From contig NZ_BLZO01000041.1 in the NCBI RefSeq assembly GCF_014132355.1, positions 1-49,065 on the forward strand: DNA of 49,065 nt. The letters run 5' to 3'. The first letter of the stretch is position 1, and each line of letters begins with the position of its first letter. This DNA is from Okeania sp. KiyG1. GTDB lineage: Bacteria; Cyanobacteriota; Cyanobacteriia; Cyanobacteriales; Microcoleaceae. Below the pieces are notes generated by a model. That model had not been told where the DNA came from. It worked only from the letters and a program-made list of their open reading frames with translations, and made no database searches. The position numbers and the translations under genes were made by a program. Of the stretch, positions 1 through 49,065 are shown piece by piece.

Positions 1-2415
1 CTCTTCAAAGATTACATTCAAGCTTTTAAAAATAGTCAATCTGCAGATATATATGTTGCTGAAATGATCGGATTTTTATGTAATCCACAGCATAATTTTT
101 ACTATTCCCTTACTTGTCTTGCTCATCACAATAATTGCGACGCAGAACAGCAAAAAGAATTACTAGAACAAGTAGAAAAAAATCAAGAGGATATGAAAAT
201 ATGGGCTGGAAATTGCCGAGAAAACTTCCAACATAAATACGACCTAGTAGAAGCAGAAAAAGCCAGAATATTAGGACAAACTTTACAAGCACAAGAACTG
301 TACGATCGCGCCATTCAAGGAGCAAAAAAATATGAATTTATCCATGAAGAAGCTTTAGCTTACGAACGAGCAGCAGAATTTTATCTCGCCCTCGTCGGTA
401 GAGAAGAAATAGGTCAATTTTACCTCAAAAATGCCCATCATTGTTACATCCGTTGGGGAGCAAAAGCTAAAGTCAAACAGTTAGAATCAGAATATCCCCA
501 ATATTTATTAAGAGTAACAAATAAAAGTAAATTAAAAGGTATTAATCCAACTCTTTCTACCTCTAATACTGATGGAGAAATTCTCGACTTAACCACAGTA
601 ATGAAATCATCTCAAGCAATTTCTGGTGAAATTAAGCTCGAAAATCTCCTGTACAACTTAATGAAAATTACCATCGAAAATGCTGGAGCGCAAACAGGAT
701 TTTTAATTCTCTACCATCAAGGAAATTGGGCCGTCGAAGCTCAAGGAAAAATAGATAGCGACGAAGTAACTATTTTACAATCAATTCCTATAGAATCTAC
801 AGACCCCCAAACATCACTTCCCATTTTACCAACTACTGTTATTAACTATGTCATTCGCACTCAAAAATATATTGTACTTAACGACGCAGCTAACCAAGGA
901 GAATTTATTAATGACCCTTATATTATCGCCACAAAATCTAAATCAATTCTCTGCACTCCCCTAATTAACCAAGGTCAATTAAGTGGAATAGTTTATTTAG
1001 AAAATAATTTAACCACAAATACATTCACTTCAGAAAGAGTCGAACTATTAAATATTTTATCTGCTCAAGCAGCAATTTCCATCGACAATTCCCGACTTTA
1101 TCAAACCCTAGAACAAAGAGTAGAAGAACGCACAACAGAACTATCTAAAACCTTAGAGGTTCTCAAAGCAACTCAAGCAAAACTAATCTTTGAAAATGAG
1201 CTACTAAAAACTGGCAAACCCGCCTCTGATTTTAATTATAAAGTAGGTGGAAGTTTGCCCAATAATTCCCCTACTTATGTAGTCCGGCAAGCCGATCGCT
1301 CCCTCTATCAAGCCTTAAAACAAGGTGAATTTTGTTATATTTTGAATGCCCGACAAATGGGAAAATCTAGTCTGATGGTCAGAATGATCCACCATCTCAA
1401 CCATGAAGGACATCATTGTGCAGCAGTAGATTTAACTCAAATTGGTAGTGAAAATGTGACCGTAGAACAATGGTATAAAGGATTAGCAGTGGATCTATTG
1501 CGTAGTTTTCGTTTAATGCAAAAATTTAATTTAATCAAATTTAAAACTTGGTGGAATGACAGATTAGATATTTCTCCCGTACAAAGATTAGGTCAATTTC
1601 TTGAAGATATTTTATTAGTTGAACTGAATAATGAGAACGATGAATCTATGAAAAAAGTCTTCATTTTTCTAGATGAAGTTGATACAATTTTAAGCTTAAA
1701 ATTTCCAGTCAATGACTTTTTTGCCCTAATTCGCTCTTACTACAATAAACGAACCATCGATCCAGATTCTAGATATCAGAATCTCACCTTTGCTTTTTTT
1801 GGGGTAGCAACTCCTTCAGAATTAATGACTGATATTAGAAGAACCCCTTTTAATATTGGTAAAACAATTGAACTAGAAAGCTTCAAAAAACATGAAGCAC
1901 AACCTTTATTATATGGAATAACAGAAAAAGTTAGTAATCCTCAAACTATGCTGCAAGAAATATTAAACTGGACCGGAGGACAACCTTTTTTAACTCAAAA
2001 ATTATGTCAGTTAATTCGTAATTCAGAAATACCAATTCCGGTCAATGGTGAAGCTAAGTGGATAGAAAATTTAGTAGAAGAAAAAATCCTCAAAAATTGG
2101 GAAACTCAAGACGAACCAGAACATTTAAAAACCATTCGCGATCGTATTTTTCATAGTGAAAATAGAAGACAAATGCTCGAAATTTATCAACAATTATTAG
2201 AGCAAAAAGAGATAATGAGAACTAACAGTCCAGAAGAAAAAGAATTATGTTTATCAGGACTAGCAATTAAGCAAAATGAATTACTAAAAATTCATAACCG
2301 AATTTATGAATTAATATTTAATCGTAGTTGGACAGAAAAAATCTGCTTGAATTCAGGAGTCAGGAGTCGTAGGGGCGAATGGCATTCGCCCAGTCGTAGG
2401 GCGCGACACGCCTAA
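1..2415 (+). CDS. GAF plus AAA-like ATPase signalling protein, 5' end cut off
   Basis: The reading frame is open back to base 1, so the ATG at 64 is internal and the N-terminus lies outside the window. In numbering from that ATG, residues 1-160 are helical and resemble the region between the AAA and GAF parts of the giant cyanobacterial serine/threonine kinase-ATPase-GAF sensors. About 185-355 is a GAF domain, followed by a coiled coil. About 390-730 is an AAA-like ATPase of the AAA_35 type, with a P-loop RQMGKSSL near 430 and a Walker B-like FIFLDEVD near 535. In the giant sensors a histidine kinase normally follows GAF, so this looks like a domain swap. The last ~20 residues are read from dispersed repeat DNA and are probably not ancestral. 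The role is presumably regulatory; the ligand is unknown. Confidence 0.8.
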   Translation, partial: LFKDYIQAFKNSQSADIYVAEMIGFLCNPQHNFYYSLTCLAHHNNCDAEQQKELLEQVEKNQEDMKIWAGNCRENFQHKYDLVEAEKARILGQTLQAQELYDRAIQGAKKYEFIHEEALAYERAAEFYLALVGREEIGQFYLKNAHHCYIRWGAKAKVKQLESEYPQYLLRVTNKSKLKGINPTLSTSNTDGEILDLTTVMKSSQAISGEIKLENLLYNLMKITIENAGAQTGFLILYHQGNWAVEAQGKIDSDEVTILQSIPIESTDPQTSLPILPTTVINYVIRTQKYIVLNDAANQGEFINDPYIIATKSKSILCTPLINQGQLSGIVYLENNLTTNTFTSERVELLNILSAQAAISIDNSRLYQTLEQRVEERTTELSKTLEVLKATQAKLIFENELLKTGKPASDFNYKVGGSLPNNSPTYVVRQADRSLYQALKQGEFCYILNARQMGKSSLMVRMIHHLNHEGHHCAAVDLTQIGSENVTVEQWYKGLAVDLLRSFRLMQKFNLIKFKTWWNDRLDISPVQRLGQFLEDILLVELNNENDESMKKVFIFLDEVDTILSLKFPVNDFFALIRSYYNKRTIDPDSRYQNLTFAFFGVATPSELMTDIRRTPFNIGKTIELESFKKHEAQPLLYGITEKVSNPQTMLQEILNWTGGQPFLTQKLCQLIRNSEIPIPVNGEAKWIENLVEEKILKNWETQDEPEHLKTIRDRIFHSENRRQMLEIYQQLLEQKEIMRTNSPEEKELCLSGLAIKQNELLKIHNRIYELIFNRSWTEKICLNSGVRSRRGEWHSPSRRARHA

Positions 2416-2735
2416 AATGGTGCATCGGGTAGGGGCGGGTTCCGCGGTAGGGGCGGGTTCCGCGTTAACTGAATGGTTTTACCCAGGACCTGGTGAACCC
2501 GCCCCGGTTTTACCCAGGACCTGGTGAACCCGCCCCCGCACCAATAATCGCTCCGCACAGTTTTAGCTGTGTCGGCCCACTACTGGATTGTTTCACCTAA
2601 AATAGTACATTAGCTTTTTTCGTAACCCCCCAATTCCCCTCCTGGGAGGGGTTAGGGGTGGGTTCCCATCACCCCATTTTCTAATGCAACATTTAAGATG
2701 AAACAGTCAACTACACGCTAAAATAGCCAATAAAA
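2416..2735. repeat. Repeat-filled spacer before the amidohydrolase
   Basis: No gene is visible. The spacer holds two tandem copies of a TAGGGGCGGGTTCCGCG unit (about 2430-2465), then two tandem 31-bp units containing ACCCAGGACCTGGTGAAC (about 2473-2536), which can form hairpins. At 2636-2666 there is a copy of the palindromic CCCCTCCTGGGAGGGG family (family E) that recurs near 9.07, 29.4, 40.86 and 46.7 kb. Confidence 0.8.
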
Positions 2736-3818
2736 ATGCTCAACGGATACAAAATTATAGACGCAGACTCCCACGTTATTGAACCTCCCCAGATTTGGGC
2801 AAAATACCTCGAACCTCAATTTCAAGACTTTGCCCCCTCCCTGGACATGAAAATTAAAGGGGAACCCATCAATGAAAAAATCTCCCAGCAAGTAGAAAAA
2901 GAGGGAAATAGACAGATGATGGAGGCTCACCCCCACGCTTATTTGAACCACTACGATGTTGAATCTCACGTCCAAGAAATGGTATTGATGGGAGTGGATA
3001 TTGCCTTTATTTATCCTACTTCTGGACTGTGGTTATTTGCGATCGATACTTTGCCCCCAGCAGTCATCGGCGCTTTTACCCATGCCTACAATACATGGCT
3101 CTATGAAGAATTTTGTAGCTATGACCCCAGTCGGTTAAAAGGAGTAGGGGCAATGAATCTCCATGACCCCCAGGAGATGGTGAAAGAGCTACATAGAATT
3201 GCAAATTTTGGCTGGAAGGCGGTTTTTTTACGTCCTAACCCTGTCAAAGGAAGAATTTTGAGCGATTTAGAATACGAACCCTTTTGGAGTGCTTGCGAAG
3301 AATTAGATATAGCTGTAGGCATTCACGAAGCAACCCACGGTCGTTTACCCACCACAGGAGCAGATAGATTCAATAGTCGTTTTGCCCTCCATGCTTGTTC
3401 TCACCCCATGGAACAGATGATGGCACTATTGGCCTTAATTGAAGGAGGAGTATTAGAGCGTCATCCCAAGCTGAGGGTAGGATTTTTAGAGTCTGGTTGT
3501 GGTTGGTTGCCTTATTGGTTATGGCGGTTGGATGAAGAATACAAAAATTTACATTGGGAAGTCAAAGATATGGTAAAATTGCTGCCTTCAGAGTATTTTC
3601 GCCGTCAATGTTATATTGCTTTTGACCCATCTGAGGCTTATCTGACTCAGATTATTGATTACATTGGTTCTGACAATTTAATATTTGGTTCAGACTATCC
3701 CCACATGGATCATCAGCCAGATATTGTTAAGAATATTGTAGAGCTTGAGAAGAATTTATCTCAGGAGATAGTGAATAAGATTGTTTGGGATAATCCTAAA
3801 TGTTTCTATAAAATGTAA
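2736..3818 (+). CDS. Amidohydrolase-2 family metal-dependent hydrolase or decarboxylase
   Basis: This 360-residue protein has the N-terminal DADSHVIE motif typical of the amidohydrolase-2 (ACMSD-like) TIM-barrel group. Likely metal ligands or catalytic residues include His13, His197 in GIHEATHG and Asp320 in GSDYPHMD. The family contains hydrolases and non-oxidative decarboxylases acting on cyclic or aromatic substrates; the substrate here cannot be read from the sequence. It has no signal peptide and should be cytoplasmic. Length is normal for the group. It stands alone between repeat-rich spacers, so context gives no pathway. The ATG is directly followed by the conserved domain, which supports this start. 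Confidence 0.85.
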   Translation: MLNGYKIIDADSHVIEPPQIWAKYLEPQFQDFAPSLDMKIKGEPINEKISQQVEKEGNRQMMEAHPHAYLNHYDVESHVQEMVLMGVDIAFIYPTSGLWLFAIDTLPPAVIGAFTHAYNTWLYEEFCSYDPSRLKGVGAMNLHDPQEMVKELHRIANFGWKAVFLRPNPVKGRILSDLEYEPFWSACEELDIAVGIHEATHGRLPTTGADRFNSRFALHACSHPMEQMMALLALIEGGVLERHPKLRVGFLESGCGWLPYWLWRLDEEYKNLHWEVKDMVKLLPSEYFRRQCYIAFDPSEAYLTQIIDYIGSDNLIFGSDYPHMDHQPDIVKNIVELEKNLSQEIVNKIVWDNPKCFYKM

Positions 3819-3848
3819 AGAGGGAGTAGGGAACCCACCCCTAATATA

Positions 3849-3985
3849 AAATCCGGTTGAATACTTATCATATATTTGGGGGTGGGAAGTGTGGGGAGGG
3901 TGGGGAGTCTGGGGAGAAGGGGAGAAGGGGAGATTGAAGGCGAGAAAGTGTGGATAATTATAAACATATACTGTATAACCGGATT
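3849..3985. repeat. Repeat with inverted ends enclosing a G-rich minisatellite (family K)
   Basis: AAATCCGGTT at 3849-3858 is inverted as AACCGGATT at 3977-3985. Between them lies a GGGGAG/GGGTGGGGAG-type array (about 3878-3932). A second element with the same design lies at 45224-45509. The wider spacer 3819-4130 also has GGGGGAGCTACGCTAACGG near 4008, resembling the short repeat of family R, and CTTCTGCCTTCTG-type short repeats. Confidence 0.6.
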
Positions 3986-4195
3986 CTATATAATATCATG
4001 TTCCCCCTCCGGGGGAGCTACGCTAACGGATAATCAGTTATAAAAAAAACTTTATCCCTTTTAACCTTTTCTTCCCTTCTGCCTCCAGCATAGCTGCCTT
4101 CTGCCTTCTTCAACTCAGTAAATAAAGGAGTCCCGCACTATAATTTTTAATTTAGTGCCGGGAGGAATTTATAAATAATATTAATATCTGTTTTC

Positions 4196-4225
4196 TTGTT
4201 ATTATTTCACCTTTTGAACTATAAT
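4196..4225 (+). promoter_or_regulatory. Sigma-70-like promoter of tnpB, possibly giving a leaderless mRNA
   Basis: TTGTTA at 4196-4201 and a perfect TATAAT at 4220-4225 are separated by 18 bases. The ATG begins at 4232, six bases after the -10 box, so transcription would start at or very near the first codon. No Shine-Dalgarno sequence is seen just before the ATG. Confidence 0.5.
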
Positions 4226-4231
4226 AGAGTC

Positions 4232-5452
4232 ATGAAACAGATAACGACTATATCCTGCAAATTGAAGATTACTCCAGAGTTGGCAAAAGAGATAGAAGCA
4301 ACACTGGTAGAATATGCAAATGCTTGTCAGTTTATTCACGAAAATAGTGATAAAAAATTGACAAATAATGTAGCTATGCAATCTTTGATGTATGATACAG
4401 TTCGAGAAAACTTTCAGTTATCAGCACAAACAACAATTCATGCAATAAGACGAGTATGTGGTAATAGAAAAACTTCTATTACTAATCATATTAAAAAGGA
4501 ATTAAGTTTTAGCCCAACATCAGTAGATTATGATAGTAGAACATTTAGTCTAGATACAAAAACATGGATTGTTAGTGTAAAGCTGCTAACTAAAAGAACT
4601 AAAATTGAATTACTAATAGGGAACTATCAACGTGGAATATTAAAGGGTAGTAAGTCTAAATCTGCTGTATTAAATAAAAGGAAAGATGGTAGCTATTACA
4701 TAAATATTAATATTAATAATATAGCACCTGACCCAACAGATACAGACAAAGTAATTGGTATTGACTTGGGTAGAACAGATATTGCAACAACTTCCGAAAG
4801 TGATTCATGGTCGGGTAAAAAAATCACCAATAAAAGAAATCATTATTCTCAAATGAGAGCAGTTCTACAACAAAAAGCATCAAAAGGCACTCGTAGTAGT
4901 CGGCGTAGATGTCGGAAACTACAGCAACGGTTATCAGGCAAAGAACGACGCTTTCAGAAACATATTAACCATGAAATTACAACTTATTTAGTCAAGAAAG
5001 CAGCGACTAATAAGACATCAATCGCTATTGAAGATTTAACTAATATTAGAACTAGAACTAATCAACAACGTAGAACTAAGAAAGAAAGAAGATTGTCTAA
5101 TAATTGGGCATTTTATCAGTTTCGGATGTTTCTAACTTATAAATGCCTGTTGAATGGAGTAAGACTAATATTAGTTAACCCGGCTTATACTTCCCAAACT
5201 TGCCACAAATGTTTGCATATTCATCCGACAAAAGGTAAATCATATAGGAATGGTAAGAATTATCATTGCAATCATTGTGGATGGGAAGGTGATGCTGACT
5301 ATAATGGTGCTAAAAATATAGCTGCTTTGGGGCTGTCTGTAAACCAGCCTGGAGGCTCCTGGTTATTTTGTCAAGTTAGTAATCTTGATTTTAGACCAAG
5401 ACAACTAACTATATGGGATATACTGGAGGGCTACAAAAAGCCAGCATCATAA
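4232..5452 (+). CDS. tnpB: TnpB RNA-guided endonuclease, IS200/IS605 family
   Basis: This 406-residue TnpB looks intact. A split RuvC nuclease is visible: Asp178 in GIDLGRTD, Glu267 in AIEDLTNI and Asp356 in DADYNGAKN. A zinc ribbon of two CxxC pairs (CHKC and CNHC) sits between the last two motifs. TnpB proteins are known to cut DNA under guidance of an omega RNA made from the 3' end of the element. I chose the ATG at 4232 rather than the upstream TTG at 4196 because the conserved region begins there and the upstream stretch is promoter-like. It is more AT-rich than a typical host gene. The stop codon lies in the left arm of the right-end hairpin. Confidence 0.85.
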   Translation: MKQITTISCKLKITPELAKEIEATLVEYANACQFIHENSDKKLTNNVAMQSLMYDTVRENFQLSAQTTIHAIRRVCGNRKTSITNHIKKELSFSPTSVDYDSRTFSLDTKTWIVSVKLLTKRTKIELLIGNYQRGILKGSKSKSAVLNKRKDGSYYINININNIAPDPTDTDKVIGIDLGRTDIATTSESDSWSGKKITNKRNHYSQMRAVLQQKASKGTRSSRRRCRKLQQRLSGKERRFQKHINHEITTYLVKKAATNKTSIAIEDLTNIRTRTNQQRRTKKERRLSNNWAFYQFRMFLTYKCLLNGVRLILVNPAYTSQTCHKCLHIHPTKGKSYRNGKNYHCNHCGWEGDADYNGAKNIAALGLSVNQPGGSWLFCQVSNLDFRPRQLTIWDILEGYKKPAS

Positions 5453-5472
5453 TCTTTGATTTGATGCCTGGT
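5330..5472 (+). ncRNA. Candidate omega RNA at the tnpB 3' end
   Basis: The last ~120 bases of tnpB contain the palindromic stretch ACCAGCCTGGAGGCTCCTGGT (two arms about 5343-5364) and run into the right-end hairpin at 5440-5471. TnpB guide RNAs are known to come from this position, with the guide read from flanking DNA just beyond the element. Boundaries are inferred from position and hairpins only. Confidence 0.35.
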
Positions 5473-5475
5473 AGT

Positions 5476-6471
5476 TTACGAAACCTCACTATTACTGATC
5501 GCCCAACTCATTAAATTTTGCCACTCAGAAGTTTTAGCCAATTTATCGGCATCTAAATCATCCCCCACATTCTCAGAAAATCCTGTAAAACTATCAATCC
5601 AATTAATCACTGTTCCCACAGGTAAAAAAGGAGAATATTTCCAAGACCTTTGTAAATATTCCACCATTTCAGAATAGAAACCCGTATAGTACAAATACCA
5701 AGAACTCCAGACCAAAGTATTGTAACGCACCTGTTTTTCTAACAACTGAACCTCCAAAGGTAGAGACTCCGACGCAAAAAACTTATCCAACACCCCATTA
5801 ATACACCGTGCCTGAGATATCCCATCTCGCATCGTATTTTGGTCGTGCTGGCGATAACAAACAGTAGACTCTCGCAACCAGTCCGCCTCACAACCCCGCA
5901 AAGCCAAACGCAACACTAAATCTACATCCTCCGCATGACCTAATCCTGGCTCAAAACTCCCCACCTGTTGTAACCAATATCGCCGAAACATCAAAGTACC
6001 CATTGTACCTATTGGTTTCCATCGCAACCACCCCTCTAAATCCAATTTCGGCACATAATCCCAAGGTGTCTCATCTTTAATAGTTTCACCATCTTGATTC
6101 ACTCTGCGCCACCCACTGTGAACAATTCCCAAATTCGGTTGCGCATCAAATACTCCTACCTGAGCAGTCAGTTTATCCGGTAGAAAAAAATCATCTGCAT
6201 CTAGAAAAGCAATTAACTCTCCCCGCGCCAGATCTATACCATGATTCCTAGCTGCTGAAACCCCTTGATTTTTTTGATATATATAACGGATAGTCTTAAC
6301 ATAAGGTTCCAAGACTAAAGAAGTATTGTCTGTGGAGCCATCATCAATGACAATTATTTCATAGGATTGATAAGTTTGGGATAAAACACTTTCGATGGCC
6401 TGGCGAATATAGCGATCGCCATTGTAAACGGGTATAATTACGCTTACCCGTGGAGTTGTAGTAGTTGACAT
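5476..6471 (-). CDS. Family 2 glycosyltransferase
   Basis: A GT-A fold glycosyltransferase of 331 residues. The nucleotide-sugar binding core SVIIPVYNGDRYIRQAIESV starts at residue ~10, DDGS is near 43-46, and the metal-binding DADD near 91-94. It would transfer a sugar from an NDP-sugar to an unknown acceptor, probably in cell-surface polysaccharide or glycolipid synthesis. No transmembrane segment is evident. The ATG at 6471 is preferred to the TTG codon directly before it. Its stop codon lies only 4 bases from the right-end hairpin of the TnpB element, so insertion may have replaced its original C-terminus. There is no glycan operon around it. Confidence 0.85.
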   Translation of the reverse strand: MSTTTTPRVSVIIPVYNGDRYIRQAIESVLSQTYQSYEIIVIDDGSTDNTSLVLEPYVKTIRYIYQKNQGVSAARNHGIDLARGELIAFLDADDFFLPDKLTAQVGVFDAQPNLGIVHSGWRRVNQDGETIKDETPWDYVPKLDLEGWLRWKPIGTMGTLMFRRYWLQQVGSFEPGLGHAEDVDLVLRLALRGCEADWLRESTVCYRQHDQNTMRDGISQARCINGVLDKFFASESLPLEVQLLEKQVRYNTLVWSSWYLYYTGFYSEMVEYLQRSWKYSPFLPVGTVINWIDSFTGFSENVGDDLDADKLAKTSEWQNLMSWAISNSEVS

Positions 6472-6547
6472 CAATTTATTTAGTGGTAGGTCTTAAGTCT
6501 TAGGTTATAGGTTTTAGGTGGAAATTCAAGAGGGAACGCTGGATCTT

Positions 6548-6575
6548 GTAGAGACCTTCCATGGAAAGTCTCTAT
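6548..6575. repeat. Palindromic repeat, family C
   Basis: A 28-base palindrome of the type GTAGRGACSTTCCATGGAAC followed by its mirror arm. Related copies lie at 9428-9455, 29735-29762 (perfect), 44772-44799 and 47714-47741. Confidence 0.75.
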
Positions 6576-6631
6576 ATTCCTTGAGAATTACAGCAAGTTC
6601 AAAAAATGGTAGTAGTGCATTGTAATTATAG

Positions 6632-6756
6632 CCAGTGGGAGCATCTTGCTCCCGTTCTAATTATTTTTGTCACGGTACAGACAGTGGGAGCATCTTGCTC
6701 CCGTTCCAATTATTTTTGTCACGGTATAGACAGTGGGAGCATCTTGCTCCCGTTCT
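6632..6756. repeat. Three tandem 49-bp units with a GGGAGCATCTTGCTCCC hairpin
   Basis: The hairpin GGGAGCATCTTGCTCCC occurs at 6637-6653, 6686-6702 and 6735-6751, exactly 49 bases apart, with CAATTATTTTTGTCACGGTA spacers. A single copy with the same outer flanks (TGCATTGTAATTAT before, TCTCCAC and CATTAC after) lies at 33794-33870, which shows the array grew by internal duplication. The rest of 6475-6940 holds no gene; it has a family C palindrome and a CTCCTGACTC tandem repeat next to the alr stop codon. Confidence 0.85.
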
Positions 6757-6905
6757 CAGTTTTCCCGATCTCCACCTACCATTACTGGTGTTGATGATTT
6801 GAGGTATTACATCATGTCCGGATAATTAGAGATAGAACTCAGTTAAGGTCTGTTGTGCGCTAGCTAAACAAAAAACTTTCTCCTTCTATTCTTCTTTCTT
6901 CCCTT

Positions 6906-8158
<1,253 letters not shown>

Positions 8159-8497
8159 TTTGACTCACTCCTCAATTAATTAACTTTCCGGTCTAAAACT
8201 ATTTGCTACTATAATTAGCGATTATCAGGTTATATCGCTACAGCTTGAGAAGATTATTTTTATAGGGGATAGGGAATAGGGAGTAGGGAACAGTTAGTCT
8301 TAACAACCGTAGTTCAAACAATCCAAAATACAAAATTAAAAATACAAAATTATCAAATCATACCCGCCCATCAGCAACGCCAAATTTTTTATACCTTAAT
8401 TTTGTCTGTCAGGAAATTGTTTAACTCTCAACTTTTGTCCCAAGGAAAGATTGATTGTGTTAACCTATGAGAAAATATTATCTTTTCAGAAATATCA
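8159..8497. other. Divergent promoter region between alr and the HNH gene
   Basis: No gene. It holds GGGAATAGGGAGTAGGGAAC-type short repeats (about 8265-8292) and an AATACAAAATTA tandem near 8330-8352. It should carry the promoters of both flanking genes; I cannot assign boxes with confidence. Confidence 0.5.
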
Positions 8498-8995
8498 ATG
8501 GCCAATGTTTTAGTGTTGAACGCTTCTTATGAACCGCTCAATATCACGAGTTGGCGACGAGCGATCGTCTTGTTGCTCAAAGGTAAAGCGGAGCAGATTG
8601 AACATAACGGGGTATATATCCTGCCAGATATTCCCTTGCCCACAGTTATTCGACTGCGATACTATGTCCGAGTCCCTTATAAAGATATTCCTTTGACGCG
8701 CCGAAACATTATGCACCGAGATGGTAATTCCTGTCAATACTGTAATTATAAGGGCGATGATTTAACCTTAGATCATGTAATACCGCGATCGCGTGGTGGT
8801 GGCGATACCTGGGAAAATCTTGTGACTGCTTGTGTTCGCTGCAATGTCCGAAAAGGTAATCGCACTCCAAAAGAGGCTAATATGACTTTGCGTAATCTTC
8901 CTCGAAAACCCTATAGTGGCCTTTACTTTGAATTGACTAAACACGTTAAAAGTGGTAGGAATAAAGAATGGAAAAAATATGTGATTGGTTTATAA
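8498..8995 (+). CDS. HNH endonuclease family protein
   Basis: A 165-residue protein with a complete HNH module: CQYC near residue 81, [11 protein letters not shown] near 92-102, [12 protein letters not shown] near 106-117, then NRTP. The N-terminal ~60 residues ([11 protein letters not shown] then [14 protein letters not shown]) form a small domain that often precedes HNH in chromosomal cyanobacterial proteins. It resembles in layout the PLMP domain of IscB. The family is widespread and conserved in cyanobacteria; cellular function is unknown and DNA cleavage is inferred from the motif. There is no RuvC part and no omega RNA is seen. A strong terminator follows immediately. Confidence 0.85.
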
Positions 8996-9026
8996 AGCCC
9001 CTGTCTATCTGAAGGCAGGGGTTTTT
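8996..9026 (+). terminator. Rho-independent terminator of the HNH gene
   Basis: CCCCTG (8998-9003) pairs with CAGGGG (9016-9021), followed by six T residues. An A-rich stretch on the left side extends the stem. Confidence 0.85.
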
Positions 9027-9614
9027 TGTATCTAAGTAGGGTTAGGAGACAGGAGACAGGAGACAACCCACCCCTAACCCCTCCCAGGAGGGGAAGACAG
9101 GAAAAATAGGAGGAGGTAGGAGTAAGAATTGTCCCAAGATTTTTCTGCCCAACTATGAGCCTAAAATACCCTCCATGCATGAGCATGAAGAACTGACTCC
9201 CAGGCACTTTTTTCGACCTCAAAAAGGCACTTGTCTTTATCTGTCAATGCTTTTAGATTTAATCAGTAAGCCCTCAGTAATAGTAATGCAAGGCAGAAGG
9301 CAGAAGGCAGAAAAAAATCTGGCTTTGTCTGAGTTTTTAGCTCTTTCGACTGCTATTAGACATCTCCGGTCATCAAAAATCAAATCAATGATCGTGCAAT
9401 AAATTATCAATTCTTTCCCCCTATTCTGTATGGACGTTCCATGCAAGGTCTCTACTGCCTACTCCCTATGCATGGAGAAGATGTCTATTAGTTTTTTGAT
9501 TAAAGTTGACTTTTATTATATAAAGTGGTATTGGCAGTTTTGGATAGCAGTTGCACTAAAAGTTCATTATCTCTAACAAAAGTTTGATTATATAGTTTGA
9601 ATGCGGAACAGCTT
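9027..9614. repeat. Repeat-only spacer: families E, F, H and C
   Basis: No gene is credible here. In order: GGAGACAGGAGACA repeats and a family E palindrome (9065-9093); a family F copy (about 9125-9274) recognisable by GATTTTTCTGCCCAACTATG, two AAAAAGGCAC boxes and AATCAGTAAGCCCT; GGCAGAA tandem units; a partial family H end with AGACATCTCC (9358); and a family C palindrome at 9428-9455. Confidence 0.75.
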
Positions 9615-10160
9615 ATGAGTATAAATATTTATTTCATCCGTCACGGTATAGCAGCAGATGCAGAAAATTATCCCACAGATGCAGAACGCCCTTTGACAGA
9701 AACAGGCGATCGCAAAACTCACAAAATTGCTCAACAACTCAAACAATTGGGCCTTCATTTCAACCTAATTCTTACCAGTCCTCTAGTTAGAGCGCGTCAA
9801 ACTGCTAAAATTCTTCAAGAAAATAAATTAAGCTCTAAAGTAGAAGAATTTTTACCACTAGCTCCTGATGGTGAAATTAATATTTGGCTGAAATGGCTCA
9901 AAACATGGCAAACCCAAGAAAATAGAGAATTAGCCCTTGTAGGCCATCAACCAGACTTAGCAAATTGGGCAGAAATTTTAATCTGGGGAGAAGCTAGACA
10001 AGTATTGATACTAAAAAAAGCAGGGGTTATAGGCATTTCTTTACCTGAAGTTGGTTCACCAGTAGGCAATAGTCAAATGTTTTGGTTGACACCACCAAAA
10101 TTTCTACTTAGGGAAGAAGGAAGAAGGAAGAAGGAAGAAGTAAGAAGGAAGAAGGAATAA
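9615..10160 (+). CDS. sixA: Phosphohistidine phosphatase SixA
   Basis: Histidine-phosphatase superfamily protein; RHG at residues 8-10 holds the catalytic histidine, SPLVRARQTA gives the second conserved part, and VGHQPDL contains the later histidine. SixA removes phosphate from histidine of phosphotransfer domains. I use the ATG at 9615 because the beta-strand leading to RHG starts right after it; the TTG at 9597 only adds six residues. The final ~18 residues are read from a GAAGAAGGAA microsatellite, rich in Arg, Lys and Glu, so the natural C-terminus was probably lost or extended by repeat growth. A free-standing gene. Confidence 0.85.
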   Translation: MSINIYFIRHGIAADAENYPTDAERPLTETGDRKTHKIAQQLKQLGLHFNLILTSPLVRARQTAKILQENKLSSKVEEFLPLAPDGEINIWLKWLKTWQTQENRELALVGHQPDLANWAEILIWGEARQVLILKKAGVIGISLPEVGSPVGNSQMFWLTPPKFLLREEGRRKKEEVRRKKE

Positions 10161-10824
10161 GGAAGAAGTAAGAAGGAAAACTACTACGTTATCTGAGTTT
10201 TAAACTTTGGAACTGTCCGCGCCTTTTGCTTCGACTGCTATAATTTTTATTTGGTGGTCATTTCAGCGAACTATCGTGTATAAAGTGGCAATGTCTACCG
10301 CATAGAAGTCATCTTTAGTCATCTAAAGATCACTGATTTATTATGGTTACTTAATGATAATTGATATCAAACACCAAAGAAGGTACTGCTATAAAAATAA
10401 AAATATAGGTTAAAATAATTTGCTAATACTCCAGAATGAAATAGCAAAATTACATAAAAAAATAGCCAATACGAGACATAATTATTATCTTAAATTAACT
10501 CATAAACTTTGTGAATTGGCAGAGAATATTTTTACTGAAATATTAACTTTAAATATTGGTTCATAAAGATTGTGAAAAAGTAATGTTTAGACTTGAGAAT
10601 AGTTATATTTATTAATGAAATACTTTACTGATATTTGCTAGAAAATTTGATTTGTTGCCTAGTTAACAATCTCAGAAGCAATCATCTCCGATTATTATTT
10701 CTGATTTATAAGGTGGGAGTGTCAATAGCCAGAATTATTAATAAATTATTGTCAAAACCACGACACAACTAAGCTAGTTGATAATGTAAGTTGAGAATAT
10801 TCTAACTAAGTAAAAGGTATAGTA
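10161..10824. other. Long leader region upstream of gltA
   Basis: No gene. It begins with the end of the AAGAAGG microsatellite and has TGCTTCGACTGCTATAA near 10235, a motif seen again near 35.43 kb in inverse form. The remaining ~550 bases are AT-rich without recognised repeats, unusual for this window, and probably hold the gltA promoter. Confidence 0.5.
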
Positions 10825-11967
10825 ATGTCTGTCGTCTGCATAGAATTTAAACCAGGTTTAGAAGGTGTTCCCGCTACCCAATCAAGTATCAGCTACGTCG
10901 ATGGACAGCAAGGAGTACTGGAATATCGAGGCATTAATATTCAGGAACTGGCAAAAAAGAGTTCTTTTCTGGAAACAGCATACTTATTAATTTGGGGCTA
11001 TCTTCCTAGCAAAGAAGAATTAGAAAGCTTTGAGCATGACATTCGCTATCACAGAAGAATTAAGTATAGAATTCGGGACATGATGAAATGCTTCCCAGAA
11101 ACTGGACATCCCATGGATGCTCTACAGACTTCAGCAGCAGCTTTAGGTTTATTTTATTCTCGCCGTGCTCTTGATAACCCAGAATATATTAGGTCTGCAG
11201 TCGTCAGGTTACTGGCTAAAATCCCAACTATGGTAGCTGCTTCGGAGTTAATGCGTAGAGGTAACGATGCTGTACAGCCAAAAGATGATTTGGACTATGC
11301 AGCCAACTTCTTATATATGCTGAATGAACGGGAACCCGATCCACTAGCAGCACAGGTATTTGATGTTTGTCTGATTCTTCATGCTGAACATACTATTAAT
11401 GCTTCTACATTCTCAGCTATGGTAACTTCTTCTACTTTGACAGATCCTTATGCAGTTATAGCTTCGGCAGTGGGAACTTTGGCAGGTCCTCTACATGGGG
11501 GTGCTAATGAAGACGTTATTACTATGTTGTCCGAAATTGGTTCGGTAGAAAATGTTAGGCCATATCTAGAAAAATGTTTGGAGACTAAGGCAAAAATTAT
11601 GGGTTTTGGTCACAGAGTCTATAAAGTGAAAGACCCGCGAGCTATTATTCTTCAGGAACTAGCAGAAAAGTTATTTGAAAAGTTTGGCTACGACAAATAT
11701 TATGAGATTGCTTTAGAGCTGGAAAAGGCTGTAGAGGAAAAATTAGGCCACAAAGGGATTTACCCAAATGTGGATTTTTATTCTGGTTTGGTTTATCGAA
11801 AATTAGGCATATCTAGCGACCTATTTACACCAGTATTTGCTATAGCTCGTGTAGCTGGTTGGTTGGCTCACTGGAAAGAACAGTTAACAGAAAATCGGAT
11901 TTTTCGTCCTACACAAATTTATACAGGAGAGCATAATATTTCTTATACTCCTATTCAAGAACGTTAA
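10825..11967 (+). CDS. gltA: Citrate synthase
   Basis: Condenses oxaloacetate and acetyl-CoA to citrate, the entry to the cyanobacterial TCA pathway and to 2-oxoglutarate for nitrogen assimilation. The catalytic triad is visible: His224 in GPLHGGANED, His263 in FGHRVYK and Asp317 in NVDFYSG. At 380 residues it is of the short bacterial type. The ATG follows an AAAGG ribosome-binding site. It lies 3.2 kb upstream of ndhA on the same strand, with a ClC gene and a GAF gene between them. Confidence 0.95.
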   Translation: MSVVCIEFKPGLEGVPATQSSISYVDGQQGVLEYRGINIQELAKKSSFLETAYLLIWGYLPSKEELESFEHDIRYHRRIKYRIRDMMKCFPETGHPMDALQTSAAALGLFYSRRALDNPEYIRSAVVRLLAKIPTMVAASELMRRGNDAVQPKDDLDYAANFLYMLNEREPDPLAAQVFDVCLILHAEHTINASTFSAMVTSSTLTDPYAVIASAVGTLAGPLHGGANEDVITMLSEIGSVENVRPYLEKCLETKAKIMGFGHRVYKVKDPRAIILQELAEKLFEKFGYDKYYEIALELEKAVEEKLGHKGIYPNVDFYSGLVYRKLGISSDLFTPVFAIARVAGWLAHWKEQLTENRIFRPTQIYTGEHNISYTPIQER

Positions 11968-12091
11968 GTATTTTAGAATTCAGAATTTAGAATTTAGAAT
12001 TCAGAATTTAGAAATTGTTTTTCGGCTGTCGCGGAGATGAAATGCTATGGCACATGAAAAGTTTCATTAATGGATAATTGATAATTGATAA

Positions 12092-12217
12092 TTACCTCGG
12101 GTTTTAACAGAAACGGAATTGAATATAAGGAAATATTATTTCTTTTTCCCCTTAAAAGGGGAGGCTTTAAACCAGAATTATTTAATTATTAATTATTAAT
12201 TCTTAATTATTCGGTAA
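12092..12217. repeat. Family A repeat (TTACC...GGTAA)
   Basis: Runs from TTACCTCGG to TTCGGTAA with the core GGAAATATTATTTC followed by CCCCTTAAAAGGGGAGGC. It is flanked on the left by TGATAAT heptamers and on the right inside edge by TTAATTA units. The spacer 11968-12377 also carries AGAATTT-type heptamers at 11975-12012 and no gene. Confidence 0.75.
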
Positions 12218-12377
12218 CTCCTCTGGAAGAAATAGTATGACAGAAGGAAAAAACTTATAAGTGTATAGCATAGATTGTTTCTCCTTCACAGCATCTCAAG
12301 AGCAGCTTCGGGAAGACATCAAAGATGTGACGAAAAGTAGCTATTAGCAGGAAACAATTAATGATTTTTTTTAACCT

Positions 12378-13865
12378 ATGAATATCTTTGCTTCTGCCTT
12401 TGTAATAATCTTTCTCGTACTAGCAGTTGGATTTTTCACCCAGAAGATTTTGATTAAGCGGGAGATTCAATGGTCTTTTCCCAATATGAATAATCAAAAT
12501 GTCAAAGACGACGAACTAGAATTAAGCAGTCTAACTCAAGAGTTGTTGTACTCCAAAATTCTGCTTTATACCAGTGCTGTTGGAATTATGGGAGGATTAG
12601 TTGCTACAGCTTACTACTTTGTTTTAGAACATTTTTTGGAGTTTGTTTGGGAAACAGGGAAGCACTACTTCACAGGAATTTTCCCGGATTGGTTCCCAGC
12701 ATGGAACTATACCTGGATTGTATCAACAATTGGAGGGTTTGGGGTTGGCTTGTGTCTCTATTTCTTTGGTCAACCAGGAGAAATGGCAAAGGTGATTGAT
12801 AAAATTCACGATCCTGGTCGTTTGGAACCAAGTCAAACACCAGGAATGATTGCCACATCTTTAGTATCAATTACTGCTGGTGGAAGTTTGGGACCTGAAG
12901 CACCCCTGGTACAAATTAATGGTAGTTTAGGAAGTTGGATTGCAGACAAACTGAATTTGACTCTCAAGGAAACAAGAGTTCTGACCTTTTGTGGTATGGG
13001 TGCAGCATTAGCAGCATTCTTTGGCGATCCGGTTGGTGGCCCGTTATTTGCCCTGGAGATTCCCCATCGTCGCGGAATTCAGTATTATGAAGCAATTATT
13101 CCGGCAGTTGTTGCAGGAATTTTTAGTTTTGGTGTGTTTCGGTTTGGCACTGGGTTAGAAATTGGAGGTATCTATCACTTTGACTATTTTGATAGTATTC
13201 CTGCTTTGAGTTGGCTCAATCTTCTGGAAGCTGGAGTTCTAGGAATAGTAGGTGGTTTAGCTGGAATTTTGTTTATTGGGATTTTTCGACTCACAGAATT
13301 TGCCATCCAACCTATTGAAAATAGGCATATTTGGCGAGCAATTTTGGGAGGATTGGGGATTGGTTGGTTAGCAGTTTTATATCCTCAAACTCTTTTCTTT
13401 AGCGAGCAACAAATTGAAACTCAATTAATTGAGCCAGCTACTACACTTACAGTTGTAACATTACTCGGAATTTGTTTGGCTAAAATGATGGCCATTAGTT
13501 TCACTATTCATGGTGGATTTCGAGGGGGTTTTATTTTTCCCCTATTTTTCACAGGAGCAAGTTTAGGGTTGGCTATCAGTTTTTTAATTCCAGGAGTACA
13601 TCCAACTATTGCAATGTTATGTTGCATGGCCGCCATTAATGTATCGATTACCAAAACTCCGATTAGCACCTCAATTATTTTGAGTGTTTTATCTGATACA
13701 TCGATAATTCCGATTATAGCGATCGCTAGTTTTACCAGTTTTATATTGACTAGCAATATTGGTTTGTTAAGAACTCAACGCCCTAGAAAACAAGTCGAAC
13801 ATCCACAGTGCCTTATTAAAACAGTACTACATGAACAGGGAGTTTCATTAATGGATAATGGATAA
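12378..13865 (+). CDS. ClC family chloride channel or transporter
   Basis: A membrane protein of 495 residues with about ten hydrophobic segments and ClC signatures: GGSLGPEAPLVQI (about 168-180), FGDPVGGPLFALE, and GGFRGGFIFP (about 377-386). ClC proteins conduct anions or exchange them for protons. The first motif corresponds to GREGP of the classical exchangers, with Leu where the gating Glu usually sits. That is common in this subgroup, so channel-like behaviour is only a suggestion. The last ~8 residues and the stop come from the GGATAAT tandem array that starts here. It has no CBS domain. Confidence 0.85.
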   Translation: MNIFASAFVIIFLVLAVGFFTQKILIKREIQWSFPNMNNQNVKDDELELSSLTQELLYSKILLYTSAVGIMGGLVATAYYFVLEHFLEFVWETGKHYFTGIFPDWFPAWNYTWIVSTIGGFGVGLCLYFFGQPGEMAKVIDKIHDPGRLEPSQTPGMIATSLVSITAGGSLGPEAPLVQINGSLGSWIADKLNLTLKETRVLTFCGMGAALAAFFGDPVGGPLFALEIPHRRGIQYYEAIIPAVVAGIFSFGVFRFGTGLEIGGIYHFDYFDSIPALSWLNLLEAGVLGIVGGLAGILFIGIFRLTEFAIQPIENRHIWRAILGGLGIGWLAVLYPQTLFFSEQQIETQLIEPATTLTVVTLLGICLAKMMAISFTIHGGFRGGFIFPLFFTGASLGLAISFLIPGVHPTIAMLCCMAAINVSITKTPISTSIILSVLSDTSIIPIIAIASFTSFILTSNIGLLRTQRPRKQVEHPQCLIKTVLHEQGVSLMDNG

Positions 13866-13930
13866 TGGATAATGGATAATGGATAATGGATAATGGATAA
13901 TGGATAATGGATAATGGATAATGGATAATT
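13851..13930. repeat. Tandem array of a 9-bp unit, ATGGATAAT
   Basis: About eight perfect or near-perfect units of ATGGATAAT run across the stop codon of the ClC gene. The unit is the usual outer flank of family A copies, here expanded. Confidence 0.9.
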
Positions 13931-14288
13931 ACAAGAAGGTTAAAACCGAGAGGATTGAACATAAGGAAATATTATTTCTTTTTTACCCTTAAAAGGGGAG
14001 GCAACAGAGGCGCGAATTATTTAATTATTAATTATTAATAATCCGGTAAAACATATAGTTAGGGTTTGCGTATGGAAAGTCTTTTTGTTGAGGTAGAAAG
14101 TAGTTAAGAGTCAGGATAAATGCGAGTTATAGAGGAAGTGGTCGAAAGAATAATCTCCTGATTTTTCTGCCGAACTATGCGCCTCGAATACTAACTTTTT
14201 GAGTATTTTAGACGTGATAAAAGGCACTTTTTAAAAGCCACAAAAAGGCACTTTTCTTCATAAGTTAATGCTTTTGTAAGCCCTAATT
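13928..14288. repeat. Family A copy followed by family F copy
   Basis: Family A: about 13928-14048, with GGAAATATTATTTC, CCCTTAAAAGGGGAGGC and a closing CCGGTAA. Family F: about 14148-14288, with GATTTTTCTGCCGAACTATG, AAAAGGCAC twice and GTAAGCCCTAATTA. No gene lies between 13866 and 14338. Confidence 0.7.
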
Positions 14289-14338
14289 ATAACTATTAAA
14301 TATGACATTATTTAATTTGATAAATCAAACCTATATCG

Positions 14339-14800
14339 ATGAATGAAAGTATTACTATAAGTCTAGAAAAAATTTGTGTATCAACTAATTTTCCCTATGG
14401 TGAAGCTTGGATTCCAGATGAAGATAAAAATCTACTACAACTTAGTTCCAGCTATTATATTAATTCCGGTTTTGGCAACAAGGATTTAGAACAATTTTGG
14501 GTTTGTAGTCAAGATTTTATATTATCTAGGGGTGAAGGCTTACCAGGACGAGTTTGGTTATCAAAACAACCGGAATGGATTATAGATGTAACTATCGAGT
14601 CTGAGGGATATTTTTTACGCAATCAAATTGCGAAAGCTTTTGGAGTCAAAAGCGGCTTTTCTATACCTGTAATTACACAAAATAAAGTTTTGATAGTGTT
14701 GGCTTTTTTTACGGCACAAACTCGTTCTAAAGATACAAAAATTATAGAAATAGCAACAAGTCAAGCCGAAAGTTTAGGGCAACTTCTATTCAATTTATGA
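14339..14800 (+). CDS. Stand-alone GAF domain protein
   Basis: A 153-residue protein that is essentially one GAF domain: FPYGEAWIPDED, GEGLPGRVWLSKQPEWI, and FGVKSGFSIPVI are typical of the GAF units in cyanobacterial sensor kinases and cyclases. There is no kinase, cyclase or DNA-binding part and no transmembrane segment. It may be an independent ligand sensor acting by protein contact, or a fragment of a once larger sensor. No bilin-binding Cys-His pair is seen. A family F repeat lies immediately upstream and could have cut it off. Confidence 0.75.
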   Translation: MNESITISLEKICVSTNFPYGEAWIPDEDKNLLQLSSSYYINSGFGNKDLEQFWVCSQDFILSRGEGLPGRVWLSKQPEWIIDVTIESEGYFLRNQIAKAFGVKSGFSIPVITQNKVLIVLAFFTAQTRSKDTKIIEIATSQAESLGQLLFNL

Positions 14801-15168
14801 TAGATATCTCCAACAATAAAAAATTAAATCAATTATTTCCCCCTATCCCCTATTGACTCTTTTGTAAGTTTATAGACCAATATTCATTACTTAACTCACT
14901 TGGACAGGCGTTATCCTGAATGGAATTACTCCTAATCCCTCTCCATACATCAGAATAAGGATGATTGAATTGCCTTTCGCATGGGTATTGTAACTGCTGT
15001 TGAGGTCAGCATTAATTAACCAGCCATTTTTTGAAAAGTGTAAACCTCTTTCATCAATTATCAATTATCCATGCTCTATAAAAATATCAGGTTTGGCTAA
15101 TCTCAGAATCCTATCTTTCTGATAAAATCAACAAGCAAAGTAATAATACTTATTTAACCCTACTCTAA
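14801..15168. other. Upstream region of ndhA
   Basis: No gene and no clear member of the repeat families, apart from a TATCAATTATCAATTATCC stretch near 15054-15072. It should contain the ndhA promoter. Confidence 0.5.
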
Positions 15169-16287
15169 ATGAATTCAGGAATCGATCTACAAAGAACATT
15201 TATTGAAGCTCTCGTAGACTTGGGCCTATCCCCAGAAATAGCCAGAACCGTTTGGCTACCATTACCCATGTTATTGATGATTATAGCTGCTACTGTTAGT
15301 GTTCTAGTAACAGTGTGGCTAGAGCGAAAAATTTCCGCAGCAGCTCAACAAAGAATTGGCCCAGAATTTATCGGTCCTTTGGGAACTCTAGCACCTTTAG
15401 CTGATGGCTTGAAGCTAGTTTTCAAAGAAGATGTTGTTCCTTCTAAAGCAGACCCTCTACTTTTCACTCTAGGTCCTGTAATAGTAGCCATCCCAGTATT
15501 TTTGTCTTATCTAGTAGTTCCTTTTGGACAAAATTTAATCATTACAGACCTGGGGGTAGCAATATTTTTATGGATAGCTCTTTCCAGTATTCAGCCAATT
15601 GGTCTGCTGATGTCTGGCTATGCATCCAACAATAAATATTCTCTACTAGGAGGTTTAAGAGCAGCAGCACAATCTATTAGTTATGAAATACCTTTAGCTT
15701 TAGCTGTACTGGCAGTAGTAATGATGTCCAATAGCCTCAGTACAATTGATATTGTTGAGCAACAATCAGGCTATGGCATTTTAGGATGGAATATTTGGAG
15801 ACAACCAGCAGGTTTCCTGATTTTCTGGATATCAGCATTGGCAGAATGTGAAAGACTTCCGTTTGACCTTCCTGAAGCAGAAGAAGAATTAGTAGCAGGA
15901 TATCAAACAGAATATACAGGGATGAAATTTGCCCTTTATTACCTAGCGTCTTACATTAATTTAGTTCTATCTGCTCTGTTTGTCGCAATTTTATATCTAG
16001 GTGGTTGGGAGTCCCCTATACCAGTTGGACTTCTCAGTGACTGGTTAGGAGTAAGTGAAACAACTCCCTGGCTACAAATAATTACTGCTACTTTGGGCAT
16101 TACTATGACATTGCTCAAAGCTTATTTTCTAGTATTCATTGCTGTGTTATTACGTTGGACATTACCAAGGGTCAGGATTGACCAATTATTAGACTTGGGA
16201 TGGAAGTTTCTCTTACCCGTCGCTCTGGTAAATCTACTGTTAACTGCAGCCTTAAAGTTAACCTTTCCATTTGCTTTTGGTGGATAA
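15169..16287 (+). CDS. ndhA: NDH-1 subunit NdhA (membrane subunit 1)
   Basis: Subunit 1 of the NAD(P)H-quinone oxidoreductase (NDH-1), the thylakoid complex for respiratory and cyclic electron flow. The 372 residues include the family signatures [20 protein letters not shown] (about 44-63) and [20 protein letters not shown] (about 225-244), the latter near the quinone cavity, plus about eight hydrophobic segments. It heads the conserved ndhA-I-G-E order. The gap to ndhI, 318 bases, is unusually long for this operon and contains GAAGTCA heptamer repeats (16291-16325). Confidence 0.97.
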
Positions 16288-16605
16288 ATCATAAGTCAGA
16301 AGTTAGAAGTCAGAAGTCAGAAGATAGAATTAATTAGTCCCTGGTTTGTAGACATGGAGGTACTTTTCCTGAATATCCTCTAATAAATTCAAGACCAGCA
16401 AATATTAATGTTTGTGAGGGGTTTTAAAGATATAATCCAATTCTTAAATTATGTCTTTTAATCCTACTCCCTACTCTTAAGGAGATTTAGCAAGACTTTT
16501 GAGAAATGGTATAAATCCATAGCTGATTTTAGACTTTTAGACTAAACTATATCGAAAATCTAAAATTACTTTTTCCGCTAATTAGATTTCATAGGAGAAA
16601 ACGCC

Positions 16606-17220
16606 ATGCTCAAATTCCTCAATCAAGTAGGCGAATACGCTAAAGAAACTTTTCAAGCTGCTAAATATATTGGTCAGGGTTTATCTGTAACTTTTGACCA
16701 CATGAGCCGTCGTCCTGTTACTGTACAATACCCCTACGAAAAACTTATTCCTTCTGAAAGATTTCGAGGCAGAATTCACTTTGAATTTGACAAGTGTATT
16801 GCCTGTGAAGTTTGTGTGAGGGTTTGTCCGATTAATTTACCTGTAGTTGATTGGGAATTTAATAAGGAAACCAAAAAGAAAAAGCTTAAACACTACAGTA
16901 TTGATTTTGGTGTTTGTATTTTCTGCGGTAACTGTGTGGAATATTGTCCAACTAACTGTTTATCCATGACGGAAGAGTATGAATTAGCAGCTTATGACCG
17001 CCATGAGTTGAATTATGATAATGTTGCCCTGGGACGATTACCATATAAGGTGACAAATGACCCAATGGTAACTCCTATGCGAGAATTAGCTTACTTGCCT
17101 AAGGGAGCTATAGACCCTCATACAGTTCCTCAAAATGCACGTCGCGCTGGTCTTCGTCCGGAAGAAATTCTTGAACAAATGGAAGCTGAAAAACCAGTAG
17201 CAGAGACTACAGAAAAATAG
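16606..17220 (+). CDS. ndhI: NDH-1 subunit NdhI, 2x[4Fe-4S] ferredoxin-like
   Basis: Iron-sulfur subunit of NDH-1, 204 residues. Two [4Fe-4S] motifs are complete: [12 protein letters not shown] near 64-75 and [12 protein letters not shown] near 103-114. It passes electrons from the ferredoxin input arm toward quinone at the membrane arm junction. A ribosome-binding site AGGAG lies about 8 bases before the ATG. The acidic tail of ~25 residues is typical of cyanobacterial NdhI. Confidence 0.97.
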
Positions 17221-17236
17221 CTATTAGTTTGTTAAT

Positions 17237-17330
17237 CAGGACTTACGCAAATTAACCTTTAAAACGACAACATATCTAGGGGCGAATAGTATTCGCCCTC
17301 AATTGATTGAGTTTCTGTGGGTAGGTTCTG
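17237..17330. mobile_element. Miniature element, family D, between ndhI and ndhG
   Basis: Starts CAGGACTTACGCA and ends GGTAGGTTCTG, a decayed inverted end. TTAAT lies directly on both sides (17232-17236 and 17331-17335), consistent with a 5-bp target duplication. The centre has the palindrome GGGCGAATAGTATTCGCCC. The rest of the 469-base ndhI-ndhG spacer has TAGCTGA heptamers (17584-17610) and a family R short repeat (17614-17640). Confidence 0.75.
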
Positions 17331-17689
17331 TTAATTATTAGTTGTGAAGTTAAGATTCAGCTATTAACGGTCAGCTTTTCGGTGAGCAATACGCTCGCAT
17401 TCAGCTTTTGAATTAATGAAGCAAGCATTAGTTTAACTTCTACTACATTTTCAACTATATGAAAAGAAATGTAGATGTGGCTTGATAAACTGTTAAGGTT
17501 AAGTGATGGACTTTTTTCACCCATACTTTTAATTCTTGGAAATTTATCAATTGCTTTTTTCTCCTTTTTGTAAGGTAATAAAGCTAATAGCTGATAGCTG
17601 ATAGCTGACTGCTGTTTGCGGAGCATTCCGTAGGAAATGCTTAAGATGAAATATCATTCAAAATAAACAAATCTCTAAAGGAATAAAAA

Positions 17690-18307
17690 GTGGATTTAGC
17701 GCAAGGAGTTCAATTTGTTTCATTTGCTTTATTAAGCATAATGATGATTGCTGCTGCTTTGGGAGTAGTGTTATTTTCTAATATTGTCTACTCAGCATTT
17801 TTGTTGGGTGGAGTATTTATGAGTATTTCTGGTTTATACCTTTTATTAAATGCTGATTTTGTGGCTACTGCCCAAGTTTTGATTTATGTTGGAGCTGTTA
17901 ATGTCTTGATTTTATTTGCAATTATGCTTGTAAATAAACGAGAAGATTTTAAGGCTTTGCCTAATGCTTGGTTTAGAAAAATAGCTACAGCTTTAGTTTG
18001 CGTTGGTTTATTTGCCCTACTAAGTACCATGGTATTATCTACTTCTTGGTCAATTCCTGGTGCTAGTATTGCTAATACAGAAAGTTCAATTGTTTTAATT
18101 GGTAGACACTTTTTTAGTGATTTTTTACTTCCTTTTGAACTTGCTTCTGTGTTTTTGTTAATGGCAATGGTGGGTGCTATTATTTTGGCTCGTCGTGATA
18201 TTTTGCCTGATGAAGTACCGACTGATATGCCTCAAACACCTGTTTTAAGTTTGCCAGAACGCCCCCGTGAATTAGTGTCTGGTTCTAGTGAAATTTCTAA
18301 TAATTAA
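17690..18307 (+). CDS. ndhG: NDH-1 subunit NdhG (membrane subunit 6)
   Basis: Subunit 6 of NDH-1, 205 residues with five predicted hydrophobic segments; VQFVSFALLSIMMIAAALGV opens the protein and VLIYVGAVNVLILFAIMLVN is the family core. It is part of the proton-pumping membrane arm. The start is a GTG, chosen because AAAGGA lies about 8 bases upstream and the conserved region begins at once. ndhE follows after 21 bases, so these two are surely co-transcribed. The gap to ndhI is filled with repeats. Confidence 0.95.
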   Translation: MDLAQGVQFVSFALLSIMMIAAALGVVLFSNIVYSAFLLGGVFMSISGLYLLLNADFVATAQVLIYVGAVNVLILFAIMLVNKREDFKALPNAWFRKIATALVCVGLFALLSTMVLSTSWSIPGASIANTESSIVLIGRHFFSDFLLPFELASVFLLMAMVGAIILARRDILPDEVPTDMPQTPVLSLPERPRELVSGSSEISNN

Positions 18308-18328
18308 ATTCAAAGAGTTGATAAGTTT

Positions 18329-18640
18329 ATGCAATTGCAACTGGAGTATTTTTTGTTATTAGCCGCAGCACTTTTCTGTATAGGTATTTATGGTTTAATT
18401 ACCAGTCGCAATGCAGTTAGGGTGCTGATGTCTATTGAGTTACTGCTTAATGCTGTAAATCTAAATTTGATGGGTTTTTCTAATTTCTTAGATTCTCAGA
18501 ATATTAAAGGTCAGGTTTTTACTGTGTTTGTAATTACTGTTGCTGCTGCTGAAGCGGCTGTTGGTCTAGCGATAGTTCTTGCAATTTATCGTAACCGTGA
18601 CACGGTAGATATGGAACAGTTTAATTTATTAAAGTGGTAA
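18329..18640 (+). CDS. ndhE: NDH-1 subunit NdhE (membrane subunit 4L)
   Basis: The 4L subunit of NDH-1, 103 residues with three transmembrane helices. The motif [20 protein letters not shown] (about 27-46) includes the buried glutamate of the proton path, and [12 protein letters not shown] the second conserved acidic residue. It closes the ndhA-I-G-E cluster. ATAATTT heptamers begin 11 bases after the stop and no clear terminator is seen. Confidence 0.97.
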
Positions 18641-19180
18641 TTATAATTTATAATTTATAATTTATAATTTATAATTTAGAATTACCTCTCCTTTAAAAGA
18701 AGAAAATTGACTCAAAGGAAAATTTTTCTTTTTATCCTCTTAAAAGAGGAGGCTTTCAAGCATAATTTTTCGGTAAGCATTCACCTATTAGCATTCAGCG
18801 TTCAGCTTGAGTTGATAATCTTTGAATGCTTACTTTTAATACTATAAAATGTTTTATTTGAGCAGTTTTTAACGTCTCCCTGTGCATCTGGATTTCAATA
18901 ATTTAGAATTAAGAGTTTAGAATTTAGAATTACCGAATAATTAATAATTAATAATTAAATAATTCACGCCTTGAAGCTTCCCCTTTTTAAGGGAAAAAAA
19001 GTGCTAGGATATTTCCTTATATTCAATTCCGTAACGGTTTTAACCAGAGGTAATTATCAATTATCCATTATCCATTAATGGACTCTCCTTTAAAAGAAGA
19101 AAATTGACTCAAAGGAAAAATTTTCTTTTTATCCTCATTATGAAGAGGAGGCTTTCAATCACAATTTTTCGGTAACTATT
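18641..19180. repeat. Cluster of three family A repeats with heptamer flanks
   Basis: ATAATTT heptamers (18650-18680) lead into family A copies at 18682-18776 (plus), 18930-19053 (inverted) and about 19081-19175 (plus). The first and third are about 90% alike over ~90 bases and share GAAGAAAATTGACTCAAAGG. The second belongs to the ATATTTCCTTATATTCAATT subtype. No gene is present. Confidence 0.8.
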
Positions 19181-19337
19181 TATTGTCGGGAAAAATTTTT
19201 TTAATACTATGTAAAGAAATATAATTTTATTTACTGAAAAATATTAAGCTTCGTTACTAAGCTGCAACATAAAATAATTTCCGTGCTACCGTTTCTAATC
19301 AGAAACAAGTTCAAATAATTTAGGGGAGGAAAAAACT

Positions 19338-19538
19338 TTGAATTCAGAAATTAAAAAATATCCATCTTGTTCTTTACATCAAGATGTTAGTGAATATGTG
19401 GCTGATTTACAATTTCACATGACTTTACACGCTCGTAATTTAGTTCCTTCTCTTAATCAAGCAAAAGATGGTCGCGAGCAAATGTTACAGCAAACTCAAG
19501 CTCATTTTGAAAAGCTTATTTCTAGACAGACTCTTTAG
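19338..19538 (+). CDS. Small conserved-looking unknown protein
   Basis: A 66-residue protein that I do not recognise. It starts at TTG with a strong GGGGAGG site 8-9 bases upstream and is followed by a good terminator, which together make it convincing. It is hydrophilic, with one likely helix (residues 18-60, rich in His, Gln and Lys), no Cys and no membrane segment. Nothing around it suggests a role. It could be a small regulator or a host factor; I do not assign a function. Confidence 0.6.
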   Translation: MNSEIKKYPSCSLHQDVSEYVADLQFHMTLHARNLVPSLNQAKDGREQMLQQTQAHFEKLISRQTL

Positions 19539-19562
19539 TTATTTTTATATTTATTTTTATTC

Positions 19563-19602
19563 AAAAACCCAGTTTCAAGTAGCGAAGGAGATTGGGTTTT
19601 TT
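19563..19602 (+). terminator. Rho-independent terminator after the small gene
   Basis: AAAAACCCA pairs with TGGGTTTTTT across a purine-rich loop, ending in six T residues. Confidence 0.75.
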
Positions 19603-19995
19603 GGTTTGTTTGAAAACTTCAAGGACTCCACATTCTATAGAACTCCTAACCGTATCTTTTACATTAACTTTACTTTCTGCAAACTGAGCGATCACTGAGA
19701 AACAACACTTATGTTGAATAAATAGTCATGGGTATAGACGAATAACCCTATTTAATATTTAAAATATCACAAAAATTGTGAGGATGCAACGGAAAATCCT
19801 GTGCAAAATTTTTATGAGCTTCATAAAATGAAAATGTTGGTAATTTTCCACTGAGGAAGGATAGATGGAAAGATTTGATGAGGGCAAAGTAATCATAGTA
19901 TAGCTAATTTCTCTTTCTGCTGTACAATACCTACACAATTCCGGCAAAACCAGGTAATATTTGGTAGTGTCGGTCAAAGATGCTTGCTTCTTGCT
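19603..19995 (-). other. Spacer with a relic related to the 301-residue unknown gene
   Basis: No credible gene. At 19896-19921, TAGTATAGCTAATTTCT and TTTCTGCT match the coding DNA of the unknown gene at 22678-22704 with one difference, and both read AE(R/K)EISYT on the minus strand. A further shared CCAGGTAAT follows after a 28-base gap. This is likely a decayed duplicate. Confidence 0.4.
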
Positions 19996-20110
19996 TCAAC
20001 CTGGGAGGACGGCCTCTTCCAGTTCACAAGCGTAAATTCGGGTACAGCCTACCCTATTTTTTTGATTAACTTCCCCATACTGAGATAACACAAGTGCCGC
20101 ATTCAAGTCT
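19960..20110 (-). ncRNA. Candidate omega RNA at the end of the minus-strand tnpB
   Basis: The 3' coding end of the tnpB gene at 19996-21231 and the sequence TTGAAGCAAGAAGC just after it resemble right ends of other IS1341-type elements. A clear terminal hairpin is missing, so the right end may be eroded. Boundaries are guesses. Confidence 0.25.
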
Positions 20111-21231
20111 CGGTCTATTCTTACTCCACAGTGAGGACAATCAAAGGTGCGATCTTTTAACTTTAATTCTTGATTAATATAACCGCAACTATGACAAGTT
20201 TTGGATGACGGAAACCACTGGTCAGCTAGCACTACCGTCCCACCAGATCCAACGATTTTGGTTGTCAATCGTTGTCTAAATTCATAAAACCCTTGCCTGG
20301 CTATTGATGCTGCTAATTTACCATTTTGCATTATCCCTTTCACGTTTAAACTCTCTAAGCAAACGTGCTTAACTTGACTTACTAAATAATGAGTAGTCTT
20401 CTCAATAAAATCTCTACGCACATTAGCAATATGAGCATGGTACAAGGCAAGTTTTTTATAGTATTTAATCGCATTTTTTGAAGGTAGCTTACCTTTATTT
20501 CCTATCTGTTTATTACGATTACGCCATTGAAATTTAGAGAGCTTTAATTGATCTGCTTTAATCGACTCTGGCAAACTTACAACTTCGTTTTTCTCCTTTT
20601 CTTGGTCAGCTATACTGGCAAATTGTTTGAGCCCAACATCTATACCAAAAGTTTCTTGAAGACGTTCATCTAATAAGGGATGAAATGGTAACTTCTCGGC
20701 TTCAATACTAAAACTAACAAACCATTTGTTCCCTGTTCTACTAATAGTAAAAGTCTGACTTGCTGTGGTATAAGGTATTGATTCTAATAATCGAAAAGTT
20801 CCTAATGTTGGTATTTTGATTTTCTTACCAGAGGGAATTGTGACTTTTCCATTACCGTCATAAACAGTAAAAGATTGTCGGTCTTTTTTACTTTTCAATT
20901 TAGGATATTTACTGATTCCTTCTTTATACTGTTTAAATGCTTCAGCTAGATGTTGAAAAGCACTTTGATAAATACGAGACGAATAATTATTCGTCCAGGC
21001 ATATTCTGATTGCTTTTTTACATAGTTAGTAAAAACTTTTTTAGCTTCTAAAATGCGTTGGTTGTAACTAAAGCTAACTTTTTTACCACCCTTGTTAACT
21101 TTCGTCATACCTGAAGTTCCGTTAACCATACTCAGGCCATAGTTGTAAATGAAACGAGCATAACCAGCGCATTGAGCCATTTTTGAACGCTCCTGGTTAC
21201 TGAGTTTTAATTCAAGTTTTTTGGCATACAA
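19996..21231 (-). CDS. tnpB: TnpB RNA-guided endonuclease, second copy, different subtype
   Basis: An apparently intact TnpB of 411 residues. RuvC residues: Asp198 in FGIDVGLKQ, Glu293 in CLESLNVKG and Asp375 in DRDLNAALV; zinc ribbon CHSC with CPHC (about residues 346-368). I place the start at the TTG at 21231, because GGAGG lies 8 bases before it and related proteins begin at this point; an in-frame TTG at 21258 and ATG at 21252 lie upstream. It differs strongly from the copies at 4.2 and 32.4 kb, so it is an independent lineage. No TnpA is present. The protein ends EEAVLPG, as in many relatives. Confidence 0.85.
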   Translation of the reverse strand: MYAKKLELKLSNQERSKMAQCAGYARFIYNYGLSMVNGTSGMTKVNKGGKKVSFSYNQRILEAKKVFTNYVKKQSEYAWTNNYSSRIYQSAFQHLAEAFKQYKEGISKYPKLKSKKDRQSFTVYDGNGKVTIPSGKKIKIPTLGTFRLLESIPYTTASQTFTISRTGNKWFVSFSIEAEKLPFHPLLDERLQETFGIDVGLKQFASIADQEKEKNEVVSLPESIKADQLKLSKFQWRNRNKQIGNKGKLPSKNAIKYYKKLALYHAHIANVRRDFIEKTTHYLVSQVKHVCLESLNVKGIMQNGKLAASIARQGFYEFRQRLTTKIVGSGGTVVLADQWFPSSKTCHSCGYINQELKLKDRTFDCPHCGVRIDRDLNAALVLSQYGEVNQKNRVGCTRIYACELEEAVLPG

Positions 21232-21387
21232 TAAAATCACCTCCAACCACATTGTCAACTATTTTTTCGGCTAAGTCAAAAAAATCCCCATTTTTAAATT
21301 TAGGGCTTTATTGTTGTTGGGTTAAGGAACAAAACCCCACCTAACTGGATCGTCTGGACTAAAATTTTGGGCAAATTTAAAGACCTT

Positions 21388-21636
21388 CTACTCAGGAAAT
21401 TTGTCTTTGGTATTTACCCAATCCTTTTTCTGAGAGTAATAATCTCGATTATCTGTGAGTTGAGGAATTGGTGTTATTAACGGACAACCATTAACCGGAC
21501 AACGGTTTTCTTCGCACCATGAGAACCGCTCGCCCAATCTATAGTTGTACTGCCGACGCAACAAATCTAACCACAACTCTATCGTGGCAATTTGGTCTTT
21601 GTTGGGTTTAAGCTTGTATTGATAGGCAGTCCGCAT
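21388..21636 (-). pseudogene. tnpB: N-terminal fragment of a third TnpB subtype
   Basis: 82 residues starting MRTAYQYKLKPNKDQIATIE, then LLRRQYNYRLGERFSW and the NRCPVNGCPLITP stretch, the recognisable start of another cyanobacterial TnpB family. Reading stops at KFPE with TAG, where relatives continue with Tyr-Lys. After the stop no homologous frame follows, so it is not just a point mutation. The nuclease part is missing. Confidence 0.75.
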
Positions 21637-21723
21637 AAGGGCAAATTTCCCTGTTTATAAAAAAAAATAGCACAAGTTTTTTTTAAAGACCAAAACTTGA
21701 GATAAATCGGCGATTTAGCTAAA

Positions 21724-21780
21724 TTTACCGAAAAATTGGGTTTAAAGCCTCGCCCTTGTAGGGCGACTTTTTATTTTATT
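21724..21780. repeat. Partial family A end
   Basis: TTTACCGAAAAATTGGGTTTAAAGCC matches the ACCGAAAAATT...AAAGCCTC end of family A copies near 27.24, 27.69 and 47.49 kb (compared over short blocks), then turns into GCCCTTGTAGGGC and is cut. Confidence 0.55.
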
Positions 21781-21789
21781 TGCAAGTGA

Positions 21790-21990
21790 ATTGAATATAT
21801 GCTACACTATTATTAGTTGCCGAGGGGCACTCGGAAACTCTAAACGGACGTGGAGGGAAGCGTCAGACTACCGCCAAGGAAGCAGCACCCTGTGTTAGCG
21901 ACAGCTATGCGAAGCAAAGCGTCAACCCGCCGAAGAGCTACGGCTCAGTAGGAATCCCCGTGCCTTTAGGCCGGGGAGGATGTCAAACTC
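21790..21990 (+). pseudogene. 3' end of a decayed tnpB with omega-RNA-like right end
   Basis: One plus-strand frame reads GSVRLPPRKQHPV, resembling C-termini of TnpB proteins as I remember them, but with stops. It includes a hairpin CCGAG...CTCGG (21821-21835) and ends in AATCCCCG, TGCC, TTTA, GGC, CGGGG, a hairpin with one bulged T, then AGGATGTCAA. That is the usual right-end layout of IS200/IS605 elements. A short repeat with GCTATGCGAAGCAAAGCG (21909-21926) interrupts the presumed RNA. No TnpB gene precedes it on this strand. Confidence 0.5.
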
Positions 21991-22003
21991 AACCTGGAGT
22001 AGT

Positions 22004-22909
22004 TTACTTGAGTGGTGGGTCACATTTCTCGCAAAAATAAAGAGTTGGAACTTCAAAGGTCTCTGACTTAAATGTACAGTCAGGCATACCACTGTATTGC
22101 TTTAAACCAAATTCAAAATTTTTTTCAGCTATGTTTGCTTTTTCTTGATCTGCAATGTCTGCTTCTACTTTATCTGCATCTGCTGCTAAAGATTCTGCAA
22201 GAGGTTTCAGCAAAGGCTCTGCTACATCATATAGAGCCTTTGATGGATAAAATAAATGCGGAAATACTAACTTGAGTGCGTGTTCTACTTTACCTGAATG
22301 TTCCGCTAAAGGTTCTGCTATAGCCTTTGCTGAAGCCTCTGCTGCAGATAATAAAGGCAGTAAAGGCAGAGTGCACAAGTCAACCAAGTTTGGCTTTCGC
22401 CTATAATTTACTGGCCTATAACGCACTGTATTAATTGTATATACATCTATTAGTTGGTAGATGACAAAATACCACTCAAAAGACTGGGGTGGAATTTTAG
22501 TTATATGTTGCTTAGAAGTTTTTTCAGAAATAGTGACACTCTCACCTGTTAATCTACTTAACTCCTTGGACACCTCATTTCTTAACTTAAAACCATCAAC
22601 TCCTACTTCTTGAGATGAGCTAATACCTAGCTTTGAACCAATTTCTTCAAAGCTATGAAGTTCCAAACCAGTTTCTCTAGTATAGCTAATTTCTTTTTCT
22701 GCTCCAGGTAATCCAGGAACAAAATCTACTAATTTCCAGTATTGCTCTTTGACAAATTCCTTTAATTCCCGCAGACCATACCTATAAACATAACGACTAA
22801 TAAGCTTCTTCTGTGTTTCTGAAGGAGGGTAAACACCAAACCTAAGTTCTGGCTGAACTAAAGTCGTATTTTTATTTTTATACTTATAAAGTAATTCAGA
22901 GTCATTCAT
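22004..22909 (-). CDS. Unrecognised 301-residue protein
   Basis: I do not recognise this family. The ATG at 22909 is the first codon. Residues 1-130 are mixed, charged and soluble. Residues ~175-260 are Ala/Leu/Glu/Lys-rich with two partly repeated segments (IAEPLAEHSGKVEHAL and VAEPLLKPLAESLAADADKVEA), likely amphipathic helices. The end has two cysteines in CEKC and one upstream in DCTF, a possible metal site. No signal peptide is seen. It lies between TnpB relics and a terminator-like hairpin, so it may be cargo of a mobile region. A 27-base piece of it recurs at 19.9 kb. Function unknown. Confidence 0.6.
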   Translation of the reverse strand: MNDSELLYKYKNKNTTLVQPELRFGVYPPSETQKKLISRYVYRYGLRELKEFVKEQYWKLVDFVPGLPGAEKEISYTRETGLELHSFEEIGSKLGISSSQEVGVDGFKLRNEVSKELSRLTGESVTISEKTSKQHITKIPPQSFEWYFVIYQLIDVYTINTVRYRPVNYRRKPNLVDLCTLPLLPLLSAAEASAKAIAEPLAEHSGKVEHALKLVFPHLFYPSKALYDVAEPLLKPLAESLAADADKVEADIADQEKANIAEKNFEFGLKQYSGMPDCTFKSETFEVPTLYFCEKCDPPLK

Positions 22910-23924
22910 AAAGTCATTCAGAGGGTAACATCGTTGTATTTTTGGATGATATAGCTATTCCCATTACTATTATATAAATCTATCGCAGGCAAGATGACCG
23001 CACGATAAGGATTTTACTATTCACCCCTTGTAGATCATTAGTCTGAAATATGCTGTATTTGAGAAAGACATCTAATTATAGATGTCTTTTTTTCTCAAAA
23101 TCTTTACCTCAATAGCAGTTAGAGATATTTGACAAGTTTTAATTATACTTTTCAGGTTATATATTTTAAATTTTAAAACTTTGTTATCAATCCCTAACAA
23201 TAATATCGCTCCATAAACTAACAAATTTTCAATACTTTCAGCGATTTTTCTCAATTTCGTGATATGGTAAATTTAATTATAATCCAGGGGAGTTTTATGG
23301 CTTAATGGAAAAATAAACTTGTAAACGCTTATTCTGTCGTTATTTTAGGTAGCGATCACTCTTCATTGCTTGAAGGATGACTAACTAATTTTCTCCACCC
23401 TATTTAACCAGCACTTGACAAAAATATATTTATGTGAATTACATAAATTAGCAGTACATCAGGAAAAAAATTAATAGTAGGAATAGAAGTAAGTAGGTAG
23501 GCACGAATAAACATCACTATGTAATAAAATGTTAAAGCAATTAAAACCCTTGAGATTGCTTCCTTCCACTCCGTTCCAGTCGCAATGACATACCTGTAAA
23601 TTTTTTCACCTACTTACTTAGACTTTTTATCAAATAGTTAATAATTAGGGCTTATTAAAAAATCTGTTAGGAGTCAGGAGCAAAAATAAATAGTTTCAAT
23701 ATCATTTATTGATTTGAATATCCATCTTTAATCAAAGGTAAATCTGGTTAAATTATTTTTATGACTCTGATTATTAGTACCGTTCTTTGTTCAAATTGCC
23801 ATTAAACCTCAACAAATATTAACTCGATCAATATTGCCCGAAAAATGATATGGTGACTAAGAAATAAAGTTTGGAACCTACCCTTTCAAACTGAGTTACT
23901 GATAACTAATAACTAATAACTGAA
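22910..23924. other. 1-kb spacer upstream of rca
   Basis: No convincing gene. It has a decayed family B copy (about 22977-23053), a hairpin terminator at 23058-23099, a putative miniature element with TAAGTAGGT at 23490-23498 inverted at 23608-23616, and TAACTAA/TAACTGA heptamers directly before the rca ATG. A minus-strand frame at 23072-23254 codes 60 residues without recognisable features; I leave it out. Confidence 0.6.
23058..23099. terminator. Strong hairpin with T run, possibly bidirectional
   Basis: GACATCTA pairs with TAGATGTC around ATTA, followed by seven T residues; the arms extend through AAA/TTT and GAG/CTC. It lies 150 bases upstream of the unknown gene at 22909, and no gene is seen ending into it. 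Confidence 0.6.
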
Positions 23925-25193
23925 ATGCCATATTACATATCACCAATATTCATAGATAAACTAGCAGTTCATATTACTAAAAATTTCTTAGACTTACCTA
24001 GAGTAAGAGTACCTTTAATATTAGGAATACACGGACGAAAAGGAGAAGGAAAAACTTTTCAATGCCAATTAGTATTTGAAAAAATGGGAATAGAACCTGT
24101 CACAATATCTGGCGGAGAATTAGAAAGTAAAGATGCAGGAGACCCAGCACGTTTATTACGTTTACGTTATCGAGAAGCGTCGGAAAAAATCAAAGTTCAA
24201 GGTCGAATGTGTGCTTTATTTATTAATGATTTAGATGCAGGTGCTGGTAGATTTGATGGAGGTACTCAATATACAGTAAATACTCAATTAGTAAATGCTA
24301 CTTTGATGAATATTGCTGATAATCCTACTAATGTACAATTGCCTGGTAGTTATGATGAAACTCCTCTACATCGAATACCTATTATTGTGACTGGAAATGA
24401 TTTTTCTACTCTCTATGCACCTTTAATTAGAGATGGTCGAATGGAGAAATTTTATTGGGAACCAAATCGAGAAGATAGAATTGGAATAGTAGGTGGTATT
24501 TTTAAAACTGATGAACTTTCTGCGGGAGATATTGAGAATTTAGTAGATGAATTTTCTGACCAAGCTATAGATTTTTTCAGTGCTTTGCGAAGTCGAATAT
24601 ATGATGAACAGATTCGTGATTTTATTCATCAAGTAGGAATAGAAAATATTTCCAAGCGGGTAGTTAATTCTGTAGAAAAAATTCCAGATTTTCCCAAGCC
24701 TAATTTTAATCTCTCCCATCTTCTGGAATATGGAAAAATTATGGTTGGAGAACAACAACGGATTCGAGAATTACGATTAGTTGAAGAATATAATCAATCT
24801 CGATTATTCGGTGGTACTCAGGTAGAGCGATCGGAAAAAGTTACGCCAAATTCTAACTATTTATCTCCAGAAGCAGCTACATCTAATCAGTTAATAGAAA
24901 ATAGGATTAATCATAAAGTTACAAATAATCATCTCAGTTCAGAAGTTAGAGAAAAAGTGCAACAAATTCTCCAAGATGGTTTGAAAATGGGAATGGAATA
25001 TGCAGATAAGCGTAGATATAAAACTGGTTCATGGAAAAGTTGTGGAACAATAGATAGTCAGGGAGAAAAAGAGGTGATGAATGCTGTAGAAAATTGTTTA
25101 GCTGAACATCAAAATGATTATGTGAGGTTGATTGGAATTGATTCTAATGTAAAGCGCAGATTAGTTGAAAAAATAATTCATAAACCAAGTTAA
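23925..25193 (+). CDS. rca: RuBisCO activase with C-terminal SSUL domain
   Basis: AAA+ remodelling ATPase that frees RuBisCO from inhibitory sugar phosphates. Residues ~1-290 are the activase core: Walker A GIHGRKGEGKT (34-44), Walker B FINDLD (99-104), then NTQLVNATLMNIADNPTNVQ and IRDGRMEKFYWEP. After a linker rich in Ser and Asn, residues ~335-420 form a RuBisCO-small-subunit-like domain as in CcmM. Cys373 and Cys391 are 18 apart, like the redox pair of CcmM SSUL1. Such Rca-SSUL proteins are known from some beta-cyanobacteria and are recruited to carboxysomes. The rbc genes are not in this window. The ATG directly follows a heptamer repeat. Confidence 0.95.
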   Translation: MPYYISPIFIDKLAVHITKNFLDLPRVRVPLILGIHGRKGEGKTFQCQLVFEKMGIEPVTISGGELESKDAGDPARLLRLRYREASEKIKVQGRMCALFINDLDAGAGRFDGGTQYTVNTQLVNATLMNIADNPTNVQLPGSYDETPLHRIPIIVTGNDFSTLYAPLIRDGRMEKFYWEPNREDRIGIVGGIFKTDELSAGDIENLVDEFSDQAIDFFSALRSRIYDEQIRDFIHQVGIENISKRVVNSVEKIPDFPKPNFNLSHLLEYGKIMVGEQQRIRELRLVEEYNQSRLFGGTQVERSEKVTPNSNYLSPEAATSNQLIENRINHKVTNNHLSSEVREKVQQILQDGLKMGMEYADKRRYKTGSWKSCGTIDSQGEKEVMNAVENCLAEHQNDYVRLIGIDSNVKRRLVEKIIHKPS

Positions 25194-25749
25194 ATATTTG
25201 AAGGAAGAAGAAAGAGGGAAGAGGGAAGAGGGAAGAGGGAAGAAGGAAGACGGGCTAAATATTGAAAACAAGGGATAAACGATAGAAATAAATATCTAAA
25301 ATCAACTGGATAGACTATTTTTAAGCATATCCTCCTGACTCCTCACTCCTGACCAAAAAATAAGGTCTCAACCCTACCCTTTCAAGAGGATGAAAAAAAA
25401 TAAAGTTCAATATTTAAGCTTCTGACTTTCCTACGGAATGCTGCGCAAACAGGTAGAGGTACTGATAACTGATAACTGATAACTGAAATGACTCCTCCTA
25501 AATTTTAACTAGAGCTTGCTGAATAAACTTGAAAGTATTGACTGATATTGGTTTTAGCATTTTAGAGTTGAAAAAAGTACCAGCTTTTCGGCGGAAAAAG
25601 CTCAAAAAGCTAGTATTTTGAGATGATTATGGCAGAAAAATTGAGAGACAATTCTTACTCTTACCTCCCCTCTCATTCCCATTTCTTTTGTCTCCTGTCT
25701 CCTGTCTCCTGTCTCCTACCCCAGCAAAAAGACTTTCCTTGAGCAAACT
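25194..25749. repeat. Repeat-filled spacer after rca
   Basis: No gene. In order: GGAAGAG/GAAGAAGG tandem repeat (25205-25250); a family R short repeat TTTCCTACGGAATGCTGCGC (25427-25450); ATAACTG heptamers (25462-25488); an inverted family F copy (about 25508-25660); and TCCTGTC tandem units (25693-25718). Confidence 0.7.
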
Positions 25750-26610
25750 CTAACTATCTTTCTGTACAGAACTTTCATGCCAATCTTTTAATAGAAAATC
25801 TGATAAAACTGTAAATAAAACAAAGATAACTATTCCTAAACCTGTAGTTAAAAATAAAGCAGCAAACATTCTGGGAATTTCTAAGTTGTAACTAGAGATT
25901 AAAATTTGATAAGCAATACCGGAACGAGTACCCCCTGTACCTGCAACAAATTCTGCTACTACAGCACCAATTAATGCTAAACCGCCACTAATTTTTAACC
26001 CACCTAAAAAATAAGGTAAAGCACTAGGAAATCTCAAATAAATTAGAGTTTGCCAACGAGATGCTCCATATAGCTTAAACATATCGCTCAAGTTTTTATC
26101 AACACTATTTAATCCCAAAGTAGTATTAGAAATAATTGGGAAAAATGCTACAATCCAAGCACAGAAAATTAAAGCCGCAAAAGTATTATTTTTGAACCAG
26201 ATAATAATTAGAGGAGCAATAGCAACAATAGGAGTAGTCTGTAAAATTACTGCATAGGGAAATAAACTTCTTTCAATTAATTTATTCTGAGCAAATAACA
26301 TGGAAATTAACACCCCTGAAACTACTGCCACTACTAAAGCAACAACTGTAATTTTGACGGTAATTAGCAGAGAAGCAAATAGTTGATTCCATTCCTGAAT
26401 CATTGTCTGAAATACTAATATTGGGCCTGGCAATAAATAGGGAGGAATATTCATTACTCTCACGGAAATTTCCCAGGTTAGCAGCACTATAATTCCTAAG
26501 ATTACTGGAGCAATTATCTCAAGAGAAAAGAGCTTATCCAGAATTTTATTTTGTGGTTTTGTTTGTGTTAATGGTTGTTTTTTGTTCTTAGTAATTTCAG
26601 TAGGTATCAT
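25750..26610 (-). CDS. ABC transporter permease, NitT/TauT type
   Basis: A binding-protein-dependent permease with about six hydrophobic segments and the EAA-loop sequence GASRWQTLIYLRFPSALPYF near its centre (in the 286-residue form). The family (SsuC/TauC/NrtB-like) imports nitrate, sulfonates, taurine or thiamine precursors; the substrate is unclear. No ATPase or binding-protein gene adjoins it, so its partners must be elsewhere. I use the ATG at 26610 rather than the TTG at 26658, whose extra 16 residues look unrelated. Upstream DNA is repeat-rich. Confidence 0.85.
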   Translation of the reverse strand: MIPTEITKNKKQPLTQTKPQNKILDKLFSLEIIAPVILGIIVLLTWEISVRVMNIPPYLLPGPILVFQTMIQEWNQLFASLLITVKITVVALVVAVVSGVLISMLFAQNKLIERSLFPYAVILQTTPIVAIAPLIIIWFKNNTFAALIFCAWIVAFFPIISNTTLGLNSVDKNLSDMFKLYGASRWQTLIYLRFPSALPYFLGGLKISGGLALIGAVVAEFVAGTGGTRSGIAYQILISSYNLEIPRMFAALFLTTGLGIVIFVLFTVLSDFLLKDWHESSVQKDS

Positions 26611-26658
26611 CGGAGAATAGATTCTATTTTTATCTGTAGTTTTATTGTATAATACCAA

Positions 26659-28161
26659 TTTATCTAAAAGAAAGCTACCAAAAGGAAGTTGAAAAATTAC
26701 AGCTTATTTTATCAAGGATGAGGTAGACCAGTCGCGGGAAAAATACCCCCACTATAAACACTCCTTCGTTCATATTTGTACCTCATACACCTGCAATCTG
26801 CTGTGTATTTAAAAGTAGATTTTTTAATCTTATTTGCTGCCTATTTATAATTGTTTTCTTTGATTTTCCTTCTTTGTTATCTTGACTATTGTCATTTTGC
26901 TTAAATGCCCTTAGTCTGGAGTCCCATTTAATATAGTTGTTGCAAAACTGTTGAGTATTTAAACTATATAAATTCCCCATAAACGTGAGGTACAACATTC
27001 GTTTGTTGCGCTGGAGTAGGGAGTTGTATACAACCTTCGTACAGATGTAGTAATTCGGGCAACAGGGAATAGAAAATAAGAAAAACAACTTTAATAATTT
27101 GAGAAACGCTATATATAAATTATTTGTAAAAAGGAAGGCTTAACCCTTAACAGAGAATATAAAATCTAAATACATCTTAGTTTAAATAAATTTTAGCTAT
27201 TGTTAAAATCTATAGGTCAAAATAATTTTAAGCATTTTTACCGAAAATTTGTGGTCCAAAGCCTCCCCTTTTAAGGGGATAAAAAAAGAGAATATTTCAG
27301 ATTTAAAGCCTCCTTATTGCAGAGGTACTGATAACTGATAACTGATAACTGAAATGACCGGATAAAACGATCGCTCTAATCACAAATCCAGTTTACTTGT
27401 ATAGCCAAAGATAAAACAGAGACACAGTTAACAATTCTAAATCTCTTTTGATATACCGAACTTGATATAATTTTGTTTTTATGAGAGATATCCGAGGGTT
27501 TATCGTAAAAAAATAAAAATTAATTTATTATTTTGCTTCTTCCCAGAAAATGTTTGCCTGATTATGTAGAAGTACAATGATATTAGTAGATATAAGTAGG
27601 CTAAGATTAGTTATTACTAAAGATTAAGGCCACAAGCTAAAGAGTAAGTATAATTAAGCATCTCAAACTCCCACATCTAGATTTTATCACCGAAAAATTC
27701 TGGGTATGCGCCTCCTCTTTTAAGGGGATAAAAAAAGAGAATATTTCAGATTTAAAGCCTCCTTATTGCAGAGGTACTGTTGACGCAGTTCCTCCGGAGG
27801 AGGCTAACTGATAACTGATAACTGAAATGACCTTCCATCCAAGTGCAACAAAGCCCAAAATAACTTTAAAGGTAGCTGAATTATCAAAATTACAGATATA
27901 GCGTTTCTCAGACTAATGACGTACACCTATCTTTATCTCTATTCTATTCCCTGTTCCTTGTTCCCTAAAACAAACGAATTTTGTACCTAACGCTTTTTGG
28001 GAACTGCTACATAAAATCCACTAATTTTAACAAATACTTTTAAAGTCCTTAAATTACATAAACAATCGAATTACTTTTGTTAGCCTGAAACAAAGCAATC
28101 CTAGCACTCTTCTCTCTTAAATATCTATATCTATTCTAAAGAATTATCCAGCAGAAAAAAA
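26659..28161. repeat. 1.5-kb gene-free region with families A and B
   Basis: No convincing gene. Family B copy at about 26725-26803 (CGGGAAAAATACCCCCACTATAAACA, ending GTACCTCATACACCTG as separate blocks). Family A copies at 27238-27340 and 27687-27776, nearly identical over ~75 bases around AAAAAAAGAGAATATTTCAG. Each is followed by CTGATAA heptamers. The second copy has an extra ~28 bases, TTGACGCAGTTCCTCCGGAG then GAGGCTA. The open frame at 26783-27088 (minus) spans a family B repeat and is not credible. Confidence 0.7.
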
Positions 28162-29373
28162 ATGACTTTATCCTTCAAACAATTGACCTTATATTTTTCT
28201 CTATTATCTATTGGTGGTGGCACAGGATGGTTGGGTCATCGTTATGTCCAAGCCAAAGGTTTGACCATAGACTCTAATGTAATACCTGTAGTCAAGCAGC
28301 AACCGCCAAATTACTTGTCACGTTCAAATTCTGAAAATGCTGTACTTGAACCGACCAACTATAACTTTATTGCTCAAGCAGTAGAAAAAGTAGGTCCAGC
28401 AGTAGTCCGTATTGATGCAGCTAAAAAGTTAACAACTCAAGTTCCAGAAGCTTTTCAAAATCCCTTATTTAAACGTTTCTTTGGGGAAAATTTGCCTATT
28501 CCAGAAGAGCGTGTTAAACGTGGCACTGGTTCTGGGGTAATTATTAACTCTAATGGTCGCTTAATTACAAATGCTCATGTAGTTAGTGGAGCTGATACAG
28601 TTCAGGTGACACTGAAAGATGGTCGAGTTTTTGAAGGCCAGGTTAAAGGTGTAGACTCACTCACAGATGTGGCTGTAATTGAAATTGAGGCCACAGGTCT
28701 ACCAGAAGTGTCCATTGGCAAATCAGAAAAATTAATTCCGGGACAATGGGCGATCGCTATTGGTAATCCTCTCGGTTTAGACAATACTGTAACGGTAGGA
28801 ATTATCAGTGCTATTGGTCGTAGCAGTTCTCAAGTAGGTATTCCAGACAAACGAGTCCGTTTTATTCAAACAGATGCCGCAATTAATCCTGGCAACTCTG
28901 GCGGGCCACTTTTGAATAGTCGTGGTCAAGTAATTGGCATCAATACAGCTATTAGAGCTGACGCCCAAGGATTAGGATTTGCTATTCCCATAGAAACCGC
29001 AAAAAGAATTGCTGATGAGTTATTTGATAATGGGAAAGTAGAGCATCCATTTTTAGGTATTTCAATGGTCGATTTAACGCCGGAAGTCAGAGATGAAATT
29101 AATAAACGACTAGAAACGAATATTCAGCAAGACCGGGGTGTTGTGATTATGCGAGTTATAGAAGATTCTCCGGCAGCTAAAGCTGGTTTACGTCAAGGAG
29201 ATGTAATTCAGAAAGTAGGTGGAGTAGCAGTTAAAAGTCCAGTAGAAGTTCAGCAACAGGTAGAACAAAGTTTAGTTGGAAAAGATTTAGCAGTAGAAGT
29301 AATTCGTAATCGTAAAATTGCTAAAATTCTCGTGAAACCCGATACTTTTCCCCTCTCAGTCGAATCAGAATAA
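28162..29373 (+). CDS. HtrA/Deg family serine protease
   Basis: Periplasmic or thylakoid-lumen quality-control protease of the HhoA/HhoB/HtrA group, 403 residues. An N-terminal hydrophobic stretch (about 8-22) serves as signal or anchor. The trypsin-like triad is His139 in NAHVVSG, Asp169 in DSLTDVAVIE and Ser246 in NPGNSGGPL. One PDZ domain follows (about 290-395, starting near FLGISMVDL). Cyanobacteria usually have three such paralogues and I cannot say which this is. The AAAAAAATG start has no obvious ribosome-binding site. It is a single gene. Confidence 0.93.
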   Translation: MTLSFKQLTLYFSLLSIGGGTGWLGHRYVQAKGLTIDSNVIPVVKQQPPNYLSRSNSENAVLEPTNYNFIAQAVEKVGPAVVRIDAAKKLTTQVPEAFQNPLFKRFFGENLPIPEERVKRGTGSGVIINSNGRLITNAHVVSGADTVQVTLKDGRVFEGQVKGVDSLTDVAVIEIEATGLPEVSIGKSEKLIPGQWAIAIGNPLGLDNTVTVGIISAIGRSSSQVGIPDKRVRFIQTDAAINPGNSGGPLLNSRGQVIGINTAIRADAQGLGFAIPIETAKRIADELFDNGKVEHPFLGISMVDLTPEVRDEINKRLETNIQQDRGVVIMRVIEDSPAAKAGLRQGDVIQKVGGVAVKSPVEVQQQVEQSLVGKDLAVEVIRNRKIAKILVKPDTFPLSVESE

Positions 29374-30571
29374 ATAGACATCTCCATAAAATAGGGAGTA
29401 GGCAGTAGGGAACCCACCCCTAACCCCTCCTGGGAGGGGAAATAATTGATAATTTATGTGTGATAATTGATTTTATTTTTGATTTTTACCAGATGTCTAA
29501 TAGACATCTCTGAAAAAGAATAAACTTTTTGCAGAAGTAGGCAAAAGCTTATCTGGCAACAGGGAAGAAAATTTCTGAAAAAAGTACACAAAACACAATC
29601 CATAAGTGTAATTTCCACTCCTATGTCTAGTGTTGATTTAATTAATAATAATAGAGTTTGTCTTACATTTAATCTTAACTTAATACTTAAGTAGGTAGGT
29701 GCAATTAAATGTAGGATTTATTATCATAAAAATAGTAGGGACGTTCCATGGAACGTCCCTACAAAGGTTTAAGAAGAAGTTTCTTTGACTTTTGGAAATA
29801 TAGCACAAGGAAGAAGGTAAAATGAGGTGTTATTTGAGTTTTAAGCTTTTGATATATCTTAACCTTTCCTTACTAGAGAGTACAAAGTTATTCAAAAAAA
29901 CGATTTGCTTTGAAGACCAAAAGTATTACTGGAAAGGGCTTACAGTACTTACAGTTTTGAATAAAGAGTTTTTAACCTTTAGATAGCTGAAAGTCTTAGC
30001 TAGCAATAGTTATTTCAATAACTTTGCACTGCCTAGTTTCCTTAGACTTCTATATCTATATTTGACTATTATAGAAATACAGAAACTAAGTATTTTTTAA
30101 GTTTAACATTAGCTATTTATCAAAATTTATCTTTTTTTTTGAGTTTAATACCAATTTAAAAAAAGAATGTTACGAATAGTAAGAAGAAATAATATTTCCT
30201 TATATTCAATTCCGTAATGGTTTTAACCAGAGGTAATTATCAATTATCCATTATCAATTATCAATTAATGAAAGGATATTCCATTTGACAAAAAAGATGA
30301 TTTATGACCTGAAAAATGGTATTGAAGCCATTCCCATACGACTCCTGACTCCTAAGAAATATCCTAGCTATTTGTAGCAAACATTTATCAATTTGATATA
30401 ATACCCCGCCGTCTACAGAGTGTTTACAATTGGTTGAGGTTTGTAGACGCGGAGCGTCTTGTCGAAGACTATCCCCATCCACTTCTTCCTTCTTCCTTCT
30501 TCCTTCTTCCTTCTTCCTTCTTCCTTCTTCTTTCTTCCTTCTTCAACAAATATCAACTAAAATCATAAATT
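29374..30571. repeat. 1.2-kb gene-free region with families H, E, C, A and G
   Basis: Family H copy 29382-29510 (TAGACATCTCC to CCAGATGTCTA) with a family E palindrome inside it (29410-29440); AAGTAGGTAGG near 29690; perfect family C palindrome 29735-29762; family A half copy 30189-30238; family G motif ATTTGTAGCAAACATTTATC (30369-30388); and a CCTTCTT microsatellite (30485-30545) just before the RTX gene. No gene is seen. Confidence 0.7.
29735..29762. repeat. Perfect 28-bp palindrome, family C
   Basis: GTAGGGACGTTCCA is followed by its exact complement in reverse, making a perfect 28-bp palindrome. Four degenerate copies lie elsewhere in the window. Confidence 0.95.
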
Positions 30572-32197
30572 ATGACAACTATTATTACCAGCTCCCAGTT
30601 AGAATTAACATTAACAGAAGTCGCAGGAACAATATTTTCTATTACTGGTAATGATACTTTTATTTTGACCGCTGACAATGGTCAAAACTTCTTTGTTGAC
30701 CTCATAGATGAACTAAATACTTCAATCTTAGGCTTACAAATTGGTCAATCAATCACAGTAACAGGATTTATAAACTTAGAAGATAATCGATTAAATCTAA
30801 TAAATACTATTCTGATTAATGATGATTCGACCAGACCTCCACCACCAATTTTCGGACAACAAACTATATTTGGAACTGTTGGTTTTGTAGTTGACGATCG
30901 CCAATTTATTTTGAATTCTAATGGTCAAATATACTTTGTTAACTTATTAGATGAATTTAATGCTATAGCTTTAAATTTACAGCAAAATCAACCCATCGCA
31001 ATTTCTGGAACTGTAACTCTAGAAAATGGCAGAATAGATGTTAATAGTACCAGTATTATTGATGGTGTAAATATTCCTACTCCACCTCCTTTTATACCAG
31101 ACGGTCAATTTCCACCTGGTTCCATTATTGGCAATAATACTCCTCAGTTTATTCAAGGCACTCCTAACAATGACACCGTTTTTGGACTAGGTGGTAACGA
31201 TACAATTGATGGGCAAGCAGGTGATGATAGTTTGTTTGGTAGTCCCGGGAGTGATAGTATTTTTGCGGGGATAGGCAATGACACCATTTTTGGTAATGAA
31301 GGATCTGATACCATTAATGGCGAAATAGGAGATGATAGTATTCTGGGGAACATTGATAACGATCTTCTAGATGGTGGTGAGGGTAATGATACTGTCCTGG
31401 GTAATGAAGGTAGTGATGAGATAGATGGGGGTGGGGGTGATGATAGTCTGGTCGGCAATGTGGGTAGCGATAGTATTTTTGGTAATGTCGGCAATGATAG
31501 TATTGGTGGGAATGAAGATAGCGATCGCCTGGATGGTGGAATAGGGAATGACAGTGTTGCTGGAAATGAAGGTAATGATAGTATTTTTGGCAATGATGGT
31601 AACGATAGTATTTTTGGTAATCAAGATAATGACCGTCTGGAGGGAAATTCAGGTAATGATACTATTCGTGGAGGTAAGGGTAACGATATAGTTGATGGTG
31701 GTTTTGATTCTGATTTCATTTTAGGAGAGTTGGGTAATGATGAGTTGAGTGGGGGAGAGTCTGAAGATTTAATATTTGGTGGTAAAGATAATGATTTTCT
31801 TGATGGTGGTGGAGGAAATGATACCCTCAGTGGAGATTTGAGTGATGATACTATTGTTGGTGGTATTGGTGATGATTTGATGATTGGTGCAGGTCGTCAG
31901 TCTGGAGAAAATGAGATTGATTTTTTGACTGGTAGTGCGGGTGCTGATACGTTTGTTTTGGGTAATAGTGATGTTGCTTTTTATAGTGGTGCAGGTAGCA
32001 GTGATTATGGAGTGATTGTTGATTTTAATAATCTCGAAGGTGATGTAGTTATTGCATTTGGTGCTGATGGAGTTGTGTTGGGTCCTTCTCCTATAGAGAC
32101 TCAAGGAGGTACTGGAGTTTTTGTAGGTGGGGATTTAATAGCGATTTTTATTGGTGTTACGGAATTGGAAGTTCAAAGTGGATTAATTTTGATTTAG
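30572..32197 (+). CDS. RTX-type calcium-binding repeat protein
   Basis: A 541-residue acidic protein. Residues ~1-175 contain two related ~70-residue units (TEVAGTIFSITGNDTFILTA and ...TVGFVVDDRQFILNSNGQI) that look like small beta-barrels. Residues ~195-450 are some 25 glycine- and aspartate-rich nonapeptides of the RTX type (GNDTIDGQAGDDSL, GGNDTLSGD), which bind calcium and fold as a beta-roll after export. The last ~80 residues form an M10-like tail. No signal peptide: RTX proteins are exported by type I secretion through a C-terminal signal. Function may be surface or matrix related. No secretion genes adjoin it. Confidence 0.88.
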   Translation: MTTIITSSQLELTLTEVAGTIFSITGNDTFILTADNGQNFFVDLIDELNTSILGLQIGQSITVTGFINLEDNRLNLINTILINDDSTRPPPPIFGQQTIFGTVGFVVDDRQFILNSNGQIYFVNLLDEFNAIALNLQQNQPIAISGTVTLENGRIDVNSTSIIDGVNIPTPPPFIPDGQFPPGSIIGNNTPQFIQGTPNNDTVFGLGGNDTIDGQAGDDSLFGSPGSDSIFAGIGNDTIFGNEGSDTINGEIGDDSILGNIDNDLLDGGEGNDTVLGNEGSDEIDGGGGDDSLVGNVGSDSIFGNVGNDSIGGNEDSDRLDGGIGNDSVAGNEGNDSIFGNDGNDSIFGNQDNDRLEGNSGNDTIRGGKGNDIVDGGFDSDFILGELGNDELSGGESEDLIFGGKDNDFLDGGGGNDTLSGDLSDDTIVGGIGDDLMIGAGRQSGENEIDFLTGSAGADTFVLGNSDVAFYSGAGSSDYGVIVDFNNLEGDVVIAFGADGVVLGPSPIETQGGTGVFVGGDLIAIFIGVTELEVQSGLILI

Positions 32198-32383
32198 CAA
32201 GGAAGAGAGGATAGGGAGTTATATCATATCCAGTTGAATAGTTAGGGCTATCAACAGTATTAAAATAATTGGAAAAATCAGACACAATTAGACATTTACT
32301 GTGATACACTAGATTTATGTCTAATCTTATTAAGTATACATGAAACAGCAGAACTGCTAGAAGTGCCAACAAAAACAATAATC
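32198..32383. other. Spacer and presumed left end of the third TnpB element
   Basis: Holds CATATCCAGTTGAATAGTTA near 32225 and a small hairpin AGCAGAACTGCT (32347-32358) 25 bases before the tnpB ATG. No gene is seen. Confidence 0.4.
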
Positions 32384-33515
32384 ATGAAATCCTTTAAAAC
32401 TAAGTTAAAACTTAACAATTACCAAAAAACCATACTTGCCAAACACTCAGGAGTTGCTCGTCATGCTTATAATTGGGGGTTGGCAACTTGTATTACTGAG
32501 TACGAAGAAACTAAAAAACGCCCAAGCGCCATCACCCTGCATAAACGTTTAGTAGCTGAAGTCAAATCAATTAATCCCTGGTATTATGAGGTGTCGATCG
32601 GGTGCTCCACAACAAGCATTAAGAGATTTAGAGAGGGCATTTAAAAACTTTCTAACTATTCCTGAACGTGGATTTCCAGTCTTTAAAAAAAAAGGTAGAA
32701 AAGACAGCTTTTACTTAGAAGGAAGTATTAAGATTTTCCAAGGAAACTACATACAATTACCCAGAATAGGAGTAGTAAAAACTTATGAAATCTTACCTTC
32801 TGTACCAGTAAAAAACGTCACTATATCAAAAAAAGCAGATAGTTGGTACATCAGTTTTAAGTACAATTTTGAACAAGATACAACAGAAAAAGTTGGAGAA
32901 ACTATTGGTGTAGATATAGGTATAAATACATTAGCAACCTGTTCTGATGGCAGCAAGTTTGCTAATGTCAAAGCCTACAAACAAGCCAAAAAACAATTAG
33001 TTCGTCATCAACGTGCAGTCAGTAAAAAAGTTATTGGTTTCCTGCGGAATGCTACGCAAACCAAAAACAGACGCAAAGCAGTAAAAAAACTAGCAAAAGT
33101 ACACAAAAAAGTCGTTAATATCAGAGCAGATGCACTACATAAACTCACAACATGGTTAGCTAAAAACCACAGCACCATAGTAATTGAGGATTTAAACGTA
33201 AGTGGAATGCTAAAAAACCATAAACTAGCAAGTGCCATAGTAGATTGTGGATTTTATGAATTTAAGCGTCAACTTACATACAAATGTGAATGGTACGGCA
33301 GTGAATTAGTCATAGCGGATAGATTTTATCCAAGTTCTCAAATATGTTCAAACTGTGGACATCAACAGAAAATGCCTTTACATGAGAGAACTTATAATTG
33401 TGCTAACTGTGGATTTTCCTACGGAATGCTTCCCTACGGGATGCTACGCAAACGCAAACAAGCTGACAGAGACTTTAATGCTGCTGTCAACCTAGAAAAC
33501 TATGTGAATAAGTAG
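32384..33515 (+). pseudogene. tnpB: Frameshifted tnpB containing in-frame short repeats
   Basis: A third TnpB lineage, starting MKSFKTKLKLNNYQKTILAK. The frame breaks near 32597-32610: YYEVS is followed, one base out of frame, by APQQALRDLERAFKNF. The rest is open and keeps RuvC motifs GVDIGINTLA, VIEDLNVSGM and DRDFNAAVNL. Two stretches do not belong to TnpB: FLRNATQT (33038-33061) before KNRRKAV, and SYGMLPYGMLRKRK (33416-33457) between the last CxxC and DRDFN. Both are translations of the family R repeat, kept in frame. The stop at 33513 also seems early, since the next codons read VGEVLTDFKPVEK. It is probably inactive unless frameshifting occurs. Confidence 0.8.
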
Positions 33516-33700
33516 GTGAAGTTCTCACCGATTTTAAGCCTGTGGAGAAGATAAGTTGCAGACTGCGGTCAGTGGTCTTCAGTGTTTGCGCAGCATTCCG
33601 TAGGAAAACAGGAAGCTAGCTCCAAAGCTCATGCGATAGCTTACGCTTAACCGAAGGTTATCATGCATGGGTAAGTTTGGGTAAGTTTAGTAGAACGGAA
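33516..33700 (+). other. Eroded 3' end and RNA region of the third TnpB element
   Basis: After the stop, the same frame continues with VGEVLTDFKPVEK, typical of TnpB tails of this type, then a third family R copy (33584-33606) interrupts it. The likely guide RNA region is thus also broken by a repeat. A GGTAAGTTT direct pair near 33669-33688 may be close to the end. Confidence 0.45.
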
Positions 33701-33793
33701 GAGTCAGTAGCATTCTTTTTTATATTTCATATTATTAAACTTTAATTGTATCTATAATTTTGGCGTTGATAAATCACAAGATGAAATTTTGGT

Positions 33794-33870
33794 AGTGGTG
33801 CATTGTAATTATCGCCAGTGGGAGCATCTTGCTCCCGTTCCAAGTGTTGCTTGTCTCCACTTATCATTAC
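33794..33870. repeat. Single copy of the GGGAGCATCTTGCTCCC repeat
   Basis: Same outer flanks as the triple array at 6.6 kb (GTGCATTGTAATTAT and CCACTTATCATTAC) with one hairpin at 33820-33836. The rest of 33701-33987 has CCCCACACTCCCC tandem units next to the end of the flavoprotein gene. Confidence 0.8.
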
Positions 33871-33987
33871 AGTTGCAGGACTACCAAAATTTGTAAGGAC
33901 AATCTAGCGTAATGGTGAAAATATATATTTTTTAATTTCTCCCCACCCTCCCCAAACTTCCCACACTCCCCACACTCCCCCGCTCCC

Positions 33988-35232
33988 CTACTCCCCTACT
34001 CCCCTAACCTTCATCCCTTGACCTGCTAACCATCCAGTTGTCCATGCACTTTGAAAATTAAAACCTCCTGTAACTCCATCAATATCTAATATTTCACCAG
34101 CAAAATATAACCCCTGACAACAACGACTTTCCATAGTTTTAAAATTAATTTCTTTCAAACTCACCCCACCACAAGTAACAAACTCTTCCTTAAAAACCCC
34201 TTTACCCTGAACTTGATATTTACCTTGAGTCAATTCTAGAATCAACTTGTTAATAGCTTTCTTTGATAACTCCCCCCAACGTTTTTGCGGGTCAATATCC
34301 GCAGCAATAATTAAACTTTCCCACAAACGACGTGGTAAAGAAAACGGACAACTATTAACGATCGCTTTCTTTTCCTGAGTTTTAAGTGCTAATAACTCTG
34401 TTCGTATATCCTCTGGGTTAAGGTCAGATAACCAATTAATCAATAAATCAGCTTGATAGTCATTTTCATGGAGAAATCTTGCACCCCAGGCGGATAATTT
34501 CAAAATTGCCGGACCACTTAAACCCCAGTGAGTTACAAGTACAGGTCCGATTTGTTTTAATTTAGCTGTCGGCAATTGTAAACAGACATTCTCAACCGAA
34601 ATACCTGCCAACCCTTGGAAACGTGGGTCAGAAATCTTGAAAGTAAATAGAGAAGGTACAGGTGCTGCAACCTGATGACCCAACGCTTTTGCCCAACGAT
34701 GACCAAGAGGACTACTACCAGTTGCTAAGAGCAGGCGATCGCATTCCACAATTTCTCCTGATTTTAATCTGATTTCAAATAAATTATTATCCTCTATTGT
34801 TGACTTTCGTGTTATAGAAACCACTGCTGCACCCGTGCGAATATTCACACCTCGGTCTAATGCGACCCTAGTTAAACACTCAACAATTGTAGCAGAATCA
34901 TTAGTAGTGGGAAACATCCGTCCATCTGCTTCTGTTTTTAACTGTACCCCTCTCGCTGTAAACCATTCCACAGTATCACGAGCCTGAAATTGACTAAATG
35001 CACCCCGAAGCGCTTTACTTCCCCTGGGGTAATTTTGAACAAAAATTCCTGGGTCGAAGCAAGCGTGAGTAACATTACAACGACCACCGCCAGATATACG
35101 CACTTTAGCCAGAGTTTGCCGCCCTGCTTCTAAGATGGTCACATTAGTGTGGGGGGTGCTACAGGCGATCGCTCCAAAAAAACCTGCCGCTCCCCCACCT
35201 ACAACTACAATTTTAAGAGGTGGGAAAGACAT
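33988..35232 (-). CDS. HI0933/BaiN-family FAD-dependent oxidoreductase
   Basis: A 414-residue flavoprotein with the dinucleotide-binding motif GGGAAG near residue 12 and the family signature ISGGGRCNVTHA near 47-58. A second FAD motif near the end reads LYFAGEILDIDGVTGGFNFQ. The family (YhiN, HI0933, BaiN-like) is common in bacteria; most members have no proven substrate. It is likely cytoplasmic. ATG at 35232 leads straight into the Rossmann strand, supporting the start. It is read away from heptamer repeats and a family A copy. Confidence 0.9.
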   Translation of the reverse strand: MSFPPLKIVVVGGGAAGFFGAIACSTPHTNVTILEAGRQTLAKVRISGGGRCNVTHACFDPGIFVQNYPRGSKALRGAFSQFQARDTVEWFTARGVQLKTEADGRMFPTTNDSATIVECLTRVALDRGVNIRTGAAVVSITRKSTIEDNNLFEIRLKSGEIVECDRLLLATGSSPLGHRWAKALGHQVAAPVPSLFTFKISDPRFQGLAGISVENVCLQLPTAKLKQIGPVLVTHWGLSGPAILKLSAWGARFLHENDYQADLLINWLSDLNPEDIRTELLALKTQEKKAIVNSCPFSLPRRLWESLIIAADIDPQKRWGELSKKAINKLILELTQGKYQVQGKGVFKEEFVTCGGVSLKEINFKTMESRCCQGLYFAGEILDIDGVTGGFNFQSAWTTGWLAGQGMKVRGVGE

Positions 35233-35545
35233 TTTATCAATGGATAATGGATAATTGATAATTGATAATTAATAGTTGTTTAATTTGGTCTAAGACCTCT
35301 TCATTTATGAAGAAAATCAAAAGAAAATATTTTCCTTAAGTTCAATCCTCTTCTTTCAAAGAGAGGTAATTATCCATTATTCATTGTTCATTATCAATTG
35401 TTGAAATATATATTATAGCAGTCTATATATTATAGCAGTCGAAGCATAACTTAGGACATTACTAAATGTTGTTTGCACAGCATTTTCGCAGAAAAAACTA
35501 AGTCAGAGATTACTTCTGACTTCTGACTTCTGACTTCTGACTTGC
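35233..35545. repeat. Heptamer repeats and a family A copy
   Basis: TGATAAT heptamers (35239-35267), a diverged family A copy (about 35290-35371) with GAAAATATTTTCC and GAGAGGTAA, and TTCTGAC heptamers (35513-35540). No gene is seen. Confidence 0.6.
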
Positions 35546-35559
35546 GCGTAGCGCTATAG

Positions 35560-35724
35560 TTACTCTTCTACTGGTTCAAAATCATCTTTGTCTACTCCGC
35601 AAACTGGGCAAACCCAATCATCGGGAATTTCTTCAAAGGGTGTTCCTGCTGCTATTCCTGAATCTTCGTCTCCTTCTTCTGGGTCATATATATATCCACA
35701 AGCATTACAGACATATTTTTTCAT
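35560..35724 (-). CDS. Rubredoxin, 54 residues
   Basis: The translation begins [19 protein letters not shown] and contains [19 protein letters not shown] before the stop. The two CxxCG knuckles (Cys6, Cys9, Cys39, Cys42) bind a single iron. Length and spacing are those of classical soluble rubredoxin, without the membrane tail of the photosystem-assembly type RubA. It carries single electrons, often to rubrerythrin-like or flavodiiron proteins; no such partner is adjacent. It is short enough to be missed by ORF cut-offs. AAGGAAT lies about 8-10 bases before the ATG. Confidence 0.95.
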
Positions 35725-36329
35725 TTTAATCTATTCCTTTCTAATAGTTCACCTGGATTTTACAAGTTTGTGGGTTAGAGGTTCCACTGTCAAATTGCAA
35801 AGTTTTGTTAACTTTTTGGGTTGTCCTGCTCGCGTAATGGTGAACAGATATACAGTGCTTCCCGTTGCCCGTGAGGTACACCCATCGATGGCAAGATGCC
35901 CGCACTACATATATTTTCATCATTTACCCTGTACCTCATTTGCCAGAAATAAGCTATATTTTTTAATTTCTTCCCAAACTCCCCACACTCTCTCTACCAT
36001 TACTATGCACCACCACAACTTTTGATGGTCTTTTTTAGGTCAAAGTAGACCAGAGCAAGAATGTTTTCCGGAATGTCTGTGCTGTTAATTGTAGTTTTGG
36101 CTTTGTGGTTTATCTATCTGAAAAATGGGAGATGAAGGGCAATTTTTACTACTGTCTTCTGACTCTTTTCTTCCAGATATCTAAGATATGTATTTTTACA
36201 GTTAAAAAAATATTTAGAAATGCATTATTATAAATCAAATTAACTACAGGCGTATCTCAAAAATTCATACTAGAGCTTTGACTTTTTGTGAGAATTAATT
36301 TATCCTGATCAACATAATGAATTGAGGTT
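35725..36329. repeat. Family B copy and first arm of a 150-bp duplication
   Basis: Family B copy at 35869-35956: GAGGTACA, then GGCAAGATGCCCGCACTACA, then TGTACCTCATTTGCC. The first copy of a 150-bp repeat lies at 35973-36123; the second is at 37377-37531. Inside it, a 24-codon frame from ATG 36061 encodes a hydrophobic peptide (see findings). No other gene is seen. Confidence 0.65.
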
Positions 36330-36935
36330 ATGATGATGAATATTGCTAGTTTCTTTCAGTCGTTAATAAGACTGGTTGCTCTGAGTCTTCTCGTTGCTGT
36401 CTTAGTAATTGGAGGCTTTCAAACGTCAGAACTTTCTGCCTATGCACTAGGTTATTCTGGGTCTAGTGATTGCAATTATCTAAATATAGATGATGTTGAA
36501 GGAAAGTATGAATGCGAGGGACAGTGTGTTGTTAAAGGGATTTCTGGGTTGGAATTTTTAGGGGTATTGGGAGAAACTGATACTATAGAATATCTAAGAA
36601 TCAATAATGAAGATTTAGATCCCTATAATTATTACTATGATGAATATAATCCCTATGATTACGAGAATAGAGAAGATTTTTACCGAGTAACAGTTGAAGG
36701 AAAAGATAACTTTTCTGAGGTAGAAATCGGCCCACTTGTTGGTACTACTATGCAAACCGCTACAACACAAGTTTCTGATAACAAATTCCCTGTGGTTGAA
36801 AAGTATTTATTTGATGCTCGTCGCTATGAAGGATGTGAAGTTAAAGGTTTCACAAAAATCGTCAGTAACCCAACTGAAGAAAATTTCAAGAGTTGTGTCG
36901 TAGAGTGTAGTAAAATTACTGATAGTCGCTTTTAA
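36330..36935 (+). CDS. Unrecognised secreted protein
   Basis: A 201-residue protein with a signal peptide or anchor (residues ~12-42: LIRLVALSLLVAVLVIGGF, then a region ending SAYALG). The mature part is acidic, has six or so cysteines (in SDCNYL, YECEGQCVV, YEGCEV, FKSCVVEC) that could form disulfides, and a tyrosine-rich NYYYDEYNPYDYE stretch near 100-112. I do not recognise the family. It is probably periplasmic or surface exposed. The gene sits alone between the two arms of a 150-bp direct repeat, so it may have moved or may be prone to deletion. Confidence 0.7.
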   Translation: MMMNIASFFQSLIRLVALSLLVAVLVIGGFQTSELSAYALGYSGSSDCNYLNIDDVEGKYECEGQCVVKGISGLEFLGVLGETDTIEYLRINNEDLDPYNYYYDEYNPYDYENREDFYRVTVEGKDNFSEVEIGPLVGTTMQTATTQVSDNKFPVVEKYLFDARRYEGCEVKGFTKIVSNPTEENFKSCVVECSKITDSRF

Positions 36936-36957
36936 AAGGGATTTCATTAATTGATAA

Positions 36958-37096
36958 TTACCTCTGGTTAAAACCGCTCTTGATTAAATATAAGGATATA
37001 TTATTTCTTCTCTTGGTCGATTGGATATGGTTCCGAGAACTCACTATCCCTCGACCGCTTTTTTTCTCTTAAAAGGGGAGTGAACCAGAATTAAGT
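36958..37096. repeat. Family A copy with an internal insertion
   Basis: Starts TTACCTCTGG and contains ATATAAGGATATATTATTTC, but the usual TTTCTTTTTACCC core is split by ~50 bases with inverted GGTCGA and TCGACC arms (about 37016-37062) before CTTAAAAGGGGAG resumes. The copy at 47.5 kb is split at the same place by a longer relative. Confidence 0.6.
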
Positions 37097-37661
37097 AGGT
37101 AGGCGTTAAAATTTATGGTTTGTTAGATGAAGGTAGGAGGCAAAGGGCATAAGGTAGAAGGGAAGAGGTTTTAGAGCTACTGTACTTTTTGTTACGTACT
37201 TAGTTTTTTTTTGTGCCAAAGAAATAACTATCTAAAGTGAACTGAAGCAGCTATTTTTAAGCATATCCGATCAATATCTACCTTCTTGTAGCATTCTTTT
37301 TTTAAACTGGTATAAAAGCCTCCATCCTCGTGTCTCCGTGTCTCCGTGTCTCCGTGTCTCCGTGTCTAAGTGCGTCCCCAAACTCCCCACACTCTCTCTA
37401 CTATTACTATGCACCACCACAACTTTTGATTGTCTTTTTTCGGTCAAAGTAGACCAAAGCAAGAATGTTTTCCGGAATGTCTGTACTGTTAATTGTAGTT
37501 TTGACTTTGTTGTTTATCTATCTATCTGAAACAGGACTTACGCAAATTCTTAGACAATACGCTATCCGTAGGGGGCTAATGGCATTCGCTCCTACGAGAT
37601 ACTTATGAGGGTTGTGCGTAAGCTCTGATCTAAGTAAAAAAACTAATAAAGCAGGTAACAA
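37097..37661. repeat. Second 150-bp arm and a family D element
   Basis: Holds GTGTCTCC heptamer-like units (37330-37365), the second 150-bp arm (37377-37531) and directly after it a family D element (37532-37627) starting CAGGACTTACGC and ending GCGTAAGCTCTG. No matching target duplication is visible for this D copy. No credible gene. Confidence 0.65.
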
Positions 37662-38771
37662 ATGGAAACTGAACTCACGCCTAATGGCAATAACTTACTC
37701 GCCACCGATAATGCAGAAGCGATCGCTCTTTCCTCTGGAGAACTGGCTAATTTTACCGATGGGTTAGCTGCTCTTAGTGGCAACGATACAGTTACGGGGT
37801 CTTCAGACTCAGAATTCATCCTGGGGAACCGGGGTGAAGATAGTATTGTTGGTGGAGGAGGTAATGATACTCTAATGGGTGGCAAAGACGATGATACAGT
37901 AGAAGGAGGCAATGGTAACGACTTAGTCCGTGGCGATCGCGAAGCTGATGTTGTTAGAGGGGGCAATGGTGGGGATAGTTTATTTGGGGGCAAAAATAAT
38001 GATCGCCTCTTTGGAGACGGCGGTAATGATGTTTTATTTGGCGATCGCGATAATGATACTCTCAGTGGTGGTTTGGGACAAGATACTCTTAATGGTGGAG
38101 CAGGTAGCGATGTCTTTGTCTTAGAAAATGGTGCAGGTGTGGATGAAATAGCTGACTTTGAAAATGGTATCGATATAATTCAACTACCCGATGGTTTAAG
38201 TTTTGACAATATCAGTCTAGAAAATAGTAGTGGTAGTCAGCAAAATACTGCGATAGTCGATCGCCTCACTGGAGAAACTATAGCGCTAGTAAATAATGTA
38301 TCTGCGGGAAGTCTCAGCAGCGCGAATTTCTTATTTGAACCCTCTTCAAATGCTGAAACAGATAATCAAAATTTCATTAATAGAGTTGTCGAACTGACCA
38401 ACCAAGAGCGCACCCAGTTGGGTTTGTCTCCCCTGAGTACAGATCCATTATTAGGTCAGGCGGCACAAACTCACACAGAGAATATGGCACTGCAAGACTT
38501 TTTCGAGCATACAGGGTTAGATGGTTCTTCAGCAGGCGATCGTATTGAAGCTACAGGTTATGATTTTTCAGCTTGGGCGGAAAATATTGCGGTAGGGTAT
38601 TTGACACCGGAGGAAGTAGTAGAAGGATGGATGGATAGTCCCGGACATCGCGCTAACATTCTCGATCCAAATTTGCAGGAAATTGGTGTTGGTTACTATT
38701 TCTTGGAAAACGATACTGGTAGCGTTAATTTCAACCATTATTGGGCACAAGTATTTGGAACATCTTTGTAG
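37662..38771 (+). CDS. RTX repeat plus CAP (SCP/PR-1) domain protein
   Basis: A 369-residue exported protein. Residues ~38-160 are RTX calcium-binding nonapeptides (GGGGNDTLMGGKDDDTVEGG and following). Residues ~238-369 are a CAP domain: NQERTQLGLSPLS, then HTENMALQDFFEHTG, AENIAVGY, and HRANILDPNLQEIGVGYY, which hold the conserved His and Glu residues. CAP proteins in bacteria are extracellular and some bind lipids or act in the cell wall; activity here is unknown. No Sec signal, fitting type I secretion. It is the second RTX protein within 8 kb but there is no shared operon. Confidence 0.9.
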   Translation: METELTPNGNNLLATDNAEAIALSSGELANFTDGLAALSGNDTVTGSSDSEFILGNRGEDSIVGGGGNDTLMGGKDDDTVEGGNGNDLVRGDREADVVRGGNGGDSLFGGKNNDRLFGDGGNDVLFGDRDNDTLSGGLGQDTLNGGAGSDVFVLENGAGVDEIADFENGIDIIQLPDGLSFDNISLENSSGSQQNTAIVDRLTGETIALVNNVSAGSLSSANFLFEPSSNAETDNQNFINRVVELTNQERTQLGLSPLSTDPLLGQAAQTHTENMALQDFFEHTGLDGSSAGDRIEATGYDFSAWAENIAVGYLTPEEVVEGWMDSPGHRANILDPNLQEIGVGYYFLENDTGSVNFNHYWAQVFGTSL

Positions 38772-38911
38772 AGGGGGGATGGGGGATGGGGGGATGGGGT
38801 GATAGGGTGATGGGGTGATAAATTTGATATAATATAGCAATCCTATTTTATTCGTGTCAAAAATCTTACTGCTTTTTAGGGAACAGGGAACAGGTAAGAG
38901 TTTCAGTTTTT
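38772..38911. repeat. GGGGTGAT-type minisatellite and flank
   Basis: GGGATGGGGGATGGGG and GGGGTGATAGGGTGATGGGG units at about 38773-38820 directly after the CAP gene stop, followed by TTTGATATAATA as at the other G-rich arrays, then GGGAACAGGGAACAGG. Confidence 0.6.
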
Positions 38912-39024
38912 GGCGTTGGTGATTTCGGCTATGATTGTGCTTTAATGGCGATGGCCTAACTATTAACTGAAAAACATTTTATATTTGGCAAAATTTAGGT
39001 TTCATAGCTTGATTCACCAACGCC
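38912..39024. mobile_element. Miniature inverted-repeat element, 113 bp, 8-bp target duplication
   Basis: Left end GGCGTTGGTGATTTCGGCTA matches the inverse of the right end (GGCGTTGGTGAATCAAGCTA) at 16 of the first 20 positions, with the outer 11 perfect. CAGTTTTT lies directly on both sides (38904-38911 and 39025-39032). It is too short to code for a transposase and no gene is inside. The following 39033-39247 has ACTTTTG/CTTTTAA heptamers before the deacetylase gene. Confidence 0.85.
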
Positions 39025-39247
39025 CAGTTTTTTTATTTACTTTTTGATTTGTCACGACCTATTTAGGATTTCAGTTATAAAAAAAGCTTCTGGCGTTGAA
39101 CCAATATTCCCTTATGCCTACTGCCTACTGCCTTCCTTCCTCCAAAGTGTAAGTATTCAACCGAACATGATATAAAATATCACTTTTGACTTTTAACTTT
39201 TAACTTTTGACTTTTGACTTTAACAACTTCTGACTTCTGACTTCATT

Positions 39248-39934
39248 ATGGCACTAGCACCTTTATTTCCTATTTTACATCCAATATTAAAATCAGCTTT
39301 TCCTAATTGTTTATGGCAAGGAAATACACAAAAATCAGAAATTACTCTTACCTTTGATGATGGACCACATCCAGAATATACACTTCAATTATTAGAAGTT
39401 CTAGATAAATATCAGATTAAAGCTAACTTTTTTTGGTTAGGTATATGTATAGATCGTTATCCAGAAATAGCTAAAACTGTATATGAAAAAGGTCATTGGA
39501 TTGGTTTACATGGCTACGAACATATATCATTTCCTCAACTAACTCCTATTCAACTTAAATCTAGTTTAAAAAAAACACAGCTTTCTATTTATAATGCTTG
39601 TGGATTAGAAGCAAAATTAGTTTGTGATGTTCGTCCTCCCAATGGTGTATTTCTACCTCAAACTTTAAAATTATTACAGGAATGGGGATATCGAAATGTT
39701 ATGTGGAGTGTAGTACCTGAAGATTGGGTAATACCAGGAATTTCAGTGGTAGTTAATCGAGTAGTTCAGCAAACCTCTAATGGTTCTATTATTGTTTTGC
39801 ATGATGGATGTTATGGCGGTCAAGATGTGGCAAAAATAGCTGCTGAAATAATTCCGATTTTACTAGAAAAAAATTACGAATTTATTACTATAGAACAAAT
39901 GTGGCAAACAAACAAAACAGATAGAATTAAGTAA
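39248..39934 (+). CDS. Polysaccharide deacetylase (NodB-type)
   Basis: Carbohydrate esterase family 4 protein, 228 residues, likely removing acetyl groups from peptidoglycan or an exopolysaccharide. Motif 1 is TLTFDDGPHP (about 34-43), the metal-binding pair is in GLHGYEHISF (about 84-93, HxxxH rather than the more usual HxxH-type spacing seen as HTxxH), RPPNGVF is motif 3, and IIVLHDG near 186-192 is the last motif. No clear signal peptide, so location is uncertain. The ATG follows TTCTGAC heptamers. It stands alone. Confidence 0.88.
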   Translation: MALAPLFPILHPILKSAFPNCLWQGNTQKSEITLTFDDGPHPEYTLQLLEVLDKYQIKANFFWLGICIDRYPEIAKTVYEKGHWIGLHGYEHISFPQLTPIQLKSSLKKTQLSIYNACGLEAKLVCDVRPPNGVFLPQTLKLLQEWGYRNVMWSVVPEDWVIPGISVVVNRVVQQTSNGSIIVLHDGCYGGQDVAKIAAEIIPILLEKNYEFITIEQMWQTNKTDRIK

Positions 39935-40249
39935 CGAAAGATAGATCGATAAATACAGCGTACTTCATATTAGTAAGGTACATCATTCGCGGGCAAGATG
40001 CCCGCACTACAAACACTTTGCTCTTCATGTTTGTACCTCATTGACCTGAAATATGCTGTAGATTTATCATTTTTTTCTTCTTGCTTCTTATATCAAGGGT
40101 GAAAAAAGAATGTTTAGAATAATCAGGGCTAACAAAAGAGTATACAGGATATTTTTATTCAAAGAAAAATATAAATTACAACCTCAAAAATGGTATCAAA
40201 GCTATTCATTATGAATCCTGAATCCTAAGAAATAGCATAGTTATTTGTA
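39935..40249. repeat. Family B copy and gene-free spacer
   Basis: Family B copy at 39971-40062: AAGGTACATCATTC, then GGGCAAGATGCCCGCACTAC, then TTTGTACCTCATTGACC and GAAATATGCTGTA. AGGTACA and TGTACCT form the inverted arms. The rest is AT-rich without a gene. Confidence 0.7.
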
Positions 40250-40258
40250 GCAAATAAT

Positions 40259-40627
40259 GGCTTTGTTGCATGAAAGTAGCGTTTTTAACATCCATTCCGC
40301 AGCTTAATCACTCTAAGCACGCGATTATTGATGTTCTATTTACTATTGTCCAATAGTTATTGCTCTGCTGAGAAAGCGTTGGCGGAGCAAGTGCGGCAGC
40401 TTAATCGCTCTAAGCACGCGACTATTGATGTTCTATTTACTATTGTCCAATAGTTATGGCTGACCGTTCAAAGCTCAAAGCTTTAAGATGTAAAGGTTTC
40501 AGCTTTTTTATTTCAAAGACTGATGTTCTATTTATTTATTGTCCAATAGTTACAGCAGTTTCAGCGCGTTATTGTTGTAGATATGCGGAGCAAGTGCGGC
40601 AGCTATATACTTTCATGCAACAAAGCC
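40259..40627. mobile_element. IS903-like miniature element, 369 bp, 9-bp target duplication
   Basis: Perfect 20-bp inverted ends GGCTTTGTTGCATGAAAGTA (40259-40278 and, inverted, 40608-40627). GCAAATAAT lies on both sides (40250-40258 and 40628-40636). The ends resemble those of IS903 (IS5 family), which also makes 9-bp duplications. The inside holds three partial tandem units ending ACTATTGTCCAATAGTTA, each with GATGTTCTATTTA, and no transposase gene. Confidence 0.9.
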
Positions 40628-40636
40628 GCAAATAAT

Positions 40637-41614
40637 TGTCAAATTGGTATTAATTAGGGTTTGCTGATTAAATCTAAAAGCATTGACATACAAAGGTTTT
40701 AGTATTTTTTAGTTGAAAAAAATCCAACCTTTTAGGTCGCTTAGGTTCAAAAAATTAGCATTTTAGGCGCATAGTTGCGCAGAAAAATCAAGGGACTATT
40801 CTTCCTCTTACCTCCTCTATAATTCCCATTTCTCCTGACTCGGTCCGACTGACTTCCCCTCCTGGGAGGGGCGGGGGTGGGTTGACTCCTACCCTCACCC
40901 ATAAGACTTTTTCAGCAAACCCTAATTATTCAATCAATAGAACTCTCCAGAAATTATCGAATAATTAAGTTTTAAAATCTCTCCTTCCCTGGGATACTGG
41001 TTGTCGCCCTACAAGGATAAAAATATTTTTAATCAATCCTACAATTTTAAGAAAAGGTAATTTTTAATTGTTGAAATAATACCAATTTGAAAAAAGAATG
41101 CTAGAAAAACGTAGACCTCAATCGGATATTCTTAAAAATAGCTACTCCAGTTAATTTGAGATAGTTATTTATATTTTTTTCCCTTTTAAAAAAAACCTTC
41201 TTCCTTCTTTCCTCTTCCTTCTTTCTTACTTCTACCATTTGTAACAAACATTTATCAAATTGGTATAAGCCTTTTCTCGTAATCCTGAATAAAACATTGT
41301 AAAAAGCACCCATTTTGTGATTGACAAATGTCTAATAGACCTCTCCAAAATCAAAAATAAAATAAATTATTATCCATAAATTATTAATTACTTCTCCCTA
41401 TTGCCCATTGCCTATTCCCTATACCTTCTTTTCTGGAGATGTCTAATGAAAATGGAACCAAATATAATTTTCTTTGGTCAGAGATAGAATAAACTGGCTA
41501 GAATAAGGAATTGTCAGTCTGTAATCAGAGTTTTCTTCTCAAGGTATTCTTGAGTAGTTCAGATGACAAAAGTTGAGCTATTTTTTAGAGTTCAAAAGTG
41601 GTGGAGGAAATTTA
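40637..41614. repeat. Gene-free region with families F, E, G and H
   Basis: Inverted family F copy about 40655-40808 (AGGGTTTGCTGATTAAATC to TCAAGGGACTATTC); family E palindrome 40853-40882; family G blocks at 41079-41172 and 41236-41273, where AAAAAGAATGCTA and CATTTGTAACAAACATTTA recur; family H copy 41332-41457 (AGACCTCTCCA to TGGAGATGTCTA). The ribosome-binding site GGAGGA of the next gene is at 41603-41608. No gene is seen. Confidence 0.65.
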
Positions 41615-44600
41615 ATGATAAAAATTTATAAATGGCATCCTGTTGTTGCTTTAGTCGTAGCATTAAGTACTATAATCAATCCCAAATTATTTGACAATAA
41701 AATCATCAAACCAGCACTTGCTGAAACGACCTTAAAAGATATACAAAATCATTTTGCTCAAGCTTGTATTGAAGATTTATTAGACCGAAGAATAATATCT
41801 GGCTACAATGAAACTCAAACATTTCGCCCTAATGCACCTGTAACTAGAGCGGAATTTGCTGCAATGATTACTAGGGCTTTTCCAGATGCAAAATTAGTCC
41901 GCGACCCGATGAAATTTGTAGATATTCCTCAGAATTATTGGGCTTATAATGCCATTCAAAAATCTTATGAAATGGGTTTCCTATCAGGATATATTGGCAA
42001 AACTTTTAACCCTACTCTCAAGATTACAAGATGGCAAGTATTAACAGCTTTAAGTCAAGGATTAAATTATAGAGCAAGTACATCTGTAGAACGAAATTTA
42101 AACGCAATTTTTGAAGATGCAGAAGCAATTCCTGAAGAGGCAAAAAAATCTATTGCCGCAGCAACAGCAAAAGGTATTGTTGTAAATTATCCAAATGTGA
42201 GAAAACTAAATCCTAATCGAGATGCTACTCGTTCAGAGGTAGCGACTTTTCTCTGTCAATCTATTGCAAATACTGAAACAAATAATGATGGTTTAGTTTC
42301 TCAAGTCCCCTCAGAATACATTGCCAAAATTGAGATAGATACTCAATCAACAACTACCGCAACTGCACCAGAAACTACTCCAGAATCTACGGCAAATACT
42401 AACTCAGAAACTACTCCAGAATCTTCTACAGAAAATACAGATCCACCAGGAATAGTAGAAAGGTTTGGCAATGGTAATTTACAAGCAGAAATTATTTACG
42501 AACAAGCAAATAATACAGATTTAGTCAGCAACTTAAATCTGAAAATTATCAGAGGTGGAGAAATTATTTTAAATGAACCAATACCAGTTAAATCTTTAGC
42601 AGACGACTCAGAATCTGACACTGAAACGGAAGTATTAGCAGGTAGATTTGTGAAAGTACAATTACTAGACTTAGATGGAAATGGAGAATCAGAAGTATTA
42701 GTAGATTTAGTGACTATAAATAATAGTGATGTTGTATTTGATGGTGGTACTTATTCATTGATTTATCTCTACGAACCAACACGAAATAAATATTCTATGT
42801 TGCGTCATTTCTGGGGAAATGTAAATTATAGAATCACAGATTTAGATAAAGATAATATTCCAGAATTTCAAAGTGTTGATAGTCGATTTGCTAACGTATT
42901 TTCTAATATAAATGATGCAAAATTTCCCGTTCGTATTTGGCAGTATCGTCAAGGAGAAATGTTAGATGTTACCAGGCAATATCCAGTACAAATAAATACT
43001 AGCGCTTCAGAACTTTGGCTAGAATTTTATCAGCGTTCTAGTCAAAATAAAAATGTCAAAGGAGTTTTGGCAGCTTATCTAGCAAATAAATATTTGTTAG
43101 GCCAAAAAGAAGATGGTTGGAAATTAATAGAAAAGGTATATCAAAACAACGATCGCGAAGTATATTTTGATAATTTGCGTCAATTTTTAGCAGATAAAGG
43201 TTATGATAGCGATGGACAAATTAGTGGAAATGTAGTTGTGCCTGAGAATTCTACTACAGAAACTCAAGAAACCGTTACCTTTGCAACTAATGAAACGGAA
43301 GAAAATTCACCCCAAGTAACTGAAAATACAGACACAACAGAAACAGAAGAAAACTCTGAAACACAACGACCAGAAACTTCACCTCAAGCAACTACAGAAA
43401 CAGAAAATACAGAAACACCGATAACACTTCCACCAGAAACAACACAAACAGACAACAACCCTGAAACACAACGACCCGAAACTTCATCCCAAGCAACCAC
43501 AGAAACAGAAAATACAGAAACACCGATAACACTTCCACCAGAAACAACACAAACAGACAACAACCCTGAAACACAACAACCCGAAATTTCACCCCAAGCA
43601 ACTACAGAAACAGAAAATACAGAAACACCGATAACACTTCCACCAGAAACAACACAAACAGACAACAACCCTGAAACACAACGACCCGAAACTTCACCCC
43701 AAGCAACCACGGAAACAGAAAATACAGAAACGCAGCCAGATATTAGTAACGGTCTAATCCCTGCACCAAGGTTAGTTCGCTCTCTATCTAACCCGCAACC
43801 AGATTCTGCTTTCTCTGTAACCATTAGTTTTGATGGAGAAATATTAGCTAGTAGTCGCGGTCAAGATATCCAACTTTGGAACTTACAAACAGGCGAATTG
43901 CTAAATACTTTATCCGACCATCAAGCTAATGTGCGCTCAGTAGCAATTAGTCCAGATGGAAGAACTCTAGCTAGTGGAAGTGGAGATGGTACAGTGAAAT
44001 TGTGGGATATTCCTACAGGAGAAATGCTCGTCAGTTTTTGGCATTCTGGAGTAGTAACTGCTGTTGGTTTCACTGCTGATGGCAGAACAGTAATAGGATG
44101 CAGCGCCGATCGCGGAATGAAATCTTGGGATATTTATACAGGGCAACTACTGCACAGGATGAATGGCACTCAACCTATTGCTTTTGGCGCTGGTGGTCTC
44201 CGCATGGCAGCTAGTGGAGGACCGAGGTTTATTCGACTTTGGAATGCAGAGCAAGGACAACTGTTGAGAAATCTTTCTATACCTAATACAAATAATAATG
44301 GTGGCATAGAAGCGATCGCTTTCAGCGAAGATGGGCAAACTATTGCTCATGCGATGAAGGGAGAAAGTAAGGTTTTAGTCTGGGATGTGGAAACTTGGAA
44401 AGTACGTTTTACTCTAGAAAAACATTCTCAGGCAATTAAGGCGATCGCCATTAGTCCAGATGGAAAAATACTTGCTAGTAGCAGTGAGGATGGTAACATT
44501 AATCTGTGGAGTCTTGGTACGGGAAAATTGTTGAGAAGTATTAAAGGTGATGGTGCAATTGTTTTTAGTCCAGATAGCAAACAACTTGTAAGTGTTTCGC

Positions 44601-44653
44601 AAGATAATATTATTCAGCTCTGGCAAATTTATGGCTCTGCGATTGAACAGTAG
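41615..44653 (+). CDS. SLH-domain protein with C-terminal WD40 propeller
   Basis: A 1012-residue envelope protein. I use the ATG at 41615, which has GGAGGA about 8 bases upstream. A signal peptide (about 8-35, ending near PALAET) is followed by SLH units (about 40-215: HFAQACIEDLLDRRIISGY, VTRAEFAAMITRAF, YWAYNAIQKSYEMGFLSGY) that bind the cell wall. A folded middle (about 280-530) has DLDGNGESEVLVDL-type FG-GAP-like sequence. A Thr/Glu/Pro-rich linker has 3.7 copies of a 35-residue unit. The last ~300 residues are about six WD40 repeats (AISPDGRTLASGSGDGTVKL). WD40 outside the cytoplasm is unusual and suggests surface protein contacts. Confidence 0.88.
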   Translation: MIKIYKWHPVVALVVALSTIINPKLFDNKIIKPALAETTLKDIQNHFAQACIEDLLDRRIISGYNETQTFRPNAPVTRAEFAAMITRAFPDAKLVRDPMKFVDIPQNYWAYNAIQKSYEMGFLSGYIGKTFNPTLKITRWQVLTALSQGLNYRASTSVERNLNAIFEDAEAIPEEAKKSIAAATAKGIVVNYPNVRKLNPNRDATRSEVATFLCQSIANTETNNDGLVSQVPSEYIAKIEIDTQSTTTATAPETTPESTANTNSETTPESSTENTDPPGIVERFGNGNLQAEIIYEQANNTDLVSNLNLKIIRGGEIILNEPIPVKSLADDSESDTETEVLAGRFVKVQLLDLDGNGESEVLVDLVTINNSDVVFDGGTYSLIYLYEPTRNKYSMLRHFWGNVNYRITDLDKDNIPEFQSVDSRFANVFSNINDAKFPVRIWQYRQGEMLDVTRQYPVQINTSASELWLEFYQRSSQNKNVKGVLAAYLANKYLLGQKEDGWKLIEKVYQNNDREVYFDNLRQFLADKGYDSDGQISGNVVVPENSTTETQETVTFATNETEENSPQVTENTDTTETEENSETQRPETSPQATTETENTETPITLPPETTQTDNNPETQRPETSSQATTETENTETPITLPPETTQTDNNPETQQPEISPQATTETENTETPITLPPETTQTDNNPETQRPETSPQATTETENTETQPDISNGLIPAPRLVRSLSNPQPDSAFSVTISFDGEILASSRGQDIQLWNLQTGELLNTLSDHQANVRSVAISPDGRTLASGSGDGTVKLWDIPTGEMLVSFWHSGVVTAVGFTADGRTVIGCSADRGMKSWDIYTGQLLHRMNGTQPIAFGAGGLRMAASGGPRFIRLWNAEQGQLLRNLSIPNTNNNGGIEAIAFSEDGQTIAHAMKGESKVLVWDVETWKVRFTLEKHSQAIKAIAISPDGKILASSSEDGNINLWSLGTGKLLRSIKGDGAIVFSPDSKQLVSVSQDNIIQLWQIYGSAIEQ
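43358..43732 (+). repeat. 3.7 tandem copies of a 105-bp coding unit
   Basis: Each unit encodes 35 residues starting ETQRPETSPQATTETENTET and continuing PITLPPETTQTDNNP. Copies differ by only a few bases, so the array is recent and copy number may vary between strains. It acts as the linker before the WD40 part. Confidence 0.95.
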
Positions 44654-44771
44654 ACATAGGCGCGAAAAAGAATGCAGAAACCGTGAGTACCAGAGCAGGG
44701 AGCAGGGAGTGGGGAGTGGGAAACAAGAAGCAGGGGTTATTTTACAGCGGTTTTCATTTGGGTAGACCACA

Positions 44772-44799
44772 GTAGGGACGTGCCATGGAACGTCTCTAC
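44772..44799. repeat. Family C palindrome
   Basis: GTAGGGACGTGCCATGGAAC followed by GTCTCTAC; two mismatches relative to the perfect copy at 29735. Confidence 0.85.
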
Positions 44800-44935
44800 A
44801 AAGTTTGATGTATGAAGATGTGGTTCATCAATTTGAAAAGCGCTGTAATGCTAATTAAACTGACTGTAGATAAACCCTCTAAAAGGGTTGCTCGAATAGG
44901 AATATTTAATTTCTGGAGATGTCTAGTAAATTTAT

Positions 44936-45026
44936 CAGGACTTACCCAAATTCACCTGAAAAACGCCATATGTAGGGGCGAATGGCATTCGCCCTCACTG
45001 GATTTAGTATCCATGCGTAAGTCCTG
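44936..45026. mobile_element. Miniature element, family D, 91 bp, 5-bp target duplication
   Basis: CAGGACTTACCCA at the left is inverted as TGCGTAAGTCCTG at the right (one mismatch). TTTAT flanks both sides (44931-44935 and 45027-45031). The centre has the palindrome GGGCGAATGGCATTCGCCC, which also occurs at the end of the first gene (about 2373-2391). No gene is seen in 44654-45223. Confidence 0.85.
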
Positions 45027-45223
45027 TTTATATAAGTTTTGATTGGGAGTAGAGTAAACATAAGACATATTTAGATTTTATTTTCTCTGTACCCTTTTTC
45101 CTTTCAAAAAAATAGTATAGCAGGGAACCCGCACCAAGAGAGGCAACAGGCAAAAGTGGGAAAAACACCCTGTCTAAGGTTTTTCATCAGTCTATATCTA
45201 AGCAACTTGTTCTTTGCTATATT

Positions 45224-45509
45224 ATATCAAATCCGTTTAATTCGGCACGTAAAAAATGTTCCATCTTCAACCATTACCAAATATTTCTTAATCTCCCCAT
45301 CTCCCCATCTCCCCATCTCCCCATCTCCCCATCTCCCCATCTCCCCATCTCCCCATCCCCCATCTCCCCATCTCCCCATCTCCCCATCCCCCATCCCCCA
45401 TCCTCCATCTCCCCATCTCCCCATCCCCCATCTCCCCATCTCCCCATCCCCCCATCTCCCCATCCCCCATCCCTCCATCTAATTACACCGATGCTACCGG
45501 ATTTGATAT
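45224..45509. repeat. TCTCCCCA minisatellite inside inverted ends (family K)
   Basis: ATATCAAATCCG (45224-45235) is inverted as CGGATTTGATAT (45498-45509). Between them, from about 45291 to 45478, lies a C-rich array of TCTCCCCA and CCCCCA units. Long open frames across the array on both strands (for example proline/serine/histidine-rich or Gly/Trp/Met-rich) are products of the repeat, not genes. The rest up to 45763 includes a family G motif (45661-45694). Confidence 0.8.
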
Positions 45510-45763
45510 TATACATATCAGGATAATTAAGTATAATAAAAATGTTTTATTGAAGCTATCTGGAAGGAATTTACCAAATTTATGCTCCGTTTCCAGAGTT
45601 CGATCCTGTAGGGTAAAACAGCCGTTTGTCCCTACAACTGACTTTTAATAAATAACCTATTTATTTGTAGCAAATATTTATTGAATTGGTATTATGTACT
45701 CCAAAATCAAACAACTAACCTCTATATTTTCTACATATAATTTTAATAAAAATACATAAAACC

Positions 45764-46659
45764 ATGTTTAGACGCTATTTTATTAAGTATATTCTCCTCT
45801 TTGTTGCTGGTTGTACTACAGTGACAAACAATCAGTCTAGCAACTCTAATAATTCTCTTCTTAAGAAAAAAGATAAACTGTTATTTGCAGTGAGCGATGC
45901 TGAAGGTATGGCAGAGTTGCAAAGCGAGTATGATGCGTTTAGAAATGCTTTGACAGAGGTGTTAGAAACACAAATTGAATTTTTTCCCGTTGATAACTTT
46001 GTGGAAGCAGCAGTTTCACTACAGCTAGGCTTAGTAGATTTAGTTTTGGCTGGCCCATCAGAATATGTAATCGTTAAGGCAAGAACAAATGCTGTACCAA
46101 TTGTTGCTCTAACCCGTCCTAATTACCGTTCTATTATTGCTATTCGTGCAGATAGCGAAATTGATTCACTAGCAGACTTAAAAGGCAAAAAAATTGAGCT
46201 AGGTGAGATAGGTAGCACAGGAAATTATATAGGACCAATTAAAATGCTGATAGATGCTGGATTAAACCCACAGTCCGATATCACAATTGTTAACTCAAAA
46301 GAATATCAGCTAAAGGCATTAAAAAATGGTGAAGTTGATGCCTGGGAAAAGTTTGGCACAGATACCAAAGTTCTCTGCAAAAAGAGAGTTTATCTCAGAG
46401 CAATTATCCCCTACTTGCCGAGAGCAAGGCACTTCCCAATGATGTATTTATTGGTAGTAGCAAACTCGAACCAGCCTTAGTGGCAGAAATTCGCGAGCGG
46501 ATGCTGGAAAATAAGGCCCAACTGTTGCAAGCTATTTTCTCTGTGCCACGTTTTGCTTCTAAGTTCAAAGGTGCTACCTTCGTTCCCGCTAACGACAGTG
46601 ATTATAACATAATTCGCGAAGTTTATAAAGCTATGGGAGAAGAGAATTTTATTAAGTAA
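45764..46659 (+). pseudogene. PhnD-like phosphate/phosphonate binding lipoprotein, frameshifted
   Basis: A substrate-binding protein of the PhnD family with a lipoprotein signal (LLFVAGC, Cys17). The first part reads through FEKFGTDTKVLCKK, with VDLVLAGPSEYVIVKART and LADLKGKKIELGEIGSTGNY typical of the family. At the A run 46379-46383 the homologous frame jumps by one base: SKALPNDVFIGSSKLEPALV then continues to a stop at 46659. Six A residues instead of five would restore one frame of 298 codons. In cyanobacteria such lipoproteins often sit beside a sensor kinase, as here, and may act as its sensing partner. It is either a recent pseudogene or a sequencing error. Confidence 0.8.
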
Positions 46660-47024
46660 TTAAGGTTTGCGTATGGAAAGTATGAGTGGTAGGAGTAGGA
46701 GACAGGAGACAACCCACCCCTAACCCCTCCCAGGAGGCAGGGTCTATTTATTGTCACGCTTAGAAAAATTTATAGGGAGATGGGGATGGGGGGATGGGAG
46801 ATGGGGAGATGGGGAGATGGGGAGGTGGGGAGATGGGGGATGAGAGACTTGTATATTTGCACAATTTTTTGTATTTCATATCCATATGAATATTCTCTGC
46901 TACGACAAAGAATTAGCCCTGCTCCCAGGAGGGGAGGGGGAGACAGGAGAAATGGATCGGGAGCGAGGAGGTAGAAGCAAGAATTATCCCTTGATTTTTT
47001 TGCCCAACTATGCGCCTAAAATAC
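46660..47024. repeat. Gene-free spacer with family E and GGGGAGAT minisatellite
   Basis: GGAGACAGGAGACA with a family E palindrome (46700-46740), a GGGGAGAT array (46774-46842), GGGAGGGGGAGACAGGAG, then the first part of a family F copy starting near 46977. Confidence 0.7.
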
Positions 47025-47144
47025 GGGTGCATCTCATATTTGCAAAAATACTTTTTTCCTATATATTCCCTGTTCCCTGTTCCCTGTTCCCCGTTCCCTA
47101 AAAGCCATAAATTTTTTGCTTTATTCACGCATTGAGATGCACCC
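47025..47144. mobile_element. Miniature element, 120 bp, nested in a family F repeat
   Basis: GGGTGCATCTCA at the left is inverted as TGAGATGCACCC at the right. TAAAATAC is duplicated directly on both sides (47017-47024 and 47145-47152). The host repeat resumes right after the duplication (to about 47258), so the target before insertion can be reconstructed. Inside there is TTCCCTG tandem repeat and no gene. Confidence 0.9.
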
Positions 47145-47816
47145 TAAAATACTAACCTTTTGAGCGTTTTACACTGAAAAACAGGCACTTTTTTCGACCC
47201 GAAAAAGGCTAAAGTTTTTATATTTCAATGCTTTTAGATTTAATCAGCAAGCCCTAATTAGACATCTCCTCCAAAAGAGGGAACAGGGAAAAATAATTGA
47301 TAATTTATGGATAAGAATTGATTTTATTTTTGATTTTTGGAGATGTTTATTAGGAATATATAGTTTATACCAATTCCCATGCATTAATGCTATACTTGAC
47401 TGACACTTCAGTTATCAAGTAATTAACATTAGTAAAATAACTTATTTGCTAATTATTAGCCAGTTAATGCTAATTATTCTGATGTTTACCGAAAAATTGT
47501 GGTATAAAGCTTCCCTTTTAAGGAGATAAAAGCTGTCGTAGCGGAGCTTCCCGTAGGGTGGGATGGCGCAATTCGGAGCGACTCTGATAAGAGCGGGTTT
47601 CCTCGCCATATCAAATCGACCAAGAGAAGAAAAAATTTCCTTTGAGTCAATCCTATCCGTTTTAAAGGAGAGGTAATTCTAAATTCTAAATTCTAAATTC
47701 TTGAATTCTCCCTGTACGGACGTTGCATACAACGTCCCTACCCACTCCCTTACTCCCCTACTTAAGAAAGTGTAGAAAAGTTTTTGAGAAATGGTATTAC
47801 TAATGAGGTATAGAGT
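47145..47816. repeat. Remainder of family F, then families H, A and C
   Basis: Family F to about 47258; family H 47258-47353 (TAGACATCTCC to GGAGATGTTTATTA); family A copy 47486-47676, enlarged by ~100 bases of inserted sequence with GTCGTAGCGGAGCTTCCCGT; AATTCTA heptamers (47676-47702); family C palindrome 47714-47741. No gene is seen. Confidence 0.7.
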
Positions 47817-49065
47817 ATGAAAACAGGGAAACTTTTCTCTGCAATCGATAAGTGGAGTAGAAGCTTAAGTATTGCCAAAAAAATTGGCTATGGCTATTCC
47901 CTGGTAATTGGTATTGCAGTGCTAGGTACAACAGTAGGGTTAATTGTGGGAGATTACTACCACAAACAAGCTCAACAGCAGCTAGAATTAGTACAAAAAA
48001 AGTATAGTTTGTTAAAAGAATTAGAAAGTGCGATCTGGCAAGTGCAATTCCATCCTCAACAGTTAGCTGCTGTAGTCGCCAACCCAGTATGGTTTAAGTA
48101 TGAAATAAGTAAGTTTATGGTTAGGAGCGATCGATTAAAAGAAGTAATTAACACTCTCGATAATGTAATTGAAAATAACTCAAATCAGTTAGTAGTAAAC
48201 CCGGAAATTTTGCAAACAGTATTACAAAATTATAATCAGACATGGAATTCTTATGCTCAACTAATGGAGGGAATTTGGCAGGGAATAGATCCAGTTAATT
48301 TGCAACCAGAAGATATCCTATTTACTCAGCAAAAAGTATTAGCTATCAACACAGAAAACAAAGCCATTGAGATTCGCGTTCAGTTTGAAAGGCTATCAGA
48401 AAGTTTAAATCAGCTAATAGCTATTGTAGAAAAACAACAAAATCAAGCCAACCAGCGATTTGTGCGTTCGGAAATATTACGCATCCAAATTATTATTGGT
48501 AGTATGGTCCTATCGGTAGCGATCGCTGCTTGTTTAGCATACTATACCAGTCGAGCGATCGCCCGTCCACTCAAAGCATTAACTGAGACGGCCCAAAGAG
48601 TGACAGCAGAATCTGACTTTAGTTTGCAAGCTCAAGTCAGCACTACTGATGAAGTTTGGTTATTAGCTGTATCCCTAAATCAGCTTATACGATGGGTAGG
48701 AGAGTACACTCGAGAATTAAAGTTAACTCATCAAAAACTAGAGAAACGTAGTACTGAACTCACACAAGCTTTGCAAGACCTAAAACAAGCTCAGACGCAA
48801 CTAATTCAAACAGAAAAAATGTCTAGTCTTGGGCAAATGGTGGCGGGAATTGCCCATGAGATTAACAACCCAATCAATTTTATTGATGGTAACATCAACC
48901 CACTTCAAGAATATATACAAGAGGTTTTTGATTTACTAAATCTTTATCAAAGACTATATCCTGACTTACATCCAGAAATAGAAGATTTAATGAACGAGAT
49001 CGATCTTAATTATATAATCAATGATTTGCCTCAGATAATTTCTTCTATACGGATGAGTACTGACC
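47817..49065 (+). CDS. Sensor histidine kinase, 3' end cut off
   Basis: The frame is open from the ATG at 47817 to the end of the window (416 codons). A first transmembrane helix (about 22-45), a periplasmic or lumenal helical sensor region (about 46-222), a second transmembrane helix (about 223-245) and a HAMP domain (about 245-300) lead to a coiled coil. The dimerisation domain MVAGIAHEINNPINFIDGNI has the phospho-acceptor His347. The ATPase domain lies outside the window. It follows the PhnD-like lipoprotein by 1.16 kb of repeat DNA; in many cyanobacteria the two are neighbours, which suggests a joint sensing role, perhaps for a phosphorus compound (inference). Confidence 0.9.
   Translation, partial: MKTGKLFSAIDKWSRSLSIAKKIGYGYSLVIGIAVLGTTVGLIVGDYYHKQAQQQLELVQKKYSLLKELESAIWQVQFHPQQLAAVVANPVWFKYEISKFMVRSDRLKEVINTLDNVIENNSNQLVVNPEILQTVLQNYNQTWNSYAQLMEGIWQGIDPVNLQPEDILFTQQKVLAINTENKAIEIRVQFERLSESLNQLIAIVEKQQNQANQRFVRSEILRIQIIIGSMVLSVAIAACLAYYTSRAIARPLKALTETAQRVTAESDFSLQAQVSTTDEVWLLAVSLNQLIRWVGEYTRELKLTHQKLEKRSTELTQALQDLKQAQTQLIQTEKMSSLGQMVAGIAHEINNPINFIDGNINPLQEYIQEVFDLLNLYQRLYPDLHPEIEDLMNEIDLNYIINDLPQIISSIRMSTD

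Follow-up and report, generated by a model that had tools for sequence, protein, structure and literature searches.

The 21-bp repeat R is recently mobile in Okeania-like genomes. Its length and ends are exact, it has a defined target, it is gained and lost between congeners, its copies can be nested, and its copy number is high. We consider it likely that R is a non-autonomous micro-element that inserts at TT^C[A/G] without duplication and spreads in these genomes in the manner of the small dispersed repeats (SDRs) of cyanobacteria, by a route that would involve folded single-stranded DNA. Tiny mobile repeats are already known from cyanobacteria; what is new here is the hairpin-loop plan that R has in common with its sister families. 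The combination of exact pairs of filled and empty sites, a defined target and a signature of C-G-closed GNA/GNNA loops provides a testable single-stranded DNA hypothesis for mobile DNA of some twenty-odd bases, and the 'in frame' look of such inserts in transposase genes can be explained without function.

The window, by which we mean the whole stretch of 49,065 nucleotides of Okeania sp. KiyG1 that was analysed, contains six matches to the core of R at up to three mismatches (17617(-), 25428(+), 33039(+), 33416(+), 33431(+) and 33587(-)), against a mean of 0.00 over 100 shuffles. An earlier reading of this DNA, made from the sequence only, had placed R inside and 3' of a tnpB gene and as free intergenic copies, and the core was recovered at all of these places (Table 1). 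Genome-wide (10.98 Mb, 198 contigs) there are 704 matches at up to three mismatches, and a reversed-pattern control gives 0. The consensus of R is the 21-bp sequence TCCTNCGGAATGCTNCGCAAA. None of a sample of 290 other genomes of the class, all of them from other genera, contains it in exact form; at one mismatch it is present in 14 of 62 genomes of the family (the window's own included), among them all 6 of its genus.

Table 1. Features of the window that bear on R and its host element.
Feature	Position	Strand	Remarks
Different 23-bp micro-insert	17379-17401	+	At the same point, R in three congeners (G043, G041, G042), empty in a fourth (G040)
Intergenic R	17615-17635	-	Exact 21-bp insertion; empty in L280, L282, L285, L287
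Intergenic R	25429-25449	+	Core match; overlapping 18-bp indel vs L281
IS605/IS1341-type element	32248-33698	+	tnpB present, no tnpA ORF; missing from the syntenic place in two congeners
N-terminal tnpB fragment, HTH_OrfB_IS605	32363-32644	+	Frame differs from the rest; Pfam PF12323, E 3e-12
tnpB main ORF, 309 aa	32586-33515	+	OrfB_IS605 and Cas12f1-like_TNB domains; 7- and 14-residue inserts
R, site 1	33040-33060	+	21 bp, TCCTGCGGAATGCTACGCAAA, with G/A as loop bases; L040 and L056 have the exact empty form
Site 2	33417-33458	+	42 bp: outer R split by inner 21-mer CCCTACGGGATGCTACGCAAA at 33432-33452
R, site 3	33585-33605	-	21 bp; lies 3' of tnpB, where the guide RNA is presumed to be encoded
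Micro-insert of another family	33635-33659	+	Net 24 bp; two-hairpin plan AGC-TTAC-GCT / TAACC-GAA-GGTTA

The IS element that hosts the three clustered sites has the empty form TAGTTAGGG^AAGAGTCAG in L280 and L285. A +1 frameshift near 32592-32600 divides its tnpB, leaves the 309-aa ORF without the N-terminal HTH and supports the suggestion of the sequence-only reading that this is a relaxed (pseudo)gene. The nearest solved relatives are an AI-designed RNA-guided nuclease and TnpB, and an Rfam scan of 32200-33900 returned one match, which was sub-threshold. The frameshift change, TCTAAATGTGC to TCGATCGGGTGC, containing CGATCG, is found in three copies from two species (the window tnpB, L036 and L051), and other one-base shifts also come back at fixed places in TnpB paralogues. 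In addition, 6 of 11 paralogues (L034, L036, L037, L039, L040 and L041) carry near window position 33109 an insert of 51-53 bp (GCGGATGCGACCCCGCGACGACG...) of another repeat family, which is, as aligned, mostly not a multiple of three.

The ends of the inserts were read from 11 close paralogues of the whole element and then from nine copies of other genomes. The empty forms are GGTT^CCAAAAAC at site 1 (L040), GGATTT^CAAGC at site 2 (L032 and L058) and CAGTG^AAACAGG at site 3 (L054, L056), and the alignment with insert-free copies, which had been proposed as a check, yields exact ends and no duplicated target bases: against their empty sites the inserts at sites 1-3 measure exactly 21, 42 and 21 bp. 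As had been claimed, neither coding copy disrupts the reading frame of the main ORF. The gain of residues is real as well, but by the exact insert lengths it amounts to net 7 and 14 residues, and the copy described as doubled does contain two R units, but as one 21-mer lodged inside another R, at the TT^C of its second loop. Such nesting is also seen in L097, L180, L237 and L239, with different outer elements.

None of 20 homologues, chosen for open frames, carries either coding insert, in line with the earlier view that these places are normally empty in TnpB. In L051-L058, eight copies from other genomes, none of sites 1-3 is filled, nor is site 1 in L059, a copy that extends over this site alone. 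The sequence-only reading had named as evidence against insertion the presence of the same residues in close homologues of other species. At site 1 this is found in four copies from other Okeania outside these 20 (L176, L124, L162 and L173), whereas site 2 is empty in all 11 own-genome paralogues aligned and in those of the foreign copies and homologues just mentioned that cover it. Site 1 is still to be read as an insertion, since among 85 distinct copies it is empty in 76 and filled in 9. Site 3 is filled in L038, with variant copies in L037 and L049, and the neighbouring micro-insert of another family is missing from the other 11 own-genome paralogues and common to the window copy and L053.

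Mobility was read in the syntenic DNA of five congeners, which are roughly 90-97% identical. Three intergenic places show gain or loss of R between these congeners in a unit of exactly 21 bp: 17615-17635, where it adjoins AGCTGAT heptamer repeats, the equivalent of 17379 (Table 1), and 18795, where R is present in G043, G044 and G042 and the window is empty (GCATT^CAGCG). Over 66 collapsed contexts the target flank is T(91%)T(95%)^C(89%)[A/G](95%), i.e., TT^CR. R itself is at least 91% conserved at each position except for two loop bases N (66 contexts, with which 102 distinct copies agree); picking copies at up to three mismatches inflates this core conservation, not that of the flanks and not selectively that of non-loop positions. 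Mutual information shows some association between loop bases and flanks: N15 is linked with the base three positions to its left at z 4.7, the next value is 3.9, and for N5 no value exceeds 3.0. No rule was found in this association. At the equivalent of 17294, the first hairpin of a sister element is TTGAC-TAAC-GTCAA in L280/L282 (two species) and TTGC-TGAC-GCAA in L286 (a third), which represents either a compensatory change or a separate insertion.

R copies that share a site in TnpB differ, per pair, by 1.3% at non-loop positions and 9% at loop bases, and their 60-bp flanks by 16.4%, a figure partly inflated by a frameshift. Ancient inheritance of these inserts is unlikely, because R is almost invariant while its flanks have diverged by about 16%, some of which is frameshift. 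The nine filled copies of site 1 are scattered on an 82-copy TnpB tree with 8 changes (at least 5 of them forced by starred branches), compared with a mean of 8.7 in shuffles, of which 125 to 144 of 500 are as low; the bootstrap of this tree is not settled. All nine carry the loop bases G/A, which are found in 18 of the 178 copies of the genome's own stretches, and this single variant is not predicted by plain independent insertion and counts against our preferred explanation. Mosaicism of the TnpB copies, conversion over very short tracts or re-insertion at a single position may lie behind the scatter. That site-specific re-insertion or very short gene conversion moves R among TnpB copies at the same place, in a homing-like fashion, is conceivable, although we regard it as somewhat unlikely. 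It would account for the scatter of one loop variant and for the outcome of a flank-only search at nine sites, which, leaving aside artefacts of register at empty sites, returned only R with no more than one non-loop change. Moreover, over the 30 bp to each side none of the nine site-1 copies is closer to another filled copy than to an empty one, and seven are strictly closer to an empty copy (L273 and L034 are ties; L173 and L136 are identical). On the other hand, 76 empty and only 9 filled copies are available as nearest neighbours, within 15 bp L124 is nearest to a filled copy, the different loop variants at other sites fit separate insertions, and the possibility that TnpB copies are mosaic and the unsettled bootstrap also weaken the case.

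Statistically, R and its sister families share a plan of two abutting minihairpins whose TNC/TNNC (that is, GNA/GNNA) loops are closed by C-G. R folds as TTCC-TNC-GGAA followed by TGC-TNC-GCA. The AGC sister set was chosen by its second hairpin alone (AGC-TNC-GCT-AAC), and its upstreams were tested for a first hairpin of 4 bp or more that abuts it. The first stem of this family covaries: 29 of 35 distinct upstreams pass, compared with a mean of 6.7 and a maximum of 15 in 500 half-swaps, with stems that include TTGC, TGGC, TGAC, CCTCC, TATCC and CCCCC. The AAC family gives 7/18 against a half-swap mean of 2.5 and a maximum of 6. The TGC set, to which R belongs, gives 71/128 against a mean of 61.0 and a maximum of 69, and the half-swap control says almost nothing about R because its copies have a single first stem in common. 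Of 109 first-hairpin loops, 99 are TNC or TNNC, as are 31 of the 37 outside the TGC class. When loops were counted in 606 kb outside ORFs, with exact R masked, against one block shuffle, C-G-closed minihairpins were enriched both for TNC/GNA (194 vs 27) and for TNNC/GNNA (99 vs 35). The same loop classes closed by G-C gave 73 vs 56 with three bases and 38 vs 41 with four, and other loops 615 vs 582 and 799 vs 621, respectively. GNA and GNNA loops are described in PMC4686876 as forming extraordinarily stable DNA minihairpins.

The covarying hairpins together with this loop class favour a single-stranded DNA intermediate, and we infer that the folded single strand is what is selected. R would move in the form of a folded DNA single strand, perhaps with an HUH/Y1 transposase or a replication-linked process acting on it in trans. 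Against this explanation stand the absence of R around the RAYT-like Y1 loci considered below, the excess of other four-base loops over the shuffle and the unremarkable folding of the 23-mer, for which nearest-neighbour calculations give z -1.1 to -1.5 for DNA and about -0.4 to -0.5 for RNA; for the nested 46-mer, z is -2.2 and -2.0. A wider proposal, which we offer only tentatively, is that a superfamily of 21-24 bp elements is defined by two abutting GNA/GNNA DNA minihairpins rather than by sequence and transposes as folded single-stranded DNA, perhaps through resident IS200/IS605 HUH transposases acting in trans, and that some of its inserts may re-home in TnpB alleles. The genome has 24 Y1 matches. 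R was absent within about 2.4-3 kb of all seven divergent, RAYT-like Y1 loci (six of them with ORFs of 181-226 aa), around which the genome mean would predict only about 2.6 copies, and a RAYT/REP origin of R was rejected on this basis. Among 10 other Y1 loci (~3 kb), L223 and L228 have one R each and L229 two, at up to four mismatches, which is not telling because the genome copy number is high.

An RNA intermediate has been proposed earlier for SDRs, and the covarying stems of the sister families suit RNA as well as DNA. The hairpins of R could accordingly be RNA folds of an element that spreads by reverse transcription or reverse splicing, a possibility with which the mainly A/G alternation of the middle loop base also agrees. 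We nevertheless hold such a route to be unlikely. GNRA loops are stable in RNA, but in the AGC family all 15 of the four-base loops listed, from copies that are not independent, have the form GNYA when read on the GNNA strand. Furthermore, either strand of the 23-mer folds as RNA no better than shuffles.

The distribution of R was surveyed in 81 stretches (1.473 Mb; ORFs of at least 120 aa), most of them chosen around R, so that all densities are inflated. The surveyed DNA comprises 83.6 kb of TnpB-homologous DNA, 583.5 kb outside ORFs, 744 other ORFs (789 kb) and 21 multicopy ORFs (17 kb). Of 178 distinct copies, 141 lie outside ORFs and 35 in TnpB-homologous DNA (27 of them within TnpB ORFs, 8 elsewhere); the remaining two fall in a DDE-transposase ORF and a polA-like ORF. 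The search for the core in other genes, which had been suggested, thus found it nearly absent from ORFs other than those of TnpB, with those last two copies in 765 non-TnpB ORFs of the surveyed stretches. The R of the polA-like ORF, whose context is found again in L095, appears to lie in sequence that follows an IS605-type element interrupting polA. The polA-like frame of L093 and L095 runs into IS605-type sequence that ends in R-coded residues, which looks as though a copy of a DNA polymerase I gene had been interrupted by an IS element.

These counts also bear on the idea, raised in the sequence-only reading, that R prefers IS605/TnpB DNA as its target. The density of R is 0.42/kb in TnpB-homologous DNA and 0.24/kb outside ORFs, and the collapsed contexts in TnpB and outside ORFs number 17/73 (threshold 4), 16/50 (threshold 6) and 15/39 (threshold 8). 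However, the resulting excess varies from 1.6 to 2.7 times with the way in which copies are collapsed, the stretches were not drawn at random, and the comparison sets TnpB against DNA outside ORFs, not against other transposases. The 21 multicopy ORFs were rejected as a transposase control, as they are, judged by eye, mostly host-paralogue-like. A targeting preference is therefore not borne out and seems to us improbable; TnpB looks tolerant of R rather than clearly targeted.

Within TnpB ORFs, 26 of 27 copies lie in the sense direction. Over the whole of the TnpB-homologous DNA, other species included, 39 of 45 contexts are sense, which by-hand collapse reduces to about 13 sense and 5 antisense sites. 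All three frames of the sense strand of R are free of stop codons, and TAG arises in two of the three antisense frames when the loops are TAC, so that selection or ORF-based counting can account for the sense bias. Because its length is a multiple of three and its sense strand is stop-free, R looks 'in frame' in transposase genes without any function. It would persist in tnpB as a consequence of the weak constraint on high-copy elements, the frame-keeping 21 bp and the stop-free sense strand, and the added TnpB residues would need no function. The alternative that in-frame copies are functional peptide insertions under selection, as proposed for the Rickettsia palindromic elements, has on its side the sense orientation and a 417-aa TnpB that retains all three TnpB Pfam domains with three inserts, yet it is very improbable in view of the varying place and frame of the inserts (SYGMLRK, FLRNATQ, PTECYAN), their near absence from other ORFs, the frameshift in the window tnpB, and a sense bias that ORF-based counting favours and by-hand collapse of the 45 contexts lowers.

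R works like the SDRs of cyanobacteria, a likeness drawn from descriptions rather than sequences. SDRs are about 21-27 bp in size. Elhai et al. are said to have described in 2008 the SDRs of Nostoc and its relatives with nested copies, a common hairpin plan, compensatory changes and a heptamer-repeat context, and SDR4-6 in that work reportedly share a secondary structure backed by compensatory changes. R is likewise very small, dispersed and mobile, with its 704 genome-wide copies; it inserts precisely at a short target, with filled and empty sites between congeners, and shows both nesting and a heptamer-repeat context. The compensatory structure is seen in its AGC sister family, where 29 of 35 upstreams compare with at most 15 in 500 swaps. 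R differs in belonging to the Okeania-like group, and it is not SDR5, since its target is TT^CR instead of HIP1, into which SDR5 inserts according to PMC4390886.

Other known repeats are more distant. The earlier analogy with the Rickettsia palindromic elements holds insofar as R too enters reading frames in frame, but it fails on size and gene class: those elements are described in PMC10969869 as about 150 bp long and located in unrelated metabolic genes, whereas R has 21 bp, uses three different frames with no conserved peptide, and lies in transposase genes and outside genes rather than in unrelated cellular genes. With REP/REPIN sequences, R shares the character of a small hairpin repeat in high copy and HUH processing of single-stranded DNA as a possible route, and PMC6006769 reports REP insertions inside tnpA-REP genes. 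Unlike them, R is found at none of the seven RAYT-like loci, has two triloop minihairpins in place of one longer hairpin, and lacks a conserved GTAG/CGTC tag, with GTAG on its bottom strand solely when the variable loop base of the top strand is A. MITEs are also non-autonomous and present in high copy, but R has neither terminal inverted repeats nor a target duplication and is far shorter.

Further repeats were noticed along the way. The peptide VGANGRSP occurs both in a TnpB and in a RAYT-like protein (L184, L235), which suggests another family that enters genes in frame. At about 21712-21990, the window contains a stretch of some 265 bp, of which the genome holds many copies at 96-100% identity and congeners hold some, and which is probably a recently active miniature element. 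Finally, an apparently coding Thr/Glu-rich repeat at 43300-43530 varies in length by 72 and 90 bp relative to a congener.
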